Shown here: positions 1 through 64,000 of the stretch, in pieces
Layout: each line of letters starts with the position of its first letter
Position numbering within the stretch: position 1 is the first letter of the stretch
Source of the DNA: Ktedonobacteria bacterium
GTDB taxonomy: Bacteria > Chloroflexota > Ktedonobacteria > Ktedonobacterales > JACDGC01
Length of the DNA stretch: 64,000 bases
Assembly (NCBI GenBank): GCA_027459785.1
Contig: DAIDGU010000071.1
Location: 62,001 to 126,000 of the forward strand
Direction: 5' to 3'
The notes under the pieces: model-generated
What the model saw: only the letters and a program-made list of their open reading frames with translations
What the model was told of the DNA's origin: nothing
Databases searched by the model: none
Program-made: the position numbers and the translations under genes

Positions 1-2181
1 CAGGCCGGCCTCGGCGATGAAGCGCGCGGGGATGGCGTCCGTGTTGCGATAGCGCAGGATGGTGGAAAGGAACAGTTGGCGCTGGGCGCGGGTGAAGGCG
101 ACATACGCCAGCCGGCGCTCTTCGGGGATGCCGGAAAGCACGGTGGGGCCATCCTCCGTCGCCACCGTGAACGAGCGTTTGTGCGGGAAGATGCCCTCGA
201 TCATGCCCATCACGAAGACGACCTGCTGCTCCAACCCCTTGCTCTTGTGGACGGTGAGCAGGGAAACGCAGTCGCGCTTATTCTTGCTAGTATCCTCTGC
301 CTGCTCCTTCAGCCGCGCCATCGCTTGTAGGAAGTGGCGGATGGTGTGATGGCGTCCGGCGATCTGGATCAGCTCGTCCAGTTCGTCGTAGCGCCCCTCA
401 ACCTTGCCGTCGTCGTGGCGCGCGGCCTCGTCGTCCCCGCCGTTGCCGGCGTCATCGTCGCCGTCGGCCCCGTGGCGGGCGTCGTGGTGGCGCAGGTGCG
501 CATCGTAAGCCAGCTCGCGCACAGCGCGGATCGCCTCCGCCGGGTGGTTGTGGCTGCGCTCCCAGACGGCATGTATCAGGCCGATGAAGTCTTTGATGCC
601 CAGTTGATAATCGGTGGGGATGCGATAGGTCTCCGCTTCGCAGGCTTGCAAGAGCGGGCGCCCCGCGCCAAAAGAAGCGAGCGTGCCAAAAAAAGTCGTG
701 GGGAAGCGATGGGCGGTCTTGCCGGTGCGCGCGAAATAAGCGTTCGACGGGATGTGCGCGACGGTGCGGAAGGCCTCGTTCTGCTCGCCACAGAAGATCG
801 CCGTGAAGACATCCTCCCAGCGCGGCGCGTCGGGTGCATTGCGCGCGGCCTCGAATTCGCGCTGCAAGCGCACGCCGTCGGCCAGCGCCAGGTAGGCCAG
901 CATGTCGCGGGTCGTCTTGCGCTTGAAAAGCGATGAGCCGCCGACGGCGCGATAGGGGATGTGGTTGCGTGCCAGCACGAGTTCCAGCGAGGCCAGGTGG
1001 TGATTGGTGCGCGAGAGCACGAAGATATCCTGGTAGGAGAGCGCCGCGTGTCGCGCCCGCGCCTCGCGGATGAGCGTGTCGATGCGCTCGGCGATGCCCT
1101 CGGCCTCATGCTCCTGGTTCTCATACGCCGTGACGACGACGGGCGGACCGTCTGGCAGGGTCGGGCGCAAGATCTTCTCGAAACCGGGCGTCGCGGGGTT
1201 CTGCACGATCAGCCGGTTCGCCGCGTCCAAGATCTGCGGCGTGGAGCGATAATTATGCTCGATGGGATAGATCTTCCCCTGGGGATACATCGCCTTGAAC
1301 GAGAGGATCGACGCTTCCGGGCTGGCCCCCCGGAATGAATAGATCGCTTGGTCGGGGTCGCCCACGACGACGACGTTCTGCCGGGGCGCGGCCAGATGGT
1401 GGATGAGTTGATATTGCGACGGGTTGGTGTCTTGCGTCTCATCCACTTGCAGATAGGTGAAACGCCCCTGCCATTTCTTGCGATAGGTCGGGCTGCCTTC
1501 CAGCAGGCTCAGCGGAATGTAGATCAGATCAGCCAGATCATAGACTTTCTGCTTCTTTTTCGTATCCTCATAGATCTGGTAGAACTCCTGATAGCGTGCG
1601 GCCTGCTCGCTATCCAGCAACAGATCGCGCTGGAAGAAAGCGGCGGCGGCATCCGGGGCGATCTGCCCCTCCTTGGCGCGATCGACGGCGATCAGGGCAT
1701 CGGCGACGCGCACGTCCCAGTTCATGCCGCGCGTGCGGTTGCTGCGCCAGGGGCGGAGAATGTCTTCCGCCAGCCATTGGCGCGGATCGCCGCTGATGAT
1801 CGCCTTGTTCAGTTCTTGCGGCGTCCAGCCCAGCTTCTCGCGCAGCATCAAGTGGCCCAGGCCATGGAAGGTGGTGACGTGCAGCCCCTTGAGATCTTTC
1901 ACCAGCTTGCCGCGCGCCCGCAGCGCCTGTATCGCCCGCTGCTTCATCTCCTCGGCGGCGGCGCGGGTGAAAGTGACGCAGAGCAGCGCCTCCGGCGCGA
2001 CGCCGACATCGGCGATCAGCCGCACCAGGCGCTGCACCAGGATGGCCGTCTTGCCGGTGCCGGCAGCGGCGATGAAAGCGGCGGGGCCGTCGGTATGCGC
2101 GATGGCGGCGGCTTGCTGGGGGTTCGCGTGAAAGGGCGCAGGCACCGTTTTGGGGGCTGGGCTGGGACGTTTGGCGGGCAT
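1..2181 (-). CDS. UvrD/PcrA-like superfamily I ATP-dependent DNA helicase (3' end beyond window)
   Basis: Manual minus-strand translation from ATG at 2181 is open to base 1: MPAKRPSP...NPQQAAAIAHTDGPAAFIAAAGTGKTAILVQRL (Walker A), QVDETQDTNPSQYQLI, VVGDPDQAIYSFRGA, LLTVHKSKGLEQQVVFV, RRLAYVAFTRAQRQLFLS; typical UvrD motifs. Confidence 0.93.
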   Translation of the reverse strand, partial: MPAKRPSPAPKTVPAPFHANPQQAAAIAHTDGPAAFIAAAGTGKTAILVQRLVRLIADVGVAPEALLCVTFTRAAAEEMKQRAIQALRARGKLVKDLKGLHVTTFHGLGHLMLREKLGWTPQELNKAIISGDPRQWLAEDILRPWRSNRTRGMNWDVRVADALIAVDRAKEGQIAPDAAAAFFQRDLLLDSEQAARYQEFYQIYEDTKKKQKVYDLADLIYIPLSLLEGSPTYRKKWQGRFTYLQVDETQDTNPSQYQLIHHLAAPRQNVVVVGDPDQAIYSFRGASPEASILSFKAMYPQGKIYPIEHNYRSTPQILDAANRLIVQNPATPGFEKILRPTLPDGPPVVVTAYENQEHEAEGIAERIDTLIREARARHAALSYQDIFVLSRTNHHLASLELVLARNHIPYRAVGGSSLFKRKTTRDMLAYLALADGVRLQREFEAARNAPDAPRWEDVFTAIFCGEQNEAFRTVAHIPSNAYFARTGKTAHRFPTTFFGTLASFGAGRPLLQACEAETYRIPTDYQLGIKDFIGLIHAVWERSHNHPAEAIRAVRELAYDAHLRHHDARHGADGDDDAGNGGDDEAARHDDGKVEGRYDELDELIQIAGRHHTIRHFLQAMARLKEQAEDTSKNKRDCVSLLTVHKSKGLEQQVVFVMGMIEGIFPHKRSFTVATEDGPTVLSGIPEERRLAYVAFTRAQRQLFLSTILRYRNTDAIPARFIAEAGL

Positions 2182-2273
2182 GGTCAGGCGTTTCCTCTCG
2201 CTGCTACACAACATTCACGGATGGTTACTATACCATGAACGGCGTGTAGAACAGCAACGACAGCCCAGAGGGT

Positions 2274-2630
2274 CTAGCCCACGCGGTGCTCTGCCGTTGC
2301 TGAGCGTTTCGCTTGCTGACGTGCCTGAAAGCGAAAAAAGCGCAGGCTGAGCAGTAAACCGCACAGCAGCGCGACGCCCAGGACAAATAGTAGGTTGGCG
2401 CTAGCGTTCAGCACCGGATCTGCGGCATCCGTCAACCAAATCCGCAGGAGCGGCACCAACAGGAATCCGCCGATGACCAAAACCACGCCGATGCCATTGA
2501 TGATGCGCACCGTCCGCTGCGAGTAGGCATAGCTGATGATGGCGCTACACAGAAACGAGAAGCCCAAGGTCGCAATGGTCAGGATGGTGATTTGGGTTGA
2601 TCCGTCCATGAAAAGCCCCTGGCAGTTCAA
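2274..2630 (-). CDS. small multi-pass membrane protein, hypothetical
   Basis: 118-aa ORF with several hydrophobic segments; no family recognised. Confidence 0.5.
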   Translation of the reverse strand: MNCQGLFMDGSTQITILTIATLGFSFLCSAIISYAYSQRTVRIINGIGVVLVIGGFLLVPLLRIWLTDAADPVLNASANLLFVLGVALLCGLLLSLRFFRFQARQQAKRSATAEHRVG

Positions 2631-2732
2631 ACTGCGCCTGCACGCTATGCGGCAAAACCCGTCGTCACGGGTTTCACTCCTTTAACCAACGCTTGTATCC
2701 ACGACCAATGCTACCACATTTATCAACGCGAC

Positions 2733-2752
2733 GGCGGACAGGAATGTCCGCC
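2733..2752. repeat. family A palindromic repeat (GGCGGACA-GGAA-TGTCCGCC)
   Basis: Exact 8-bp arms with 4-nt loop. Confidence 0.9.
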
Positions 2753-2835
2753 CCACGATCATCGCTCTCCGCCCCATGTCTGATCTCCCCCGCTCCATCC
2801 GCAGATGGGGAGGGGGCCGGGGGGTGGGGCTTGCC

Positions 2836-3912
2836 CTAGTTCCCCGCCAGCGCGTCGGTGATCTTTTTCACCAGTTGTACGCGCTCCTTGGGACAGATCA
2901 AGAGGGCGTCGCCAGTGTCGATGACGACGAAGCCCTCCATGCCGGCGGTGGCGATGGTGCGGCCCGTGGTGGAATAGACGAAAGTATCGCGCGTTTCGAT
3001 GGCGATGTGCCGGCCTGCGTCTGGCAGCCGCGCGCCATTGCGGTCGCCGTCGGCGGCGTGCAGCGTGGCGATCTGCGCCCAGTTGCCGATGTCGTTCCAG
3101 CCGATATCCACGGGGATGACGGCGAGGTCGCGCGCGTGTTCGAGGACGCCGACATCGATGGTAACGTTCTCGCGCAGTTCCGGCCAGGCGGTATGCAGCG
3201 CCTCCACCGCGCGGCCCTGGCGGATGCCCGCCGCGATAGCGTCCAGCACGCGCCCCACGGCGGGGACGTGCGCGCGAATCTCGTCCAGGATGCGATCTAC
3301 ACGCCAGACGAAGATGCCGGCGTTCCATGCATAACCGCCAGTTTGCAAGAAGCCCTCAGCCACCGTGCGTTCCGGTTTTTCGACGAAACGCTGTACGCGA
3401 TAGGCCGCCAGCCCGTCGCCGCCCTGCGTCAATAATTCCGCGCGCTGGATGTAGCCATAGCCTGTTTCGGGATAGGTCGGCTGGATGCCCAGTGTCACCA
3501 GATGGCCGGCGCGGGCGATCTCCTCGGCGAAGCGTAGCGCGCGGCGAAACGCGGCGACATCCGTGATGATGTGGTCGGCATGGAACGATCCCATCACGCC
3601 TTGTGGATCGCGCGCGGCGATGAAGGTGGCCGCCAGGCCGATTGACGCTGCCGTCCCGCGCCCCGCCGGCTCCGTGATGATGTTGGCCGACGGCAATGTG
3701 GGCAGTTGGTCTTGTACGATGCCGCGATAATCCTCGAACGTCACCACATAGGTCTGGTCGATGGGCGCGACCGGCGCGAGGCGCGCGACCGTCTCTTGCA
3801 GCATGGTCTGGCTGCCCGTCAGGGCCAAAAACTGCTTGGGCAGCGCCTTGGTGCTGAGCGGCCACAAACGTGTGCCACTGCCGCCGGCCAAGATCGAGGC
3901 ATAGATCGTCAT
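2836..3912 (-). CDS. manC: mannose-1-phosphate guanylyltransferase
   Basis: MTIYASILAGGSGTRLWPLSTKALPKQFLAL nucleotidyltransferase signature; FVEKPE; internal start MTIYAS preferred over the ORF-track start. Confidence 0.88.
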   Translation of the reverse strand: MTIYASILAGGSGTRLWPLSTKALPKQFLALTGSQTMLQETVARLAPVAPIDQTYVVTFEDYRGIVQDQLPTLPSANIITEPAGRGTAASIGLAATFIAARDPQGVMGSFHADHIITDVAAFRRALRFAEEIARAGHLVTLGIQPTYPETGYGYIQRAELLTQGGDGLAAYRVQRFVEKPERTVAEGFLQTGGYAWNAGIFVWRVDRILDEIRAHVPAVGRVLDAIAAGIRQGRAVEALHTAWPELRENVTIDVGVLEHARDLAVIPVDIGWNDIGNWAQIATLHAADGDRNGARLPDAGRHIAIETRDTFVYSTTGRTIATAGMEGFVVIDTGDALLICPKERVQLVKKITDALAGN

Positions 3913-3980
3913 CAGGTCGTCTCCTAACGAATGTATCACTTCCATCATCGGCAAATGGATGTTAGCTAACTAGGGCGCGG

Positions 3981-4178
3981 GACGGCGGGCGGTTGAAACC
4001 GCGCCTGAACGCCTGACGGCGACGAAACCCGTCTACACGGGTTTCCAATATACCCGACCGTACCGCGTTCCCCCAACGCATCGTTCCCGGCGCGCGGCGA
4101 CGATGGCCTGTTGGCAACCCGCGACGGCGGGTTTCGTGGCCGTTAGGCGCTTAGGCGCGGTTTCAACCGCCCGCCGTC
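3981..4178. mobile_element. family B MITE-like element, about 200 bp with roughly 65-bp terminal inverted repeats
   Basis: gacggcgggcggttgaaaccgcgcct...gacgaaacccgtctacacgggtttcc and inverse ggcaacccgcgacggcgggtttcgtgg...aggcgcggtttcaaccgcccgccgtc. Confidence 0.8.
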
Positions 4179-4226
4179 CCCCGCTCGCCGCCGTCTCACC
4201 CCCGTCCTATCTCCGTTCGCCCCTCG

Positions 4227-5402
4227 TCACCGCACGTATTGCTGGCGCGCAGCAGCCCAGCGCGCTTGATCGCGGCGGATGAGGTCGGGGTTCGCCCCAC
4301 GCTGCATCGCCAGCCAATAGGCGGTTTGTTGCACCAGCACTGTGCTGGGAATGACGCTGAAGGCTTCTGGGCAGTCGGGCAGCGCCACGAAATGGTTGGC
4401 GAGTGCGGCCAGGTCTGTATCTCCTGACGAGCCAAAAACGATGGTTGTCACGCCAAGCTGACCCAGAGCGCGCAGCACGTCCAGCGCGCGGTCGCGTGCC
4501 GCGCCCAGCGGCGCGATCAGCACGGCAGCAGTATGGTCGTCGAACGAAGCCGGTGGCCCATGCAGGATCTCTTCCATCTCGAAGCCTGCCGCCGGCAGGT
4601 ACGCCGCCTCGCGCGTCTTCAGCGCGCCTTCTAGCGCCGTCGCCCAGTTCGGTCCCCCGCCACCATAAATCACCTGATTGATGGGCGGCAGTGCGGCGAC
4701 GATCTGGCGGATCTGGTCCTCCGCGCCCAGCGCGGCGGCAGCGAGATCGGGGAAGGCGGCGATGTCGTCGGCGAGATCCAGCGCGACCTCGCGGGCGGCG
4801 CGCAGGTGTTCCGCCGTGCGGCGGGCGAGATCGGCCAGCACGGTCAGCATCGTCAGGTGGCTGATGGTGTAGGTAGAGGCGACGGCGGGCGCGGTGGTGG
4901 TGATGAGCGTCTCGTCGCTATTCTGCGCCACGGCGCTCTGGGGCGCGGCGGTCAGCGCGACGGTATACATGCCGTCCTCATCTTTGGCGCGGCGCGCGGC
5001 CTCCACGGTGGCCGAAGCGATGCCGGAATGGCTCAGCGCCAGGAAGGCGTCGTGCGTGCGCGGGCCGCCGCGCATATAGTGGATGAACTCGAAGGCTTGC
5101 ACCGCCTGCACGTCCAGCGCGCCCTGCGTGATGCGCCGGAACCAATCCGCGCCGGTGAGCGCGGCATGGTACGCCGAGCCACAGCCGCTCAGATAGACGC
5201 GCCCGCGCCCCGCGAAAGCGGGCAACAAGAAGTTCGGCCCCAGGATGGCGTCCGTCACCTGATGGGTGCCGGCCAATTCGCGGGCGATGTGGGCGCGTTG
5301 CGCATCATCAGCGACGAGTGCGGCGCGCATGGCCGCCGGCTGGGCGCGCACCTCATCATACATGAAATAGGGATGGCCGGTGCGCGGCGTGGGCGTCGTC
5401 AT
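4227..5402 (-). CDS. SIS-domain sugar isomerase/aminotransferase (GlmS isomerase-domain-like, no glutaminase domain)
   Basis: YLSGCGSAYHAALTGADWF, LALSHSGIASATVEAARRAKDEDG, EMEEILHGPPASFDD; GlmS/AgaS-type SIS motifs. Confidence 0.82.
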   Translation of the reverse strand: MTTPTPRTGHPYFMYDEVRAQPAAMRAALVADDAQRAHIARELAGTHQVTDAILGPNFLLPAFAGRGRVYLSGCGSAYHAALTGADWFRRITQGALDVQAVQAFEFIHYMRGGPRTHDAFLALSHSGIASATVEAARRAKDEDGMYTVALTAAPQSAVAQNSDETLITTTAPAVASTYTISHLTMLTVLADLARRTAEHLRAAREVALDLADDIAAFPDLAAAALGAEDQIRQIVAALPPINQVIYGGGGPNWATALEGALKTREAAYLPAAGFEMEEILHGPPASFDDHTAAVLIAPLGAARDRALDVLRALGQLGVTTIVFGSSGDTDLAALANHFVALPDCPEAFSVIPSTVLVQQTAYWLAMQRGANPDLIRRDQARWAAARQQYVR

Positions 5403-5552
5403 AGCAGCATGCTCCTTTAGCGCGAATCATCATGCTTCCAGTATCGCACAGGATTGGTACCAACGGCAGGTGATCTATGCCGACGACGGCCAGATGGTAC
5501 AATATGAGAACAAAGGCATTCAATATCCGCAGTCCAAAGGAACGATTTTTCA

Positions 5553-6305
5553 ATGAAAACCGAGACGCGGCCCACCACCCCCCGCGAACAGCCCCCCACC
5601 GATCCGTTTGCTGTGCAGGGACGACGCCAGCAAGCCGCGATGCGCGATCTGATCGAGATGATCGTCCTGGTCGTGGTGATTTTCCTGGGCATCCGGCTCA
5701 CGGCGGAGTTTCATCCGGTAGATGGGCCGAGCATGCAACCCAACTTCGTTACTGGTCAATATATTTTTACCAATAAGCTCGCATATCTCTTTGGCTCGCC
5801 GCAGCGTGGCGATGTGCTCATCTTCCACCCGCCGACGAATCCCAGTGATGTCTATATCAAGCGCCTGATCGGGCTGCCGGGCGATACGATCACCATCACT
5901 CCCACGACGGTCGCCGTCAACGGCGTGGTGCTGCACGAGACGTATATCGCCGCCGCCGATAACTGCACGGTGATGATCGAGGCGCAACTCATTCAGAATC
6001 AGGCGCAGTGCAAGACGCGCGTGATCCACCTGGGCGCGGATCAATATTGGGTGATGGGCGACAACCGTCCGGTGAGCGACGACTCGCGCATCTTCGGCAC
6101 AATCGGCATGCACAATATCATCGGCAAGGCGTCCTTCGTGCTGTGGCCGCTCTCTGCCCTTCACGCCATCGACATGCATCACAACGTCTTCGCGCACGTA
6201 CCGTCGCCCACGCACGCCACCTCGTCCCATGTGCCGCTGCCGGGCGATCCGCTGGCGCTGGTCGCGCTGGTGCCGCTGCCCCTGCTGCGCCGCATGGGCG
6301 TTTGA
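5553..6305 (+). CDS. lepB: signal peptidase I
   Basis: Hydrophobic N-terminal segment, VDGPSMQPNF (catalytic Ser box), RGDVLIFHPP, YIKRLIGLPGDTI, YWVMGDNRPVSDDSR. Confidence 0.92.
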   Translation: MKTETRPTTPREQPPTDPFAVQGRRQQAAMRDLIEMIVLVVVIFLGIRLTAEFHPVDGPSMQPNFVTGQYIFTNKLAYLFGSPQRGDVLIFHPPTNPSDVYIKRLIGLPGDTITITPTTVAVNGVVLHETYIAAADNCTVMIEAQLIQNQAQCKTRVIHLGADQYWVMGDNRPVSDDSRIFGTIGMHNIIGKASFVLWPLSALHAIDMHHNVFAHVPSPTHATSSHVPLPGDPLALVALVPLPLLRRMGV

Positions 6306-6412
6306 GGCGGGATGGCGAAATAGTCGGGTATCTTCCACCGGGCAGCCGCCGAGAGCAGCGATTGTAGATGCCGGGGGTGCTGGGAGCAGCGATTGTAGAT
6401 GCCCGGCGGTCG

Positions 6413-6477
6413 CCGGGGGTTCAACCCCCCGGCTCGGAAAAGGAACCCCTCCGGGCTAGGACGCGACATTCCCGATC
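6413..6477. repeat. family C repeat
   Basis: ccgggggttcaaccccccggctcggaaaaggaacccctccgggctaggacgcgacattcccgatc, near-identical to 53373-53437. Confidence 0.88.
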
Positions 6478-6568
6478 ATGGCAATCTTTAGCAATCGCGC
6501 CCAATGGCCGAAGCCACCAAGTCTGCTAGTGAGTATTGGCGCTAATTTTGGTCCGATTGGCACACATG

Positions 6569-6949
6569 CTAGCGCAGCAGCCGCTCGACACGCTGCGTGC
6601 CGGGGATGCGGAATTGCGGGAAGAATCCCGCCGCCACCATCAGGACGATCCACAGGATGAAGGTGATGGTGCCGACAAGACCGCTGATCAGCACGAAGGG
6701 CGCGGCCAGCAGACCACCCAGCAGCGGGATCACGTGGAAAACGCCGCCGACGAACCAGGCCACGAAGCCGATCAGCGAAAGGATGCCGAAGATCAGCAGC
6801 GATTGGCGCGCGTGGTGGCGCACCGTTTGGTTGCGGCGCTCGATGAACAGCAGGATCAGCCCCGTGACCCACAGGCCGGCATAGGCACCGACGCGCTCCA
6901 CCCACTCCGGCAGCCCCAGCGACGTTTGTTGGTTGTATTGCGACATCAT
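6569..6949 (-). CDS. DUF4870-like membrane protein
   Basis: 126 aa, three hydrophobic segments, RRNQTVRHHARQSLLIF pattern typical of DUF4870 proteins. Confidence 0.65.
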   Translation of the reverse strand: MMSQYNQQTSLGLPEWVERVGAYAGLWVTGLILLFIERRNQTVRHHARQSLLIFGILSLIGFVAWFVGGVFHVIPLLGGLLAAPFVLISGLVGTITFILWIVLMVAAGFFPQFRIPGTQRVERLLR

Positions 6950-7227
6950 CGGACATTGCTCCTTCGGCGGGGAACTGTCCCACCGCTTTCTTCCCCCTTA
7001 TTATACGATCTGTGGCGACGGCTGCATGTGAGATCCGTCACGCCAATTGTAAAGTTCTTCTCTGCTTTATTGTACATAGACCAGGCGGTGAATGCTAGGC
7101 AGGCGCTGTTCGATAAAGAATAAAGCGATGTTCGCGGTGCATAGCTGGCGCTGGCAGTGCCTCTCGCGCAACTGTGGAGCAAATCAAGGGCAAGCCACCG
7201 CCGTATATGGATGTGCTGCGCGAAGAC

Positions 7228-7311
7228 TTGCAAGCGATGGCGCGGCTCTTGCAAGCGATGGCGCGGCTCCTGCAAGCGGCGGCGCGGCTCCTGCAAGCGG
7301 CGGCGAAGTAT
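7228..7311 (+). repeat. 4 x 21-bp tandem repeat (ttgcaagcgatggcgcggctc and variants)
   Basis: Four successive 21-bp units at 7228, 7249, 7270, 7291; in one frame encode (L)LQAMAR/LLQAAAR heptads. Confidence 0.9.
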
Positions 7312-7401
7312 CAGCCGGAAGAACTGCCGCCGCCAGGGCTGCCACCACGCCCACGGCGCACGCGCAAGCAACAACACCAGGCGCTGCGGGAACGCAATGC
7401 T

Positions 7402-7905
7402 TCATGGAGCAGCGTGACGCACAACCTGATCATAGTAGTTCCACCCATCCAATTCAGGTGCTTCCTGCGCGTGGTGGGCGAGGATGGTGGTGATATTAGT
7501 GCGATGCTCGGTGGCATGATTGATGGCTTGCAAGTGCACTATCATGGCGGCCATCTCGATCAGCGTTCCGTCATCATCGACCTGGATCGTTTGATTCGCT
7601 TGCACCTCGTCAGCTAGTCGTATCAGCCGTTCGCCACTGCGTTGCCAGCGTGTGCGCAGGTCTGCAAACCCTGGAAACGCATCTCCTCGGCGTAAGGGAT
7701 TCGTGGGCGGCTCGCCGGTCAACAACTCGACATAGCGTTCCTCACCGTGAACCAGATGGATGAGGGTTTCCCGAATGCTGCCAAAGCTGCCAGGACTGCT
7801 GGCATCCAAGAGGGCATCAGGCAACGTGGCACAGGTATCGAGCAAGCGCATATTTGCCCAGAGGTTGTGGTGATAGAACAGGACAAAGGGGGTGGGCATC
7901 GACAT
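7402..7905 (-). CDS. DinB-family protein
   Basis: FYHHNLWANMRLLDTC, GSIRETLIHLVHGEERYVELL, LQAINHATEHRTNITTIL; DinB/YfiT-like helical His pattern. Start MSMPTPF chosen. Confidence 0.78.
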   Translation of the reverse strand: MSMPTPFVLFYHHNLWANMRLLDTCATLPDALLDASSPGSFGSIRETLIHLVHGEERYVELLTGEPPTNPLRRGDAFPGFADLRTRWQRSGERLIRLADEVQANQTIQVDDDGTLIEMAAMIVHLQAINHATEHRTNITTILAHHAQEAPELDGWNYYDQVVRHAAP

Positions 7906-8329
7906 TCTCCTTCGTGCGTAAACAATCGTACAAACCAGCATCAGTATAGCAGATGGAAGGGGGCGGGAGTGGTCACACAACCACAACATGTCTATACAAC
8001 AGGGACAAGGAAAGTAAGCGGTGGTCCACCTCACGTTTCTGGCAGGTGGTGCAAGCGGTGCGCGATAAGTTGGCAGCGTCGCTCAAAGATAAAAGTTAGG
8101 AAGGATTTAGATAAGTATGTGTGTTCTGGTGATTCAGCCATTTGACATATCTCCTTCCAAGCTCTTGACTAATGCAGAAGCATACCGCATAATCTGCTTC
8201 CCTACCAAGGATAGGTATATTGTTTATTGTTTTCAAGCACTCCTATATATATGATGGGACGGATCGGTTGGTGGTATATCAAGGGCGCGCTGCATCGCGC
8301 CCATACTCAGTCGTGGCTGGATCAGGAGG

Positions 8330-9738
8330 TCAGTCCATCACAGCGCTTTCCAGGGGATGCGCTGGCTCCGCGAAAGCGGGCAGGTCCGCCGCTTCGTCCT
8401 GGCCGCGCAGGTCGGCGGTTTCGGGCGGGAGGAAGGCGGGCAGCGGGGGCGCGGCCACCGCGCCGAGCGTGTGATGGCGTCGCGCCCACACGTTCACGAA
8501 GAGGGACGCCGTCAGGCAGATCCCGCCGCCAATCATGACGGCGACCGGCGCGCCGAACTGCTGCGCGATACTGCCAGCGAAAAGGCTGCCGAAGGGGCCG
8601 AGGCCGATCAGCGCCAGCCCCCACACGCTCATCACGCGCCCGCGCAGGTTGTCGGGCGTGACCTCCTGAATGATGGCGTTACCGGACGAGTTGACCGAGA
8701 CGACGCAGAAGCCGACCAGCACCAGCACCGCCGCCGAGACCGTCAGCAGCGGCGAGAAGCCGAAACCGGCCAGCAGCACGCCGAAGATCAGCGCCGCGCC
8801 CAGCAGGAGGCGTCCGCGTGCCGGCCCCGGCGGCAGATAGGCCAGCAGCACCGCACCCACCAGCGCGCCCGCCCCCACACACGTGCTCAGCGTCCCCAGG
8901 CCTCCGACGCCCGCGTGCAACACCTGGGTGGCGAAGATCGGCATCAGGGTGGTGTAAAACGGGATGCCGAAGACGCTGATGACGCTGACCATCGCAAAGA
9001 CCAGCCAGACGCGCTCGTTCTGGCGGATGTAGCGCAATCCCTCCGCGATCTGCCGGAAGGGCTGGCGTGCCGCTGGCGCGACGGGCGCGCGGCGCTCGAT
9101 GCGCATCATCAGGAGGCCGACGATGACGGCGATAAAGCTAGCGGAGTTCAGCAAGAAGCAGATGCCCGTGCCGACGACCTGGATCAAGAGCGAGGCGACC
9201 GCCGGCCCGAAGACACGCGAGGCGTTGAAGATCGACGAGTTCAGCGCGATGCCGTTGAGCAGATCTTCTTTGCCGACCATTTCCACCATGAACGCCTGGC
9301 GCGCAGGAACGTCGAAAGCATTCACCACACCGTAAAGCGCGGCGATGACGTAGACCTGCCAGACCTGCACCACCCCGCCACCGTCAGCACGCCCAGCACC
9401 GCCGCCAGCACCATGAAGGCGATCTGCGTGGTGATGATCAACCCGCGCTTGGGCAGGCGATCCACGACGACGCCAGCAAAGAGCGAGAAAAGCAGCACCG
9501 GCAGGAACTGAAACATGTTGACGACGCCCAGCTGGAAGGCCGAGTGGGTGAGGGTATACACCAGCCAAGACTGCGCGAGCGATTGCATCCACGTGCCGAT
9601 GAGCGAGATGAGCTGGCCCCAGAAGAACAGGCGAAAATTGCGATGGCGCAGGGCAGCGCCGCCGGCGGCGACCGCCGTCCAGATCTGGCGCAGCCGCGAG
9701 GGCGGGCGCGGCGCGGCGGAATCAGAAGAAGCGTGCAT
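8330..9738 (-). pseudogene. MFS transporter with an apparent -1 frameshift near 9373-9376
   Basis: N-terminal half (ORF 9322..9759, RNFRLFFWGQLISLIGTWMQSLAQSWLVYTLT...) and remainder (ORF 8330..9592, ...VYVIAALYGVVNAFDVPARQAFMVEMVGKEDLLNGIALNSS...) are one MFS protein in two frames. Confidence 0.8.
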
Positions 9739-9787
9739 GCGATGATGGTGGGCGCGCACAAGGGTGGCCCGCCTCCTTCCTTAAATT

Positions 9788-9807
9788 GGCGGACAGGCAT
9801 GTCCGCC
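9788..9807. repeat. family A palindromic repeat (loop GGCA)
   Basis: GGCGGACA-GGCA-TGTCCGCC; downstream ccatccgcagatgggg is shared with the copy near 2733. Confidence 0.9.
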
Positions 9808-10089
9808 CCACGATCTCCCCTTGCCATCCGCAGATGGGGTGAGGCATATAGACGATATTGTCTTTATCACTCTATTATACGGCGGTCGCCCATGGATGAC
9901 AAGTATCATACATGCCCGATTTTCCTATCCAAAAGTAGGAAAATCGCCTGAAGGCATGGTGATATCGAACAAATATTCTATAATCAGAGCGATGGTGGCA
10001 AGGTAACGATAGGGCGCGGGACGGCGCTTTGCCGGGTGGCTGTTGGCCGCGCGCCTATGGTGGAGTTAGATGTGGTTGAGTGAGAGGAG

Positions 10090-10446
10090 ATGCCGACGAT
10101 GAGTTTATACGCGAAGCTGGAACGTTTCAGCGTGGCCGCGCGTCAGGTGTTGGTGTGTGAGAGCCTGGTGCCGCAGTTGCGCGACTGGCATGCCTGCTGG
10201 GCGCAGTTGCCGTATGGCCGGCCCGACGGCCTGAGCCGCGAGATGCGCTACCTGCTGGCAATCTATCGCGCCGCGCGGGCGGAATGCGACGAGGTGCGCG
10301 CCTGGCTGGTGGACCAGCGCGCGGAGATGTGGCTGGCCGCCGCTGTGGCCGAGGCCGCGACCTTCTGGGCGATCGAACGCGAACATCTGGGGACGGACTG
10401 GTTCCTGGCGGAAGATGCGCGCCTGCCGCTGGGCGCGGCGGCGTGA
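10090..10446 (+). CDS. hypothetical protein
   Basis: 118-aa ORF, MSLYAKLERFSVAARQVLV..., upstream gaggagatg. Confidence 0.55.
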   Translation: MPTMSLYAKLERFSVAARQVLVCESLVPQLRDWHACWAQLPYGRPDGLSREMRYLLAIYRAARAECDEVRAWLVDQRAEMWLAAAVAEAATFWAIEREHLGTDWFLAEDARLPLGAAA

Positions 10447-10622
10447 AGGATTGGCCCTCGACGATAATCCACGTGCTATAATCTTGTATTGGACGAGCGA
10501 TCTCCGAAGCTCAGCTATGCAGCGGAGAGCGCGGTTGCGCCAGACAAAATTTCGTACTGGCTTGATGGGTGGCAGCGCCATGCGCGGTCGCCGCCCGTTC
10601 TCGAAGAGGAGCACCAACAGCC

Positions 10623-11237
10623 ATGCCATTTGAACTGCCCCCGTTGCCCTATGACTATACGGCGCTGGAACCGCATATCGACGAGCAGACGATGCATCTG
10701 CACCACGATAAGCACCACCAGGCGTATGTGACCAACCTGAACAACGCCGTGCAAGGCACGCAGTTCGACAATATGCCCATCGAAGACCTGATGCGCCGCA
10801 TCAACGACGTGCCGGAAAACATCCGCACGGCGGTGCGCAACAATGGCGGTGGTCACGTCAACCACTCGATGTATTGGCAGATCATGGGGCCGAACGGCGG
10901 TGGCGCACCCACCGGTGAGTTGGCGGACGCCATCAACCAGACTTTCGGCTCATTCGATCAGTTCAAAGCAGCCTTCAACGATGCCGGCACGAAGCGCTTC
11001 GGCTCTGGCTGGGCCTGGCTGGTGCTGGGCCAAGACGGCAAGCTCGCCGTCATCTCCACCGGCAACCAGGATAGCCCCTTCATGGACGGGCAATATCCCA
11101 TCATGGGCAACGATGTGTGGGAGCACGCCTATTACCTGAAGTACCAGAACCGCCGCCCGGACTACTTGAATGCCTGGTGGAACGTCGTCAACTGGAACGA
11201 AGTCGCCAAGCGCTACAATCAGGCGCGCGGCAAGTAG
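10623..11237 (+). CDS. sodA: superoxide dismutase (Fe/Mn family)
   Basis: [77 protein letters not shown]. Confidence 0.96.
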
Positions 11238-11256
11238 CTCTCCCGCATCTACCTGG

Positions 11257-11294
11257 CAGCGACGGAGGTTCGTTTCGCCTCCGCCGCTATTTTT
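11257..11294 (+). terminator. rho-independent terminator after sod
   Basis: agcgacggagg-ttcgtttcg-cctccgccgct followed by atttttat. Confidence 0.75.
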
Positions 11295-11440
11295 ATACAT
11301 GCCACCAGCCGACCAAGCTCAACCGTTGGTCCACATCCTGCGCATACTGTGTCATATTCATTGCCGGAGTGGTAACGCGAACGCGGTGTGGACCGTCTTG
11401 TTGGAAGTACGGTGCATAGGTCACGTTGTGGATAACCCTC

Positions 11441-11469
11441 TTGGCTATCCGCGCGATTTATGTTATCCT
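11441..11469 (+). promoter_or_regulatory. putative sigma70-like promoter
   Basis: TTGGCT-N17-TATCCT upstream of the secreted-protein gene at 11523. Confidence 0.4.
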
Positions 11470-11522
11470 GCCTAGCGGAATCCCGAATACTGCACGTCGT
11501 CCTCCAGGAGGTTTTTTCGCTT

Positions 11523-13307
11523 ATGCGGTTCCATTCACTACGCCGCGCCTTGCTCGCCCCCTGCATGGTTATGATCGCCCTCACCGGTGCCTTCGCCTTC
11601 TCGGCGACCAGCGCCCGCGCCGCGACCATCGCCCTGCCGTCAGCCGGCACACCGATTCCCGCCGGCCTGGACTATTCCAATATCTGTCCTGGCGACGCCC
11701 CTTCCGCCATCGAAAGCGCATTGGGCGCGAACGCCAACCCGGCAGGTGACAGCGCATACAAGACCAGCAGCAATGGCCATTGCGCCAAATTGGGCGCGCC
11801 AGGCAAGACGCCTTCCGAATACCTGCAAGTCAACAGCGGCGCTCCCTTTACAATCTACGGTCTGGGGGGCTGGCAGCCGACCACCAAAATCCAGATCTGG
11901 CTCAGCGACGCCTTCCCGACCTATGATACGCGCCACAAGTGGCCGCTGACCAATGATCTCATCGGCCCGGATACGGACATCCATCGCGAGTGCCGCACCA
12001 GCATCAAGGGCAATCAGGCCAACCCCTTGACAACATTTGCCACCCCGGTAACAGATCCCCAGACCGGCTTGAAACTGGCGTTTCCGTCGGTGGGGTATGT
12101 CGCGCCGGACGTGACGACCCAGACTTTTTATAATATCCGCATCTCGATCCCGAATCCCATTTGCACCGCCTTTCCAGGCGGCACGACTGAGACCCAGGCG
12201 ACCGATCTGGTGCTGGTGGTGAACCCGATCACGCAGACATGCGTGCAGAAGAGTGGCGGTTTCGCTTGCTTCGCTGTGTCACCCCAGGTCGATTACCCCG
12301 GCCAGCCCTTCACCGTGACGGCGAATAATCTACCGTCAGGCAGCTTCAACGTCTTGCTCAGCGACAGCCAGGGCAATAACTGCACCACACTCGGCCCGCT
12401 GAATGGGAACACCGGCACATACACCGCGCCGCCCTTCAGTAACCTGCCCCTGGTGAACGCGCAAAACGGCATCTATGGCTATCAGGTCTATCTCAGCACC
12501 GGCACAACATGCAGCACGGCCATTCACCCGCAGAGCCTGTATGTCTCGCCGCCGAACTTCTCGATCCCGACACAGGTGACGGGCGGCGACACCGCGACGA
12601 TCAGTGGCACCGGCTGGCTGGGCGGCAGTGCCGGTTCCAGCACGCCACAGCCGTTGCAAGTCTTCGCTTTCGTCGGCGCACAGAGCAACTTCGACTGCAC
12701 CAAGGCAACCGTGCTGACGCAGGCGACGCCCTCGTCCGACGGCTCGTTCTCCTACACCTATAAAGCGCCCAGTGTCAACGGCAAGACGAACGATTTCGTT
12801 TATATCGGCGCGTTCCCGCAGGGGACAACAGCCAGTGCGGCCTGCACCGCCGCCACGAATACCACATGCCAGTCGGCCAGCAGCAGCCAGGGCTGCCCGC
12901 TGATCGCCGCCGCCGGGCCGCTCCAGATCATCCCCGCCGCTGGGCCGCAGATCCCGTGGCAATACATCTTGCTCTCGCTGCTGTTCCTGCTGCCGCTGCT
13001 GCCGCTCTTCTTCTGGTTGGGCCGCCGCGACGAGGATGAGATCATCGTGACGGAAGAAGACGTGACGGTCGCCCGCGAAGTGGTGGATGCCACGAATTCG
13101 CAGCGCGTCGCCGACGCGACTTTCGCCCGCACCATCCGCGTGACCAAGGAGCGCGTGCGTCTGCGCGACGGCAAGGTGTTGGATAAAGAGGTCGAGGAAT
13201 TCGACGTGTATCGTGACGCGCAGGGCCGCGAAGTGCGCCGCCTGCGGGTGCCGAACACAGGAACGAATCCCCCTCCGGCACCTTCCGCCCGGCCCGCGAC
13301 GGCGTAA
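11523..13307 (+). CDS. secreted, C-terminally membrane-anchored surface protein with a charged cytoplasmic tail
   Basis: N-terminal signal peptide (RRALLAPCMVMIALTGAFAFSATSARA), Ig/IPT-like repeats, late TM (WQYILLSLLFLLPLLPLFFWLGRR) then a roughly 90-aa charged tail. Confidence 0.75.
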   Translation: MRFHSLRRALLAPCMVMIALTGAFAFSATSARAATIALPSAGTPIPAGLDYSNICPGDAPSAIESALGANANPAGDSAYKTSSNGHCAKLGAPGKTPSEYLQVNSGAPFTIYGLGGWQPTTKIQIWLSDAFPTYDTRHKWPLTNDLIGPDTDIHRECRTSIKGNQANPLTTFATPVTDPQTGLKLAFPSVGYVAPDVTTQTFYNIRISIPNPICTAFPGGTTETQATDLVLVVNPITQTCVQKSGGFACFAVSPQVDYPGQPFTVTANNLPSGSFNVLLSDSQGNNCTTLGPLNGNTGTYTAPPFSNLPLVNAQNGIYGYQVYLSTGTTCSTAIHPQSLYVSPPNFSIPTQVTGGDTATISGTGWLGGSAGSSTPQPLQVFAFVGAQSNFDCTKATVLTQATPSSDGSFSYTYKAPSVNGKTNDFVYIGAFPQGTTASAACTAATNTTCQSASSSQGCPLIAAAGPLQIIPAAGPQIPWQYILLSLLFLLPLLPLFFWLGRRDEDEIIVTEEDVTVAREVVDATNSQRVADATFARTIRVTKERVRLRDGKVLDKEVEEFDVYRDAQGREVRRLRVPNTGTNPPPAPSARPATA

Positions 13308-13328
13308 ATCTTCGCGCATCACCCTTGC

Positions 13329-13369
13329 TGCCACCCGCATACAATCTCAACGGTTGTATGCGGGTGGCA
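13329..13369. terminator. perfect 16-bp stem hairpin
   Basis: TGCCACCCGCATACAA-tctcaacgg-TTGTATGCGGGTGGCA just after the stop at 13307; no clear U-tract. Confidence 0.6.
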
Positions 13370-13698
13370 AATAATCCTCAGTTGCATACCCAACTTTACC
13401 TTTTTGTGAAAAAATGGACGCATGCAGTTGAGTGACTCGGCACGAGTGAAGCTCGTGGAGGGCGAGATCATTGCTGGGGCCGCCGCTGCGCTGTCCTAAT
13501 CTCATGGGATGCGTTGCGGGTCATGTTGCTTGCTTCTATCCTTACTCTAGGAGAATCAGCGTTTTTAGCCGAGTTTCCTCCCTCTGTATAATGCATCCTG
13601 CTGGTCGGCTAAAGTACTAGCGCCCTTGTGGCATGAGATATAATGAAGCTTTGCAAGAGCCGTTTCAGTGAGATTGAAAGGGGGACGGCGCGCCATGG

Positions 13699-14517
13699 GT
13701 GCGCCGTGAACCGGTGAATAACGACGAACGTGAACGCATCGTGCGCCAACTCACCCAGCAGGCGATCCAGTCGGCCCTGGAAAGCCGGTGGGATGACGCG
13801 CTCCAACTCAATCGGGAGTTGCTCAAGATCGTCCAGCCCAACCCTGAGACGCTCAATCGGTTGGGTAAGGCGCTCAGCGAACTGGGTCGCTATAGCGAAG
13901 CGAAAAAGACCTATAGCGAGTCTTTGCAACTCAATCCCGATAATACCATCGCGCGCAAGAATGTCGAGCGCCTCTCATTGCTCAGCGATGACGTGACTGT
14001 CGCCGATGGCACGCCTGGCGAAAAGATCGATCCGCGCCTCTTCATCGAAGAGATCGGCAAAACGGGCGTCACCAGCTTGGTGAACCTGGCCGCGCCGACG
14101 ATTCTGGCGAAGGTGAATGCCGGCGATCAGGTTCATCTGAAGGTCGAGGGCCATGCCTTGCTCGTGCAGAATGCGCGCGGCGAAACCATCGGCCAGGTGG
14201 AACCCGTCCTGGCGAACCGGCTTATCAAGTTCATGAGCGGCGGCAACCAGTATTCCGCCGCCGTGACCGACCACACCGACCGCGAAGTGCGCATCATCAT
14301 CCGCGAGACCTTTCAACATGCCTCGCAACTGGGCAAGGTCAGCTTCCCCGCCCTCGGTGCCGGCAGTTTGCCACGGGGCGACATCCGTCACACCCTGGTG
14401 CGCGAGGATGAGGGGGAGTTTGACGAGGAAGAAGACTTCGACGACGACACGGATGAGGATGAGGCTGAAGAAGAAGCCGAAACGACCGAAGAGACTGAAG
14501 GGGGGGAAACAGAATGA
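13699..14517 (+). CDS. TPR-containing protein with highly acidic C-terminal tail
   Basis: GTG start; TPR-like helices (DDALQLNRELLKIVQPNPETLNRLGKALSELGRYSEAKKTYSESLQLNPDN); tail EFDEEEDFDDDTDEDEAEEEAETTEETEGGETE. Confidence 0.7.
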   Translation: MRREPVNNDERERIVRQLTQQAIQSALESRWDDALQLNRELLKIVQPNPETLNRLGKALSELGRYSEAKKTYSESLQLNPDNTIARKNVERLSLLSDDVTVADGTPGEKIDPRLFIEEIGKTGVTSLVNLAAPTILAKVNAGDQVHLKVEGHALLVQNARGETIGQVEPVLANRLIKFMSGGNQYSAAVTDHTDREVRIIIRETFQHASQLGKVSFPALGAGSLPRGDIRHTLVREDEGEFDEEEDFDDDTDEDEAEEEAETTEETEGGETE

Positions 14518-14639
14518 ACAAACGGAAAAAAGTCGCCTGGCACAAGCATCTCGCCGCCGCGAAAAAGCACAAGATCAAGGAAAAGACGCAACGCGCCGCC
14601 GGCACCACATCGACGCCCGCCGTCGCCAAGCGCGGCTGA
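14514..14639 (+). CDS. 41-aa highly basic small protein (not in ORF track)
   Basis: Manual translation MNKRKKVAWHKHLAAAKKHKIKEKTQRAAGTTSTPAVAKRG*; ATG overlaps the upstream stop (ATGA); purine-rich gaagggggggaaacaga upstream. Confidence 0.65.
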   Translation: MNKRKKVAWHKHLAAAKKHKIKEKTQRAAGTTSTPAVAKRG

Positions 14640-14668
14640 GCGCCGCTCCCAGAAAGGCAGGCTAAACC

Positions 14669-16285
14669 ATGCCCGCACTCGTCATCCGCGAAGTGGCCCA
14701 TTGGCTCGCGGATCGGGGCGGGCAGGTCGTTGCCGGCACCACGCCCCCCGCCCTGGAACGCGCGGTGGAAGGGGTGGTGCGCCCGCGCCGTTTCTTATCG
14801 CGCGACCTCGCCGCGCTGGACGTGCATGACCTCGTCATCGCTTCGATCGACGCTTTCCCGCCCGGCGCGGACTTCACCCTGGCGGCGCTGGTCGCCACCC
14901 TGGCCGATGCCCAAGCCGGCTTGCTCGTCGCCGGCTTACCCCCCCGCGAGGCCGCATCTGATCTAGCCCCCTACCAGGCCGCCGATTCCCTGGCCTGCCC
15001 GCTGCTCGCCATCCCCTACGCCACCGACCTCGCCGCGCTCGCCCGCGCGCTGAGCGACTACCTGGGCGAATGCGAACGCGGCACGGAACGCCTGGTGCGC
15101 GATGTGCAAGGCGCGCTCAGCCGCGCCAGCCGCGACGATCCGGCGCTCAGCAGCCTGGTCGCAGCCTGTGCCGCCGTCACCGGCCTGACGTGCGTCGTTG
15201 AAGATGAGCATCACGTTTTGCTGACGCTGGCCCTGCCGCCCACCGCGCCTTACGCGGAGGCGACGGTGACAGCGGCGCTCGCTAGCTACGCCGCACGTCG
15301 GACGATCCGCCCCGCCACGCCTGCCGGCAGCGGTGAAGACATCCCTATTCAGCGCCGCTTGCCCGGCAATCTGGCCCGCGCCGTCATCCCCGTCCTGGCG
15401 GGCGAGACTGTCTGCGCGTACCTGGCGCTGCTCGGCGCGGATGACGCAGTGACACCGCGCACGGTCGCCCTGCTCTGGCGCATCGCCCCCCAGTTCAGCA
15501 GTGCCATCCAGCAGGTGCAAGCCCAGCTTGTAACGCCGCGCCGCTCCGCCGCCGCCGACCTCAGCGCGTTGCTCACCGCCGCGCACCCCGCGCCGGAACT
15601 CGTCCGCCGCGCTGCCGATCAGCACATCGACCTCGCCGCGCCCACGGTCGTCGCCCTCGCTCAGCCGTGCGTCCCAGCGGACCACTGGTTGGCGGAGCGC
15701 AGCGCGCAGTTGGCCGAAGCCCTGCCGCCTTACTGGGCGACCACCTGGCATGAGGCGCTGGCGCTGCTGCTGCCGGTGGCGCGCGCCACGGATGACGCGC
15801 TGGCCCATCTGTTGCCGCTGCTCGCTGGCGACCGCTCGCCGGTGGCTATCGCCGTGGGCCTGGGCCGGCCCGCCAGCGGCCTACCCGGCATCCAGCAATC
15901 ACTACGCGACGCCGAACAAGCGCTGCGCGCGGCAGTGCGCCTGCCCGACCGGCGCGTCGTGCGCTTCGCCGATCTCGGCGTGTTGCGCCTCATCTTGCCA
16001 CTGCATGCCGCCGATGCTGCCGCCCTGGCCGACTTCTGTCAGGATACCCTCGCCCCACTCATCCGCGCCGACACGCACCACGACGATGCCCTGCTCGGCA
16101 CCCTCGAAGCGTATTTCGCCGCCAACGGCAACCTCACCGAAGCCGCCCGCCGCTTGAAGCTGCACCGCAACACGCTGATGTATCGCCTGCATCGCATCAC
16201 CGACCTGCTCGGCACCCCGCTCGACGACCCAGATCTGCGCCTGGCGCTGCAATTGGCCTTAAAAATTCACCGACTGGCACCATAA
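14669..16285 (+). CDS. PucR/CdaR-family transcriptional regulator
   Basis: C-terminal HTH LLGTLEAYFAANGNLTEAARRLKLHRNTLMYRLHRITDLLG, characteristic of PucR HTH_30. Confidence 0.88.
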   Translation: MPALVIREVAHWLADRGGQVVAGTTPPALERAVEGVVRPRRFLSRDLAALDVHDLVIASIDAFPPGADFTLAALVATLADAQAGLLVAGLPPREAASDLAPYQAADSLACPLLAIPYATDLAALARALSDYLGECERGTERLVRDVQGALSRASRDDPALSSLVAACAAVTGLTCVVEDEHHVLLTLALPPTAPYAEATVTAALASYAARRTIRPATPAGSGEDIPIQRRLPGNLARAVIPVLAGETVCAYLALLGADDAVTPRTVALLWRIAPQFSSAIQQVQAQLVTPRRSAAADLSALLTAAHPAPELVRRAADQHIDLAAPTVVALAQPCVPADHWLAERSAQLAEALPPYWATTWHEALALLLPVARATDDALAHLLPLLAGDRSPVAIAVGLGRPASGLPGIQQSLRDAEQALRAAVRLPDRRVVRFADLGVLRLILPLHAADAAALADFCQDTLAPLIRADTHHDDALLGTLEAYFAANGNLTEAARRLKLHRNTLMYRLHRITDLLGTPLDDPDLRLALQLALKIHRLAP

Positions 16286-16318
16286 AAAAAAGCCGATCTC
16301 TGCGAGCAAAGATCGGCG
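16284..16318 (-). terminator. rho-independent terminator for the minus-strand gene ending at 16351
   Basis: Minus strand reads GCCGATCT-ttgctcgcag-AGATCGGC-TTTTTTTT. Confidence 0.85.
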
Positions 16319-16350
16319 CGTTGGCCTACAAAGCGATCAGCTGGTGCCGA

Positions 16351-17877
16351 TTACCGTTGCGGCGGTCCCGGCGGCCAGGCTGGGCCGGTATTTTGCCCGC
16401 TATCGTCATCGCTCCACGTCTGATCAGGACGCGGATAGGCACGTGGCGGGTTCATGGGCCGCGACTGCGGCGGTCCCGGCGGATTGGGCCGTGAGATCGG
16501 CGGTGGTCCCGCCGGATTCATCGGGCGCGAGATCGGTGGTGGACCGGCAGTTCGTTGCGGTGGCGGCGCTTGATAGGGATCGCCCATGCGCGTGCGATAG
16601 CGGTCATCGTCCTCGTCGTCATAGCGGCGCGACGGCACCGGCGGCGGCTCGTCATAGGGGGAACTGGGACGCGCGCCGCTCCAGGGGCGGCCCGGTGGTG
16701 ACCAGCGATCATCGTCATCCCATGGTTGTTGCTGCTGATAGCGCCAGTCTGGTCCACCAGCCACCGTTTCATCGAATGAGCCGGTGCCGCCTAGGCCACC
16801 GCCATAGCCGCCGAAGCCACCATTCGTGCGCGCATTCGTCGGCACCGGTGCGGGGGCCGGCATGCCACGCCCGCGCAGCGCCAGCACCGCCACAATGATG
16901 CCGGCGACCAGCAGAACCACGGCGATCAAGCCCAGCAGAATGATCAGTAATTTATCTTTGCCGCCGCCGTTTTGGGTGGTCGTGCCGACACCGCCGCTGC
17001 CGTGAACCGGCGTAGCAGTGGGGGCGACTGTGGGGTTCGGTGTCGGCGTCGCATGCGGCGGCACAGTAATCGTCAGGGGGTCGCTCTGCGCCATCAGCGC
17101 GAAGTGGGTCGTGTCGATCTGCGGCCCCATCTCGGCGATGATATCCTGGGCATTCCCAGTCGCGCTGCTACCCGTGCGATCCTTCGGCAAGGTGACGGAG
17201 AGCGAGAACGAGCCGTCGCTATTGGGATATAAACTCGCTTTGAGTTGCTCACCAGGATCTTGCTGAATGGTTTCCCCTGCGTTTTGCAGGACCAGCGTGA
17301 TCGGCTGTACCGGCACCCAGTTCGCGCCCGTGACCAACACCTGTCCACCGGCCTGCTCCGTCGAAGGCGAAACGGCGATGACGGGGGCCGAGTTCGCCAG
17401 CACGATGAACTTATTCGCCGCTTGGCCAACCTGGGTTCCTGCGCCGGATTCACTGGCGCACAGCACATATGTGGTACCAGTTCCCCCCAGGTTCGCCGGC
17501 CACAAGAACGTCCCCGTGAAGCTGCTGTCGGCGTTGACGGTGATAGGGTTGGGCGTGCTGATCGGCGTTCCGGGATTCGCACCGCATGTGCTGCCGTCAG
17601 GCAGCGCGCTCAGGGTGATCGTAGCGGTGGGCGTCCAGTTGCTGCCCGGCTGAGCCTGCACGGCCACATCGGTGCCGACCGGCCCTTCCGCCACGCCACT
17701 ATACAGGGGATTGGTGATGCCAAAGGTCGGGGTATTATCCCGCACCGCCGCCCGCGCTGGCTGCGCGCCACCCATGAGCGCCACGGCAGCCAACAGGCTC
17801 ACGCCCAACGCCAGCCAAAACCAGCCGCGCGGCAAGGCAAGTTGGCCGCAAGCGCAGTCACGCCGATGTATCTTCAT
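16351..17877 (-). CDS. secreted/anchored protein with Ig-like region, single TM and Pro-rich tail
   Basis: Signal peptide (WFWLALGVSLLAAVALMGGAQPARA), Thr/Pro linker, TM (KLLIILLGLIAVVLLVAGIIVAVLAL), tail rich in PPPISRPMNP. Confidence 0.75.
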   Translation of the reverse strand: MKIHRRDCACGQLALPRGWFWLALGVSLLAAVALMGGAQPARAAVRDNTPTFGITNPLYSGVAEGPVGTDVAVQAQPGSNWTPTATITLSALPDGSTCGANPGTPISTPNPITVNADSSFTGTFLWPANLGGTGTTYVLCASESGAGTQVGQAANKFIVLANSAPVIAVSPSTEQAGGQVLVTGANWVPVQPITLVLQNAGETIQQDPGEQLKASLYPNSDGSFSLSVTLPKDRTGSSATGNAQDIIAEMGPQIDTTHFALMAQSDPLTITVPPHATPTPNPTVAPTATPVHGSGGVGTTTQNGGGKDKLLIILLGLIAVVLLVAGIIVAVLALRGRGMPAPAPVPTNARTNGGFGGYGGGLGGTGSFDETVAGGPDWRYQQQQPWDDDDRWSPPGRPWSGARPSSPYDEPPPVPSRRYDDEDDDRYRTRMGDPYQAPPPQRTAGPPPISRPMNPAGPPPISRPNPPGPPQSRPMNPPRAYPRPDQTWSDDDSGQNTGPAWPPGPPQR

Positions 17878-18178
17878 GTTCGTTCTCAACTTTTCCTCAA
17901 AGGCCAACAGCGACGATGGGGATAAGGCCGACAATAATCATCCGTCGCCACTATACCAGCGCCGCCGCCTGTCGTCAAGAGTAAAGGAGACTTTTCCTAG
18001 TGCCAAAGACCGTTTCCGCCGCGACCAGCCAAAGTGGTAATCAGTCACAGCTTCTTTCCATCATAACGATGACATTTTTCGCCGCACCGGCGATAATCTA
18101 CGTGAGCGTCGTAACGCTCCATGAGTTGCTATAGTCTATATCAGGAACAGTTCGTGTAAGCTGAAAGCGAGGAAAACT

Positions 18179-18430
18179 ATGATCTTGCAAGGGACCATCA
18201 TCAGCAAAGAGACCGGCCTCCAAGCCAGTTTCGAGGGCCATGAGCAGCCATATGTCCGCTGCGTCATCGCCCGCCTGGAACACCCCGAAGTGCAATCCGA
18301 GGCACGCATTATCGGCCAGGCGGATATTCCACAGGGCATCGGCGATGTCGTCCGCCTGGACGTGGTGCGCACCATCACCGACCGCCATGCCGGCGTCGTG
18401 CGTTTCGACGCCCACCTGCTGCCGGACTGA
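18179..18430 (+). CDS. hypothetical small protein
   Basis: 83-aa ORF MILQGTIISKETGLQASFEGHEQPYVRCVIARLEHPEV... Confidence 0.5.
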   Translation: MILQGTIISKETGLQASFEGHEQPYVRCVIARLEHPEVQSEARIIGQADIPQGIGDVVRLDVVRTITDRHAGVVRFDAHLLPD

Positions 18431-18494
18431 GTTCAACTGATTTCCAGCAGAGGTGTAGACTTGAAAGAGATGATCATGGGATAGAGAAGATTTG

Positions 18495-18528
18495 CGCCGA
18501 CGTAAAAAACTGCGCCTATGCGTCGGCG
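18495..18528. other. perfect 8-bp inverted repeat (CGCCGACG...CGTCGGCG)
   Basis: CGCCGACG-N18-CGTCGGCG between genes at 18430 and 18618. Confidence 0.6.
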
Positions 18529-18617
18529 TTGCCACCGTCTGCCGTTGGCAGCCTGGTGTGGTCCTGTTCGTTGTCTCGTTGAGCGTATGAAGCGCATGGC
18601 TGGCGAAAGGATTTGTA

Positions 18618-19265
18618 TTGATGGCATCACTTGCGACCACACCTAGCACTCGTGTTGCTGTGCGCCGTCACCTGGCGGATGCGTTACACCTCATCGGCGC
18701 TCTGCTGGTGACGTTCGGCAGCGTGGCTGGCGCATCGTATGCCGCACGCTGGCTGTTGCGCGGCACGGCGCAGAGCATCACCGCCCCCACCCATCGCACG
18801 AACCTTGCCCCCGTTGCGCCCCCACGCACGGTGCCGCCGGATGGCGGGGCTGTCGCTGTCGGCATCGGAGCGACGCAGAGCTATCGTGGACTGGCCGTCA
18901 CAGTCAGCGATTTGCGCTTGTTGTCGATGAGTAGCTTTGTCGCCGCGCCGGCAGGGCAAGACTTCGCGTGCGTCACCGTCACCCTCGTCAATACTGATCC
19001 CGCACTGCCCGCCACCTATAACGCCGCGGATTTCTACTTGGCCGATACAGCGGGTGCACTGCACCACGAAGTCTTCGCCGCGCTCGCCGCGCCGCTGGGG
19101 ACGGGCAGTGTGCCGCCACGTGGTCGTGTGCAGGGCGATCTGGCCTTCCTCGTGGCTGTGCCGAACGTGCCGTATGCCCCCGACCCACAACTGCGCTTCT
19201 TCCCCACGCCCGCCATGCCCGCTTCCCTGGCCTGGGATCTGCCACTGACGCCCAGCTTTCCATGA
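18618..19265 (+). CDS. DUF4352-like membrane-anchored extracellular protein
   Basis: N-terminal TM; SYRGLAVTVSDLRLL...ACVTVTLVNTDPALPATYNAADFYLADTAG resembles DUF4352 folds. Confidence 0.6.
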   Translation: MMASLATTPSTRVAVRRHLADALHLIGALLVTFGSVAGASYAARWLLRGTAQSITAPTHRTNLAPVAPPRTVPPDGGAVAVGIGATQSYRGLAVTVSDLRLLSMSSFVAAPAGQDFACVTVTLVNTDPALPATYNAADFYLADTAGALHHEVFAALAAPLGTGSVPPRGRVQGDLAFLVAVPNVPYAPDPQLRFFPTPAMPASLAWDLPLTPSFP

Positions 19266-19307
19266 CGACAACGGTAGTGGGCGTGACAGATGTTCACCCA
19301 CGCCGGT

Positions 19308-19811
19308 TCACACGATCCAGGCTTTGCGGCTGGCAAAGATGCGAAGCGCGTCTTCTTGTTCCGCTGCGCTGATCGCGCCGTCGCACCGACGGCGGATCTC
19401 CGCCAGCGCCTCCGCTACTGGCAGGCCGTTGCGGATAAGATATGCCGCCAGCACTGTGCCGGTGCGCCCCTGGCCCATCAGGCAATGCACGGCAGTGGGA
19501 TGCCCCTGCGCGCTCTGTTGGTCGATGAAGGCGATGGCGCGATTTAGTTGGTCCGGCGTCGGCGCATGCAAATCCGGCACTGGCAGGTGCAGCCCGACCA
19601 TATCGCTAGCCGCTAACACTGTATCCGTCAGAGGCGTTTCCGTCAGGGTCAGCACAGCGCGGATGCCGTGGCGGCGTAGCGCAGCCAGGTCGCGTGCCAG
19701 CGCGGCGCGCATCTCCTCCGCCGGTGGGCCGGCCTGCCGCCCCCGTGCGCTGCCGCCCGGCAGTGAACACCCGGCCAATACCCCGTCGATCACCCAATAA
19801 AAGCGTTCCAT
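19308..19811 (-). CDS. dual-specificity/tyrosine protein phosphatase-like
   Basis: P-loop AVHCLMGQGRTGTVLAAYLI (HCX5R). Confidence 0.82.
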   Translation of the reverse strand: MERFYWVIDGVLAGCSLPGGSARGRQAGPPAEEMRAALARDLAALRRHGIRAVLTLTETPLTDTVLAASDMVGLHLPVPDLHAPTPDQLNRAIAFIDQQSAQGHPTAVHCLMGQGRTGTVLAAYLIRNGLPVAEALAEIRRRCDGAISAAEQEDALRIFASRKAWIV

Positions 19812-19975
19812 ACCGAACCGTCTCCCCTGCACATTTTGCTGGTATCTCTAGGATACCAGGGCGCACCGCCTCATGAAATCGGGCATTCCGGCAGGGGAAA
19901 TCAGCAATTTGGGTAGGCGGAGCCGTCCCATTTTATTCGCGCTGGACTCAGTTTAGCTAACGTGGTCCGGCATCG

Positions 19976-20482
19976 CTAGCCTGTGATATGCAGATCGATT
20001 GTGAAGCGCGCCATGTAGTTCGGGCATTCCACACCCGCGCCACAGACCGGCGAGACGAGGTAAACGATCTGCCCGGTCCCTGCCGTCGCCGCCGTGAAGC
20101 GCCAGATGCAGCTTTGCACCGAGGCATCGCCATAGCCCGCTGGCGTTTGCAAGGTGACGAGCGTACTCATCGCCGGGAAAAGCGCCCACTTGTGGCCGAA
20201 CGGCAATTGTACCTCAATCGTCTGGCCGACGCTGGCGTTCACCGGCTGCACATCGGTGAGGGGCCGCACGATGACATTGGCCGGCGCGCGTTGCACCGTT
20301 TGCGTCGGCAATGGGCAGCCCGTCGCCGCCGTCGCGGTGGGCGTGGTGCGGCTGGTGGTTGTGCTGCTGGCCGGCGATGTGGCCGTTGAGGTCGGCGTCA
20401 CGCCACACGCCACCAAACCCAAGCTCACCAGCAACGCCACGCCCACCACCCAGCCGATACGGCGCGTTGACAGCATCTGCAT
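19976..20482 (-). CDS. putative lipoprotein
   Basis: Lipobox-like N-terminus IGWVVGVALLVSLGLVACG, Thr/Ser-rich linker, small beta-rich C-terminal domain. Confidence 0.6.
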   Translation of the reverse strand: MQMLSTRRIGWVVGVALLVSLGLVACGVTPTSTATSPASSTTTSRTTPTATAATGCPLPTQTVQRAPANVIVRPLTDVQPVNASVGQTIEVQLPFGHKWALFPAMSTLVTLQTPAGYGDASVQSCIWRFTAATAGTGQIVYLVSPVCGAGVECPNYMARFTIDLHITG

Positions 20483-20800
20483 TTCTTCCACTCCTTTACG
20501 AGACAACGATTTCCTGGTGTCGTTGATGGAGACGCGCCAGCCGCAAGATTTGTTCCCCGCGCGCCCGCACATGGGAAAACTTTCCTTTTTCAGCATAACA
20601 AATGGCGCGAGAGGTAGTTCATCAAACCGGGAATGACCGCTAGAAAGCTGAAGGATTCGCGCGGTGCCACCGAGCGTGGCCGCCATCATCCCCGCCTCAC
20701 CGCCTGATATGGTATGCTAAAGGTGTCAGGATGACGACACGATTAGATAACAACAGCTAAAGGATACAACGGCATGCACGGTACCCTGGAGGATCGCGCT

Positions 20801-22411
20801 ATGAACACCGCCGCGCCGCCCCCCACGCGCCGGGGGCATGTCTTCATCATCTCCGGGCCGTCCGGGGCCGGCAAAGACACTGTCATCGAACGCCTGTTGC
20901 CCCAGGTGCAGGTCGCGCAGGTGGTCACGATGACCGCCCGCCGCCCACGACCGGGGGAGATCGAGGGCGTACATTATCGTTTCGTCACGCCGGAAGTCTT
21001 CGCGGACCTGCGGGCGCGCGGCGAATTGCTGGAAAGCGCGCTGGTGCATGGCAACTGGTACGGCGTGCCGGCGGATGGCGTGCGCGACGCCGTGGCCCAG
21101 GGCCGTGACGTGCTGATCAAGGTTGATCCGCAGGGGGCGCGCACGATCAAGCGCCTGATGCCCGAAGCGATCTTTATTTTCATTCGCCCCGCCTCGCTTG
21201 TCGAATTACAGGCGCGGCTGGTGGGGCGGGCCAGCGAAACCCCCGACGAATTAACGCTGCGCCTGCGCAACGCGGAAAAGGAAATGGCGGATCAGGTGTG
21301 GTTCGACTACGTGGTCGATAACGCCGACGGCCATATCACCGAAGCCGTGGCGCGGGTGCGTGCCATCATCGCAAAATATGCAGAGGGAAAAGTCATGGGT
21401 ATGCACGAAGGCTATGAGCCGTCGGCGACGCGCGAACGCAACGTGGCACTGGAACTGGTGCGCGTGACAGAGGCCGCCGCGCTGAACGCGGCGCTGTGGA
21501 TGGGGCGCGGCGACAAGATCGCTGTGGATGACGCCGCCGTGCAGGCGATGCGCTCCGCGCTGGACGGCGTGGACATGAACGGCGTGGTGGTCATCGGCGA
21601 GGGCGAAAAGGACGAAGCGCCGATGCTTTACGTCGGCGAGCAGGTGGGCAACGGCCACGGCCAGGCACTGGATGTCGCGGTCGATCCGGTGGATGGCACA
21701 ACCCTCACCGCGCTGGGTATCGCGGGTGCCATCGCTGTCGTCGCCACGGCGGAGCGCGGCACGATGTACGCTGCCCCACCCGGCGTCTATTACATGGAAA
21801 AGATCGCGGTCGGCCCCGCCGCCGCCAGCGTCATCGATCTGGATGTCCCCGTGGCGGAAAACCTGCGCCGCGTCGCCCGCGTGCGCGCCTGTGCCATCAA
21901 CGATATCATCGTTACGGTGCTGGATCGCCCGCGCCACGCGCCGATGATCCAGCAGATCCGCGAGGCCGGCGCACGCATTCGCCTCATCCGCGACGGCGAC
22001 GTGATCGCGGCGATCCAGGCGGCGATGGAAGATTATAAAGCGGTGGATGTCTATATGGGCATCGGCGGCGCACCCGAAGCCGTGCTGGCGGCGGCGGCGA
22101 TCAAGTGTCTGGGCGGCGAGATCATCACGCGCGTGTGGCCGCGCAGCGACGACGAGCGCGCCAAGCTGCTGGCCAGCGGCGTAGACCTTCAGCGGATCTA
22201 TCGCACCAACGATCTGGTGCAGGGCGACGATGTTTCCTTCGCGGCGACGGGCATCACCACCGGCGATCTGCTGCGCGGCGTGGAGTTCGTCGGCACCGGC
22301 GCACGCACCAATTCCGTCATGATGCGCGCCCGCTCCGGCACCGTCCGCATGATCGAAGCGCGCCACCGCTGGAAGCAGAAATTTGTGCCGCATGAGCAGC
22401 ACGAGGGCTAG
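20801..22411 (+). CDS. guanylate kinase - GlpX-type fructose-1,6-bisphosphatase fusion (single ORF)
   Basis: Gmk: GHVFIISGPSGAGKDTVIERLL, TARRPRPGEIEGVHYRFV, HGNWYGVP, VDPQGA. GlpX from about 21395: ALELVRVTEAAALNAALWMGRGDKIAVDDAAVQAMRSAL, VVIGEGEKDEAPMLYVGE, AVDPVDGTT, GIGGAPEAVLAAAAIKCLGG, FAATGITTGDLL. No stop between them. Confidence 0.88.
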   Translation: MNTAAPPPTRRGHVFIISGPSGAGKDTVIERLLPQVQVAQVVTMTARRPRPGEIEGVHYRFVTPEVFADLRARGELLESALVHGNWYGVPADGVRDAVAQGRDVLIKVDPQGARTIKRLMPEAIFIFIRPASLVELQARLVGRASETPDELTLRLRNAEKEMADQVWFDYVVDNADGHITEAVARVRAIIAKYAEGKVMGMHEGYEPSATRERNVALELVRVTEAAALNAALWMGRGDKIAVDDAAVQAMRSALDGVDMNGVVVIGEGEKDEAPMLYVGEQVGNGHGQALDVAVDPVDGTTLTALGIAGAIAVVATAERGTMYAAPPGVYYMEKIAVGPAAASVIDLDVPVAENLRRVARVRACAINDIIVTVLDRPRHAPMIQQIREAGARIRLIRDGDVIAAIQAAMEDYKAVDVYMGIGGAPEAVLAAAAIKCLGGEIITRVWPRSDDERAKLLASGVDLQRIYRTNDLVQGDDVSFAATGITTGDLLRGVEFVGTGARTNSVMMRARSGTVRMIEARHRWKQKFVPHEQHEG

Positions 22412-22591
22412 CGCGCTGGGGTGACGATAGCTGCCACCTACCAAAGACGCGGCACGGTTCGCAAAGAAACTGTAAAGTATCATTCTCTATCGAGCATCCA
22501 GCGGCACGATTCATATGCTGGATGCTCTATGCTGTGTACCATAACTCGAAGTGCAACGCGGCATTCACGAAAGGAATAGGATCACAAACCG

Positions 22592-23707
22592 ATGAGCAAT
22601 CCGGCACCGCAGCGATCGATCATGCATGTGAACCTCATGCCCATGTCCCAGGCGGAAGCAATGTACCTGCCGCATATGGCGCAGGGGCGTCCGGCGCAGG
22701 TCACGACGGCAGAGCGTGTCACAGCGGCAGGGCGCGTCGCCCAAATCCCCGCGCACCCCTCGTATAATCTGGTGTATCAGGGCGGCAAGACGATCCCACA
22801 CCTCACCTTCACGTTATTGTATGTCGGCGGCGAGGGCGCGTGGAGCGGGACGGATCGCAGCAATATCGATCAGGCGCTCTCTGGAGCGATGACCGACCGC
22901 GACCTGAACAATGTCATGCAGCAATATTACAGCGGCACGACGATCACCAGCAGCTTCAGCCCCTCGCGCGTGCTCAGCGGCTCGCCGCCAGCGACTGTGT
23001 CGCAGAGCGACGCCGAGCAGATCATCAGCAATCTATATCAGCAGGGGCAGTTGACTGGCTTCGATTATAGCCAGACGGTGTTCGGTCTCGTCCTGCCCAG
23101 TGGCACTGTGCTGAACGATAACTCAACATCTGCGGGCCTGGCTGTTCGGGCAATCAGCGCGACGGGGGGGACAACTGAGACGACCGTCAGTTCGCTGCAA
23201 GGGCTGGGGGGCTATCACGGCGCGGTGCAATCCGGCAACACCACCCTCTATTACGCCATCGTCGTTTATGGCCAACATCTGGCCAGCGGGCAGGATAACG
23301 GTATCGTCGCCTTCAGCCAGCCGTGGCAGAACGTCGTGGCGGCGATGTATCACGAACTGAACGAGGCGCGCACCGATCCGGATGTCAACGGCACGCCGGG
23401 TTGGGTCTCGAATCCCATCAGCGATTTCGGTGGTCAAAGCGTGGAGGTTGGCGACGCGCCTGTCTTCGAGGCCGGCAACAATCTCAGCCTGGTCTTCCAG
23501 GAAGTGCCGCTCGTCAAAGGCGGCACCGCGCCGATCCAACTGATGTGGTCTAACGATGTCAGCGGCCCCGAAGGGCCACGCACGACCCCCGACCCGCCTG
23601 CCCCCACCACCGGCGGCACCAGTGGCACATCGCCCGGCGTCGGCATCATCCTCGCCATCGTGGTCATCCTGGCGATCATCGCCGGCTTCTTCATCCTGCA
23701 CCACTAG
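22592..23707 (+). CDS. tail-anchored protein with EXORDIUM/phosphate-induced-like domain and HExxE motif
   Basis: GYHGAVQSGNTTLYYAIVVYGQ, VVAAMYHELNEARTDPDVNGTPGWVSNP...SVEVGDAPVFEAGNNL; C-terminal TM IILAIVVILAIIAGFFILHH; no N-terminal signal peptide. Confidence 0.6.
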   Translation: MSNPAPQRSIMHVNLMPMSQAEAMYLPHMAQGRPAQVTTAERVTAAGRVAQIPAHPSYNLVYQGGKTIPHLTFTLLYVGGEGAWSGTDRSNIDQALSGAMTDRDLNNVMQQYYSGTTITSSFSPSRVLSGSPPATVSQSDAEQIISNLYQQGQLTGFDYSQTVFGLVLPSGTVLNDNSTSAGLAVRAISATGGTTETTVSSLQGLGGYHGAVQSGNTTLYYAIVVYGQHLASGQDNGIVAFSQPWQNVVAAMYHELNEARTDPDVNGTPGWVSNPISDFGGQSVEVGDAPVFEAGNNLSLVFQEVPLVKGGTAPIQLMWSNDVSGPEGPRTTPDPPAPTTGGTSGTSPGVGIILAIVVILAIIAGFFILHH

Positions 23708-23769
23708 GCGACCACGACCGGCGTTTCCGCGTGCGGCGGGCGGCCATCACCGTCCGCCTCATGTTGGTG

Positions 23770-24576
23770 CTAACGCCCCTGATAGCCCTGCAAATCCGCG
23801 CTGGAAATTTCCGGTGCGGCTACCAATCGATAATGCTTCTCCTCAACGATTTTGATGTCATCACCATCTTTAACAAACTCAAAAAGCGCGATGACATCTT
23901 GCGCCATGAATTGTGCGGCTATTGGTCGGCACACTAAATCTGGGAATTTGGCAGCACACATCTCGAAATCCTGCTCGATTTGAACAATGCCGATGCGATC
24001 CTTATGACCCTTCGCCTGGATTGGCAGAATATACTGCACGCCACGGCGATCGATCCCGATATATACCTCATCCGTTTCAATTTGGCCTATATCAGGAACG
24101 GTTGTGCGCAAATGGTTTTGCAAAGAATAGCAGGTAACACCTGTAAAAATATCAATCAGGCGATTATAACGAACCTTTGCCAGCAATGCCTGTTCATCAG
24201 TCAGGGCATAGCAAACAACGATACTTGGCGTAGCATCGGGAATTTTGGTCTCGATCAAATGTTCATTTGGTAGGATCGGGATGATTTTTACTGCAACAAA
24301 ACGATAACGCGCGCGGCCAGCAGAGCGGATGATCCATTCCAACCCATCTGGTGCTTTTTGGCGAATAGCTTCCGGTAAATCGCCACGATAGCGAAAGGTA
24401 TAAAGGATATCACCAATATTCTTTGGCAAAGTCATTTGGAGCGATTGTGCCGCCTGCTCAATGTCGTTACGAGTAAACTCAACGACCCGCACACCTTCTT
24501 GATAGTGCCGCAAAAAGATATGCTCGATGATTTGGGCATAGCGATTGGGCTTACGAGGTTCCGGAGCTTCGCTCAT
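23770..24576 (-). CDS. putative type II restriction endonuclease
   Basis: 18 nt downstream of a DNA methyltransferase on the same strand; ETDEVYIGIDRRGVQYILPIQAKGHKDRIGIVQIEQDF resembles a PD-(D/E)XK-like core. Confidence 0.6.
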   Translation of the reverse strand: MSEAPEPRKPNRYAQIIEHIFLRHYQEGVRVVEFTRNDIEQAAQSLQMTLPKNIGDILYTFRYRGDLPEAIRQKAPDGLEWIIRSAGRARYRFVAVKIIPILPNEHLIETKIPDATPSIVVCYALTDEQALLAKVRYNRLIDIFTGVTCYSLQNHLRTTVPDIGQIETDEVYIGIDRRGVQYILPIQAKGHKDRIGIVQIEQDFEMCAAKFPDLVCRPIAAQFMAQDVIALFEFVKDGDDIKIVEEKHYRLVAAPEISSADLQGYQGR

Positions 24577-24594
24577 GTCTGTCTCCCTGAAATA

Positions 24595-25908
24595 TTAACC
24601 TGGCCAGCGGAGTACGACAACTTCTTCGCGTAGCTGCGCTTTGGTTGCGGTCGCCAGGCGGGTGCGAAAAAGATCGATGCCGACGACTTTATAACCGAGG
24701 GACTCTGCGATCTGGGCCAGCAACATGCCAGTGGGGATCAGCACGCGCAAGAACGATGCTTGATCGCCCACGACATAGGCGAGATGTGCGCCAGGACGCA
24801 GCAGCGGACGCAGGTTGGCGAAATGCCGTGCCATGCCACCGAAGTAGAGCCGCGTGACGCGCGCATACAGGCGCTCGAAGCCGGAAGTCTTACCTAGCGC
24901 GACCCGCCGCGCCTCGATCTCATCGGCGATACGTTGAATCTCAGGGAACTGCGCGACCCAGGCATCATCATCGTCGCCCTGGTACACGTTGCGCGTATTC
25001 GATCGCAGCAGACCGTGCTTGAGGGCACGCAACTCCGCTTTATTCTGGATGAAGCCCAGCAACACCGATTCGAGTCGCGTTGTGCGCGTATAGTCTTTCT
25101 CATTGGGGTAGGGTGGCGAGGTAAAAACGGCGTCGATGGATGCTGGCGGGATGAGTGCGCCCATCTGCCGGGCATCCGCGCGGTACACCTGCGTCGGCAC
25201 ATCGCGCCGAGCATGCACCTGGCGCAGATCATCCGCCAGCGCCCGCATGTTTGTTAGCCAAGGTGCAATCACGGGCGCATCGGCTTGTGGACGACCGACG
25301 CCCACCTCCGGCCCGAAGGTGAGGTTGCTAGCCGAAAAGACTATCGTCTTGGCAAAGGCGAGCAGTGCATGGGCCGTATCTTCATTATCCGGCTGCGCTT
25401 GAATGGCGTCGCGGAGTACCAGCGCTTTGTGCAACGGCAACGGACTGATCGAATTGGCGAGCAGCAGTTTAGTTTGCTCGGCAGTGAGCGAGCGTAGCGC
25501 CTGGGGGGCGGCTACCAACGCTGGAAAGAGGGTGACGTCGTCGATGCCGTCGCTGGCGAGAGTGGCTTGCGCAACGGTGGCGACTGCCTGTGTGCGCCGT
25601 ATCAGCTGATCAGGATCGGGTTGCCATGTGGTTTTGGTTCGGCTGGCGAAATGTGCCAGCGCGTTCGCTTCGATGCCGACGCTGGGGATGCCCAGCTTCT
25701 TGCATTCAACCAAGGTCGTGCCAGTGCCACAAAAAGGATCGAGGACCGTTTGCTCCGGCGTGACGCCGAATCGTTCCAGATAGCTGCGCACGAGATGCGG
25801 CGGAAACGCGAGCACAAAGCGATACCACTCATGGACCGCGCGGTCTTCAGGATACAGTTTGTTGATCGCACTGTTCGCGTCACGGCGGCGGGCGGTCGCG
25901 TAGCTCAT
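24595..25908 (-). CDS. DNA (N4-cytosine/N6-adenine) methyltransferase
   Basis: TVLDPFCGTGTTLVECKKLGIPSVGIEAN (SAM motif I) and VFTSPPYPNEKDYTRTTRLES (TSPPY catalytic motif). Confidence 0.88.
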   Translation of the reverse strand: MSYATARRRDANSAINKLYPEDRAVHEWYRFVLAFPPHLVRSYLERFGVTPEQTVLDPFCGTGTTLVECKKLGIPSVGIEANALAHFASRTKTTWQPDPDQLIRRTQAVATVAQATLASDGIDDVTLFPALVAAPQALRSLTAEQTKLLLANSISPLPLHKALVLRDAIQAQPDNEDTAHALLAFAKTIVFSASNLTFGPEVGVGRPQADAPVIAPWLTNMRALADDLRQVHARRDVPTQVYRADARQMGALIPPASIDAVFTSPPYPNEKDYTRTTRLESVLLGFIQNKAELRALKHGLLRSNTRNVYQGDDDDAWVAQFPEIQRIADEIEARRVALGKTSGFERLYARVTRLYFGGMARHFANLRPLLRPGAHLAYVVGDQASFLRVLIPTGMLLAQIAESLGYKVVGIDLFRTRLATATKAQLREEVVVLRWPG

Positions 25909-26140
25909 CGTGGGCCATCCTCTGTATGAAGTAGCGCTCGCTATTGCACCCATTATCGCACATCCTCACGTCCTCGCGGTGGGTGCGCAGGGTGGCGGGC
26001 GCTGTGCGGCGTTTGACGCCTGAGATCGCGCGGTTCTATAATGGAATGGTGCTGGGAATGGTGCTAAAAATGGTGCTACAACTGGTGGCACCGCGCGTGG
26101 TGTTGGCGTTGGTGGTTGGATAGTTAAGGAGCCGTGGTTC

Positions 26141-26998
26141 ATGCCAGATAGCATGCCGTCGCCCGTGGAGCAGGAGCCGCTCGCGCCAGAAGTGGCGGCG
26201 CAGTATGCGCGCCTGCGCGCGATCGTGCGCGACCTTGGCTCCGTGCTGGTGGCGTATTCGGGCGGGGTGGATAGCGCGCTGTTGCTGAAGGTGGCGCACG
26301 ACGAGCTGGGCGACCAGGCGCTGGGCGTGCTGGCCGTCTCGCCGGCATATGACGATGACGAGACCGCCGCCGCGCTGGCCGTCGCCGCGCAGATGGGCAT
26401 TCCCGTCATCACCGTGACGACGCATGAGATGGAGAATCCGGCGTATGTGGCCAACGGGCCAGATCGCTGCTTCCATTGCAAACAGGAGTTATTCACGCAA
26501 TTGGAGCCGTTGGCGACGCAGCGCGGCCTGGCACACATCGCCTATGGCGTGAACCGCGACGACCTGGGCGATTATCGTCCCGGCCAACGCGCGGCGCGGC
26601 AGCGTGGCGTGGCGGGGCCACTTTTGGAGGCTGGGCTGGGCAAAGCGGAGATCCGCGCGCTGGCGCGTTACCTGGGCGTGCCGGTATGGGATAAGCCGGC
26701 GCTGGCATGTTACTCGTCGCGCATCCCCTATGGCAACGCCGTCACAGTGGAGGCGCTACAGCGCATCGGGCGGGCGGAGCGGGTGGTGCGCGAGTTGGGT
26801 TTTCGCCGCGTGCGCGTGCGGCATCACGACACCATCGCGCGTCTCGAAGTGGACCCAGACGATCTGCCGCGCATCGTCGCGCCGGAGGTGCGCACGGTCA
26901 TCGACCGCGAATTGCGGGCGCTGGGCTATCTTTATATCACGCTGGACCTGCGCGGCTATCGCACCGGCAGCCTCAATGACGCGCTGCATCGCCGGTGA
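26141..26998 (+). CDS. larE: ATP-dependent sacrificial sulfur transferase LarE
   Basis: [26 protein letters not shown]-loop; [49 protein letters not shown]. Confidence 0.9.
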
Positions 26999-28068
26999 TG
27001 CGGGCGCGACCAGAGCTAAAGGACAGTATTGTGGATCTCGATGCTATTAAATCCGCTGTGACGAGCATATTGATCGCCATCGGCGAAGACCCAGAGCGGG
27101 AGGGACTGCGTGGCACCCCGCGCCGCATCGCCGAAATGTACGCGGAAATCTTCGCGGGCCTCAACCAAGATCCCCGCGATGTGCTGCGCGTCGGTTTCGA
27201 AGAGGGCCATGAAGAGATGGTTATCGTCAAAGACATTCCCTTCTATTCCGTCTGTGAACACCATCTGGTGCCGTTTTTCGGCAGGGCGCATGTCGGCTAC
27301 ATCCCCGATGATGGGCGCGTGGTGGGCATCAGCAAGCTCGCCCGCGCCACGGAGATCCTCGCCCGCCGCCCGCAGTTGCAGGAGCGCCTGACAAGCCAAC
27401 TGGCGGAAGCGATCATGAGCGCGATGGCCCCCGCTGGGGTGGGTGTGGTCGTCGAGGCCGAACACCTCTGCTATGATAGCGAGACGGAGATCCTGACGGA
27501 GAACGGCTGGCGGCGCTTCGCCGACCTGCGCATGGAGCGCGTGGCTCAGGTGGACCCCGTCACGCTGGAAAGCTCCTTCGTCACGCCGACCCAATGGTTG
27601 CACTATGACTATCATGGTCCGATGGTGCGCATTTGCTCGGATGATGTCGATCTCTTCGTCACGCCGGATCACCGTATGCTGGTGCAGCGGGCGGAGGAGT
27701 TCCGTCGGGGGCCGGGGGCGTGGCAGTTCGTTGCGGCGCGCGACCTCGATCCCACCAGTTCCTATGTCATCCCCTGCCGCTGCTCGCGGTCCGGTGAAAT
27801 GCGCTGGCACGACCGGCTGGCGCTGCTTGCCCCCGAACACCGCAGCATCGAGCAGTACGACGGCACGGTGTATTGTGTCAGCGTGCCGACCAGCGCGATC
27901 TACGTGCGGCGCAACGGGCAGACGGCGGTGTGTGGCAACTGTATGACGATGCGCGGCGTGAAAAAGCCGGGCAGTCAAACCGTCACCAGCGCCATGCGCG
28001 GCGTCTTCCGCGACAGCGTGGCCACGCGCGCCGAGTTCATGGCGCTCATCCATCATGGGCATTCATAG
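26998..28068 (+). CDS. folE: GTP cyclohydrolase I interrupted by an intein
   Basis: Exteins: [103 protein letters not shown]. Removing the insert leaves about 200 aa, normal for FolE. Confidence 0.93.
27469..27939 (+). mobile_element. mini-intein (157 aa, no homing endonuclease domain) in FolE
   Basis: Block [21 protein letters not shown]; block [12 protein letters not shown]; block [23 protein letters not shown]; block G AVCGN followed by +1 Cys of host FolE. Confidence 0.92.
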
Positions 28069-28144
28069 GCAGGTAGGAATGACGCAGGCAGCCGCAGATG
28101 ATATGGGCTAGCCAGGTATACGAACATATAAGGGGCCAATAAGC

Positions 28145-28981
28145 ATGCGCTTTTGTGGCAATTGCGGCGCGCAATTGGGAACCGCCGAGATGATGACGGG
28201 CGCGTGTGCCACCTGCGGCGCGCGGATCACACCTGACGGCGATCTGATAGACCCGCAGCAGACGGTGGCGACGCCACCCAGCCAGACAACCTTTCCGGTT
28301 GTCGGCGCTACCAGCGACCGCCCGACTGTCGCCGGGCCTCCGCCGCGCTGGGTGACGGCACAGCCTGGCGCGCTGCCGCCGGCCCGCCGGCCCGCGCCGG
28401 TGGGGCTGCTCGCCGGCCTCGGCGCGGCGCTCCTCGTCGTCCTGCTCACGCTCGTGCTGCTCGTGGCGCACGCGGGCAGGATATTCGTTGGGGGGCCACC
28501 CAGCACGGGATCGACGGGCAGCAACGGCGGTGGTGCGACTGCGACCCAGCCTGTGGTAGCCAGCAAGACGCCAACGCCAACAACTCAGGCGACCGCGACG
28601 CCTGGCAACGCGGCCAGCCCCACGCCCACCACCTCACCGACCCCATCGGCATCCCCCACTAGCACCACGAATCCCACACCCACCCCTGCGCCGCCCGTCC
28701 TGGTCGTCTCGAAGCCATCATCACCCAACATTATCGCTTGCCAGTCGCCCAACGGGGCCACAAGTACATTTTCCGTCGCCAATTCCGGCGGCAGTCCGCT
28801 GACCTGGACGGCAACGACACCCGATGTCACCTACCAGATCGATCCTGCGACTGGCACCCTTGCTCCTGGGACGCAACAGAGCGTGAGCGTGAGCCATATC
28901 CACACCACCAACAGCGTGACGATCACGGCGAACGGCGCGGCAAACTCGCCGCAGACCGTCACGATCAGGTGCTTGATTTAA
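28145..28981 (+). CDS. zinc-ribbon membrane protein with Thr/Pro linker and Ig-like domain
   Basis: MRFCGNCGAQLG...GACATCGARI (CxxC x2), TM (GLLAGLGAALLVVLLTLVLLVAHA), Thr/Pro-rich linker, C-terminal beta domain. Confidence 0.7.
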   Translation: MRFCGNCGAQLGTAEMMTGACATCGARITPDGDLIDPQQTVATPPSQTTFPVVGATSDRPTVAGPPPRWVTAQPGALPPARRPAPVGLLAGLGAALLVVLLTLVLLVAHAGRIFVGGPPSTGSTGSNGGGATATQPVVASKTPTPTTQATATPGNAASPTPTTSPTPSASPTSTTNPTPTPAPPVLVVSKPSSPNIIACQSPNGATSTFSVANSGGSPLTWTATTPDVTYQIDPATGTLAPGTQQSVSVSHIHTTNSVTITANGAANSPQTVTIRCLI

Positions 28982-29009
28982 CGCAATATCACTCAGGAGG
29001 CACCTCCAT

Positions 29010-29885
29010 ATGGCAAACCAGCCCTTACGGTTCGGCATCAAGACGATGCCCCAGCAAACGACCTATGATGATATCGTGCGCGTGTGGCGCGAGGCCGATG
29101 CCATCCCCATCCTTGAGCATGCCTGGGTCTTCGACCATTTTTACCCCATCAACGTGCCGGATACGACCGGGCCGTGCCTGGAAGGCTGGACGCTACTGGC
29201 AGCGTTGGCAGCGCAGACGGACCGGTTGCGGGTGGGCGTGATGGTGACGGGCAACACCTACCGGCATCCCGCCGTGCTGGCGAACATGGGCGCGACAGTG
29301 GATGTCATCTCCAGGGGCCGCTTAGACTTCGGCATCGGCGCGGCGTGGAACGAGCAGGAACACGCGGCGTATGGCATCCCGCTCTTCGCGCCAGGGGAGC
29401 GCATCCGCCGGCTGGGTGAGGCGTGCGAGGTCATCCGCCGCCTGTGGACCGAGCCGACGGTGACATTCCAGGGCAAGTATTATCAACTGACAGAGGCGCG
29501 CTGTGAGCCGAAGCCGGTGCAAAAGCCTTATCCGCCGTTCGTCATCGGCGGTAGCGGCGAACAATTGACGCTGCGCGTCGTGGCGCGCTATGCTGACATC
29601 TGGAACGCCAGCACCAGCAGCCCGGAGGAATTCGCCCGCAAGAGCGCCATCCTGGACGAGCATTGTGCCGCCATCGGGCGCGATCCGGCCAGCATCGAGC
29701 GTTCCGTGCAGATCATCGTCAATCCCACCGACCTCGCCGCCAGCCGGGAGATCTTTCGTGGGTTGGTCAAGGTCGGCGCGACACACCTGATCTTCTACCT
29801 GCGCCCACCGTTCCCAGAGGGCATCGCGCGCCGCCTGGCCGACGAGATCGCTCAGCCCCTGCGCGACGAATTCGGCACGGCGTAG
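29010..29885 (+). CDS. LLM-class (F420-dependent-like) oxidoreductase
   Basis: RLRVGVMVTGNTYRHPAVLANMGATVDVISRGRLDFGIGAAWNEQEHAAYGIPL, QKPYPPFVIGGSGE; luciferase-like monooxygenase motifs. Confidence 0.88.
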   Translation: MANQPLRFGIKTMPQQTTYDDIVRVWREADAIPILEHAWVFDHFYPINVPDTTGPCLEGWTLLAALAAQTDRLRVGVMVTGNTYRHPAVLANMGATVDVISRGRLDFGIGAAWNEQEHAAYGIPLFAPGERIRRLGEACEVIRRLWTEPTVTFQGKYYQLTEARCEPKPVQKPYPPFVIGGSGEQLTLRVVARYADIWNASTSSPEEFARKSAILDEHCAAIGRDPASIERSVQIIVNPTDLAASREIFRGLVKVGATHLIFYLRPPFPEGIARRLADEIAQPLRDEFGTA

Positions 29886-29894
29886 ACCAGAACC

Positions 29895-29985
29895 GCACAC
29901 GCAAACCACGAAAGCTTCACGAAGGCCACGAAAAGGGTGACGGACCGCGAGAAAACACGAAATAGCCGCGAGCAACGCGAAATCG
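29895..29985. repeat. family D (CACGAAGGCCACGAA-type) repeat, degenerate
   Basis: aaccacgaaagcttcacgaaggccacgaaaa...aacacgaaat...aacgcgaaatc. Confidence 0.7.
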
Positions 29986-30055
29986 GGGAGAATATCATCC
30001 CCTCCTGTCGCGTCTAGCGCGCCGCGCTCGTGTCATCTCGTACCTCGTCACCTTT

Positions 30056-31852
30056 TTAATTCGTCTGTGGCTCGTTGCCGGTGTTGGCGGCGGTGACGTT
30101 CGGCAGGGGTGCGTCCGTGGGCAGGGGATTGGGGTGCGAGGGGCGTGTCGTGGGACCGGTGAGCGCGGCGATGCCAGGGTGCGAGATGTCGGCGGGGGAA
30201 GGTTCGGCACCCATCGCCGTCGCGATCGTCCCCACGCTGCTGTCGTTCGGCGAGGCACCCAGCGGGGCTACACGGCGGCGCGCGTCGGTCAGCAGTTCCA
30301 TGATCTGCGGGCGCACGGCCAGGTTGTTATTAGGAATGCGCTCCCATTGTTCGCGCGCCAGCGCGTAAAAGCCGGCGCGGTAACAAAAGAAGCCGAGGGC
30401 GGCGCGGGCGTCGAAGAGATTCATGCGCACCCACAAAGCGCTCTGCTCCACCGGCGAGGTCACGTTCTTATCCGTCGCCTCCGTCAATTCGACGAGGGAA
30501 TACATGCGCCGCCCAAAGAGCTTGTAGGGATAGCCGTAAAAGATGCCAATGCGCGGCCCCTGCGCCGTGCTGACGGTTCCCAGGAAGTAATTGCGCGTGT
30601 GGTGGCCGCTCTGCCAGAGCGCGATGCCGATGAGCAGGGCGATGAAGCGCGCCAGATACCGCTGCCAGGTGAAGGGCGCGAGCGCCGAGGCGATGCCGAG
30701 CGCGCCGAACAGCGCCGCGATGGTCCACGCGCTATAGACCAGCCGGCGGCGATCCCAACCCAGCAGGTCGAAGTGGTGGTGCATCGGCGTCGCCAAAAAG
30801 GGCAGCGGATATTCTGTGTGGGGAAACCACACGTGGTCCGCCTCAAAGCGTTCCATCTTCAGGAAGTGGCGGAAGAAGCGCACCAGCAGGCGCGACTGAA
30901 TCACCGCCGACAGCCCTTCCAGCACGAAAACGCCGCCGATCAGCACCAGCAGCAATTCCTGGCGATCTACTAGGGCGATGATCGCCAGCATGCCACCGAT
31001 GGCGAGCGAGCCGCTATCCCCCATGATCATACGGGCGCGGCGGGGCAGGGTGGAGGTGCGCCCCTTCCAGGCGGACGGCCAGTTCCACGGCAAGAAGCCC
31101 ATTGTCGCGCCGGCCAGCGCCAGCGACGCGATCACCAGCGGATAATGATCGGGCCGATCCTCAGCCAGAATGATGACGGCGAAGGCCAGCGCCGCCGGAA
31201 AGCTCAAACCCGCCGCCAGGCCGTCCAGCCCATCGGCGAAATCGACGGCGAGCGAGGTGGTGGTGGCAACGGCCAGCACTAATAGCACGAAGAAGACCGG
31301 CCAGGCATACTGCACCTGTAACAGCAGCGTCCCCAAGCCTGGCACATCGGTATAGGGCGAATAGGCCGACGCCGCGCTGGGGACGTAATAGTATAAAGCC
31401 AGGGCGACGCCGCTGGCGACGATGGCGACGCCGACGAACTTGGTGATCTCGCGGATACCCTGCCCTGAATAGACCTTCTTCCAGTCATCGAACTGGCCGA
31501 CGATCCAGAAGCCGACCAGGCTTGCACCCAGGATGCCCAGCAGGAGCCATTGGGAGGCAGCAAAGCCTAGCAGCCAACCTGTCCCCGCGCCGGCCAGCAC
31601 CATTGCCGGGATCATCCCGCGTGAGCCGACAAGGGGTAATTCGGACGACGACGGGCGGCGGCGCTTGCTCTCCTTGCTGTTGCTCTTGCTGTTGCCAACG
31701 GCATCACTGCTGCCCAGCGACTGATCGGCGCGGAAGAAGCCTTCTTTTCGTTCGCCGCTCCGGAAGTTCGGGGCCAGCCGTAACGCGATGCCACACAGCA
31801 GCAGGGCCAGAATGAACGCGCCGACCAGCGCGACCAGCAGGAATAATTGCAT
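30056..31852 (-). CDS. MraY/WecA-like phospho-sugar transferase with C-terminal extension
   Basis: FDDWKKVYSGQGI, DFADGLDGLAAGLS, MGDSGSLAIGG, TPMHHHFDLLGWDRRRLV (MraY-type HHH motif); roughly 150-aa soluble C-terminal extension. Confidence 0.8.
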   Translation of the reverse strand: MQLFLLVALVGAFILALLLCGIALRLAPNFRSGERKEGFFRADQSLGSSDAVGNSKSNSKESKRRRPSSSELPLVGSRGMIPAMVLAGAGTGWLLGFAASQWLLLGILGASLVGFWIVGQFDDWKKVYSGQGIREITKFVGVAIVASGVALALYYYVPSAASAYSPYTDVPGLGTLLLQVQYAWPVFFVLLVLAVATTTSLAVDFADGLDGLAAGLSFPAALAFAVIILAEDRPDHYPLVIASLALAGATMGFLPWNWPSAWKGRTSTLPRRARMIMGDSGSLAIGGMLAIIALVDRQELLLVLIGGVFVLEGLSAVIQSRLLVRFFRHFLKMERFEADHVWFPHTEYPLPFLATPMHHHFDLLGWDRRRLVYSAWTIAALFGALGIASALAPFTWQRYLARFIALLIGIALWQSGHHTRNYFLGTVSTAQGPRIGIFYGYPYKLFGRRMYSLVELTEATDKNVTSPVEQSALWVRMNLFDARAALGFFCYRAGFYALAREQWERIPNNNLAVRPQIMELLTDARRRVAPLGASPNDSSVGTIATAMGAEPSPADISHPGIAALTGPTTRPSHPNPLPTDAPLPNVTAANTGNEPQTN

Positions 31853-32162
31853 GGGCTGCCCCTTGAAGATGAGTCTTGTCTGCGGGTTGAGGTGCGCGGG
31901 CGCATCCTTTCCCTCATGATACAACGGACGACGGCGCGCGTATACCAGTCCTATTCACGGTCGCTTGTGGGAAAGTGGGCAAAGTCGCGCCCCATCTACA
32001 GTACATAAAACGAAATGGCATGACCACCGACTAGCCCAATCGGCGGATGTGGGCTGTTTCACATCAGTTGTCGCCAGCGCATGAAACATCGCGCCCGCCG
32101 GCTCGTCTCTATAAGAGTAAGAAAGCTCGCACGACATGTGCGCCGTGTCGCCCCATTCACTG

Positions 32163-32192
32163 TTGCCGTCACAAAAATGTTGTGCGTATAAT
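32163..32192 (+). promoter_or_regulatory. putative sigma70-like promoter
   Basis: TTGCCG-N18-TATAAT upstream of TM2-domain gene; aaaggagct RBS before ATG at 32224. Confidence 0.55.
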
Positions 32193-32223
32193 GAATTGGG
32201 CATTCTGAAAGGAGCTGCAAGCT

Positions 32224-32571
32224 ATGGCACCGGCTGATACGTATGCGATGCAAGTGGCGGCGTCGCTGCCCCAGGCGCAACAAAACCTATTTTACGGCGA
32301 GTATAATCGGCAGGCGAAGAGCTACAATACCGCGCTGCTGCTGGCGATTTTCACCGGCTGGTGGCTTGGCGGCCACAAGTTTTATCTGGGTAAACCCCTT
32401 CAGGGTTTATTACATTTCCTCTTCGCCCCAACCATCATCCCGCTGATCCTGACGATCATTGATATCGTCAATCTACATAAGACGGTTGATCATATCAACA
32501 AGCATGCCGCCGATGAGGTCGCCGCCAAGATTCGCGCGATGCCCTTGACCGCGCCGCTCCAAAACTACTAA
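32224..32571 (+). CDS. TM2 domain-containing membrane protein
   Basis: SYNTALLLAIFTGWWLGGHKFYLGKPLQGLLHFLF TM2 signature. Confidence 0.8.
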   Translation: MAPADTYAMQVAASLPQAQQNLFYGEYNRQAKSYNTALLLAIFTGWWLGGHKFYLGKPLQGLLHFLFAPTIIPLILTIIDIVNLHKTVDHINKHAADEVAAKIRAMPLTAPLQNY

Positions 32572-32650
32572 GGGGACGGCGGACCCGAATGGTCGCCGAC
32601 CAAACCGTGCGCCGGAAAGCCACGTTTAGGGCGAACAGGCAGCAGCGTGG

Positions 32651-32756
32651 GGCGGACGTTCCTGTCCGCCGGGTTGACTGACAGACAAGAATGTCTGTCC
32701 TCCCTGTGGTTGTGGGGCGGACAGCGATGATCGTGGGGCGGACATTCCTGTCCGCC
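32651..32756. repeat. family A repeat cluster
   Basis: ggcggacgttcctgtccgcc (32651), gacagacaagaatgtctgtc (32680), ggcggacattcctgtccgcc (32737), plus a partial copy between. Confidence 0.9.
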
Positions 32757-32836
32757 GTCGCGTTCCTGTGGGCTAACATTTAGCGGTGATTGCCGCCGCT
32801 GATCGTACATAGTATAAAGTTGAGGTACCTTACGGC

Positions 32837-35035
32837 ATGGCCGATTCCCCCCCGCAACCGTCGTTCCCCATCGAGGCCATCGCCGATTTCCCCGCCCCAG
32901 GGATGGCAGTACCGACCGCTTTTACCTTCAGTCCTGACGACCAGCAGGTGTACTATCTGTACGGGTCGCCGGACGATCCGGTGCAGCAGCTTTTCTCGCG
33001 GGCGGTCGCGGGCGGTGAGCCGCGCGTGTTGGTCGCGCCGCCGGGCGCGGGGACGCAAGAAAGCACACTTTCGCCGGAAGAAGAGTTGCGCCGCCAGCGC
33101 GAACGCATGTTGGCCGTGGGCATCACGCGCTATGCCGTCAACGCGCCGACCGGGCGCATCCTCATTCCCAACCAGGGCAGCTTATATGTGCAGGACGGCC
33201 CTGACGCGCCCTTGCGCCTGATCCTGGATACCACCGGCCAGCCGCCGGCGCAGGACGCCGCTTGTGCGCCAGACGGCGCGCACATCGCGTTTGTGCAGGC
33301 AGGCGAGGTGTGGGTAGTACCGACGGCGGGCGGCACGCCACGCCAACTGACCCACGGCGCGACCGCAGGCGTCACGCACGGCCTGGCGGAATACATCGCG
33401 CAGGAAGAATTGGGGCGACGCGCGGGCTTCTGGTGGTCGCCCGACGGCGCGCACATCGCCTTCACCGAGGTGGACGAGCGCCACATCCCTGAATATCGCA
33501 TCATGCATCAGGGCAAGGCGGCGACTGGCGCGGTCGCGCAGGAAGATCATCGCTATCCCTTCGCCGGGGGGCCGAACGCACACGTGCGGCTGGGCGTCAT
33601 CCCCAGCGCGGGCGGCGCGCCGGTCTGGATGGACACCGACGTGAGGGCGGAGGGCTACATCGCGCGCGTCTTCTGGTGGCCGAATGGCGACCTGGGCGCG
33701 GAACTGCTCAACCGTCCCCAAACACGGCTGGACCTCGTGCGCTTCGACAGCGCCACGGGCCGGCGCACGAGCGTGCTGGTGGAAGAGAGCGAGCGATGGA
33801 TCACGATGCGCACCCACCACCGTCATGTGCTGCGCGACGGCAGCTTCGTATGGGCCTCGGAGCGCAACGGCTTCAACCATCTCTATTACTATCGTTTGCA
33901 GCACGATGGCCTGGCGGTGCGCCAACTTACCGGCGGCGCGGAGGCGGGTGACGCGGGCGGTGCCTGGGTGGTGGATGACATCGCCGGCGTCGATGAAGAC
34001 CAACGCATCGTCTACTTCACCGGCAACCGCGAGGACGCGACGGAGATGCACGTGTATGCCGTGGCGCTCGACGGCGGGCCGATTCGGCGCGTCACCCAGG
34101 CGGCGGGGATGCATAGTGTCACGCTCGACCACGCCTGCCGCCACTTCATCGATCTGCATAGCGCGCTGGCTCAGCCGCCGACGATCACGCTGCGCCGGCT
34201 GGACGATGACGGCGAGGTGCAACGGATCTTCACGCCGAACGATCCGCGCATCGAACGCTTTCACCTGAAGCCGCCGACGCTCGTCACCCTCGCCAACCGG
34301 GACGGCACCGCGCTACACGGCGCGATCTACCCGCCCGATCCCGACCTCTTCGGACCAGGGCCATACCCCACCATTGTCGAGGTCTATGGCGGGCCAGGAC
34401 CACAGACGGTGCAGAACTCCTGGGCGCTGACGGCGGCACTGCGCACGCAATATCTGCGCGCATTGGGCTATCTGGTGTTCCGTCTGGATAACCGGGGCAG
34501 CGCTCGGCGTGGGCTGGCCTTCGAGGGCGCGCTGGCGCACCGCATGGGGACGGTCGAGGTGGACGATCAGGTGGATGGCGTGCGCTGGCTGGTGGCGCAA
34601 GGCTTGGCCGATCCACAGCGGGTGGGGATCATCGGCTGGAGCTACGGCGGTTACATGGCGCTGATGTGCCTGGCACGCGCGCCGGAGACCTTCCGCTTGG
34701 CCGTGGCCGGCGCGCCCGTCACGTCCTGGGACGGCTACGACACGGCGTATACCGAACGCTACATGGCGACGCCACAGGCGAATCCAGAGGGCTACGAGCG
34801 GGCCAGCGCCTTGCACGCGGCCAAGGGCATCCAGGGCAAGCTGCTCGTCATCCACGGCATGTTGGACGAAAACGTGCATTTCCGCCACACCGCTCGCCTG
34901 GTGAACGCGCTGATCGCCGCGCGCATCCCTTATGATCTGCTGATCTTCCCCGACGAGCGCCACATGCCGCGCCGCCAGGCCGACCGCGTGTACCTCCACG
35001 AGCGCACCATCACGTTCTTTCGCGCGCACCTGTGA
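32837..35035 (+). CDS. S9 family peptidase (DPP4/prolyl oligopeptidase-like)
   Basis: Beta-propeller N-terminus; catalytic IGWSYGGYMAL (GxSxGG), HGMLDENVHFRHT (Asp), DERHMPRR (His). Confidence 0.9.
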   Translation: MADSPPQPSFPIEAIADFPAPGMAVPTAFTFSPDDQQVYYLYGSPDDPVQQLFSRAVAGGEPRVLVAPPGAGTQESTLSPEEELRRQRERMLAVGITRYAVNAPTGRILIPNQGSLYVQDGPDAPLRLILDTTGQPPAQDAACAPDGAHIAFVQAGEVWVVPTAGGTPRQLTHGATAGVTHGLAEYIAQEELGRRAGFWWSPDGAHIAFTEVDERHIPEYRIMHQGKAATGAVAQEDHRYPFAGGPNAHVRLGVIPSAGGAPVWMDTDVRAEGYIARVFWWPNGDLGAELLNRPQTRLDLVRFDSATGRRTSVLVEESERWITMRTHHRHVLRDGSFVWASERNGFNHLYYYRLQHDGLAVRQLTGGAEAGDAGGAWVVDDIAGVDEDQRIVYFTGNREDATEMHVYAVALDGGPIRRVTQAAGMHSVTLDHACRHFIDLHSALAQPPTITLRRLDDDGEVQRIFTPNDPRIERFHLKPPTLVTLANRDGTALHGAIYPPDPDLFGPGPYPTIVEVYGGPGPQTVQNSWALTAALRTQYLRALGYLVFRLDNRGSARRGLAFEGALAHRMGTVEVDDQVDGVRWLVAQGLADPQRVGIIGWSYGGYMALMCLARAPETFRLAVAGAPVTSWDGYDTAYTERYMATPQANPEGYERASALHAAKGIQGKLLVIHGMLDENVHFRHTARLVNALIAARIPYDLLIFPDERHMPRRQADRVYLHERTITFFRAHL

Positions 35036-35043
35036 GTGATCGC

Positions 35044-35430
35044 TTATGCACCAATGGTCGTTGCAATCCGTTCCGCCGTGCGCGCAATCAGGGGCGCGTC
35101 GTCCGACGTGAGGCTCGGCGCGATCAGCCGCGCGGTGAGGGCGTAGAGGCGCAGCCCGACGATCACCTTCACCGCCTCCTCTGGCTCTGTGAACCACCGC
35201 GCCACCTGGGCGGGCGTGACCGTGCTGAAGACCGCCAGACGATCCGCGATCAGATGCGTCACGGCTGCGGCTCCGTCATCATCAGCGCCGACGAAGCGCA
35301 CGACATCCAGATCGCTCCACGGTCCGGCGTCGCCCCGCGCGAAGCTGCCCAGCAGCACCAGCGCCCGCACGCGGGCATCCGCGAAACGGGCGATCAGGTC
35401 TGCCGGCGGCAGCGGCAGATCGCCGATCAT
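35044..35430 (-). CDS. nucleotidyltransferase-domain protein (MNT-like)
   Basis: ALVLLGSFARGDAGPWSDLDVVRFV (GSx10DxD signature); start MIGDLPLPP chosen. Confidence 0.7.
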   Translation of the reverse strand: MIGDLPLPPADLIARFADARVRALVLLGSFARGDAGPWSDLDVVRFVGADDDGAAAVTHLIADRLAVFSTVTPAQVARWFTEPEEAVKVIVGLRLYALTARLIAPSLTSDDAPLIARTAERIATTIGA

Positions 35431-35972
35431 GCGTGATGGCCCAGCAACGCGCTCATCGCTTGCGGCGAGGCGAAGATCGAGAGCGCCCAACCGGCGAGCA
35501 GGAAAAGCACATTGAACGCGAGGTTGATGCGCACCTGCCGTCGTTCGGACGTGCGGACCTGGTTGCCGATGACCGAATCCAGCAGGCGGGCGATGTCGCC
35601 ATCTTCGCTGATCCATTCGCGCACCTGCATCAGCCGCGCGACACGCTGGTCGATGCCAGCGACGATTGTTGCCGGCGGCGGCATCGGCGGGGCCGCCCCG
35701 TAGGACGGTGCGGCACTGGGCGCGGGCATGGTCGGTGGCAGGGGAGCTGGCGCGGCGGGCGCACTATCGGCAGACGCGCTGCCGGTCGGTGGCCCCGCCT
35801 GGGGCATGGGATAAGCTGACCCAGGCGCACGCGACGCGGGCGGTGGCACGGGAGCCGGCCCGGTGGGGGCGAATCGCTTGGGCATCGGTGCCTGGCCCTC
35901 AGTGTTGATCAGTGCAGCGATCTCGGCGTCGATGGCGCGTTCCATCACCTCTGCATAACGTTTGGTTGCCAT
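35427..35972 (-). CDS. Pro-rich protein with C-terminal TM, hypothetical
   Basis: Long P/A-rich linker, C-terminal hydrophobic segment; overlaps nucleotidyltransferase start by 4 nt. Confidence 0.55.
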   Translation of the reverse strand: MATKRYAEVMERAIDAEIAALINTEGQAPMPKRFAPTGPAPVPPPASRAPGSAYPMPQAGPPTGSASADSAPAAPAPLPPTMPAPSAAPSYGAAPPMPPPATIVAGIDQRVARLMQVREWISEDGDIARLLDSVIGNQVRTSERRQVRINLAFNVLFLLAGWALSIFASPQAMSALLGHHA

Positions 35973-36100
35973 GTGACACTCCTTATAGTGATATGCTACT
36001 GACTAGAATTGCTTCATCATTGTATGCGCACTCTGCAAGAGTGTGACAAATGGTTGCAATCCAGGCGGATGCCCCGCCATCTACACCAAGGAGGCCCAGC

Positions 36101-36610
36101 ATGTCGGCGCACCTACACGTCATCCGGGGCGACATCACCACACAAGCGGTCGATGTCATCGTCAATGCGGCCAACGCCAGCCTGCTCGGGGGTGGCGGCG
36201 TGGATGGCGCGATTCACCGCGCGGCGGGATCGGACCTCGTGGCGGAATGCCGCACGCTGGGCGGCTGCGCGACGGGCGAGGCGAAGATCACGCGCGGCTA
36301 CCGGCTGCCCGCGCGCTATGTCATCCACACCGTCGGGCCGATCTGGCATGGTGGCGGGGCGAATGAAGCTATATTATTGGCAAGCTGCTATCAGACCAGC
36401 CTGGCCCTCGCTGACCAGCACGGCCTGCACACCGTCGCCTTCCCCTCCATCAGCACCGGCATCTATGGCTATCCGCTGGACCGCGCGGCCCCTGTCGCCG
36501 TCGCCGCCGTGCGCGCCTACCTGGCCCAGCACCTTGCCACATCCGTCACGGATGTCACCTGGGTCTGCTTCGATGACCGCACCTATGTTGCCTACGCAGC
36601 GGCGGGGTGA
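36101..36610 (+). CDS. macro-domain protein (O-acetyl-ADP-ribose deacetylase-like)
   Basis: [55 protein letters not shown]. Confidence 0.93.
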
Positions 36611-36630
36611 AAGGTGGCGGCGACGAAGTC

Positions 36631-36770
36631 CGCCGTCGCGGACTAGGCTCCCAACCCGCATCGGCGGGTTTCGTGGCGTAGCCCTTAGGCGCGGTTTCAA
36701 CCGCCCGCGTCCTCGTCGTGGTTTCAACCGCCCGCGTCCTCGTCGCGGTTTCAACCGCCCGCCCGCTCTC
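36631..36770. repeat. family B half-element with 27-bp tandem repeats
   Basis: gcggtttcaaccgcccgcgtcctcgtc at 36691, gtggtttcaaccgcccgcgtcctcgtc at 36718, gcggtttcaaccgcccgc at 36745. Confidence 0.8.
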
Positions 36771-36856
36771 ACCCACCCCTTCTCGTCCCCCTGATGGCAG
36801 ACAGGCTTATCCCCCATCACAGAGAGGACAGACCTGCCTGTCGGTCTTGCGGCAAC

Positions 36857-38098
36857 TCACGCAGTCCGTACCAGGCCAATTTCACGTTGCGGCGGCACCA
36901 GCCACTCGACGCCGTCGGGAGTGATGCGCAGATCGTCTTCGACGCTGACCCAGCCCAGGTAGGGATCGCTGGTGGGGATGCCATATTCGACGGCGAAAAC
37001 TTGATCCTCGACGATGGGCAGATAGGGTGCGCGGCCATAGCGTTCCCAGCGCGGCCCCAGCACCACGCCGCCGTCGTGCGCGTTCGCGCCCAGGTGGTGG
37101 CCGAAAGCGAAGGGGGGTTCAGGGAAACCCCGCGCGGTGAGCGCCTTGCGCGCGGCGGCGTCCACGTGCCAGCCGGGCGTGCCGGGGGTGAGCTTGCGCA
37201 CGCCGGCGGCGACGGCGGCCATCAGCGCGTCCCAGGCGCGCTGCACATTCGCGGGGGGCTGCTCCTCGCCGGGCTTGAGCAGATACCATGTGCGCTGCAT
37301 GTCGGAGCGGTAGCCCGCATATACCACGCCCACATCGCAGAAGATCAGGTCGCCGGCCTCCGCCGGAATGTCGCCCGCCGGCACATGACCGACCGGCGCG
37401 CGCGGGCCGATGGGGATGCATGGGCAAGAGTCTGCTTCCCACGCCGGCTCCAGATGCCGCGCGCGCATCCATTCGTGCGCGAAGGCGCTGAGCGCCAGGC
37501 CGGTGACGCCAGGCCGCAGCCGCGCGGTGATCTCGCGGAACAGTTCCTCCGTCAATTGGCAGGCGGTGCGGATGCGTGCGACCTCGTCGGGTAACTTGCA
37601 GCCGCGCACCAGAAAGACGACCTTCTCGGCGGGGACGAGCCGACGCGCGTAGGGCGTGCCTTGCAGTGCTTTTTGCAGACGGCGATAGTTACCCAGGGTA
37701 ATACCATCGGCGGCATGGTCGCTCTGCGAGGTCGTGATGGCGATGGTCTGCGGATCATGCTCCGTCAGCCACGCGCGCAAGGGATCACCGATCCCCTGGA
37801 CGTAGCCGACGACGTTGGGATACGCTCCCACAGCGCGCACCTTCTCCACATCCAGGCTACCCACGATAGCGGTGGGATCACCATCTGCGGGGATGATGAA
37901 GGCCGATAGCCACGTTACATCCGTGCCGACCAGGAGGTTTTGCACCGGATCGGGATGCAGCCCGGTTTCCTGGGCGAATTGGACGATCCAGCAGTCGATG
38001 TTGAGTTGGCGCAGGATGTGTTGGGCCTGCGCGACTTTTTGGGCCACCAAGGATGCGGTGGTTGCAGGGTTGGCCAGTGGTGATATACTTTTGGTCAT
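36857..38098 (-). CDS. M24 family Xaa-Pro aminopeptidase-like metallopeptidase
   Basis: Creatinase-like N-terminus; AGDLIFCDVGVVYAGYRSDMQRTWYL, FGHHLGANAHDGG, VFAVEYGI. Confidence 0.85.
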   Translation of the reverse strand: MTKSISPLANPATTASLVAQKVAQAQHILRQLNIDCWIVQFAQETGLHPDPVQNLLVGTDVTWLSAFIIPADGDPTAIVGSLDVEKVRAVGAYPNVVGYVQGIGDPLRAWLTEHDPQTIAITTSQSDHAADGITLGNYRRLQKALQGTPYARRLVPAEKVVFLVRGCKLPDEVARIRTACQLTEELFREITARLRPGVTGLALSAFAHEWMRARHLEPAWEADSCPCIPIGPRAPVGHVPAGDIPAEAGDLIFCDVGVVYAGYRSDMQRTWYLLKPGEEQPPANVQRAWDALMAAVAAGVRKLTPGTPGWHVDAAARKALTARGFPEPPFAFGHHLGANAHDGGVVLGPRWERYGRAPYLPIVEDQVFAVEYGIPTSDPYLGWVSVEDDLRITPDGVEWLVPPQREIGLVRTA

Positions 38099-38406
38099 AT
38101 TCTCTCTCCGCAAGGTATGTAGCGAAAGCTGATCGCATTATCGCATGTCGGCAGGCGCAGCGCACAAATCAGGTGATACCAGCACTACCTACAAGGGCGC
38201 GACACCGGAAAGTGCGTCTCGCTCTTGACAGGATGCACAGAACCTTGTAGCCTAAGCTTGTCCAGGACGCCAGCGCTGCATTGTTTACCTGGCAGAATGT
38301 CAACGGCGAGGGGATCGGTTTTTCGTATCAAGCACCAGCACAGGCGACATTGGGAAATACGCAACCAAGTTCATCCATCTGCGGCACACCAGAGAAGGAT
38401 GCACGA

Positions 38407-40845
38407 ATGACCACAGGCAGCAACGATTCATCATCGGGCGCGGGGCGCAAACGCCGCAAAGGGAGCGGGCCGCCAGGCGACACGCCGGGTGAGCGACCCT
38501 GTGTGACGTACTGGCTCCGTGGCCCTGAGTTTGTCATCGAACATATCGAAGCCTCTGCAGGGGTGGTCTTGCCCACCGAGCAAATCGGAATGCATCTGTT
38601 CGCCGTGTGTCCGGGAGCAGCGAACGTGCTGGGGCCGATCCTGGCGCGGGCCTGGGCCAGCGGGCTGCCCTCGCTGACGTTGCTCCCCGCGCAAACCGCC
38701 ACCGGACCGCGCCCCTTTACCTGCATTCCCCAGCGCGATGCCACCGGCGCAGTGACCGGCTTGATCTGCATGCTCGCCGATCCCAAACCGGCGACGGCCA
38801 TACCAGCCCCCCCACCCGACCGCGCATCTGCTGTCACCGTGTTTCCACCCAGCGCAGACACGGCGGCGACGCTGGACGAGATGTTGCAACTTGCCGCTGG
38901 CGAAGTACAAACGGCCCTCCAGGCCGCTGGGGTCGAGATCGATCTCGTCAGCCAGGAAGAACCGTCCGTGCTGATATGTGAAGTGGCGGTTGGTACTACT
39001 GCTGGTCTTGTGGAACATCGGATCTTACCCCACGGCTCGCTCAGCCGGCTGGTGCTGACGCGCAACGCGCCCCTGCGCCTGTTTCAAGAAGAAATCTATG
39101 CTACCGCGGGTGCCTATCGTGGCCCACAGGCCATCCGCCATCTCAACATGCAGGCATGGCTGGGCGTGCCGATTATCGTCGCGGGCATGCCGATTGGCGT
39201 CATCATCGCGTATCGGCTTGATGATTGTGCCGCATTCAGCATGCAAGATGAGATGACGCTTGCGCGTTTTGCCACCAGTCTCGGCCTGGCTATCGCCGGT
39301 GTACGGCTGCGCACTGACCGCGCGGCGTTGCAGCACCGCCAGCGTGCGCTGGGGCAACTGCTCGACGCCTTACCCGCCTACATTATGGAGACCGACGCCC
39401 AACATCGCATCATTTATATGAACACGAAGTTCTTCAACGTCTCCAACTATCAGATGGGCGAAACGTTGCCGTTTGCGACATCCGCCCCTCACCCTTTCTG
39501 GCAACGGTTGGATACCCATGAAGCCTATCGCTGGTGCGACTTACCTGCTGCGCGGGCCTGGATGGATGGTGCGGATGTTGATGAGATCTTGATCTCGCGC
39601 GTCTTGACCACCGGCCAGGAGGTCACGTTTCTGGCGAAGGCACACCCCGTGCGCGACACGGGCGGACAGATCACCAGCATCATCGTCGTGATGGTCGATA
39701 TCACGCCCCAGCGCCAGGCCGAGCGCGCCGCGCTGGAACACGCGACGTTGATGGAGGCCGTCATCCAGGGGATGCAGGATGGCGTCGTGATCTATGATGC
39801 TGCTGGCATACCCTTACGCTATAATCCGGCCTATCTGCGGATGCTGGGCTGGGAGGCCGCAGGCATCGACCCCCTGACGTTGACCCAAGCCGAACGCGGC
39901 GCGATCTATGATATGCATGGACCGACGGGCGAGCCGCTCACGCGCGAGCAATGGCCGTTGTTCCAGGCGTTGGCGGGCGCGCAGACAACCGCTGTGCCGT
40001 TGTCGATTCGGCGCGTGGATGGCGAGCGACTGGTGGTTTCCATCACCGCGTCGCCGTTATATGCGCCACTGACGGGTGCGCTTTTCGGCGCGGTGGGCAT
40101 CTTCCGCGATATGACCGCGCACGAGCGATTGGAGCAGATGCGCGAGGAGTTCATCAACATCGCCAGCCATGAATTGCGCACGCCGCTCACCTCGTTGGTG
40201 CTGGCGAACCACATCTTGCAAATTCGCTTGCAACGCCTGGTTGATAGTAAGGATCTGCTGCCTTTGACGAATGATATGGCGGTTCAGATGAAGCGCATGA
40301 ACCGGCTGGTCAATAATATGCTGGATCTCACCAGCCTGACCGGCGGCCATTTCATCATCACTGTCCATCCGGCGGATCTGGCGCAGGTGGTGCGCGAAAC
40401 GGTGGCGGAGCAGCGTTCCATCAGCAAACGCACGATCATCCTCACGGGGGCGGCAGCGCCTATCATGGCGACCATCGACGCGCCGCGCATCAGCCAGGTG
40501 TTGACGAACCTGCTGGTGAACGCGCTGGATCATTCGCCACTGGAAAGCACCGTGGAGGTGCGGGTGGCGGCACAGGGTGACGGCGTGCGCGTGGCGGTGC
40601 GCGATCACGGCTCTGGCATCCCTCCCGATCAGTTAGCCCAGATCTTTCAACGCTTCGGCGCACTCCTGACCAGCCGGCCTGCGGGCGACGCCGGTGCCAG
40701 CATGAGCGGCCTGGGGTTCGGGCTGTACCTGGCGCACGCGATCATTCGGGCGCATGGGGGCAGCATCACAGCGGAATCCGCCGTGGGGCGCGGCAGCAGC
40801 TTCCAGTTCGTGATCCCCCTGACCCCCCCTCAAGGAGGCGCATAA
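38407..40845 (+). CDS. sensor histidine kinase with GAF and PAS domains
   Basis: INIASHELRTPLTSLVLANHILQIRL (H box), VLTNLLVNALDHSP (N box), VRDHGSGIPPDQLAQIFQRFG, GLGFGLYLAHAIIRAHGG. Confidence 0.92.
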   Translation: MTTGSNDSSSGAGRKRRKGSGPPGDTPGERPCVTYWLRGPEFVIEHIEASAGVVLPTEQIGMHLFAVCPGAANVLGPILARAWASGLPSLTLLPAQTATGPRPFTCIPQRDATGAVTGLICMLADPKPATAIPAPPPDRASAVTVFPPSADTAATLDEMLQLAAGEVQTALQAAGVEIDLVSQEEPSVLICEVAVGTTAGLVEHRILPHGSLSRLVLTRNAPLRLFQEEIYATAGAYRGPQAIRHLNMQAWLGVPIIVAGMPIGVIIAYRLDDCAAFSMQDEMTLARFATSLGLAIAGVRLRTDRAALQHRQRALGQLLDALPAYIMETDAQHRIIYMNTKFFNVSNYQMGETLPFATSAPHPFWQRLDTHEAYRWCDLPAARAWMDGADVDEILISRVLTTGQEVTFLAKAHPVRDTGGQITSIIVVMVDITPQRQAERAALEHATLMEAVIQGMQDGVVIYDAAGIPLRYNPAYLRMLGWEAAGIDPLTLTQAERGAIYDMHGPTGEPLTREQWPLFQALAGAQTTAVPLSIRRVDGERLVVSITASPLYAPLTGALFGAVGIFRDMTAHERLEQMREEFINIASHELRTPLTSLVLANHILQIRLQRLVDSKDLLPLTNDMAVQMKRMNRLVNNMLDLTSLTGGHFIITVHPADLAQVVRETVAEQRSISKRTIILTGAAAPIMATIDAPRISQVLTNLLVNALDHSPLESTVEVRVAAQGDGVRVAVRDHGSGIPPDQLAQIFQRFGALLTSRPAGDAGASMSGLGFGLYLAHAIIRAHGGSITAESAVGRGSSFQFVIPLTPPQGGA

Positions 40846-41813
40846 TGACGCTCCCGACACCAGCAGACATTCGCGCGGCGGCAGCACGCATCGCGCCGCT
40901 GGCACGGCGCACGCCGGTCGAGTCGGCTCCCGCGCTGGTCGGCCTTGCGGCGGAAGTATGGCTGAAAATGGAGATCTGGCAGGCGACAGGCAGCTTCAAG
41001 ATCCGGGGCGCGCTGAACGCCCTCGCGCAGCTCGCGCCAGCGGCGCGGGCCGAGGGCATCGTGACGGCCTCCGCCGGCAACCACGCGCAAGGCATCGCCA
41101 GCGCCGCAGTCGCCAGTCACGTCCACGCGCTCATCGTCGTCGCGCACGACGCCTCGCCGGCCAAGGTCGCCGCGCTGGCGCGCTACGATCCCGCCTGGGT
41201 GGAACTGCGGCGCATCGGGCGCGATTACGACGAAGCCGAGGCGGCGGGCATCCAACTGGCGCGCGACCTGGGCCGCACCTTCGTCTCGCCCTATGACGAT
41301 CCAGCGGTCATCGCCGGCCAGGGAACGGTGGCGCTAGAACTGCTGGCCGAGCGGCCCGATCTCACGCTGCTCCTCGTGCCGGTCGGCGGCGGCGGACTGG
41401 CGGCGGGCGTGGCGCTGTGGGCGCATCACATCAATCCAGCGATCCAGGTGATCGGCGTGCAGTCCGCGGCGTCGCCAGCGATGCATGCCGCGCTCGCCGC
41501 CGGGCGGCTTGTCGCCGTGCCGGTTGGCGCATCGCTGGCGGATGGCCTGGCGGGCAACATCGCGCCGGATGCCATCACGTTCAACCTATGCCGCCACCAT
41601 CTTGCCAGCGTCGAGCTGGTCAGTGAAGACGCAATCGCCGACGCCATGCGCTTCCTCGCCGCCGAGCAGCACGTCATCGTCGAAGGTTCCGGCGCGGTGG
41701 GGGTGGCGGCGTTGCGCGCGGGGGTGGTCGTGCCGCCGCCCGGCAGTAAAGTGGGCATCATCCTGTCTGGCCGCAATGTGACGCTGGATCGGCTCCGCAT
41801 GGTGCTGGCTTGA
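40845..41813 (+). CDS. threonine/serine dehydratase (PLP-dependent)
   Basis: TGSFKIRGALNALAQL (PLP Lys), TASAGNHAQGIA, VPVGGGGLAAGVALW. Confidence 0.88.
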   Translation: MTLPTPADIRAAAARIAPLARRTPVESAPALVGLAAEVWLKMEIWQATGSFKIRGALNALAQLAPAARAEGIVTASAGNHAQGIASAAVASHVHALIVVAHDASPAKVAALARYDPAWVELRRIGRDYDEAEAAGIQLARDLGRTFVSPYDDPAVIAGQGTVALELLAERPDLTLLLVPVGGGGLAAGVALWAHHINPAIQVIGVQSAASPAMHAALAAGRLVAVPVGASLADGLAGNIAPDAITFNLCRHHLASVELVSEDAIADAMRFLAAEQHVIVEGSGAVGVAALRAGVVVPPPGSKVGIILSGRNVTLDRLRMVLA

Positions 41814-41864
41814 TACACCGCGCCGGCGCTACCACCCGCCTATGCAATGCCCGCGCACGGTGGG

Positions 41865-42593
41865 CTAGGGGGCGGCGCGGTCGATGGCCGCGCGTTGCAG
41901 GGCGAAGATCTGGCGCAGGCCGCCTTCGGCGAGGTCCAGCAGGGCATTCAGGTCGGCGCGGGTAAAAGGCGCACCTTCCGCCGTCGCCTGCACCTCCACG
42001 CACGCGCCCGCGTCGGTCATGACGATATTCGCATCCGTTTCGGCATGGGAGTCTTCAGTATAGGCGAGGTCCAGTAGCGGTTCACCGGCCACGATGCCGA
42101 CGGAGACCGCCGCCACCTGGGCGCGCAACGGGTCCGCCACGAGCGATCCCTCTGCTTGCAAACGGCGACAGGCGAGCGCCAGCGCGACGTATGCGCCGGT
42201 GATGCTGGCGCAGCGCGTGCCACCGTCGGCTTGCAGCACGTCGCAGTCCAGCACGATGCTGCGTTCGCCCAGTGCCGGCAGATCGATCACCGCGCGCAGG
42301 GAGCGCCCGATGAGCCGCTGAATCTCGTGGGTGCGCCCGCCAATTTTGCCGCGCACCGCCTCGCGGTCGGCGCGCGTGTGCGTGGCGCGGGGCAGCATGG
42401 CATATTCCGCCGTCACCCAGCCTTGGCCGCGCCCTACCAGGAACGGCGGCACGCTCGCGCTGACGCTGGCGGTACACAGCACGCGCGTCTGCCCCACGCT
42501 GATCAGCGCCGATCCCTCGGCATACGCATTCCAGGCGGGGATGATCTCAATCGGGCGGAGTTCAGCCGCCGCGCGGCCATCACTGCGGGGCAT
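41865..42593 (-). CDS. rph: ribonuclease PH
   Basis: [97 protein letters not shown]. Confidence 0.95.
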
Positions 42594-42606
42594 GGGGCGC
42601 TCCTCC

Positions 42607-43011
42607 TCAGTTATCCGAAACGTCGGCGATGATGACGAGTTCATTCGGCTTCGTTTGCACCTGGCGCAGATGGAAGTGGAGTCCTTGCGCCTCCACCAGT
42701 TGGCGCAGTTGCGCGATCTGGTCGTTCACCTGCTTCGCCAGCAGCTCGCCCAGCGCACTCATGTCGAAGACATTCACCTGGACCTTCATCTCCACCTGTC
42801 CCTGCGCGTCAATCGACGGCTGAAAGACGGGCTTAATCGGCCCCAGCCCGCGCAATTCGATGCCGTGCGCGTGCGTCGCCAACTTCAGGCTGCTCAGCGG
42901 AATCTTCTGCACCAGCGGCGGCAGTTTCTCACGCGCCATATGCAGTCCCACGTGCGCCAGCAGGGTAAACAGCGCATCATCGATCATGAACGTGGCTGTA
43001 CCGGTTGCCAT
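42607..43011 (-). CDS. hypothetical protein
   Basis: 134-aa ORF between rph and folK, same strand. Confidence 0.55.
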
Positions 43012-43026
43012 CGGGTTCGCTCCTTT

Positions 43027-43554
43027 TCACAGATCGGCCAGGTCGCCCAGCTTCTGGAGCGCCTGATCCTGCACGCCCCGCGCCAGTTCGCAGATGGTCA
43101 TGCCGAAGCGCGGATCGATGAGGGTGGGCGCGAGATCGCACAGCGGCAGCAGGACGAAGGCGCGTTCGTGCAGGCGCGGATGCGGCACGGTCAGCGCCGG
43201 CGTCGCCAGGCGAATCGCCGCCGTGGGGGCGGCGGGACGGGGCGCGGCCAGCGCCAACAGGATGTCACAATCCAGCGGGCGCGGCCCGTTGCGCACAGCC
43301 CCCGGCCCCTGGTCGCGCCCCGCGCGCTGCTCAGCTTCCTTGCAGATCGCTAACAGTGCCGGCAACGTCAGGGCGGTTTCCAGCAGCACGGCCATATTCA
43401 GGAACGCCGGCTGGTCTGTGATATACATGGGCGCGGATTCGTAGACCGGCGATTGCGCCCGCACGGTGCCGGCCTCGCCCAGCGCGGCGATCCCCGCCCG
43501 CAGGTGCGCCACGCGGTCACCCAGGTTGCTCCCCAGCCCCAAATACACATCCAT
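43027..43554 (-). CDS. folK: 2-amino-4-hydroxy-6-hydroxymethyldihydropteridine diphosphokinase
   Basis: MDVYLGLGSNLGDRVAHLRAGI, PVYESAPMYITDQPAFLNMAVLLET, RPLDCDILLA, VPHPRLHERAFVLLPLCDLAP. Confidence 0.95.
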   Translation of the reverse strand: MDVYLGLGSNLGDRVAHLRAGIAALGEAGTVRAQSPVYESAPMYITDQPAFLNMAVLLETALTLPALLAICKEAEQRAGRDQGPGAVRNGPRPLDCDILLALAAPRPAAPTAAIRLATPALTVPHPRLHERAFVLLPLCDLAPTLIDPRFGMTICELARGVQDQALQKLGDLADL

Positions 43555-43586
43555 GCAGCGCATCCCTTCACCTAGCAAAATTATTT

Positions 43587-43680
43587 GAACACGAAGGCCA
43601 CGAAATACTCACGAAGATCACGAAATTTTTAGAAATCATTTTCGTGTATTTCGTGCAGTTTCATGGCTTCCGTGTTCCCG
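43587..43680. repeat. family D repeat
   Basis: gaacacgaaggccacgaaatactcacgaagatcacgaaat...ttcgtgtatttcgtgcagtttcatggcttccgtgttc. Confidence 0.8.
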
Positions 43681-43686
43681 TCCTCT

Positions 43687-44754
43687 CTATCCGCGCGCGA
43701 TGGTGGTGAGGCCGAAGGGGGCCAGCACGTCGGGCGGCGCGGCGACTTCCACGCCCAGCGCGTCTTGGATCCAGGTGAGGCTGCGTGCCACGGCCATCAG
43801 CCCACGCCCGCGATATTCCGCCGGATCGTTCACCAGCGTCGTCTCCGGTCCCGCCGCCTGCAAACGCGCCAGGAATGAGAGCATGAAGAGCGTGAAGCCG
43901 AACGGGAAGACCGAGGCGTAGATCTGCAAGCGTTGTTCCAGCGTCGGATCTTTGAGATCCTTGGTGCCTTCCAGGTAATCGGTGATCAGGCGGATATATT
44001 GCTCGCTGGATACCTCTTCGTTGAGCGCGGCCAGCGCCGCCGCCCGCCCGATCTCCAGCGCGATGTCGCCCAGGCCAAAGCCGCCCCAATCTACCAGCAC
44101 CAGCCGGCCCTCGGTGCCGACGACATTGATCGGCACTGGATCACCGTGGCACGGGCGGCGCGGCACGTTCAGCCACAGGTCGCGGTTCGTGCGCACATGC
44201 ACGTCCACCAGATTGCGCAGTTTGTCGAGCGCCGTGACCAAGGGCGCGTAGATCGGCTCGGTGTAAGCCGCGCGCACCTCAGTCCACAGCGGCTGAATGC
44301 GTTCCCACCACTGCTCGATGCCCGGACTCATGGTGGATTGCTGCTGCACTTTATCGGGTGCCAGGTGGTGCAGCGTCAGCAGCAGGAACGTCCAGCCGTT
44401 GACCTGCTCGTCCGTCAGCGGGCGTTCGCCGATGGGCAATCCGCCTCTGGGCTGGCGATAGATAACGAGCGGCCCGCCCACCGTGCCACCGACCTCATCG
44501 AAGGTGACGAGCGCGGGGGCCAGGCCCACCGCGCCACAGACGCGCAACCCCTCGGCCTCGCGCCGCGCGGCGTCGGCATGGTCCGGCGCGAAATATTTCA
44601 CCACGAGCGTATCGGTCTCGCCTGGCACGCTCACCTCATACAAACTGCTGTCGAAGCCGTGGTTGGTCTGGATGACGCGCGGCGCGCCTTGCGTCCCTAC
44701 CAATCCCTGCCGCTGCACATATTCTGCGATCTGTCCGATTCCTGGCGCTGGCAT
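43687..44754 (-). CDS. aminoglycoside phosphotransferase (APH)-family protein
   Basis: RRPCHGDPVPINVVGTEGRLVLVDWGGFGLGDIALEIGRAAAL; APH catalytic loop pattern. Confidence 0.8.
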   Translation of the reverse strand: MPAPGIGQIAEYVQRQGLVGTQGAPRVIQTNHGFDSSLYEVSVPGETDTLVVKYFAPDHADAARREAEGLRVCGAVGLAPALVTFDEVGGTVGGPLVIYRQPRGGLPIGERPLTDEQVNGWTFLLLTLHHLAPDKVQQQSTMSPGIEQWWERIQPLWTEVRAAYTEPIYAPLVTALDKLRNLVDVHVRTNRDLWLNVPRRPCHGDPVPINVVGTEGRLVLVDWGGFGLGDIALEIGRAAALAALNEEVSSEQYIRLITDYLEGTKDLKDPTLEQRLQIYASVFPFGFTLFMLSFLARLQAAGPETTLVNDPAEYRGRGLMAVARSLTWIQDALGVEVAAPPDVLAPFGLTTIARG

Positions 44755-44897
44755 GGTTTCCTCCTGACTGAATAAGAGCAGGGGTATTATATCAGAAATG
44801 GGGGCTTTACACAAAGACTATCAAATTGGCATGGACCCTGACGCGGTGCCGTGAGATGTACAATGCGGCCTTGGCGGTGCGGTAACGGAACGTAGGC

Positions 44898-44954
44898 GGG
44901 TGGATGGGGCCGGGACAGGAACCACCCACCGCTCCGGCCCGTCCACCCTTTTGT
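44898..44954 (+). ncRNA. possible structured RNA/terminator on plus strand
   Basis: GGGTGGA-tg-GGGCCGG ... CCGGCCC-g-TCCACCC-TTTTgtg; lies between two minus-strand genes. Confidence 0.3.
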
Positions 44955-45012
44955 GTGCCGACTATAACGGATTCACCGGCAACCGATGCCCCAGGTGAGG
45001 CAGACGATGGTG

Positions 45013-45831
45013 CTACGCGCCGAAGGCCGCGCCCGTCGGGGGCAGCGCGATCGTGATGCCGCTATCCCACTGCGTGAAGGTGAACGTCTCGTTCAAGACG
45101 ACTTGAGCCGCGACCGTGGGGGCTAATGTCGCGGTGGCCGTAGGGGTCGTGGTAGGATTCGGCGTACTCGCCGGCCCACCTGTAGACCCATTCGCCACAT
45201 CCTGGATGGTGATCTTGACGGGATAATAATCGCTTTGCCGGAACCAAAGATCTTCAGTGCGCGTCACAGTGCCACTGCCGCCCGGCCCGGCGTTGGCTAC
45301 TTGCGCCGTCCCCCGGACGTGCCAGGTGGGGATGGTGTTTACCGTTTCAGCGGCGATGAAGGTCAGGTTCTGCAAGGCGCTATAATCGGTAATCGAGACG
45401 ACCCCCACGTCCACGCCCAGCGCCGACGGGTTCAGTTTCAACCACTGGGGCAGCGCCGGCACTTTGACATAATAGTTGCCGCTACTCGCGTCGATGATCA
45501 CTTCCGCCGAAGTCGTGATCCCCTGGAATTGAATGGCGGGGAACGTGAGGTCCGTGCGGTTGGGGTGAGTGGTGAGGCGACCGGTACCCGTTGTTGCGGC
45601 GGTCGTCGTCGTGCTGCTGGCGCTCCCATTGAGCGTAAAGGTGAAGGTCGCGTCGTGCAGTGGCGCTTGCTCAGCGCGCTGTACGATCATCGTAGCCGAC
45701 GGCGGTGCAGTGGTGGTCGAACCTGTCGACGAGCCGCTCCCGGAACTCGATCCGGCACAAGCCACCAGCATGAGCATACAGGCGCACATCCCACCCGCGC
45801 CGAGCATGAATGATTGCCGCAATCGTAGCAT
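45013..45831 (-). CDS. LppX/LprG-like lipoprotein
   Basis: Lipobox MLMLVACAGSSSG; FTFTLNGSASSTTT...TSAEVIIDASSGNYYVKVPALPQWLKL...TWHVRGTAQV resembles LppX_LprAFG. Confidence 0.65.
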   Translation of the reverse strand: MLRLRQSFMLGAGGMCACMLMLVACAGSSSGSGSSTGSTTTAPPSATMIVQRAEQAPLHDATFTFTLNGSASSTTTTAATTGTGRLTTHPNRTDLTFPAIQFQGITTSAEVIIDASSGNYYVKVPALPQWLKLNPSALGVDVGVVSITDYSALQNLTFIAAETVNTIPTWHVRGTAQVANAGPGGSGTVTRTEDLWFRQSDYYPVKITIQDVANGSTGGPASTPNPTTTPTATATLAPTVAAQVVLNETFTFTQWDSGITIALPPTGAAFGA

Positions 45832-45926
45832 CGTTTCGTCCTCCTTCGTTATGGCAACGATTGATCCGGAGGACTAGCGGCAACTCGAATACCAGATGGC
45901 ACGCGCAGTCTGTCATTATTTCACAT

Positions 45927-47624
45927 TCAGCCGCTACAGGCGGGATCGATCGCCTGCATCTGTGCGGGAGGCAGGCTGGTTGGCGTGCGCGGGCAAAATG
46001 CCAGCGGCAACATGATAGCCTGCTCCGGCGAGGTCACCGCCCGCAGCAAGATATAACCGTCATCGGCGTCAACTAGGGTGAAATGGCCGGAGGTCAAGGT
46101 GGCATGCACGGCGGCGGCATAGGCCGCGGCGTCCGGTTCGGGGTAGATATCGCCGGTGGCATCCAGCCACACATATGCTGCCTGCTCAACCCCATCCGGA
46201 AATTGATAGATAAACCGGCGCTGACTGACGTGCGGCACCAGGGCGCTCTGGGCCGAAAGCGAAGCCGTCGCTGGAATCAGGCGCAGGAAGGGCGTCGCCT
46301 CGCGGGTGTGCGTGGTCACTTGGGGCCATGTATCCGCTTGCCCCAGAGAGATCGCGTTCGGATTCAAGGCGAATAGGTTCGCCGGCAACGGCTGCATGAT
46401 AATCGCATAGCCCATGCACAGCGCCAGCACACAGAACGACTGCGTATATACCATCCCTTGCAGGGGTCGCACGATGGGCCGGAGCAGATGTCCGCCGAGA
46501 CGCCAGATGACGAGAGCGCCCTCGAACGCCGCCACCAACAGGAGGGGCGCGATATCCACATTATATTGGAAACCGCCCGAATATTGATTGGGAAAGGCAC
46601 TCACGGCGTTGAGCAGGGCGGAAGGGAGCGCCAGCACAAGCAGCCACGGCGCAGCCAAGCCAAGCATCCCCGTATTTTTCAGCAAAGTCAGCACATACAA
46701 CCGCCGAACCGGATCGGTGACGACCAACGGCACACGTTCGATGCTGGCCCATAGCCCACCATAGCGCACCGCCGTCGGCGACGCTCCGAGGGGGCTGGCG
46801 AAGTGCAGCACCGTCAGCGCCAGCACCATCCAGCCGACCGCCAGCGCACCCAGCTTCAGCCCCACGGCCCAGCGCCGTTGCAACACGATGACCGCCAGGG
46901 CGAGCATGAAGACATCCAGCCCCACTTGTTCCTTGGTCGCCAGCGCCGCCAGACTCGCCAGGAATAGCAGCCGATCATCGCGGGCAAACATGCCATAGAG
47001 CGCGAACATCAGGGCGGGGGCCGCGAGCGTAACCATGTGGAAGTCGTCGGTAACGCCGGCACGCAGGATGGGCATGAGCAGATAGGCGGCTGCCAGAGCC
47101 ACACCGCCCGCCGCATGCCCCAGCCGCCGGCTGCCCAGCCAATAAGCCGGCAATGCACCCGCCGCCACGCCCAGCACCTGCACGGCGATCAGCGTCAGCG
47201 GACTGGGCAACAGGGCATACACCGGCACAAGCAACAGCATCAGCGGCTCGAAATGGATGCCCCAGCGCGAGACATCGCCCAGACAATTATCATCGCTGAG
47301 CGAATTACAAATGGTCTGGTGCCAGAAATGCCCATGCACGGTATTCCACAACACCTGATCCATAATGCCCATGTCTTCCGCGTGGGTGCCATAGGCGCGT
47401 TGCATTTGAAAGCCGTAGGTCAGCAACACGACGGTGTAAACGGCGGCCAGGAGCAGGGTCAGGCCCAAACCGATCCGGTTGGCCCGGCCAACGAGAGGGA
47501 CACGCAACGTGGGGGAAGCATAAGCGGTGAACTGGCGGCGTATCTGGTGCCATAGCTCGCTGAGGTGCGGCGCGACGCCTGGCGTGGGAAAAGCGATGAA
47601 TGCGGATGACTTTGGCGACTTCAT
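45927..47624 (-). CDS. DUF2079-like polytopic membrane protein
   Basis: Many TM segments; YGTHAEDMGIMDQVLWNTVHGHFW, RWGIHFEPLMLLLVPVYALLPSP pattern typical of DUF2079. Confidence 0.82.
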   Translation of the reverse strand: MKSPKSSAFIAFPTPGVAPHLSELWHQIRRQFTAYASPTLRVPLVGRANRIGLGLTLLLAAVYTVVLLTYGFQMQRAYGTHAEDMGIMDQVLWNTVHGHFWHQTICNSLSDDNCLGDVSRWGIHFEPLMLLLVPVYALLPSPLTLIAVQVLGVAAGALPAYWLGSRRLGHAAGGVALAAAYLLMPILRAGVTDDFHMVTLAAPALMFALYGMFARDDRLLFLASLAALATKEQVGLDVFMLALAVIVLQRRWAVGLKLGALAVGWMVLALTVLHFASPLGASPTAVRYGGLWASIERVPLVVTDPVRRLYVLTLLKNTGMLGLAAPWLLVLALPSALLNAVSAFPNQYSGGFQYNVDIAPLLLVAAFEGALVIWRLGGHLLRPIVRPLQGMVYTQSFCVLALCMGYAIIMQPLPANLFALNPNAISLGQADTWPQVTTHTREATPFLRLIPATASLSAQSALVPHVSQRRFIYQFPDGVEQAAYVWLDATGDIYPEPDAAAYAAAVHATLTSGHFTLVDADDGYILLRAVTSPEQAIMLPLAFCPRTPTSLPPAQMQAIDPACSG

Positions 47625-47799
47625 GTACCACTACCATTCGATAAACGCAGGATACGAGCGGTCAGCTGGCTGAGCGCCCTATTCTCTGAGCATACACTAC
47701 ATACCTTGTGCCGGTTTCATATAACAGGACGATTAGGGGATCATGGTGTGGAAAATTTACAAGATGGGGGCAAAATCATTGGCGACATTTTTGCGTTAA

Positions 47800-47899
47800 G
47801 CCCTGCACAGCGAGCCAGAAGGCCGTTGCCCGGCAGGATGCTAAGTGTGCGAACGCACGGAGGTGGCTACGGTCGCCAACCGTAAGGAGGTCGTGGACC
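47800..47899 (+). promoter_or_regulatory. possible structured 5' leader
   Basis: Successive hairpins GCCG-ttgcc-CGGC, GTGC-gaac-GCAC, TACGGT-cgcca-ACCGTA directly before aaggagg RBS of the gene at 47900. Confidence 0.3.
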
Positions 47900-48121
47900 A
47901 TGCAACGCTCGACAATCGGTGATTATTATTGCCCGCGCTGTGACACGCTCTACGCCGAGTCCCACAAGCAGGAGACGGTTTTTGTTTACCGCGACGACAT
48001 CGCGGGGCAGGTCTGTTGTGGGGTCTGTGGGCGCGTCTTGCAGATGGTGACGAACGTCATGGGCCGCGACATTGAAGTCGCTGAACTCGATGAGATCGCG
48101 TGGACCATGTCCGCCGCATAA
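47900..48121 (+). CDS. small zinc-ribbon protein
   Basis: 73 aa, YYCPRCDTLY...CCGVCGRVLQ; RBS taaggagg. Confidence 0.65.
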   Translation: MQRSTIGDYYCPRCDTLYAESHKQETVFVYRDDIAGQVCCGVCGRVLQMVTNVMGRDIEVAELDEIAWTMSAA

Positions 48122-48313
48122 GCAGACGCTTCAGCAGGCGATCCGGCGATGCTTTCACCCCATGCTTCTCCGGCATTCCCTGCCTACCATCCAGGGCGGT
48201 TGAACAGTGACAACGCTCTGCCCATCTCCCCCCTCCAACTGCTACAATTGCCTATAGATGCTTACAGTTCGTGCTGTTGCTTGCCAGCGAGCGGGGAAAG
48301 GAAACGGGGAGGC

Positions 48314-49612
48314 ATGACGGGGCTTGACGAGACCTTCGATGTGGTGGTGGTGGGGGCAAGTTTCGCGGGCCTGACCTGCGCCAGCACGGCGGCGGTACAT
48401 GGGGCGCGCGTGTTGGTACTGGAACGTGATCCTGTGGTGGGCGGCGTGGTGCGCACGACGGGTGTGCTTTTCAGCGATGTCTTCACGTTGCTGGATGTGC
48501 CGCCGCGCTACCTGCTGAACGCCGTGCGCCGCATCGTCATCCACGTCCCCGCCCAGCCGGCAATCACCGTTGACGGCGCGACACGGCGCTTTTTTATGGC
48601 GGATGTCACCGGCATGCTGCAATGGCTGGCGGCGAACGCCCAGGCGCACGGCACGGCAGTCCGCTGCGGCGCGACCTTCATGGATGCCACGCGCGAGGGG
48701 GACGGCGCGATGCGCGTGACCTATCAGGATAAGGCGACGGGCGCGACACAGACGGCGCGGGCGCGCTTCCTCATCGGGGCCGACGGCGCGCATTCGCAGG
48801 TGGCGCGGCGGCTGGGGCTGCAACAAAACACCAAGTTCCTCGCCGGCGCGGAGTGGTTGGTCGCGGGCCTGCCGGTGGCCGACGACACCTTTCATCTGGT
48901 GATGGACCAGCAACTCGCGCCGGGCTATTGCTTGTGGCTGGCCCCCCACGGCGACTTAGCCGCGCTGGGCGTGGCCGGCCACCAGCGCACCTTTCAGCCG
49001 CAGGTGTCATTGCGGGCGGCGCGGGCGATTCTGGGCGATGCGGTCGATCCGGATGCGCTGCAATTGGTGGAGCGCAAGGGCGGCGTGATCCCGATCAACG
49101 GCCCCCTGCGCGAGGTGTATCGGGATGACGCGCGCGGGCGCGTGCTGCTGCTGGGCGACGCCGCCGGCCTGTGCGGCCCCGCGACGGGCGGGGGCATCTA
49201 TCCTGCCCTGCTCTGCGGGCGGCTGGCGGGCCAGGCCGTGGCGACAGAGGTGCTGAACGGCACACGCGGCACGGTGCGCGCCTACCTGCGCGATCTGCCG
49301 CGCGCCTATCGGCTGGGCCATTACCTGCGCATCGAAAGTTGGCTGCGCCGCGCGATGAACGCGGTCGGCTCGAATGCCGACCTGGCGGCCTTCTATGGCG
49401 TCTTCGTCGCCGCCGAGGGGCAGGCCGTGCTACGGCGCACCCTCTTCGAGACGCCCATCGCCAACATGGATAACGCGCTCTTCGGCATCATCCGCCAGTG
49501 CATCGGGCGCTCGCCGGTCATCTCGCGCGCCTTTGCCGGCGCGCTCTGGCAGCGCCTGCTACCGCCGCGCCCCGTCGCGGTCGCCTCGTCGCCACGCGGG
49601 CGGGCGAAGTAA
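48314..49612 (+). CDS. FAD-dependent oxidoreductase (geranylgeranyl reductase family-like)
   Basis: FDVVVVGASFAGLTCASTAAVHGARVLVLERD, FLIGADGAHSQVARRLGL, RVLLLGDAAGLCGPATGGGIYPALLCGRLAGQA. Confidence 0.87.
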   Translation: MTGLDETFDVVVVGASFAGLTCASTAAVHGARVLVLERDPVVGGVVRTTGVLFSDVFTLLDVPPRYLLNAVRRIVIHVPAQPAITVDGATRRFFMADVTGMLQWLAANAQAHGTAVRCGATFMDATREGDGAMRVTYQDKATGATQTARARFLIGADGAHSQVARRLGLQQNTKFLAGAEWLVAGLPVADDTFHLVMDQQLAPGYCLWLAPHGDLAALGVAGHQRTFQPQVSLRAARAILGDAVDPDALQLVERKGGVIPINGPLREVYRDDARGRVLLLGDAAGLCGPATGGGIYPALLCGRLAGQAVATEVLNGTRGTVRAYLRDLPRAYRLGHYLRIESWLRRAMNAVGSNADLAAFYGVFVAAEGQAVLRRTLFETPIANMDNALFGIIRQCIGRSPVISRAFAGALWQRLLPPRPVAVASSPRGRAK

Positions 49613-49795
49613 AAGAGGGCATCAAGAGCAAGCCACGCGCAGGCATCATCAGTGACATGGCCCAGGCGCTTCGTCTATGCTCCGTCACTTGTTTTTTCGT
49701 GTGTCCCAAAGTTGTTACGGGCGCGGGCATAGGAACCCCATCCCCGTGCATAGCTCTACGCCTTGCCGCTCCGCCGCCAGCGATGCGCCTGCCGA

Positions 49796-50794
49796 TCACT
49801 CGGCCAGCGCGGGGGCCAGGTCGGCCAACTCTGGCTCCGGCAGCGTCGCCGGCACACGGGCGAAGCGCGCCACCACCGGGCGGTGATCGGAGGCCATGTT
49901 GACCGGGCAGCCGGGACTGTCTTCGATCACCTCGCAGGCACGTAGCCGCTCGGCCAGGGCCGGTTGCGCCCACAGGTAGTCGATGCGCCCGGCGGGCTGG
50001 GGCAGCGGACAGGTCGGCGGCACGGCAGCGGCACCATACGCGGTGCGCACGCAATCGACATAGCCGGCATGCCACAACTGCGGCACAGTCCAGCGCGGCA
50101 GATAAAGATGCGCGGCGATCTGGAAAAGCCAGGCCAGCGCGGGCGTGGACGGGATGCGCCGGATCAGGGGCAGCAGCGGGTGCAGCGCCGGCGGCACGAC
50201 ATACGTCAGGTGCGGGTGGCCCTGCAAATCGTTGTGGGTGCGGGCGCGCTCGCTATCAAGTTCGATCACGCGCGCGAGCAAGCCAGTGGCGTTGAACGGC
50301 TCGCCGGGAGCGAGGGTATTGAAGTCACCCATCAACAGGTGCGGCACGCCGCGCGCCCGCGCCTCCGCCATGCAGTCGATGACCGTGCGGATCTCCGCCA
50401 CGCGCTGCCGTTCTGCCGCATGCCCGCGAAAGAAGTCGGCGGTGAGGTGCGCGACGAAGATATGCCAGGGCTGGGCCTCGCCGGGCAGGTCGATGACCGC
50501 TTCGATCAAGCCTTTCTGGAAGACGGGGCGGCCATGCTGCGCCCAGGTGCGGATCGGCCAGCGCGAAAGCAGCGCCACATGGTAGCCGGTGGCTGCGTAG
50601 CCGATAACGCACTGCATGCCCAGTCGCGCCGCCAGCGCCCGGCACGCCGCCGGATCGTTCACCTCTTGCAGCCCGACCACGTCCGGGGTCTGCTGGCGGA
50701 TCACGGCTTCGATAGCGTTGATGCGTCCATCGCTGCCACCAACCAAGATGTTATAGGTCATGATAGTCAACGACGCATTGGTGTTCTCTGGCAT
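49796..50794 (-). CDS. endonuclease/exonuclease/phosphatase family protein
   Basis: SLTIMTYNILVGG, DVVGLQEVND, LLMGDFNTLAPGEPF, GCPVNMASDHRPVVARF. Confidence 0.85.
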   Translation of the reverse strand: MPENTNASLTIMTYNILVGGSDGRINAIEAVIRQQTPDVVGLQEVNDPAACRALAARLGMQCVIGYAATGYHVALLSRWPIRTWAQHGRPVFQKGLIEAVIDLPGEAQPWHIFVAHLTADFFRGHAAERQRVAEIRTVIDCMAEARARGVPHLLMGDFNTLAPGEPFNATGLLARVIELDSERARTHNDLQGHPHLTYVVPPALHPLLPLIRRIPSTPALAWLFQIAAHLYLPRWTVPQLWHAGYVDCVRTAYGAAAVPPTCPLPQPAGRIDYLWAQPALAERLRACEVIEDSPGCPVNMASDHRPVVARFARVPATLPEPELADLAPALAE

Positions 50795-50897
50795 TACGGC
50801 TGCTCCCTGCGGGCAAAGATGTACTCTGTATCTAGAACGCAGGAACAGCGCCAGGAGCAACAGACCATCCGCCAAATGGGCTGATTCGTATGGGGGG

Positions 50898-51995
50898 CTA
50901 GCGCCCCAGGGCGCGGGTGAGCCAGCGCAGGGGGCGCGCACTTTGCTGCCCAGTGCGCGTGAAGGCCGGATCAACCGTGGGGTGGACATTCCTGTCCGCC
51001 GCAGCCTTCGTGGGGTGGACATTCCTGTCCGCCGATCCAACCGTGGGGCGGACATTCCTGTCCGCCGTGTGACAGACAAGAATGTCTATCCTCCAGAATG
51101 TCGTGGGCCGAGCGTGCCTGCCTGCCGCCGGGGCGATGGGCGTGGGGCGCAGGTGCCGCTGGCGGTAGGCGTGAATGGCCTGGCTCATCAGGGTTGCCGT
51201 GCGGTAGCGCCGCTTCGGCTCGCGTTCCACGGCCTTGCGCAGCAAGGCTTCCAGGTCGGCGGGCAGGTGCGGGTTGCGCGATGCCAGCGTGGGCAGCGCC
51301 TCCGTGGCATGGCGCATGGCGATGGACACGGGGTTCGCGCCGGTGAACGGCGGCGTTCCGGTCAGCATCTCGAAGAGTACCACGCCCAGCGAATAGATAT
51401 CGGTCTGGGGTCCCAGGCGGTCGCCGCGCGCCTGCTCCGGCGCGAGGTAATCGGCGGTCCCCAGCACGATGCCGCTGTGCGTCAGCGCGTCGCCATCCGC
51501 CAGGCGCACGATGCCGAAGTCCGTCAGCCGCGCCCGCCCATCCACCGTCAGCAAAATGTTCTGCGGCTTGATGTCGCGGTGGATCAGGCCGCGCGCGTGC
51601 GCGGCAGCCAGCGCCGCGCAGATCTGATCGGTGATCCCCAGGGCGCGGGCGACCGGCAGCGGGCCGTGGTCTGCGATGAAGCGTTTCAGGTTCACGCCGT
51701 CCACGAATTCCATGATCAAAAATTGCTGCCCGCGCTCGACAATGAAGTCATAGATCATCACGACATTAGGATGCGCGATCTGCGCCGCCGCCTGGGCCTC
51801 GCGCCGAAAACGCGCTGCGGCATGCGGATCGAGCGCCGGTTGGTCCGCCGGATGCAGCGCCTTGATGGCGACATAGCGCCCGATGAAATGATCCCAGCCG
51901 CGCCAGACCGTCGCCATGCCCCCGCTGGCAATGGGCGTGATGGCTTCATAGCGCCGCGCGACCCAGCCAACATCGGTACTCGCAAAAGCTTCCAT
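50898..51995 (-). CDS. serine/threonine protein kinase with repeat-derived C-terminal tail
   Basis: YEAITPIASGGMATVWRGWD, YVAIKALHP, LIHRDIKPQNILLTVDGRARLTDFGIVRL, APEQARGDRLGPQTDIYSLGVVLFEMLTG. Confidence 0.92.
   Translation of the reverse strand: MEAFASTDVGWVARRYEAITPIASGGMATVWRGWDHFIGRYVAIKALHPADQPALDPHAAARFRREAQAAAQIAHPNVVMIYDFIVERGQQFLIMEFVDGVNLKRFIADHGPLPVARALGITDQICAALAAAHARGLIHRDIKPQNILLTVDGRARLTDFGIVRLADGDALTHSGIVLGTADYLAPEQARGDRLGPQTDIYSLGVVLFEMLTGTPPFTGANPVSIAMRHATEALPTLASRNPHLPADLEALLRKAVEREPKRRYRTATLMSQAIHAYRQRHLRPTPIAPAAGRHARPTTFWRIDILVCHTADRNVRPTVGSADRNVHPTKAAADRNVHPTVDPAFTRTGQQSARPLRWLTRALGR
50981..51090. repeat. family A repeat cluster, 33-bp period, inside Ser/Thr kinase ORF
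   Basis: gg(t/c)ggacattcctgtccgcc at 50981, 51014, 51047 and gacagacaagaatgtctatc at 51071. Confidence 0.92.
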
Positions 51996-52153
51996 GCGGC
52001 TCCCTCCTTGCCATCCCTGGCCGGCACCATCATCTCATCTTTTAGCATAGTATCGGCCAAAAAATGCGCGGGAACATTTGCGCGATCATGCGCGTCATTC
52101 CCACTGAATTCCCGTTGAAGAAGTAGTGATTTGCACCAAAGGAGCAAGCATCA

Positions 52154-53281
52154 ATGCGACAGTTGTTGAAGGTGATATTGCCGGCGCTCGTGGTCCTGGG
52201 GCTGAGCTTCGCGCTGGCCGCGCCCGCGCTGGCCTGCGGGGGCTTGGTCGCGCCGGATGGCGCGGTGCGCCTGGGTCGCGCCACGACCCTCGTGGCGTAT
52301 CATGCTGGCGTCGAGCATTATATGACCAGCTTCGAGTATCAGGGCGATGAAAAAAATGTCGGCTGGATCGTCCCCCTGCCCGCCATCCCTGCTGCCATTC
52401 AGGAGGGCGGCGCGTGGACCTTGCAGCGCCTGGAACGCGAGGCGAACCCCCCGCCGCCGGAGCCGATCTTCGCCGCCGGCGTCGCCGATGTTCGTGCGCC
52501 GGTGACGATCATCCAGCAGACGACGATTGAGGCGCTGAATATCACGGTCATCAAGGGCAGCGGGCCGGCGGTCATCGACTGGGCGACGGGCAACGGCTTC
52601 GCGGTGAATGCCGACGAGCGCGCCCACCTGCTGACCTATGCCCAGGCCAGCCCGATCTTCATGGCGGCGAAGTTCGACACGAGCATTATCCAGCAGCGCC
52701 ACGAGACACAGGGCGACGGCACGCCACTGCTCATCACGATGCACCTGGCGCACCCGTGGGTGCCACTGGAAGTGCTGGCGTTGGATGGCCAGCAGGTGCA
52801 GGCCGATCTATTCTTCCTGACCGATATGCCGCTCAACACCAGCGATTTCGCCGCTACCGTCGGCCAGTCACCAGTGGGCAGCGCCGTGCCGGGCGCGACC
52901 GGCTTCAAAGTCGCCTTCCAGGAGCCGATGAACGCCTCGCTCTACCACGATCTTTCGACCGACCGCAACATGGGCTGGGTGCATAACGGCGGCTGGCTCA
53001 CCTATCTGACGCTGAACGCGCCAGCGGAGCAGGTGACGTATGATCTTGGCGTCACCAGTCGCGGCGTCATCCGCCTGGCACCCTACGGCACCGCGCCGAT
53101 GGCTATCGGCGGGACGAATCCCGCGCCGGGCTGGCTGCCGCAGTTCCCCATCGGCACGCCCACCGCCGCGCTCCTCATCCTCAGCGCCGCCGCGCTGGCC
53201 GCGCTCGTCGTCGTCCTCATCCGCCGTGCGCGGCATAAAGCGGCCCCCCTCGCCGTGGGCGAAGCCACTGGGGGCAATTGA
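52154..53281 (+). CDS. DUF2330-like secreted protein with C-terminal TM
   Basis: Signal peptide then CGGLVAPDGAVRLGRATTLVAYHAGVEHYMTSFEYQGDEKNVGWIVPLPA; C-terminal TM. Confidence 0.8.
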   Translation: MRQLLKVILPALVVLGLSFALAAPALACGGLVAPDGAVRLGRATTLVAYHAGVEHYMTSFEYQGDEKNVGWIVPLPAIPAAIQEGGAWTLQRLEREANPPPPEPIFAAGVADVRAPVTIIQQTTIEALNITVIKGSGPAVIDWATGNGFAVNADERAHLLTYAQASPIFMAAKFDTSIIQQRHETQGDGTPLLITMHLAHPWVPLEVLALDGQQVQADLFFLTDMPLNTSDFAATVGQSPVGSAVPGATGFKVAFQEPMNASLYHDLSTDRNMGWVHNGGWLTYLTLNAPAEQVTYDLGVTSRGVIRLAPYGTAPMAIGGTNPAPGWLPQFPIGTPTAALLILSAAALAALVVVLIRRARHKAAPLAVGEATGGN

Positions 53282-53372
53282 CGAGCAACGGGCGATCTCA
53301 CGCCCGCCGGGGGGTTGGTACCGCTCGCCGCACGCCCGCCGGGGGCAAGAGTCCCATGCCAGCGCACGGGGG

Positions 53373-53437
53373 CCGGGGGCTGAACCCCCCGGCTCGGAAC
53401 AGGAACCCCTCCGGGCTAGGACGCGACGTTCATGATC
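53373..53437. repeat. family C repeat
   Basis: ccgggggctgaaccccccggctcggaacaggaacccctccgggctaggacgcgacgttcatgatc. Confidence 0.88.
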
Positions 53438-53499
53438 CTCCTGCCATGCGGTCTGTAGGGGCGTACCCTTGTGGTCGCCCTGGTTCTGGGGCGGGTCGC

Positions 53500-53635
53500 C
53501 CTGCGTCGCGGACTCGGCTCCGAACCCGCGTAGGCGGGTTTCGTGGCGGCACGCCCCATCGGCGCGGTTTCAACCGCCCGCCGTCCCCGCCCGCCGTCCC
53601 CGCCCGCCGTCCCCGCACAACCGCCCGCGTCCTCG
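53500..53635. repeat. family B half-element
   Basis: cgtcgcggactcggctccgaacccgcgtaggcgggtttcgtgg...gcgcggtttcaaccgcccgccgtcc then short GC-rich tandem. Confidence 0.75.
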
Positions 53636-53666
53636 GCATTCCAATAATCGCTCGCCAGCTTTTATT

Positions 53667-55013
53667 TTATTGCACCTCGCGTTGCACGCCGGTGAAGCTC
53701 CACGCGCCGACGTGCAGGGCGGGGGCCAGCACCGGCACGTAGTCTTTCGCCAGCCGTTGCTCGCGCCCGATGCCGCGCACGTCGCGCAGTGCCTCGAAGA
53801 TCCCCTGCACGAAGCGGAAGGATTTCACGGGGCGCGTCACCTCACCATGCTCGATCAAGAACGTGCCGTCGCGCGTCATGCCAGTGAAGATCGCCTTGAC
53901 CGGATGCACCGGATTCGTGTAGTGGAAGCGCGTCACATAGATGCCGCGTTCGACGCCCTTGATCAGCTCAGCGAGCGATTGATCGCCGGCGGCGAGCGCT
54001 AGGTTCAGCGCCAGTGGTCCCCACGTGTTGGGTGCGGGCAGCGCGTTGCCGGTGTTCGGCTGATCTTCCAGCAGCGCATTGAAGCTATCGGAGATGACGG
54101 CCTTGGCCGTGCCGTGGTCGATCAGCGTCGTGCGCTGGATCGGCTGGCCCTCGAAGTCGAAGCTGGCGGCCATCGTCAGCGGATTCAGCGGATCGTTGGC
54201 CAGCGTGATCGCGGGCGCGGCCACCGGCTGGCCCAGCCGTCCGACGAACGGTCCGTGGCCCTCGCGCTGCGCCTGCGCGTTCAGCCCCATGAAGGCGAGA
54301 TTCTGGATCATCTCGGCCACGGCATAGGTATCCAGCACCGTCTCGTATTCGCCGATCTCCAGCTCAATCGGATTGCGGCTACGGTCCGCCGTCTCGACCG
54401 CCTCGCGCGCCATCGCCTCCACGTCGAAGGTGCTGGCGTCCGTCCCCATGCGCTGCGTATAACCGGAGCCGTTGTCGTCGGCCATCACGACGGCATGGCA
54501 CTCGGCCTCCGTGCGCGGTTCATAGGCCCACACGCCCAGCGAATTCGCCACGGCAATATGCTGCACGTTCGTCTCGAAGGCACCCGCTGCCTCGAAGCCT
54601 TTGTCCTTCGCCAGCTTGATAATCGTCTGCACCGCCTGCGCCCGCGCTTCCGGCGTGTAGGCCGCCGTGGCCTCGCTGAAGGCTGGCGCGTGGCTGAGGG
54701 GGGCCGGTCCAGGCAGCGAGCGCCATTCGGGATTTTCCGGCTGGCGGCGCGCGATCTCGCTGGCACGCGCCACCGTAGCGCGCAAGGTCGCTTCATCCAG
54801 CGCATTCGTGTTGACCACGCCGACCCGCTTGCCCACCACACAGCGGATGCTCACCTGCGCGTCTTCATCGGCCACGTTCTGGTGGATATGGTTGACGGCG
54901 AAGCGCGTCAGCGCGCTCTGGTTGCCCAGAAACAGCACCTCCGTCTGGTCCGCCTGGGAATAGCTCAAGATCTGCTGGCACAGCGCGCGGATGTCGCGCT
55001 CATTCAATTGCAT
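53667..55013 (-). CDS. pmbA: TldD/PmbA-family metalloprotease-like protein (PmbA-type)
   Basis: Start MQLNERDIRALCQQIL at 55013; NHIHQNVADEDAQVSIRCVVGKRVGVVNTNALDEATL; N-terminal 165 aa of the track ORF rejected. Confidence 0.85.
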   Translation of the reverse strand: MQLNERDIRALCQQILSYSQADQTEVLFLGNQSALTRFAVNHIHQNVADEDAQVSIRCVVGKRVGVVNTNALDEATLRATVARASEIARRQPENPEWRSLPGPAPLSHAPAFSEATAAYTPEARAQAVQTIIKLAKDKGFEAAGAFETNVQHIAVANSLGVWAYEPRTEAECHAVVMADDNGSGYTQRMGTDASTFDVEAMAREAVETADRSRNPIELEIGEYETVLDTYAVAEMIQNLAFMGLNAQAQREGHGPFVGRLGQPVAAPAITLANDPLNPLTMAASFDFEGQPIQRTTLIDHGTAKAVISDSFNALLEDQPNTGNALPAPNTWGPLALNLALAAGDQSLAELIKGVERGIYVTRFHYTNPVHPVKAIFTGMTRDGTFLIEHGEVTRPVKSFRFVQGIFEALRDVRGIGREQRLAKDYVPVLAPALHVGAWSFTGVQREVQ

Positions 55014-55056
55014 CGCTATTTCTCCCACTGATTGTACCCATCGACAAATCCGAAGG

Positions 55057-55154
55057 TCGAACACGAAAGCCACGAAGCAACACGAAGTAACACGAAGTAA
55101 CACGAAATTATTTCTTTCTGACTTTCGTGGATTTTTCGTGGCCTTCGTGTTCGA
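55057..55154. repeat. family D repeat, 20-bp terminal inverted arms
   Basis: TCGAACACGAAAGCCACGAA ... TTCGTGGCCTTCGTGTTCGA with internal cacgaagtaa tandems. Confidence 0.88.
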
Positions 55155-55165
55155 TTCGTATCTCC

Positions 55166-56620
55166 TTATTTCAGCGCGCCCACTCCGGTGCGCACATCGC
55201 GGAAACGCGCCGGCGCGGCCCCATGCCCTGTGCGCATCGCCTGCATCGGCTCGCCCTTGCCGCAGTTCGGCGTCCCCCACACAACCCAATGGTCGCGGTC
55301 GCACACGGCGTCGCAACTGCGCCAGAACTCCGGCGTGATGCCGGTATACGTCGGATTCTTGACCATCGCGCCCAGCTTGCCATCCTTGATCTCCCAGCCG
55401 ACCTCCGTGGCGAATTGGAAGTTCAGCCGCAGGTTGTCGATGCTCCACGAACGGTTGGTGCAGAGGTACAGCCCGTCCGCCGTGTCGGCGATGAGGTCGT
55501 CCAGCTTCCACGTGCCAGGTTGCAGACTGACGTTGGGCATGCGGATCATCGGCAGGCGGTTCCAGCCGTCGGCGCGCACGCAGCCATTGCTGCTCAGGCC
55601 CAGCAGCGGCGCGGTGTCGCGCGACATCAGATAGCCGGTGAAAAGCCCATTGCTCACGATATTGGTCGATTGCGCCGGCACACCCTCATCGTCCCAGCCG
55701 AACGATCCCAGCGCCAGCGGCGTCGTGGCATCCGCGACGATGTTGACATGCTCTGAACCATACATATAGTGGCCCAGTTTATCCGTCGTCAGGAAGCTCT
55801 TGCCGACGAAGCCAGCCTCCATGCCCAGCACGCGATCCAATTCGATGGGATGCCCACAGCTTTCATGCACCTGAATGGCAACCTGGGGACCATCGAGGAT
55901 GATCGTGCGCACCCCTGGTTCGAGTTGTTTGGCGGTGAGGAGCTTGACGGCTTCCTCGGCGATGCGCGGCGCGTTTTCCGCCAGATGCATCGCCGTGACA
56001 AATTCATAGCCCGCCGTGCCGGCCTGGCGACCGAAGGAGTTGGGATAGCTGCGCTGCTGCATCTCGCCGCTCTGTGCATCCACCGCGACGGCGACGATGG
56101 CCGCGCCGCAATCATACAGCGTCTGCGTGACCGCGCTGCCCTCGGTGGACATAAAGAGCTTCTGCTCGCGGGCATACTCCATGTTGCCGGTGGCGACGGC
56201 GATGCCGGCGACGCTGCGCATGGCGGCGTCCGCGTCCAGCAGCAGGCGAATCTTGTCATCCAGCGGCACCTGGAACGGATCGATTTGGATCGGCGTCGTA
56301 TAGGTGCCGCGCTGTGGTGCCAGCGGCGAGAGCCGCGCCGGCGTTCCGGCGGCCATGCCGCTGGCGCGGGCGATGCGCACGGCCTGCGCGGCCACGCGCT
56401 CGGCCTCCTGCGTGGTCATGATGGCGCTGGCGGCGAAGCCCCACGCGCCGTTGACCAGCACGCGGACGTTGAAGCCGCGCGCCGTGCCGCTGGCTATGCC
56501 ATCGACATTGCCATTCTTGACAGAGATGCCCTCGGTCGTGCGCTCCACGACGCGCACGTCGGCATACGACGCGCCCTGCACCTGCGCCACATTCAGCGCG
56601 GCGGTAGCAAGATCGTTCAT
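55166..56620 (-). CDS. tldD: TldD-family metalloprotease
   Basis: GASYADVRVVERTTEGISVKNGNVDGIASGTARGFNVRVLVNGAWGFAAS; QVAIQVHESCGHPIELDRVLGMEAGFVGKSF (HExxxH region). Confidence 0.92.
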   Translation of the reverse strand: MNDLATAALNVAQVQGASYADVRVVERTTEGISVKNGNVDGIASGTARGFNVRVLVNGAWGFAASAIMTTQEAERVAAQAVRIARASGMAAGTPARLSPLAPQRGTYTTPIQIDPFQVPLDDKIRLLLDADAAMRSVAGIAVATGNMEYAREQKLFMSTEGSAVTQTLYDCGAAIVAVAVDAQSGEMQQRSYPNSFGRQAGTAGYEFVTAMHLAENAPRIAEEAVKLLTAKQLEPGVRTIILDGPQVAIQVHESCGHPIELDRVLGMEAGFVGKSFLTTDKLGHYMYGSEHVNIVADATTPLALGSFGWDDEGVPAQSTNIVSNGLFTGYLMSRDTAPLLGLSSNGCVRADGWNRLPMIRMPNVSLQPGTWKLDDLIADTADGLYLCTNRSWSIDNLRLNFQFATEVGWEIKDGKLGAMVKNPTYTGITPEFWRSCDAVCDRDHWVVWGTPNCGKGEPMQAMRTGHGAAPARFRDVRTGVGALK

Positions 56621-56710
56621 GAGGAAATACGCCCTTTCATAGTGTTCGCTTGTGGCTTTTGGGATGGAGACTGGCGTGAGATAGGCGGGGACGGCGTATG
56701 TGGGGTGGGA

Positions 56711-56903
56711 GACGCGGGCGGTTGAAACCGCGCCGGAGGGGCGTGCCGCCACGAAACCCATCGTCATGGGTTTCCGGTTCACCCACCGTACTGCTTCTCC
56801 CCAAACGCATCGTTCCCCACGCGCGGAAACGTTGGTCTGCTGGAAACCCGTGCAGACGGGTTTCGTCGCGCAGCGTTCAGGCGCGGTTTCAACCGCCCGC
56901 CGT
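56711..56903. mobile_element. family B MITE-like element, second near-full copy
   Basis: Same inverted arms and same core (ccgtact...cccaaacgcatcgttccccacgcgcgg...) as the 3981-4178 copy. Confidence 0.8.
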
Positions 56904-56914
56904 CTCTGGCGTCG

Positions 56915-57871
56915 TTAGTCCGGCGACACGCCGGCGAAGAGGTCGTTTTCTGGACGCTGGGCGGGGATGCGCGAGCGCGTGAGCGTGAAATATTCCGTGC
57001 CGTAGGCGACCTGCACGAAGTCTTCCGGCATGCCGCCGATGAAGCGCGTGCTGCTGACCGCTTGCGTTTTGTGGGCGCGCAGCGCGGCGAGCTTCTGTGG
57101 CAGCGCCGAACGGATGTCGATGAAGGTCGTGATCGCATCTTCCGGCGATCCCCACGGCGGGCGCTGGGGGTTTTCGGGATCGATGGGTTCGCCGCGCAGG
57201 ATCGCCGTCATCTGCTTGGCCACCTGGCTGCCCCATGTCATCTCAAGACCCTTTGCCTGGGCCAGTTGGGCCATCTTCAGCATATGATCGCGCGAGTTGG
57301 CCGTCTCATAATACTTCAGCGGCTGCCAGGGCGGTGTGGCATCGCTCTGTTGCGGATACACATCCGTATTCGCCGCGCCCTCAAAGGCCAGCCGCGCGAT
57401 GCGCGCCGCCATGATGTGGTCCGGATGCCCATAGCCGCCGACCTCGTTATACGACACCAGCACGTGGGGCCGCTCGCGCCGCACCAGTTCGATGAGCTTC
57501 GCCGTCGCCTCGGCGGGTGGCACATTGGTGAAGGCCAGCGCGTTCGCGTTCGCGCTCGTCCCCGCCATGCCTGAATCACGGTAGCCCAGCGAATAGAACT
57601 GCGAGATGTTGAGCGCCTTGACCGCCGCCGCCATCTCCTGATCGCGCACCAGCGCCAGCCGCTCCTGCGCTTCCGGCGAACCGGGTGCGCCGGCCTCGAT
57701 CTCGATCTTCAGCGCGTCATCGACGATCTCGCCCTCCTCGCCGCGCGTACACGTCACCAGGATCGTCCGCGCGCCCCGCGCCGCATACAGCGCCAGCGTG
57801 CCGCCGGTGGAAACGGCCTCGTCGTCCGGGTGCGCATGCACCATCATCAACCGCAATGTCTGCTCTGCCAC
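56915..57871 (-). CDS. PIG-L (LmbE) family deacetylase, MshB/Mca-like
   Basis: MMVHAHPDDEAVSTGGTLALYAARGARTILVTCTRGEEGEI, YRDSGMAGT, VSYNEVGGYGHPDHI. Confidence 0.9.
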   Translation of the reverse strand: MAEQTLRLMMVHAHPDDEAVSTGGTLALYAARGARTILVTCTRGEEGEIVDDALKIEIEAGAPGSPEAQERLALVRDQEMAAAVKALNISQFYSLGYRDSGMAGTSANANALAFTNVPPAEATAKLIELVRRERPHVLVSYNEVGGYGHPDHIMAARIARLAFEGAANTDVYPQQSDATPPWQPLKYYETANSRDHMLKMAQLAQAKGLEMTWGSQVAKQMTAILRGEPIDPENPQRPPWGSPEDAITTFIDIRSALPQKLAALRAHKTQAVSSTRFIGGMPEDFVQVAYGTEYFTLTRSRIPAQRPENDLFAGVSPD

Positions 57872-58042
57872 GTAGTCTACCCTCTCATGTCGCGTGCGAG
57901 CGCGCCCAGCCCCAGCCCGTGTAGACGGGCTTCGCGGCCATCGGCCCAAAGGCGCGGGTTTACCCGCCGGCTGCCTGCACGCGGTCGCACGTCGTATCTT
58001 ACCTATTCAGTGATGCCACATTTGGGGGTGGGAGCGCAAGGC

Positions 58043-58071
58043 TTGCCAGGAAAACCTTGCTGTGTTATACT
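58043..58071 (+). promoter_or_regulatory. putative sigma70-like promoter of Gp37Gp68 gene
   Basis: TTGCCA-N17-TATACT, followed by aggagag RBS and ATG at 58125. Confidence 0.6.
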
Positions 58072-58124
58072 ATGTCTATATTGGAACACCTGTTTGGCAA
58101 ACGGGCATTAAGAGGAGAGCGGCT

Positions 58125-58892
58125 ATGGGCGGCACATCGGCGATTGAGTGGACGAATCGCACGTGGAATCCGATCACAGGCTGCACCCGCGTGACACAGG
58201 GGTGCGACCATTGCTATGCTTTCACGCTACATGATCAGCGCCATGCGATCTATCAGAAGAATGAGGGCAAGTGGAGTCCTGCGGGGAAACCGATGCCGCT
58301 GCAATATAGCCGCCCCTTTGCCGAAGTCCAATTATTGTCGGAGCGGCTTGAGGAACCCTTGCGTGATCGCAAGCCACGTATGATCTTCGTCAACTCAATG
58401 TCCGATCTTTTTCATAGCGCGGTGCCAGATGCATTCATCTTCCAAGTGTTCAACGTGATGCAGCGGGCGCACTGGCATACCTTTCAGGTACTGACCAAAC
58501 GCGCCGGGCGCTTGCGCCACCTGGGGCCGAAATTAGCGTGGCCGGCGAACGTCTGGATGGGCGTCAGCATCGAAAATGATCTCCTCACACCGCGCGCGGA
58601 TGCCTTGCGGGCGGTGCCGGCTGCGGTGCGCTTCCTCTCGTGTGAACCTCTGCTTGGCCCACTACCTTCGCTCGATCTCACCGGATTGCACTGGGTCATC
58701 GCCGGCGGCGAATCTGGGCGCAGCGCGCGACCCGTGCAGCGGGAATGGCTGACGGCGCTACGCGATCACTGCCAAGCCGATCATGTCCCCTTCTTCTTCA
58801 AACAATGGGGTGGGCGCACATCCAAAGCCGGCGGGCGGCTGCTGGATGGGCGGACGTGGGACGGTTATCCCTACGGCTCCAAGATGCACTAA
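58125..58892 (+). CDS. phage Gp37/Gp68 (DUF5131, three-Cys-motif) family protein
   Basis: SAIEWTNRTWNPITGCTRVTQGCDHCYA (three-Cys motif), FVNSMSDLFHSAVP, FQVLTKRAGRL, WMGVSIEN, RFLSCEPLLGPL, WVIAGGESG, PFFFKQWGG. Confidence 0.92.
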   Translation: MGGTSAIEWTNRTWNPITGCTRVTQGCDHCYAFTLHDQRHAIYQKNEGKWSPAGKPMPLQYSRPFAEVQLLSERLEEPLRDRKPRMIFVNSMSDLFHSAVPDAFIFQVFNVMQRAHWHTFQVLTKRAGRLRHLGPKLAWPANVWMGVSIENDLLTPRADALRAVPAAVRFLSCEPLLGPLPSLDLTGLHWVIAGGESGRSARPVQREWLTALRDHCQADHVPFFFKQWGGRTSKAGGRLLDGRTWDGYPYGSKMH

Positions 58893-58900
58893 CGATCGTC

Positions 58901-58929
58901 TTGCTTCTCACAGCTAAGTAGTGTATACT
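58901..58929 (+). promoter_or_regulatory. putative sigma70-like promoter of tcmP
   Basis: TTGCTT-N17-TATACT upstream of ATG at 58974. Confidence 0.5.
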
Positions 58930-58973
58930 AATCATAATACACAAGCTTACGACGGAAAGTGAGATGAAGTACG

Positions 58974-60074
58974 ATGCCACCTAAAGATACGTTGTGGGAT
59001 CTTGATCCCCATACTCAGGCGAAACACATCATTCTTGAAAAGTATTTAAGCGCTTGGATTCCCATTCTTTCGAGCAACTCCGAGAGATTAGTCATTTTTG
59101 ATGGATTTGCTGGCCCAGGTGAGTATAAGAATGGCGAACTGGGATCGCCAATTATAGCAATAGACACTCTTTTGAAACATAGTGCACGGCTTGCTAATCA
59201 GGTTGAATTCATTTTTGTTGAAGACGACGCTAGGCGACGAGAACATTTGGAGAAGCTGATTCAGAAAAGATATCAGGTGCCGATTCGCTATCGAATCTTT
59301 GCAGGGACATTCATCGATACCTTGCCTAATGTTTTGCAATATGTCGATAGTAACCGTACCTTTGCACACACCCCCACGTTTGCTTTGCTAGACCCTTTTG
59401 GCTTTTCACACACGCCTATGGATACGATCACCCAATTGATGCAGAGACCAAAATTTGAAGTTTTGATAACGTTCATGTATGAATGGATTAACCGCTTTAT
59501 CGATGTAGACTACACCGATAAAGCGGAACAATATGATGGTTTATTTGGCTCACCAAATTGGCGTGAGCTTGTTGATAGCTCAGCCAATCCGGCAGAACGT
59601 GAACAGCTTATCCATGATTTCTATCGCAATCAATTACGCACAGCAGCCAATATTCGATATATCCGTTCCTTTGGTATGCAAAGCGAACGAGGGGGAACAG
59701 TCTACTATCTCTTCTTCGGTACAAATCATCTTCTTGGTCTTCGCAAAATGAAAGAAGCGATGCTACATGTTGCACCAAATGGTACTTATCAATTTTCCGA
59801 TAGGACTGATCCTAATCAACTTGTTTTTTTCAACCAACTCGACTATCGTGTTTTGCAGCAGCAACTAAAACAACAGTTTGCGGGACAAACCGTATCTTTA
59901 AAGGCTATTGAGCAATATGTTCTTGAAGAGACCCCCTTTATAAATTATAAGAAAGAAGCTTTACGACCATTGGAACTAGCATCACCACCAGGAATAACGG
60001 TAATATCAAGCAAGACAAATCGCAGCAGGGGTACTTTTGCAGATGTGAACGAAATAAAAATACACTTTCCTTGA
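58974..60074 (+). CDS. tcmP: three-Cys-motif partner protein TcmP
   Basis: LWDLDPHTQAKHIILEKYLSAWIPIL...LVIFDGFAGPGEYKNGELGSPIIAIDTLL, FALLDPFGFSHTPMDTITQLM; paired with Gp37Gp68 gene upstream. Confidence 0.88.
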   Translation: MPPKDTLWDLDPHTQAKHIILEKYLSAWIPILSSNSERLVIFDGFAGPGEYKNGELGSPIIAIDTLLKHSARLANQVEFIFVEDDARRREHLEKLIQKRYQVPIRYRIFAGTFIDTLPNVLQYVDSNRTFAHTPTFALLDPFGFSHTPMDTITQLMQRPKFEVLITFMYEWINRFIDVDYTDKAEQYDGLFGSPNWRELVDSSANPAEREQLIHDFYRNQLRTAANIRYIRSFGMQSERGGTVYYLFFGTNHLLGLRKMKEAMLHVAPNGTYQFSDRTDPNQLVFFNQLDYRVLQQQLKQQFAGQTVSLKAIEQYVLEETPFINYKKEALRPLELASPPGITVISSKTNRSRGTFADVNEIKIHFP

Positions 60075-60096
60075 AATTAACTCCTTTCTGCACACC

Positions 60097-60789
60097 CTAA
60101 TCCGCTTCAAACACCATAACCTCCTTGCTATCATTTTGGATATATGCCAGCGCGGCGGCCAGCCAACGTTGATACCAGGCGAGAAACGGCAGACGTGGGA
60201 TCGCGATGGTTGTGGGGATAAGCGTGAAGCCCTCGGCACGGTAAGCGCACGCGAGAAACGGCAAGGGCATGATGCCCTGATCACTCACCCGACTGTCACT
60301 CCACATGTGGCCGCGTTCCGGGCCGCTGATGACTAGATGGCGGCAATGCCCACAGCCCTCGTGTGCCAGTCGGAGCGATCCCTGGATATGGCGGTCATCA
60401 AAATATGCTTCCTCGTCCATGTGGCTAGCGGCTGGGGCGAGCCTATCTGCTTTCCGGGTATTCCACCAGTCGGGCGGCTGCACACCATTCCACCAATGGC
60501 GATGCGGAAAGGGCTGCGCCAGCAAGCTTTTCTCAGCGAAGACGACCGCATTTTTCAGGGAGGCGAGGCCGGTAAACGGTCCCGCGCCACCATCCCCGAT
60601 GTACTTGATGAACGCACGATAGTCGTCCGGCAACGTGACTCCATATGTCTGCTCGAAGGTGAGGATCGCGCGCTCAGGCAGGCAGCGATTGAGGCGATAG
60701 CGATGAAAGGTCGCGCCAAAAATCCGCAAGGCATGATCGGCGTCGCGGAGCCGCGCTAATTGCTGGCGCACGGTAGCGAGGGCATCCAT
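60097..60789 (-). CDS. SMI1/KNR4-like protein
   Basis: LPERAILTFEQTYGVTLPDDYRAFIKYIGDGGAGPFTGLASL typical of SUKH/SMI1-KNR4. Confidence 0.75.
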   Translation of the reverse strand: MDALATVRQQLARLRDADHALRIFGATFHRYRLNRCLPERAILTFEQTYGVTLPDDYRAFIKYIGDGGAGPFTGLASLKNAVVFAEKSLLAQPFPHRHWWNGVQPPDWWNTRKADRLAPAASHMDEEAYFDDRHIQGSLRLAHEGCGHCRHLVISGPERGHMWSDSRVSDQGIMPLPFLACAYRAEGFTLIPTTIAIPRLPFLAWYQRWLAAALAYIQNDSKEVMVFEAD

Positions 60790-60796
60790 CGCGCAT

Positions 60797-61801
60797 CTAC
60801 CTCTGGTAGCGCGTCGAGATTCCCGCGCGCAGCCAATTGCGCACCTGCGTGGCGAAGTCGTCGGCCTCTTCTTCTTGCGGCAAACCGCCGCTGTGGTCGA
60901 AGATCGCCAGTTCGGCGCGGCCATTGCGTTCCAGAAAGGCTTCGGCGTTCTCGATGGGATTCTGCACGGCGTCGCGGCCCCAGCAGAGCAGCGTCGGCTG
61001 CGCGATCGTCTCGAAATCGTCGGCGATATTCAGGTTTAGCATGCCACCGATGAAGCTGGCCGCCGCGTAGCGTGCGTTGGGCTGGTGCGCCATCGCATAA
61101 TAGGCGTCCACGATGTCGTCCGTCACTTCGCTCTTATCACGGTACGCTTGCTGCTTCAGATAATAGCGGATGCCGGGACGCGACACCAGCAGATTATACA
61201 GCGACATCCCCACCACCGGTGTGCTGATGAGCTGGCCCCAGAAGCGCTGGCCGGACTGCGGTGCTTGCGCCAGCAGATCGATCCCTGTCGGCTCGATCAG
61301 CGCCAGCCGCTCGAAAAGGTCGGGCCGCTGGGCGACTGCCTTGATGGCGAACGCGCAACTGAGCGAACTGGCCACCAGATGCACCGGATGATCCACCCCC
61401 CCCATCACCTGCTGCACGAAATCGTGAATGAACTTCACGTACAGATCAGGATGGTAGACACGCGCCCGCCGCGCGGAAAGGCCACAGCCAGGGAGATCCG
61501 GCGCGAAGACGCGGAACTGGCGCGCTAGCAAGGGAAAGACCCGATGGAACTCGAACGACGACGCGCCAGCATAGATGCCGTGCAGCAGCACCACCGCCGG
61601 CCCCTTCCCACTGACCGTATATGAACACGCGCCCTCGCTCCAGCCATACTCTTGCGGCGCGACGCTCAGCGGATTTTGCGGTGGCGGGGCGCTACGGTTT
61701 ACCAGCGCGTTCAGCGCCGCCAGCGTCAGTGCCGTGGCCGCAGCACTCGCCGCTGCGGCTCCCGCCGCCCGCGCGGCCTCGCGTGAAAATGAGGAAGGCA
61801 T
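60797..61801 (-). CDS. alpha/beta hydrolase
   Basis: GPAVVLLHGIYAGASSFEFHRVFPLLARQFRVFAPDLPGCGLS, VHLVASSLSCAFAI (nucleophile Ser elbow). Confidence 0.85.
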   Translation of the reverse strand: MPSSFSREAARAAGAAAASAAATALTLAALNALVNRSAPPPQNPLSVAPQEYGWSEGACSYTVSGKGPAVVLLHGIYAGASSFEFHRVFPLLARQFRVFAPDLPGCGLSARRARVYHPDLYVKFIHDFVQQVMGGVDHPVHLVASSLSCAFAIKAVAQRPDLFERLALIEPTGIDLLAQAPQSGQRFWGQLISTPVVGMSLYNLLVSRPGIRYYLKQQAYRDKSEVTDDIVDAYYAMAHQPNARYAAASFIGGMLNLNIADDFETIAQPTLLCWGRDAVQNPIENAEAFLERNGRAELAIFDHSGGLPQEEEADDFATQVRNWLRAGISTRYQR

Positions 61802-62249
61802 GCCGGATTTCTCCTTTGTTCCAGAGCGGTGCGCCGCTCGTGCATTCGTTGCTGTTCCTTTTATTATATCCCTTGCGCACGCACGCTGCATCGCCCCAGT
61901 TCTGAATACTACGGCGCGCACGCCAAGTGGGCTAGTCATCCCCAGCGAACAAAAAGCGTTGCAAGGAAGATGCCGAACTGCGCGTGGCATGCTTCTAGCG
62001 TTTGTGATACACTATCTCTCAAACACCCTGCCATCAGCAACTTGACAGGCGTGATATGGTACACCGTTTGCGGAGAGATTGGTAAGGGTGCCTGCAAGAT
62101 CATCCTTGTGACCGTCAGCGTACCCTTTTGGCCTATAAGGCGAACAATCCTTTGTGAAGGAGACCATGCGGTGGTATTCGTTCGTGTGCCAGACACGCCA
62201 GGAGGAGTGCAAAAGCTATCGGATGGATGGATCACAGTAATCAGCGTGA

Positions 62250-63497
62250 ATGGTAACTATAACAATGCTGTCTGCTTTTGATATGGTTGAACTGGAACAC
62301 GTGCAAGAGGCGCTGGCCTGGTTGCCCGCACCCGCCTGGCTCTATGATGCGCGGGGACGGTTGCGTGCCGTGAACGCCGCCACGTTGCGTCTTTTCGATG
62401 TGCCGGATTATGCGGCGCTCGTCGCGCTGATCGGTGCCGCCCTGCCGGAGCAGATGCTGCGCCTGCGCCCGCGCCTGGCTTCCGCCTCCGTCATCGCCAG
62501 AGCCACCGAAGAGAGCATCTATAGCTTCACGCCCGACCGCGTGCGGTTCGACGGCAGCGTGGCGGCATGGGGATCGGCCCGTCGCCGCGAGCAGGCTGCC
62601 GCCTTGCGCCAGGACGAAATGCCCATCGCGCGCGCACTCAAAAAGCGCGCCACCGCCGAACAACTGATCAGCCTACAACATCCGACCCATGAAGCAGAGA
62701 TCATCGTGCGCGCCTCGGCCATGCCCATACTTGAGAACGACCGCGTCAGCGGCGTGATCATGCTGACCATCGACTATACCAACGAGATGCTACAAGATGG
62801 ACGCCGCGATGCCATCCTCGCCCTGGCCGGCCACGACATCCGCAATCCTCTGACGCCGGCCCGCGGCTTGTTGCAGCAATTGCGCATCAAATTAGGGCGC
62901 GAAGGCGACCGCTTCACCAGAGAGATCGACTACATCGATCGTGTGCTCGCCCAACTCGACCGCATCAAGCAGATCGCCGCCGATCTGGATGCCATCGCCG
63001 TCAACAGCCGGGGCGACGCCACCGCCTCGATGGCCACCTGCGACCTCGTCGCCCTCTGCCGATTGGTAGCCCAGCGCCAGATGGAGCGTCACCCCGACGT
63101 TAGGATCATCGTCAAAACGACCGCGCCGGAGATGAAGGGCGTCTGGTCGGCCTTGCACCTGGAACGCGCGCTGGTGATGCTGCTGGATAGCGCCGTGCGC
63201 CACACGCCGCCAGGCCGCGCCGTCACTGTGCGCCTGAAACCACAGCGCAATCAGTTCAAAGTCGAGATCACCGATCAACGCCCCAGCCTCACTCCCGAAC
63301 ATCTGGCGACGCTGCGCAACATACTCAGCCGAGGCGGAGCCGCCCTGGCGCTCACCCACGGCTGGGATCTCGATCTATCCACGGTGCAGACGATGCTGGC
63401 GCTCAACGGCAGCCGCCTCAACATCACGAGTACGACGCGCGGCGGCACGACGCTGTGGTTCGCCCTGCCCGCCCCCCTGCCCGATCCGGAGTATTGA
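62250..63497 (+). CDS. PAS-domain histidine kinase-like protein with degenerate ATPase domain
   Basis: LAGHDIRNPLTPARGLLQQLRIKLG (H box); N/G boxes altered: MLLDSAVRHTPPG, ITDQRPSLTPEHL. Confidence 0.78.
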   Translation: MVTITMLSAFDMVELEHVQEALAWLPAPAWLYDARGRLRAVNAATLRLFDVPDYAALVALIGAALPEQMLRLRPRLASASVIARATEESIYSFTPDRVRFDGSVAAWGSARRREQAAALRQDEMPIARALKKRATAEQLISLQHPTHEAEIIVRASAMPILENDRVSGVIMLTIDYTNEMLQDGRRDAILALAGHDIRNPLTPARGLLQQLRIKLGREGDRFTREIDYIDRVLAQLDRIKQIAADLDAIAVNSRGDATASMATCDLVALCRLVAQRQMERHPDVRIIVKTTAPEMKGVWSALHLERALVMLLDSAVRHTPPGRAVTVRLKPQRNQFKVEITDQRPSLTPEHLATLRNILSRGGAALALTHGWDLDLSTVQTMLALNGSRLNITSTTRGGTTLWFALPAPLPDPEY

Positions 63498-63507
63498 TTT
63501 CTTTCGG

Positions 63508-63978
63508 TCAGATATCCCCCAGCGTGCGGCGGCATTTCTGCACCAGCGCCAGCAGCAATTCGCGCTCGGCCCCGTTGAGGGGCGCGAAGATCTGCTGCGC
63601 GGCGATCAACTGGCCCTCGTTGCGGGCGCGCTCCATAATGCGCCGGCTCTTGGGCGAGAGCCGCACGAGATAGCTGCGCCCATCGCCCTCGCGCCGCGCG
63701 CGCTCGATCAGGTGGTGGCGCTCCATCACATCCAACATGCGCGAAATTGTCGTTTTGTCGCGCAGCCCATAGTGGGCCAGGTCCGACGGCGTCAGCCCTT
63801 CCGGCGCGCTGCCCAGGCACAGCAACAGATGCCACTGTTCCGGCGTCAGTTCGGGGTCCAGCACCTTCAGGCGCTCCAACATCTCATTGCGCACGAGCTG
63901 GCTCAGTCGATAACAATTGTAGCCTAAATCGAAATCTAAAATATTTGGGCGTGCTTTGCGTGGCGTTGCCGTCGTCAT
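63508..63978 (-). CDS. MarR-family transcriptional regulator
   Basis: ELTPEQWHLLLCLGSAPEGLTPSDLAHYGLRDKTTISRMLDVMERHHLIERARREGDGRSYLVRLSPKSRRIM. Confidence 0.9.
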   Translation of the reverse strand: MTTATPRKARPNILDFDLGYNCYRLSQLVRNEMLERLKVLDPELTPEQWHLLLCLGSAPEGLTPSDLAHYGLRDKTTISRMLDVMERHHLIERARREGDGRSYLVRLSPKSRRIMERARNEGQLIAAQQIFAPLNGAERELLLALVQKCRRTLGDI

Positions 63979-64000
63979 CAGGGTTCCGCTCCTCTTATCA

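What the first reader, a model, noticed from the sequence alone, without database searches (positions are those of the whole stretch)
20801..22411. Guanylate kinase fused in one ORF to GlpX-type fructose-1,6-bisphosphatase
Seen: an uninterrupted ORF carries a complete Gmk (P-loop GPSGAGKDT through the LID region) followed by a complete GlpX (GEGEKDEAPMLY, DPVDGTT, GIGGAPE). The junction is ...AIIAKYAEGKVMGMHEGYEPSATRERNVALEL. Known: these enzymes belong to GMP/GDP synthesis and gluconeogenesis/Calvin-type metabolism and are normally separate. I do not recall this fusion being described. An internal ATG at 21395 has gagggaaa about 7 nt upstream, so GlpX may also be made separately.
Basis: partly seen in the sequence, partly recalled or inferred. 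Interest (0 to 1): 0.78.

Follow-up and report, generated by a model that had tools for sequence, protein, structure and literature searches.

The report
Fused gmk–glpX gene in Ktedonobacteria
Two neighbouring housekeeping genes, one for making GDP and one for making sugar phosphate, have become joined into a single gene in one small group of soil bacteria; it is a real and apparently undescribed fusion, but a simple one with no shown new function.

Summary
One open frame at 20801-22411 (+, 536 aa) encodes a complete guanylate kinase, a roughly 10-residue linker and a complete GlpX-type fructose-1,6-bisphosphatase. It holds the only gmk and only glpX found in this genome, which also lacks class I FBPase, RuBisCO and phosphoribulokinase. 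So the ORF should supply both activities, and GlpX probably serves gluconeogenesis.

It is not an assembly error: a second species of the genus, from an independent metagenome, has the same stop-free fusion, with a linker of equal length but different sequence. In 35 of 38 genomes of the class holding both genes, gmk and glpX are neighbours, but only these two are fused; the others have a stop and short gap or a phase-shifted overlap. No other stop-free match spans both domains in 400 Chloroflexota genomes.

Most likely a small deletion or stop loss joined two genes of an ancestral operon, once. A Shine-Dalgarno-like site before the old glpX start in both species suggests, without proving it, that free GlpX is also made. 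I found no description of this fusion. Interest is modest: a rare fusion of enzymes from unrelated pathways, seen in one genus, with no shown gain from the joining.

The parts
20801..22411 (+). Fused gmk-glpX open reading frame, 536 aa plus stop
   Evidence: sister-species homologue
20840..21376 (+). Guanylate kinase domain (P0001 residues 23-201)
   Evidence: Pfam PF00625, TIGR03263 over cut-off
21371..21400 (+). Linker of 10 codons (AKYAEGKVMG) between RAII of Gmk and the old GlpX start MHEG
   Evidence: same length, 16 of 30 bases different in the sister species
21383..21397 (+). Possible internal ribosome-binding site and start for free GlpX (GAGGG, 7-nt spacer, ATG 21395)
   Evidence: -6.3 kcal/mol; similar site in the sister species
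21437..22366 (+). GlpX class II fructose-1,6-bisphosphatase domain (P0001 residues 222-531)
   Evidence: Pfam PF03320 1-307/307, TIGR00330 over cut-off, 6ayy alignment
20704..20726 (+). Upstream motif GATATGGTATGCTAAAGGTG shared with the sister species, possible promoter
   Evidence: seen in both sequences; not reported by the consensus scan

Best explanation
This is a real in-frame fusion of two neighbouring genes of an ancestral gmk-glpX operon. It arose once in the ancestor of one Ktedonobacterales genus, through loss of the gmk stop and spacer. Translation from 20801 gives one polypeptide of 536 aa. Its N-terminal half phosphorylates GMP to GDP with ATP, and its C-terminal half hydrolyses fructose-1,6-bisphosphate for gluconeogenesis; each domain works as in the separate enzymes. 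The short linker is a tether with little sequence constraint. Internal initiation at 21395 may add some free GlpX. Shown here: the single ORF, complete domains, sole copies, conservation in a second species, and separate genes in all other relatives examined. Inferred: that the full-length protein is made, that both halves are active, that a deletion was the route, and that free GlpX is also made.
For: Both domains are complete and pass the TIGR03263 and TIGR00330 cut-offs; GlpX aligns over its length with M. tuberculosis GlpX 6ayy. One gmk and one glpX were found in the genome and no class I FBPase. Sister species G001 (Centralia MAG 675) has the same stop-free fusion at 84% identity. Between the two, the gmk domain (dN 0.13, dS 1.14) and glpX domain (dN 0.058, dS 0.58) are under purifying selection, while the linker (dN 0.51) diverged yet kept exactly 10 codons. 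The genes are adjacent in 35 of 38 genomes of the class that hold both, but fused only in these two. In G002, of the same family, gmk ends with a 10-codon tail after RAII and the glpX ATG lies 36 nt after the first base of the stop, so an in-frame deletion would give the observed layout. On the GlpX tree the two fused rows group together within the family (94/94).
Against: Only two genomes carry it. A neutral 10-codon linker would stay free of stops over this divergence with probability about 0.37-0.56 (indels not counted), so selection for the fusion itself is not shown. The structure model is confident only for the kinase half (mean pLDDT 56), so the geometry is untested. There are no expression or activity data.
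Confidence: 0.8

Rival explanations
1. Nominal fusion: the stop was lost by chance, GlpX is made mainly by internal initiation at 21395 (21401 or the sister's ATG), and the read-through product is a tolerated by-product with no role of its own.
For: A GAGGG site precedes the glpX start in both species although its position shifted by about six bases; energy -6.3 kcal/mol, reached by about 9% of in-frame positions. In G003 of the same family the glpX ribosome-binding site already lies inside gmk. Linker divergence is compatible with neutrality.
Against: Without a stop, each ribosome that translates gmk should continue into glpX, so fused protein must be the main gmk product; the internal site is weaker than in most unfused relatives (-8 to -11.6).
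Confidence: 0.35
2. Selected bifunctional enzyme: joining the two activities is advantageous through shared dosage, assembly or co-regulation of GTP supply and gluconeogenesis.
For: The fusion is kept in two diverged species with purifying selection on both halves; the gene pair is adjacent in 35 of 38 genomes of the class.
Against: The two enzymes share no substrate or product; the chance of a neutral linker staying open is about a half; no other lineage of 400 Chloroflexota searched shows it.
Confidence: 0.12
3. Assembly or sequencing error that removed a stop or shifted the frame.
For: Both genomes are MAG-like drafts (88 and about 490 contigs), and all relatives outside the genus have separate genes.
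Against: Two independent assemblies show the same architecture with a linker that differs at 16 of 30 bases but has the same length and no stop.
Confidence: 0.02

Closest known systems
Separate gmk and glpX genes side by side in Ktedonobacteria (e.g. Dictyobacter kobayashii, Thermosporothrix hazakensis)
   Same: Same gene order, same strand, same domains; outside the family the kinase is about 41-53% and GlpX about 64-72% identical to this gene
   Different: A stop codon and usually a few tens of nt (up to about 265 nt before the GlpX domain), or a phase-shifted overlap, separate the genes
Class II fructose-1,6-bisphosphatase GlpX of Mycobacterium tuberculosis (PDB 6ayy)
   Same: Aligned over the whole domain (E 9.6e-108), with GEGEKD.APMLY and DP(V/I)DGTT conserved
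   Different: No N-terminal kinase; the crystallised chain carries only a short N-terminal tag
Bacterial guanylate kinase Gmk (TIGR03263; PDB 1znw)
   Same: Complete kinase domain over the cut-off, with P-loop and GMP-binding motifs
   Different: Continues through a linker into GlpX instead of ending in the 10-15 residue tail seen in relatives

Membership tests
Guanylate kinase (Gmk, TIGR03263 / PF00625) | Full-length kinase domain over the curated cut-off | tested here: met
   TIGR03263 174.9 bits (cut-off 160.45), profile 2-179/180; PF00625 120.6 bits (cut-off 25.2)
Guanylate kinase (Gmk, TIGR03263 / PF00625) | P-loop and GMP-binding motifs present | tested here: met
   GPSGAGKD at residue 19, RRPRPGE at 47, GNWYG at 84 of the 536-aa protein; which motifs bind substrate is general knowledge of the family
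Guanylate kinase (Gmk, TIGR03263 / PF00625) | GMP + ATP to GDP + ADP activity | not testable with these tools
   needs an enzyme assay; being the sole gmk found makes it likely
Class II FBPase (GlpX, TIGR00330 / PF03320) | Full-length domain over the curated cut-off | tested here: met
   TIGR00330 373.4 bits (cut-off 259.3), PF03320 1-307/307
Class II FBPase (GlpX, TIGR00330 / PF03320) | Metal and substrate motifs, including the DGTT threonine that is changed in PDB 6ayu and 6ayv | tested here: met
   GEGEKDEAPM at 266, DPVDGTT at 295, GIGGAPE at 420; alignments to 6ayy, 6ayu, 6ayv
Class II FBPase (GlpX, TIGR00330 / PF03320) | FBPase activity and oligomeric assembly | not testable with these tools
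   the model of the GlpX half has low confidence
Operon-derived gene fusion | Relatives keep the two genes adjacent, same order and strand, unfused | tested here: met
   35 of 38 genomes adjacent, only 2 fused
Operon-derived gene fusion | Fusion found in more than one independent assembly | tested here: met
   G000 and G001
Operon-derived gene fusion | Fused protein is expressed as one chain | not testable with these tools
   needs proteomics or a Western blot

The most novel reading that the evidence does not exclude
A selected bifunctional enzyme in which GlpX oligomers carry tethered guanylate kinase domains, so that GDP/GTP supply and gluconeogenesis are regulated together in this genus, with free GlpX made in addition from an internal start.
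Probability: 0.08. Interest if true: 0.6.

Novelty: new variant of a known kind. Interest (0 to 1): 0.3.

Why it matters
It documents a fusion between two housekeeping enzymes of unrelated pathways, one of them (guanylate kinase) generally essential, with separate-gene relatives available at several distances. That makes it a neat natural case of operon-to-fusion evolution. It also points to the more general and unexplained stability of the gmk-glpX gene pair across Ktedonobacteria.

Tried and rejected
At first I took the 'open_frame_aa' values of G008, G016, G017 and G026 (545-654 aa) as further fusions; direct reading of the DNA shows a stop between the genes in each. Eleven other Chloroflexota glpX loci, chosen mostly for long open frames, were read in DNA; none is fused to gmk. 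Plasmid records hold no place covering 80% of the protein. A structure prediction from 14 sequences gave a confident kinase half but a poor GlpX half, so no fold search was run. Selection on the linker was tested by simulation and cannot be shown with two species. A consensus promoter and terminator scan found nothing useful. Literature searches for GlpX with guanylate kinase gave no papers; a broader search listed nothing whose title or abstract start concerned this fusion. Phyla outside Chloroflexota were covered only by the pattern scan of GTDB genomes, which finds close relatives only.

Full report
What is there. The plus strand of 20801-22411 is one open frame. It starts at ATG 20801 (an in-frame ATG at 20774 is less likely) and ends at TAG 22409-22411. 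Pfam finds a complete guanylate kinase domain and a complete GlpX class II fructose-1,6-bisphosphatase domain, and NCBIfam's guanyl_kin and glpX equivalog models pass their cut-offs. The GlpX half aligns over its whole length with M. tuberculosis GlpX (6ayy, E 9.6e-108), and the kinase half with solved guanylate kinases such as 1znw. The diagnostic motifs of both enzymes are intact.

Start of the gene. The start at 20801 has a strong Shine-Dalgarno match (GGAGG, -9.3 kcal/mol, against -4.7 for 20774). It corresponds to the start ATGGACACG of the sister-species gene. A motif around TATGGTATGCTAAAGGTG upstream is shared with the sister species and may be the promoter, although the consensus scan does not report it.

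The only copies found. The genome (4.84 Mb, 94% complete) has one match to the guanylate kinase family and one to the GlpX family, both in this ORF. No class I FBPase, RuBisCO large subunit or phosphoribulokinase was found. Guanylate kinase is generally essential in bacteria (general knowledge), so the fused ORF most likely supplies it. GlpX here is most simply the gluconeogenic FBPase, not a Calvin-cycle enzyme. The genome is incomplete, so a missing second copy cannot be fully excluded.

Relatives. The order is Ktedonobacterales, judged from the titles of matching records (MGR_bin402, Dictyobacter, Thermosporothrix). Of 47 genomes held for the class, 38 have both genes, and in 35 of these the genes are neighbours in the order gmk-glpX. 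The exceptions are G018, G035 and G038. Only G000 (this genome) and G001 (same genus; JAJPKG010000029, Centralia MAG 675) are fused. I read the DNA of 26 of the 33 unfused neighbours, and each has the gmk stop before the glpX domain or an overlap in another phase. The other seven were judged from the genome-search tables: five span both genes with one stop inside, and two show the genes as separate neighbouring matches. In 400 Chloroflexota genomes no further stop-free match spans both domains in the listed results (weaker matches are not listed). Eleven glpX loci read in DNA, chosen mostly for long open frames, are not fused to gmk. No plasmid record holds such a protein.

Origin. The closest unfused relatives, in the same family, show two arrangements that are each a small step from fusion. 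In G002, gmk ends with a 10-codon tail after the motif RAII, and the glpX ATG lies 36 nt after the first base of its stop, in the same frame. In G003 the two genes overlap in different phases, and the glpX ribosome-binding site lies inside gmk. In the fused genes, RAII is followed by exactly 10 codons and then the old glpX start (ATGCAC). Loss of the stop and spacer by an in-frame deletion is therefore the simplest route (inference). On a tree of GlpX the two fused sequences group together within this family (support 94/94), so one origin suffices.

Selection. Between the two fused species, gmk (dN 0.13, dS 1.14) and glpX (dN 0.058, dS 0.58) are under purifying selection. The 10-codon linker has 16 of 30 bases changed and dN about 0.5 but kept its length. 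That argues against an assembly artefact. It does not show that the fusion is selected, because a neutral linker of this kind would remain free of stops with probability about 0.37-0.56 at the relevant divergence, indels not counted.

Internal start. GAGGG lies 7 nt before ATG 21395 here. In the sister species it lies 5 nt before the glpX ATG, about six bases further downstream. Both have a predicted anti-SD energy of -6.3 kcal/mol, reached by about 9% of in-frame positions in the same ORFs. Most relatives with separate genes have -8 to -11.6, the weakest about -4.7. A conserved ability to start GlpX internally is plausible and unproven.

Structure. AlphaFold with the 14 sequences allowed gave a confident kinase fold and a low-confidence GlpX half. 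I draw no conclusion from it about the geometry. The M. tuberculosis GlpX chain was crystallised with an N-terminal tag, which shows only that a short N-terminal extension is tolerated.

Known or not. Full-text searches for GlpX together with guanylate kinase found no papers. The library is only the open part of the literature. I know of no description of this fusion. As a kind, fusion of neighbouring operon genes is well known; the pair of enzymes is new to me.

Verdict. This is a real, genus-restricted, in-frame gmk-glpX fusion that probably gives a bifunctional protein, possibly with extra free GlpX. The interest is modest, because nothing yet shows that the joining does more than keep two co-expressed enzymes on one chain.

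Noticed in passing
window 26995-28068 (+): GTP cyclohydrolase I (FolE) is interrupted by an insert of roughly 130-150 aa that begins [17 protein letters not shown] and ends ...TAVCGN before CMTMRG; it looks like a mini-intein. FolE models match in two stretches on either side.
   Followed up: partly
window 26141-26998 (+): LarE-type ATP-dependent sacrificial sulfur transferase (TIGR00268) directly upstream of folE.
   Followed up: no
window 24595-25953 (-) and 23770-24576 (-): DNA methyltransferase-like protein (N6_N4_Mtase) next to an unassigned 268-aa ORF without Pfam match; the pair may be a restriction-modification unit.
   Followed up: no
window 19308-19832 (-): Dual-specificity-phosphatase-like protein (Pfam Tc-R-P / PTP-SAK / DSPc).
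   Followed up: no
L033 (JAJPKG010000029.1): The public title calls this MAG 'Proteobacteria bacterium', but the same contig (L041) belongs to G001, which shares its genus with the window's Ktedonobacterales-type genome; the title appears to be a mislabel.
   Followed up: partly
Ktedonobacteria genomes; L087: gmk-glpX adjacency is very stable across the class (35 of 38 genomes with both genes), and G049, of another Chloroflexota family, also has the pair next to each other. The reason for the linkage is unknown.
   Followed up: partly
L044 (G004, same family): GlpX of G004 is unusually divergent (end branch 0.98 in the tree) and no gmk was found in that genome.
   Followed up: no
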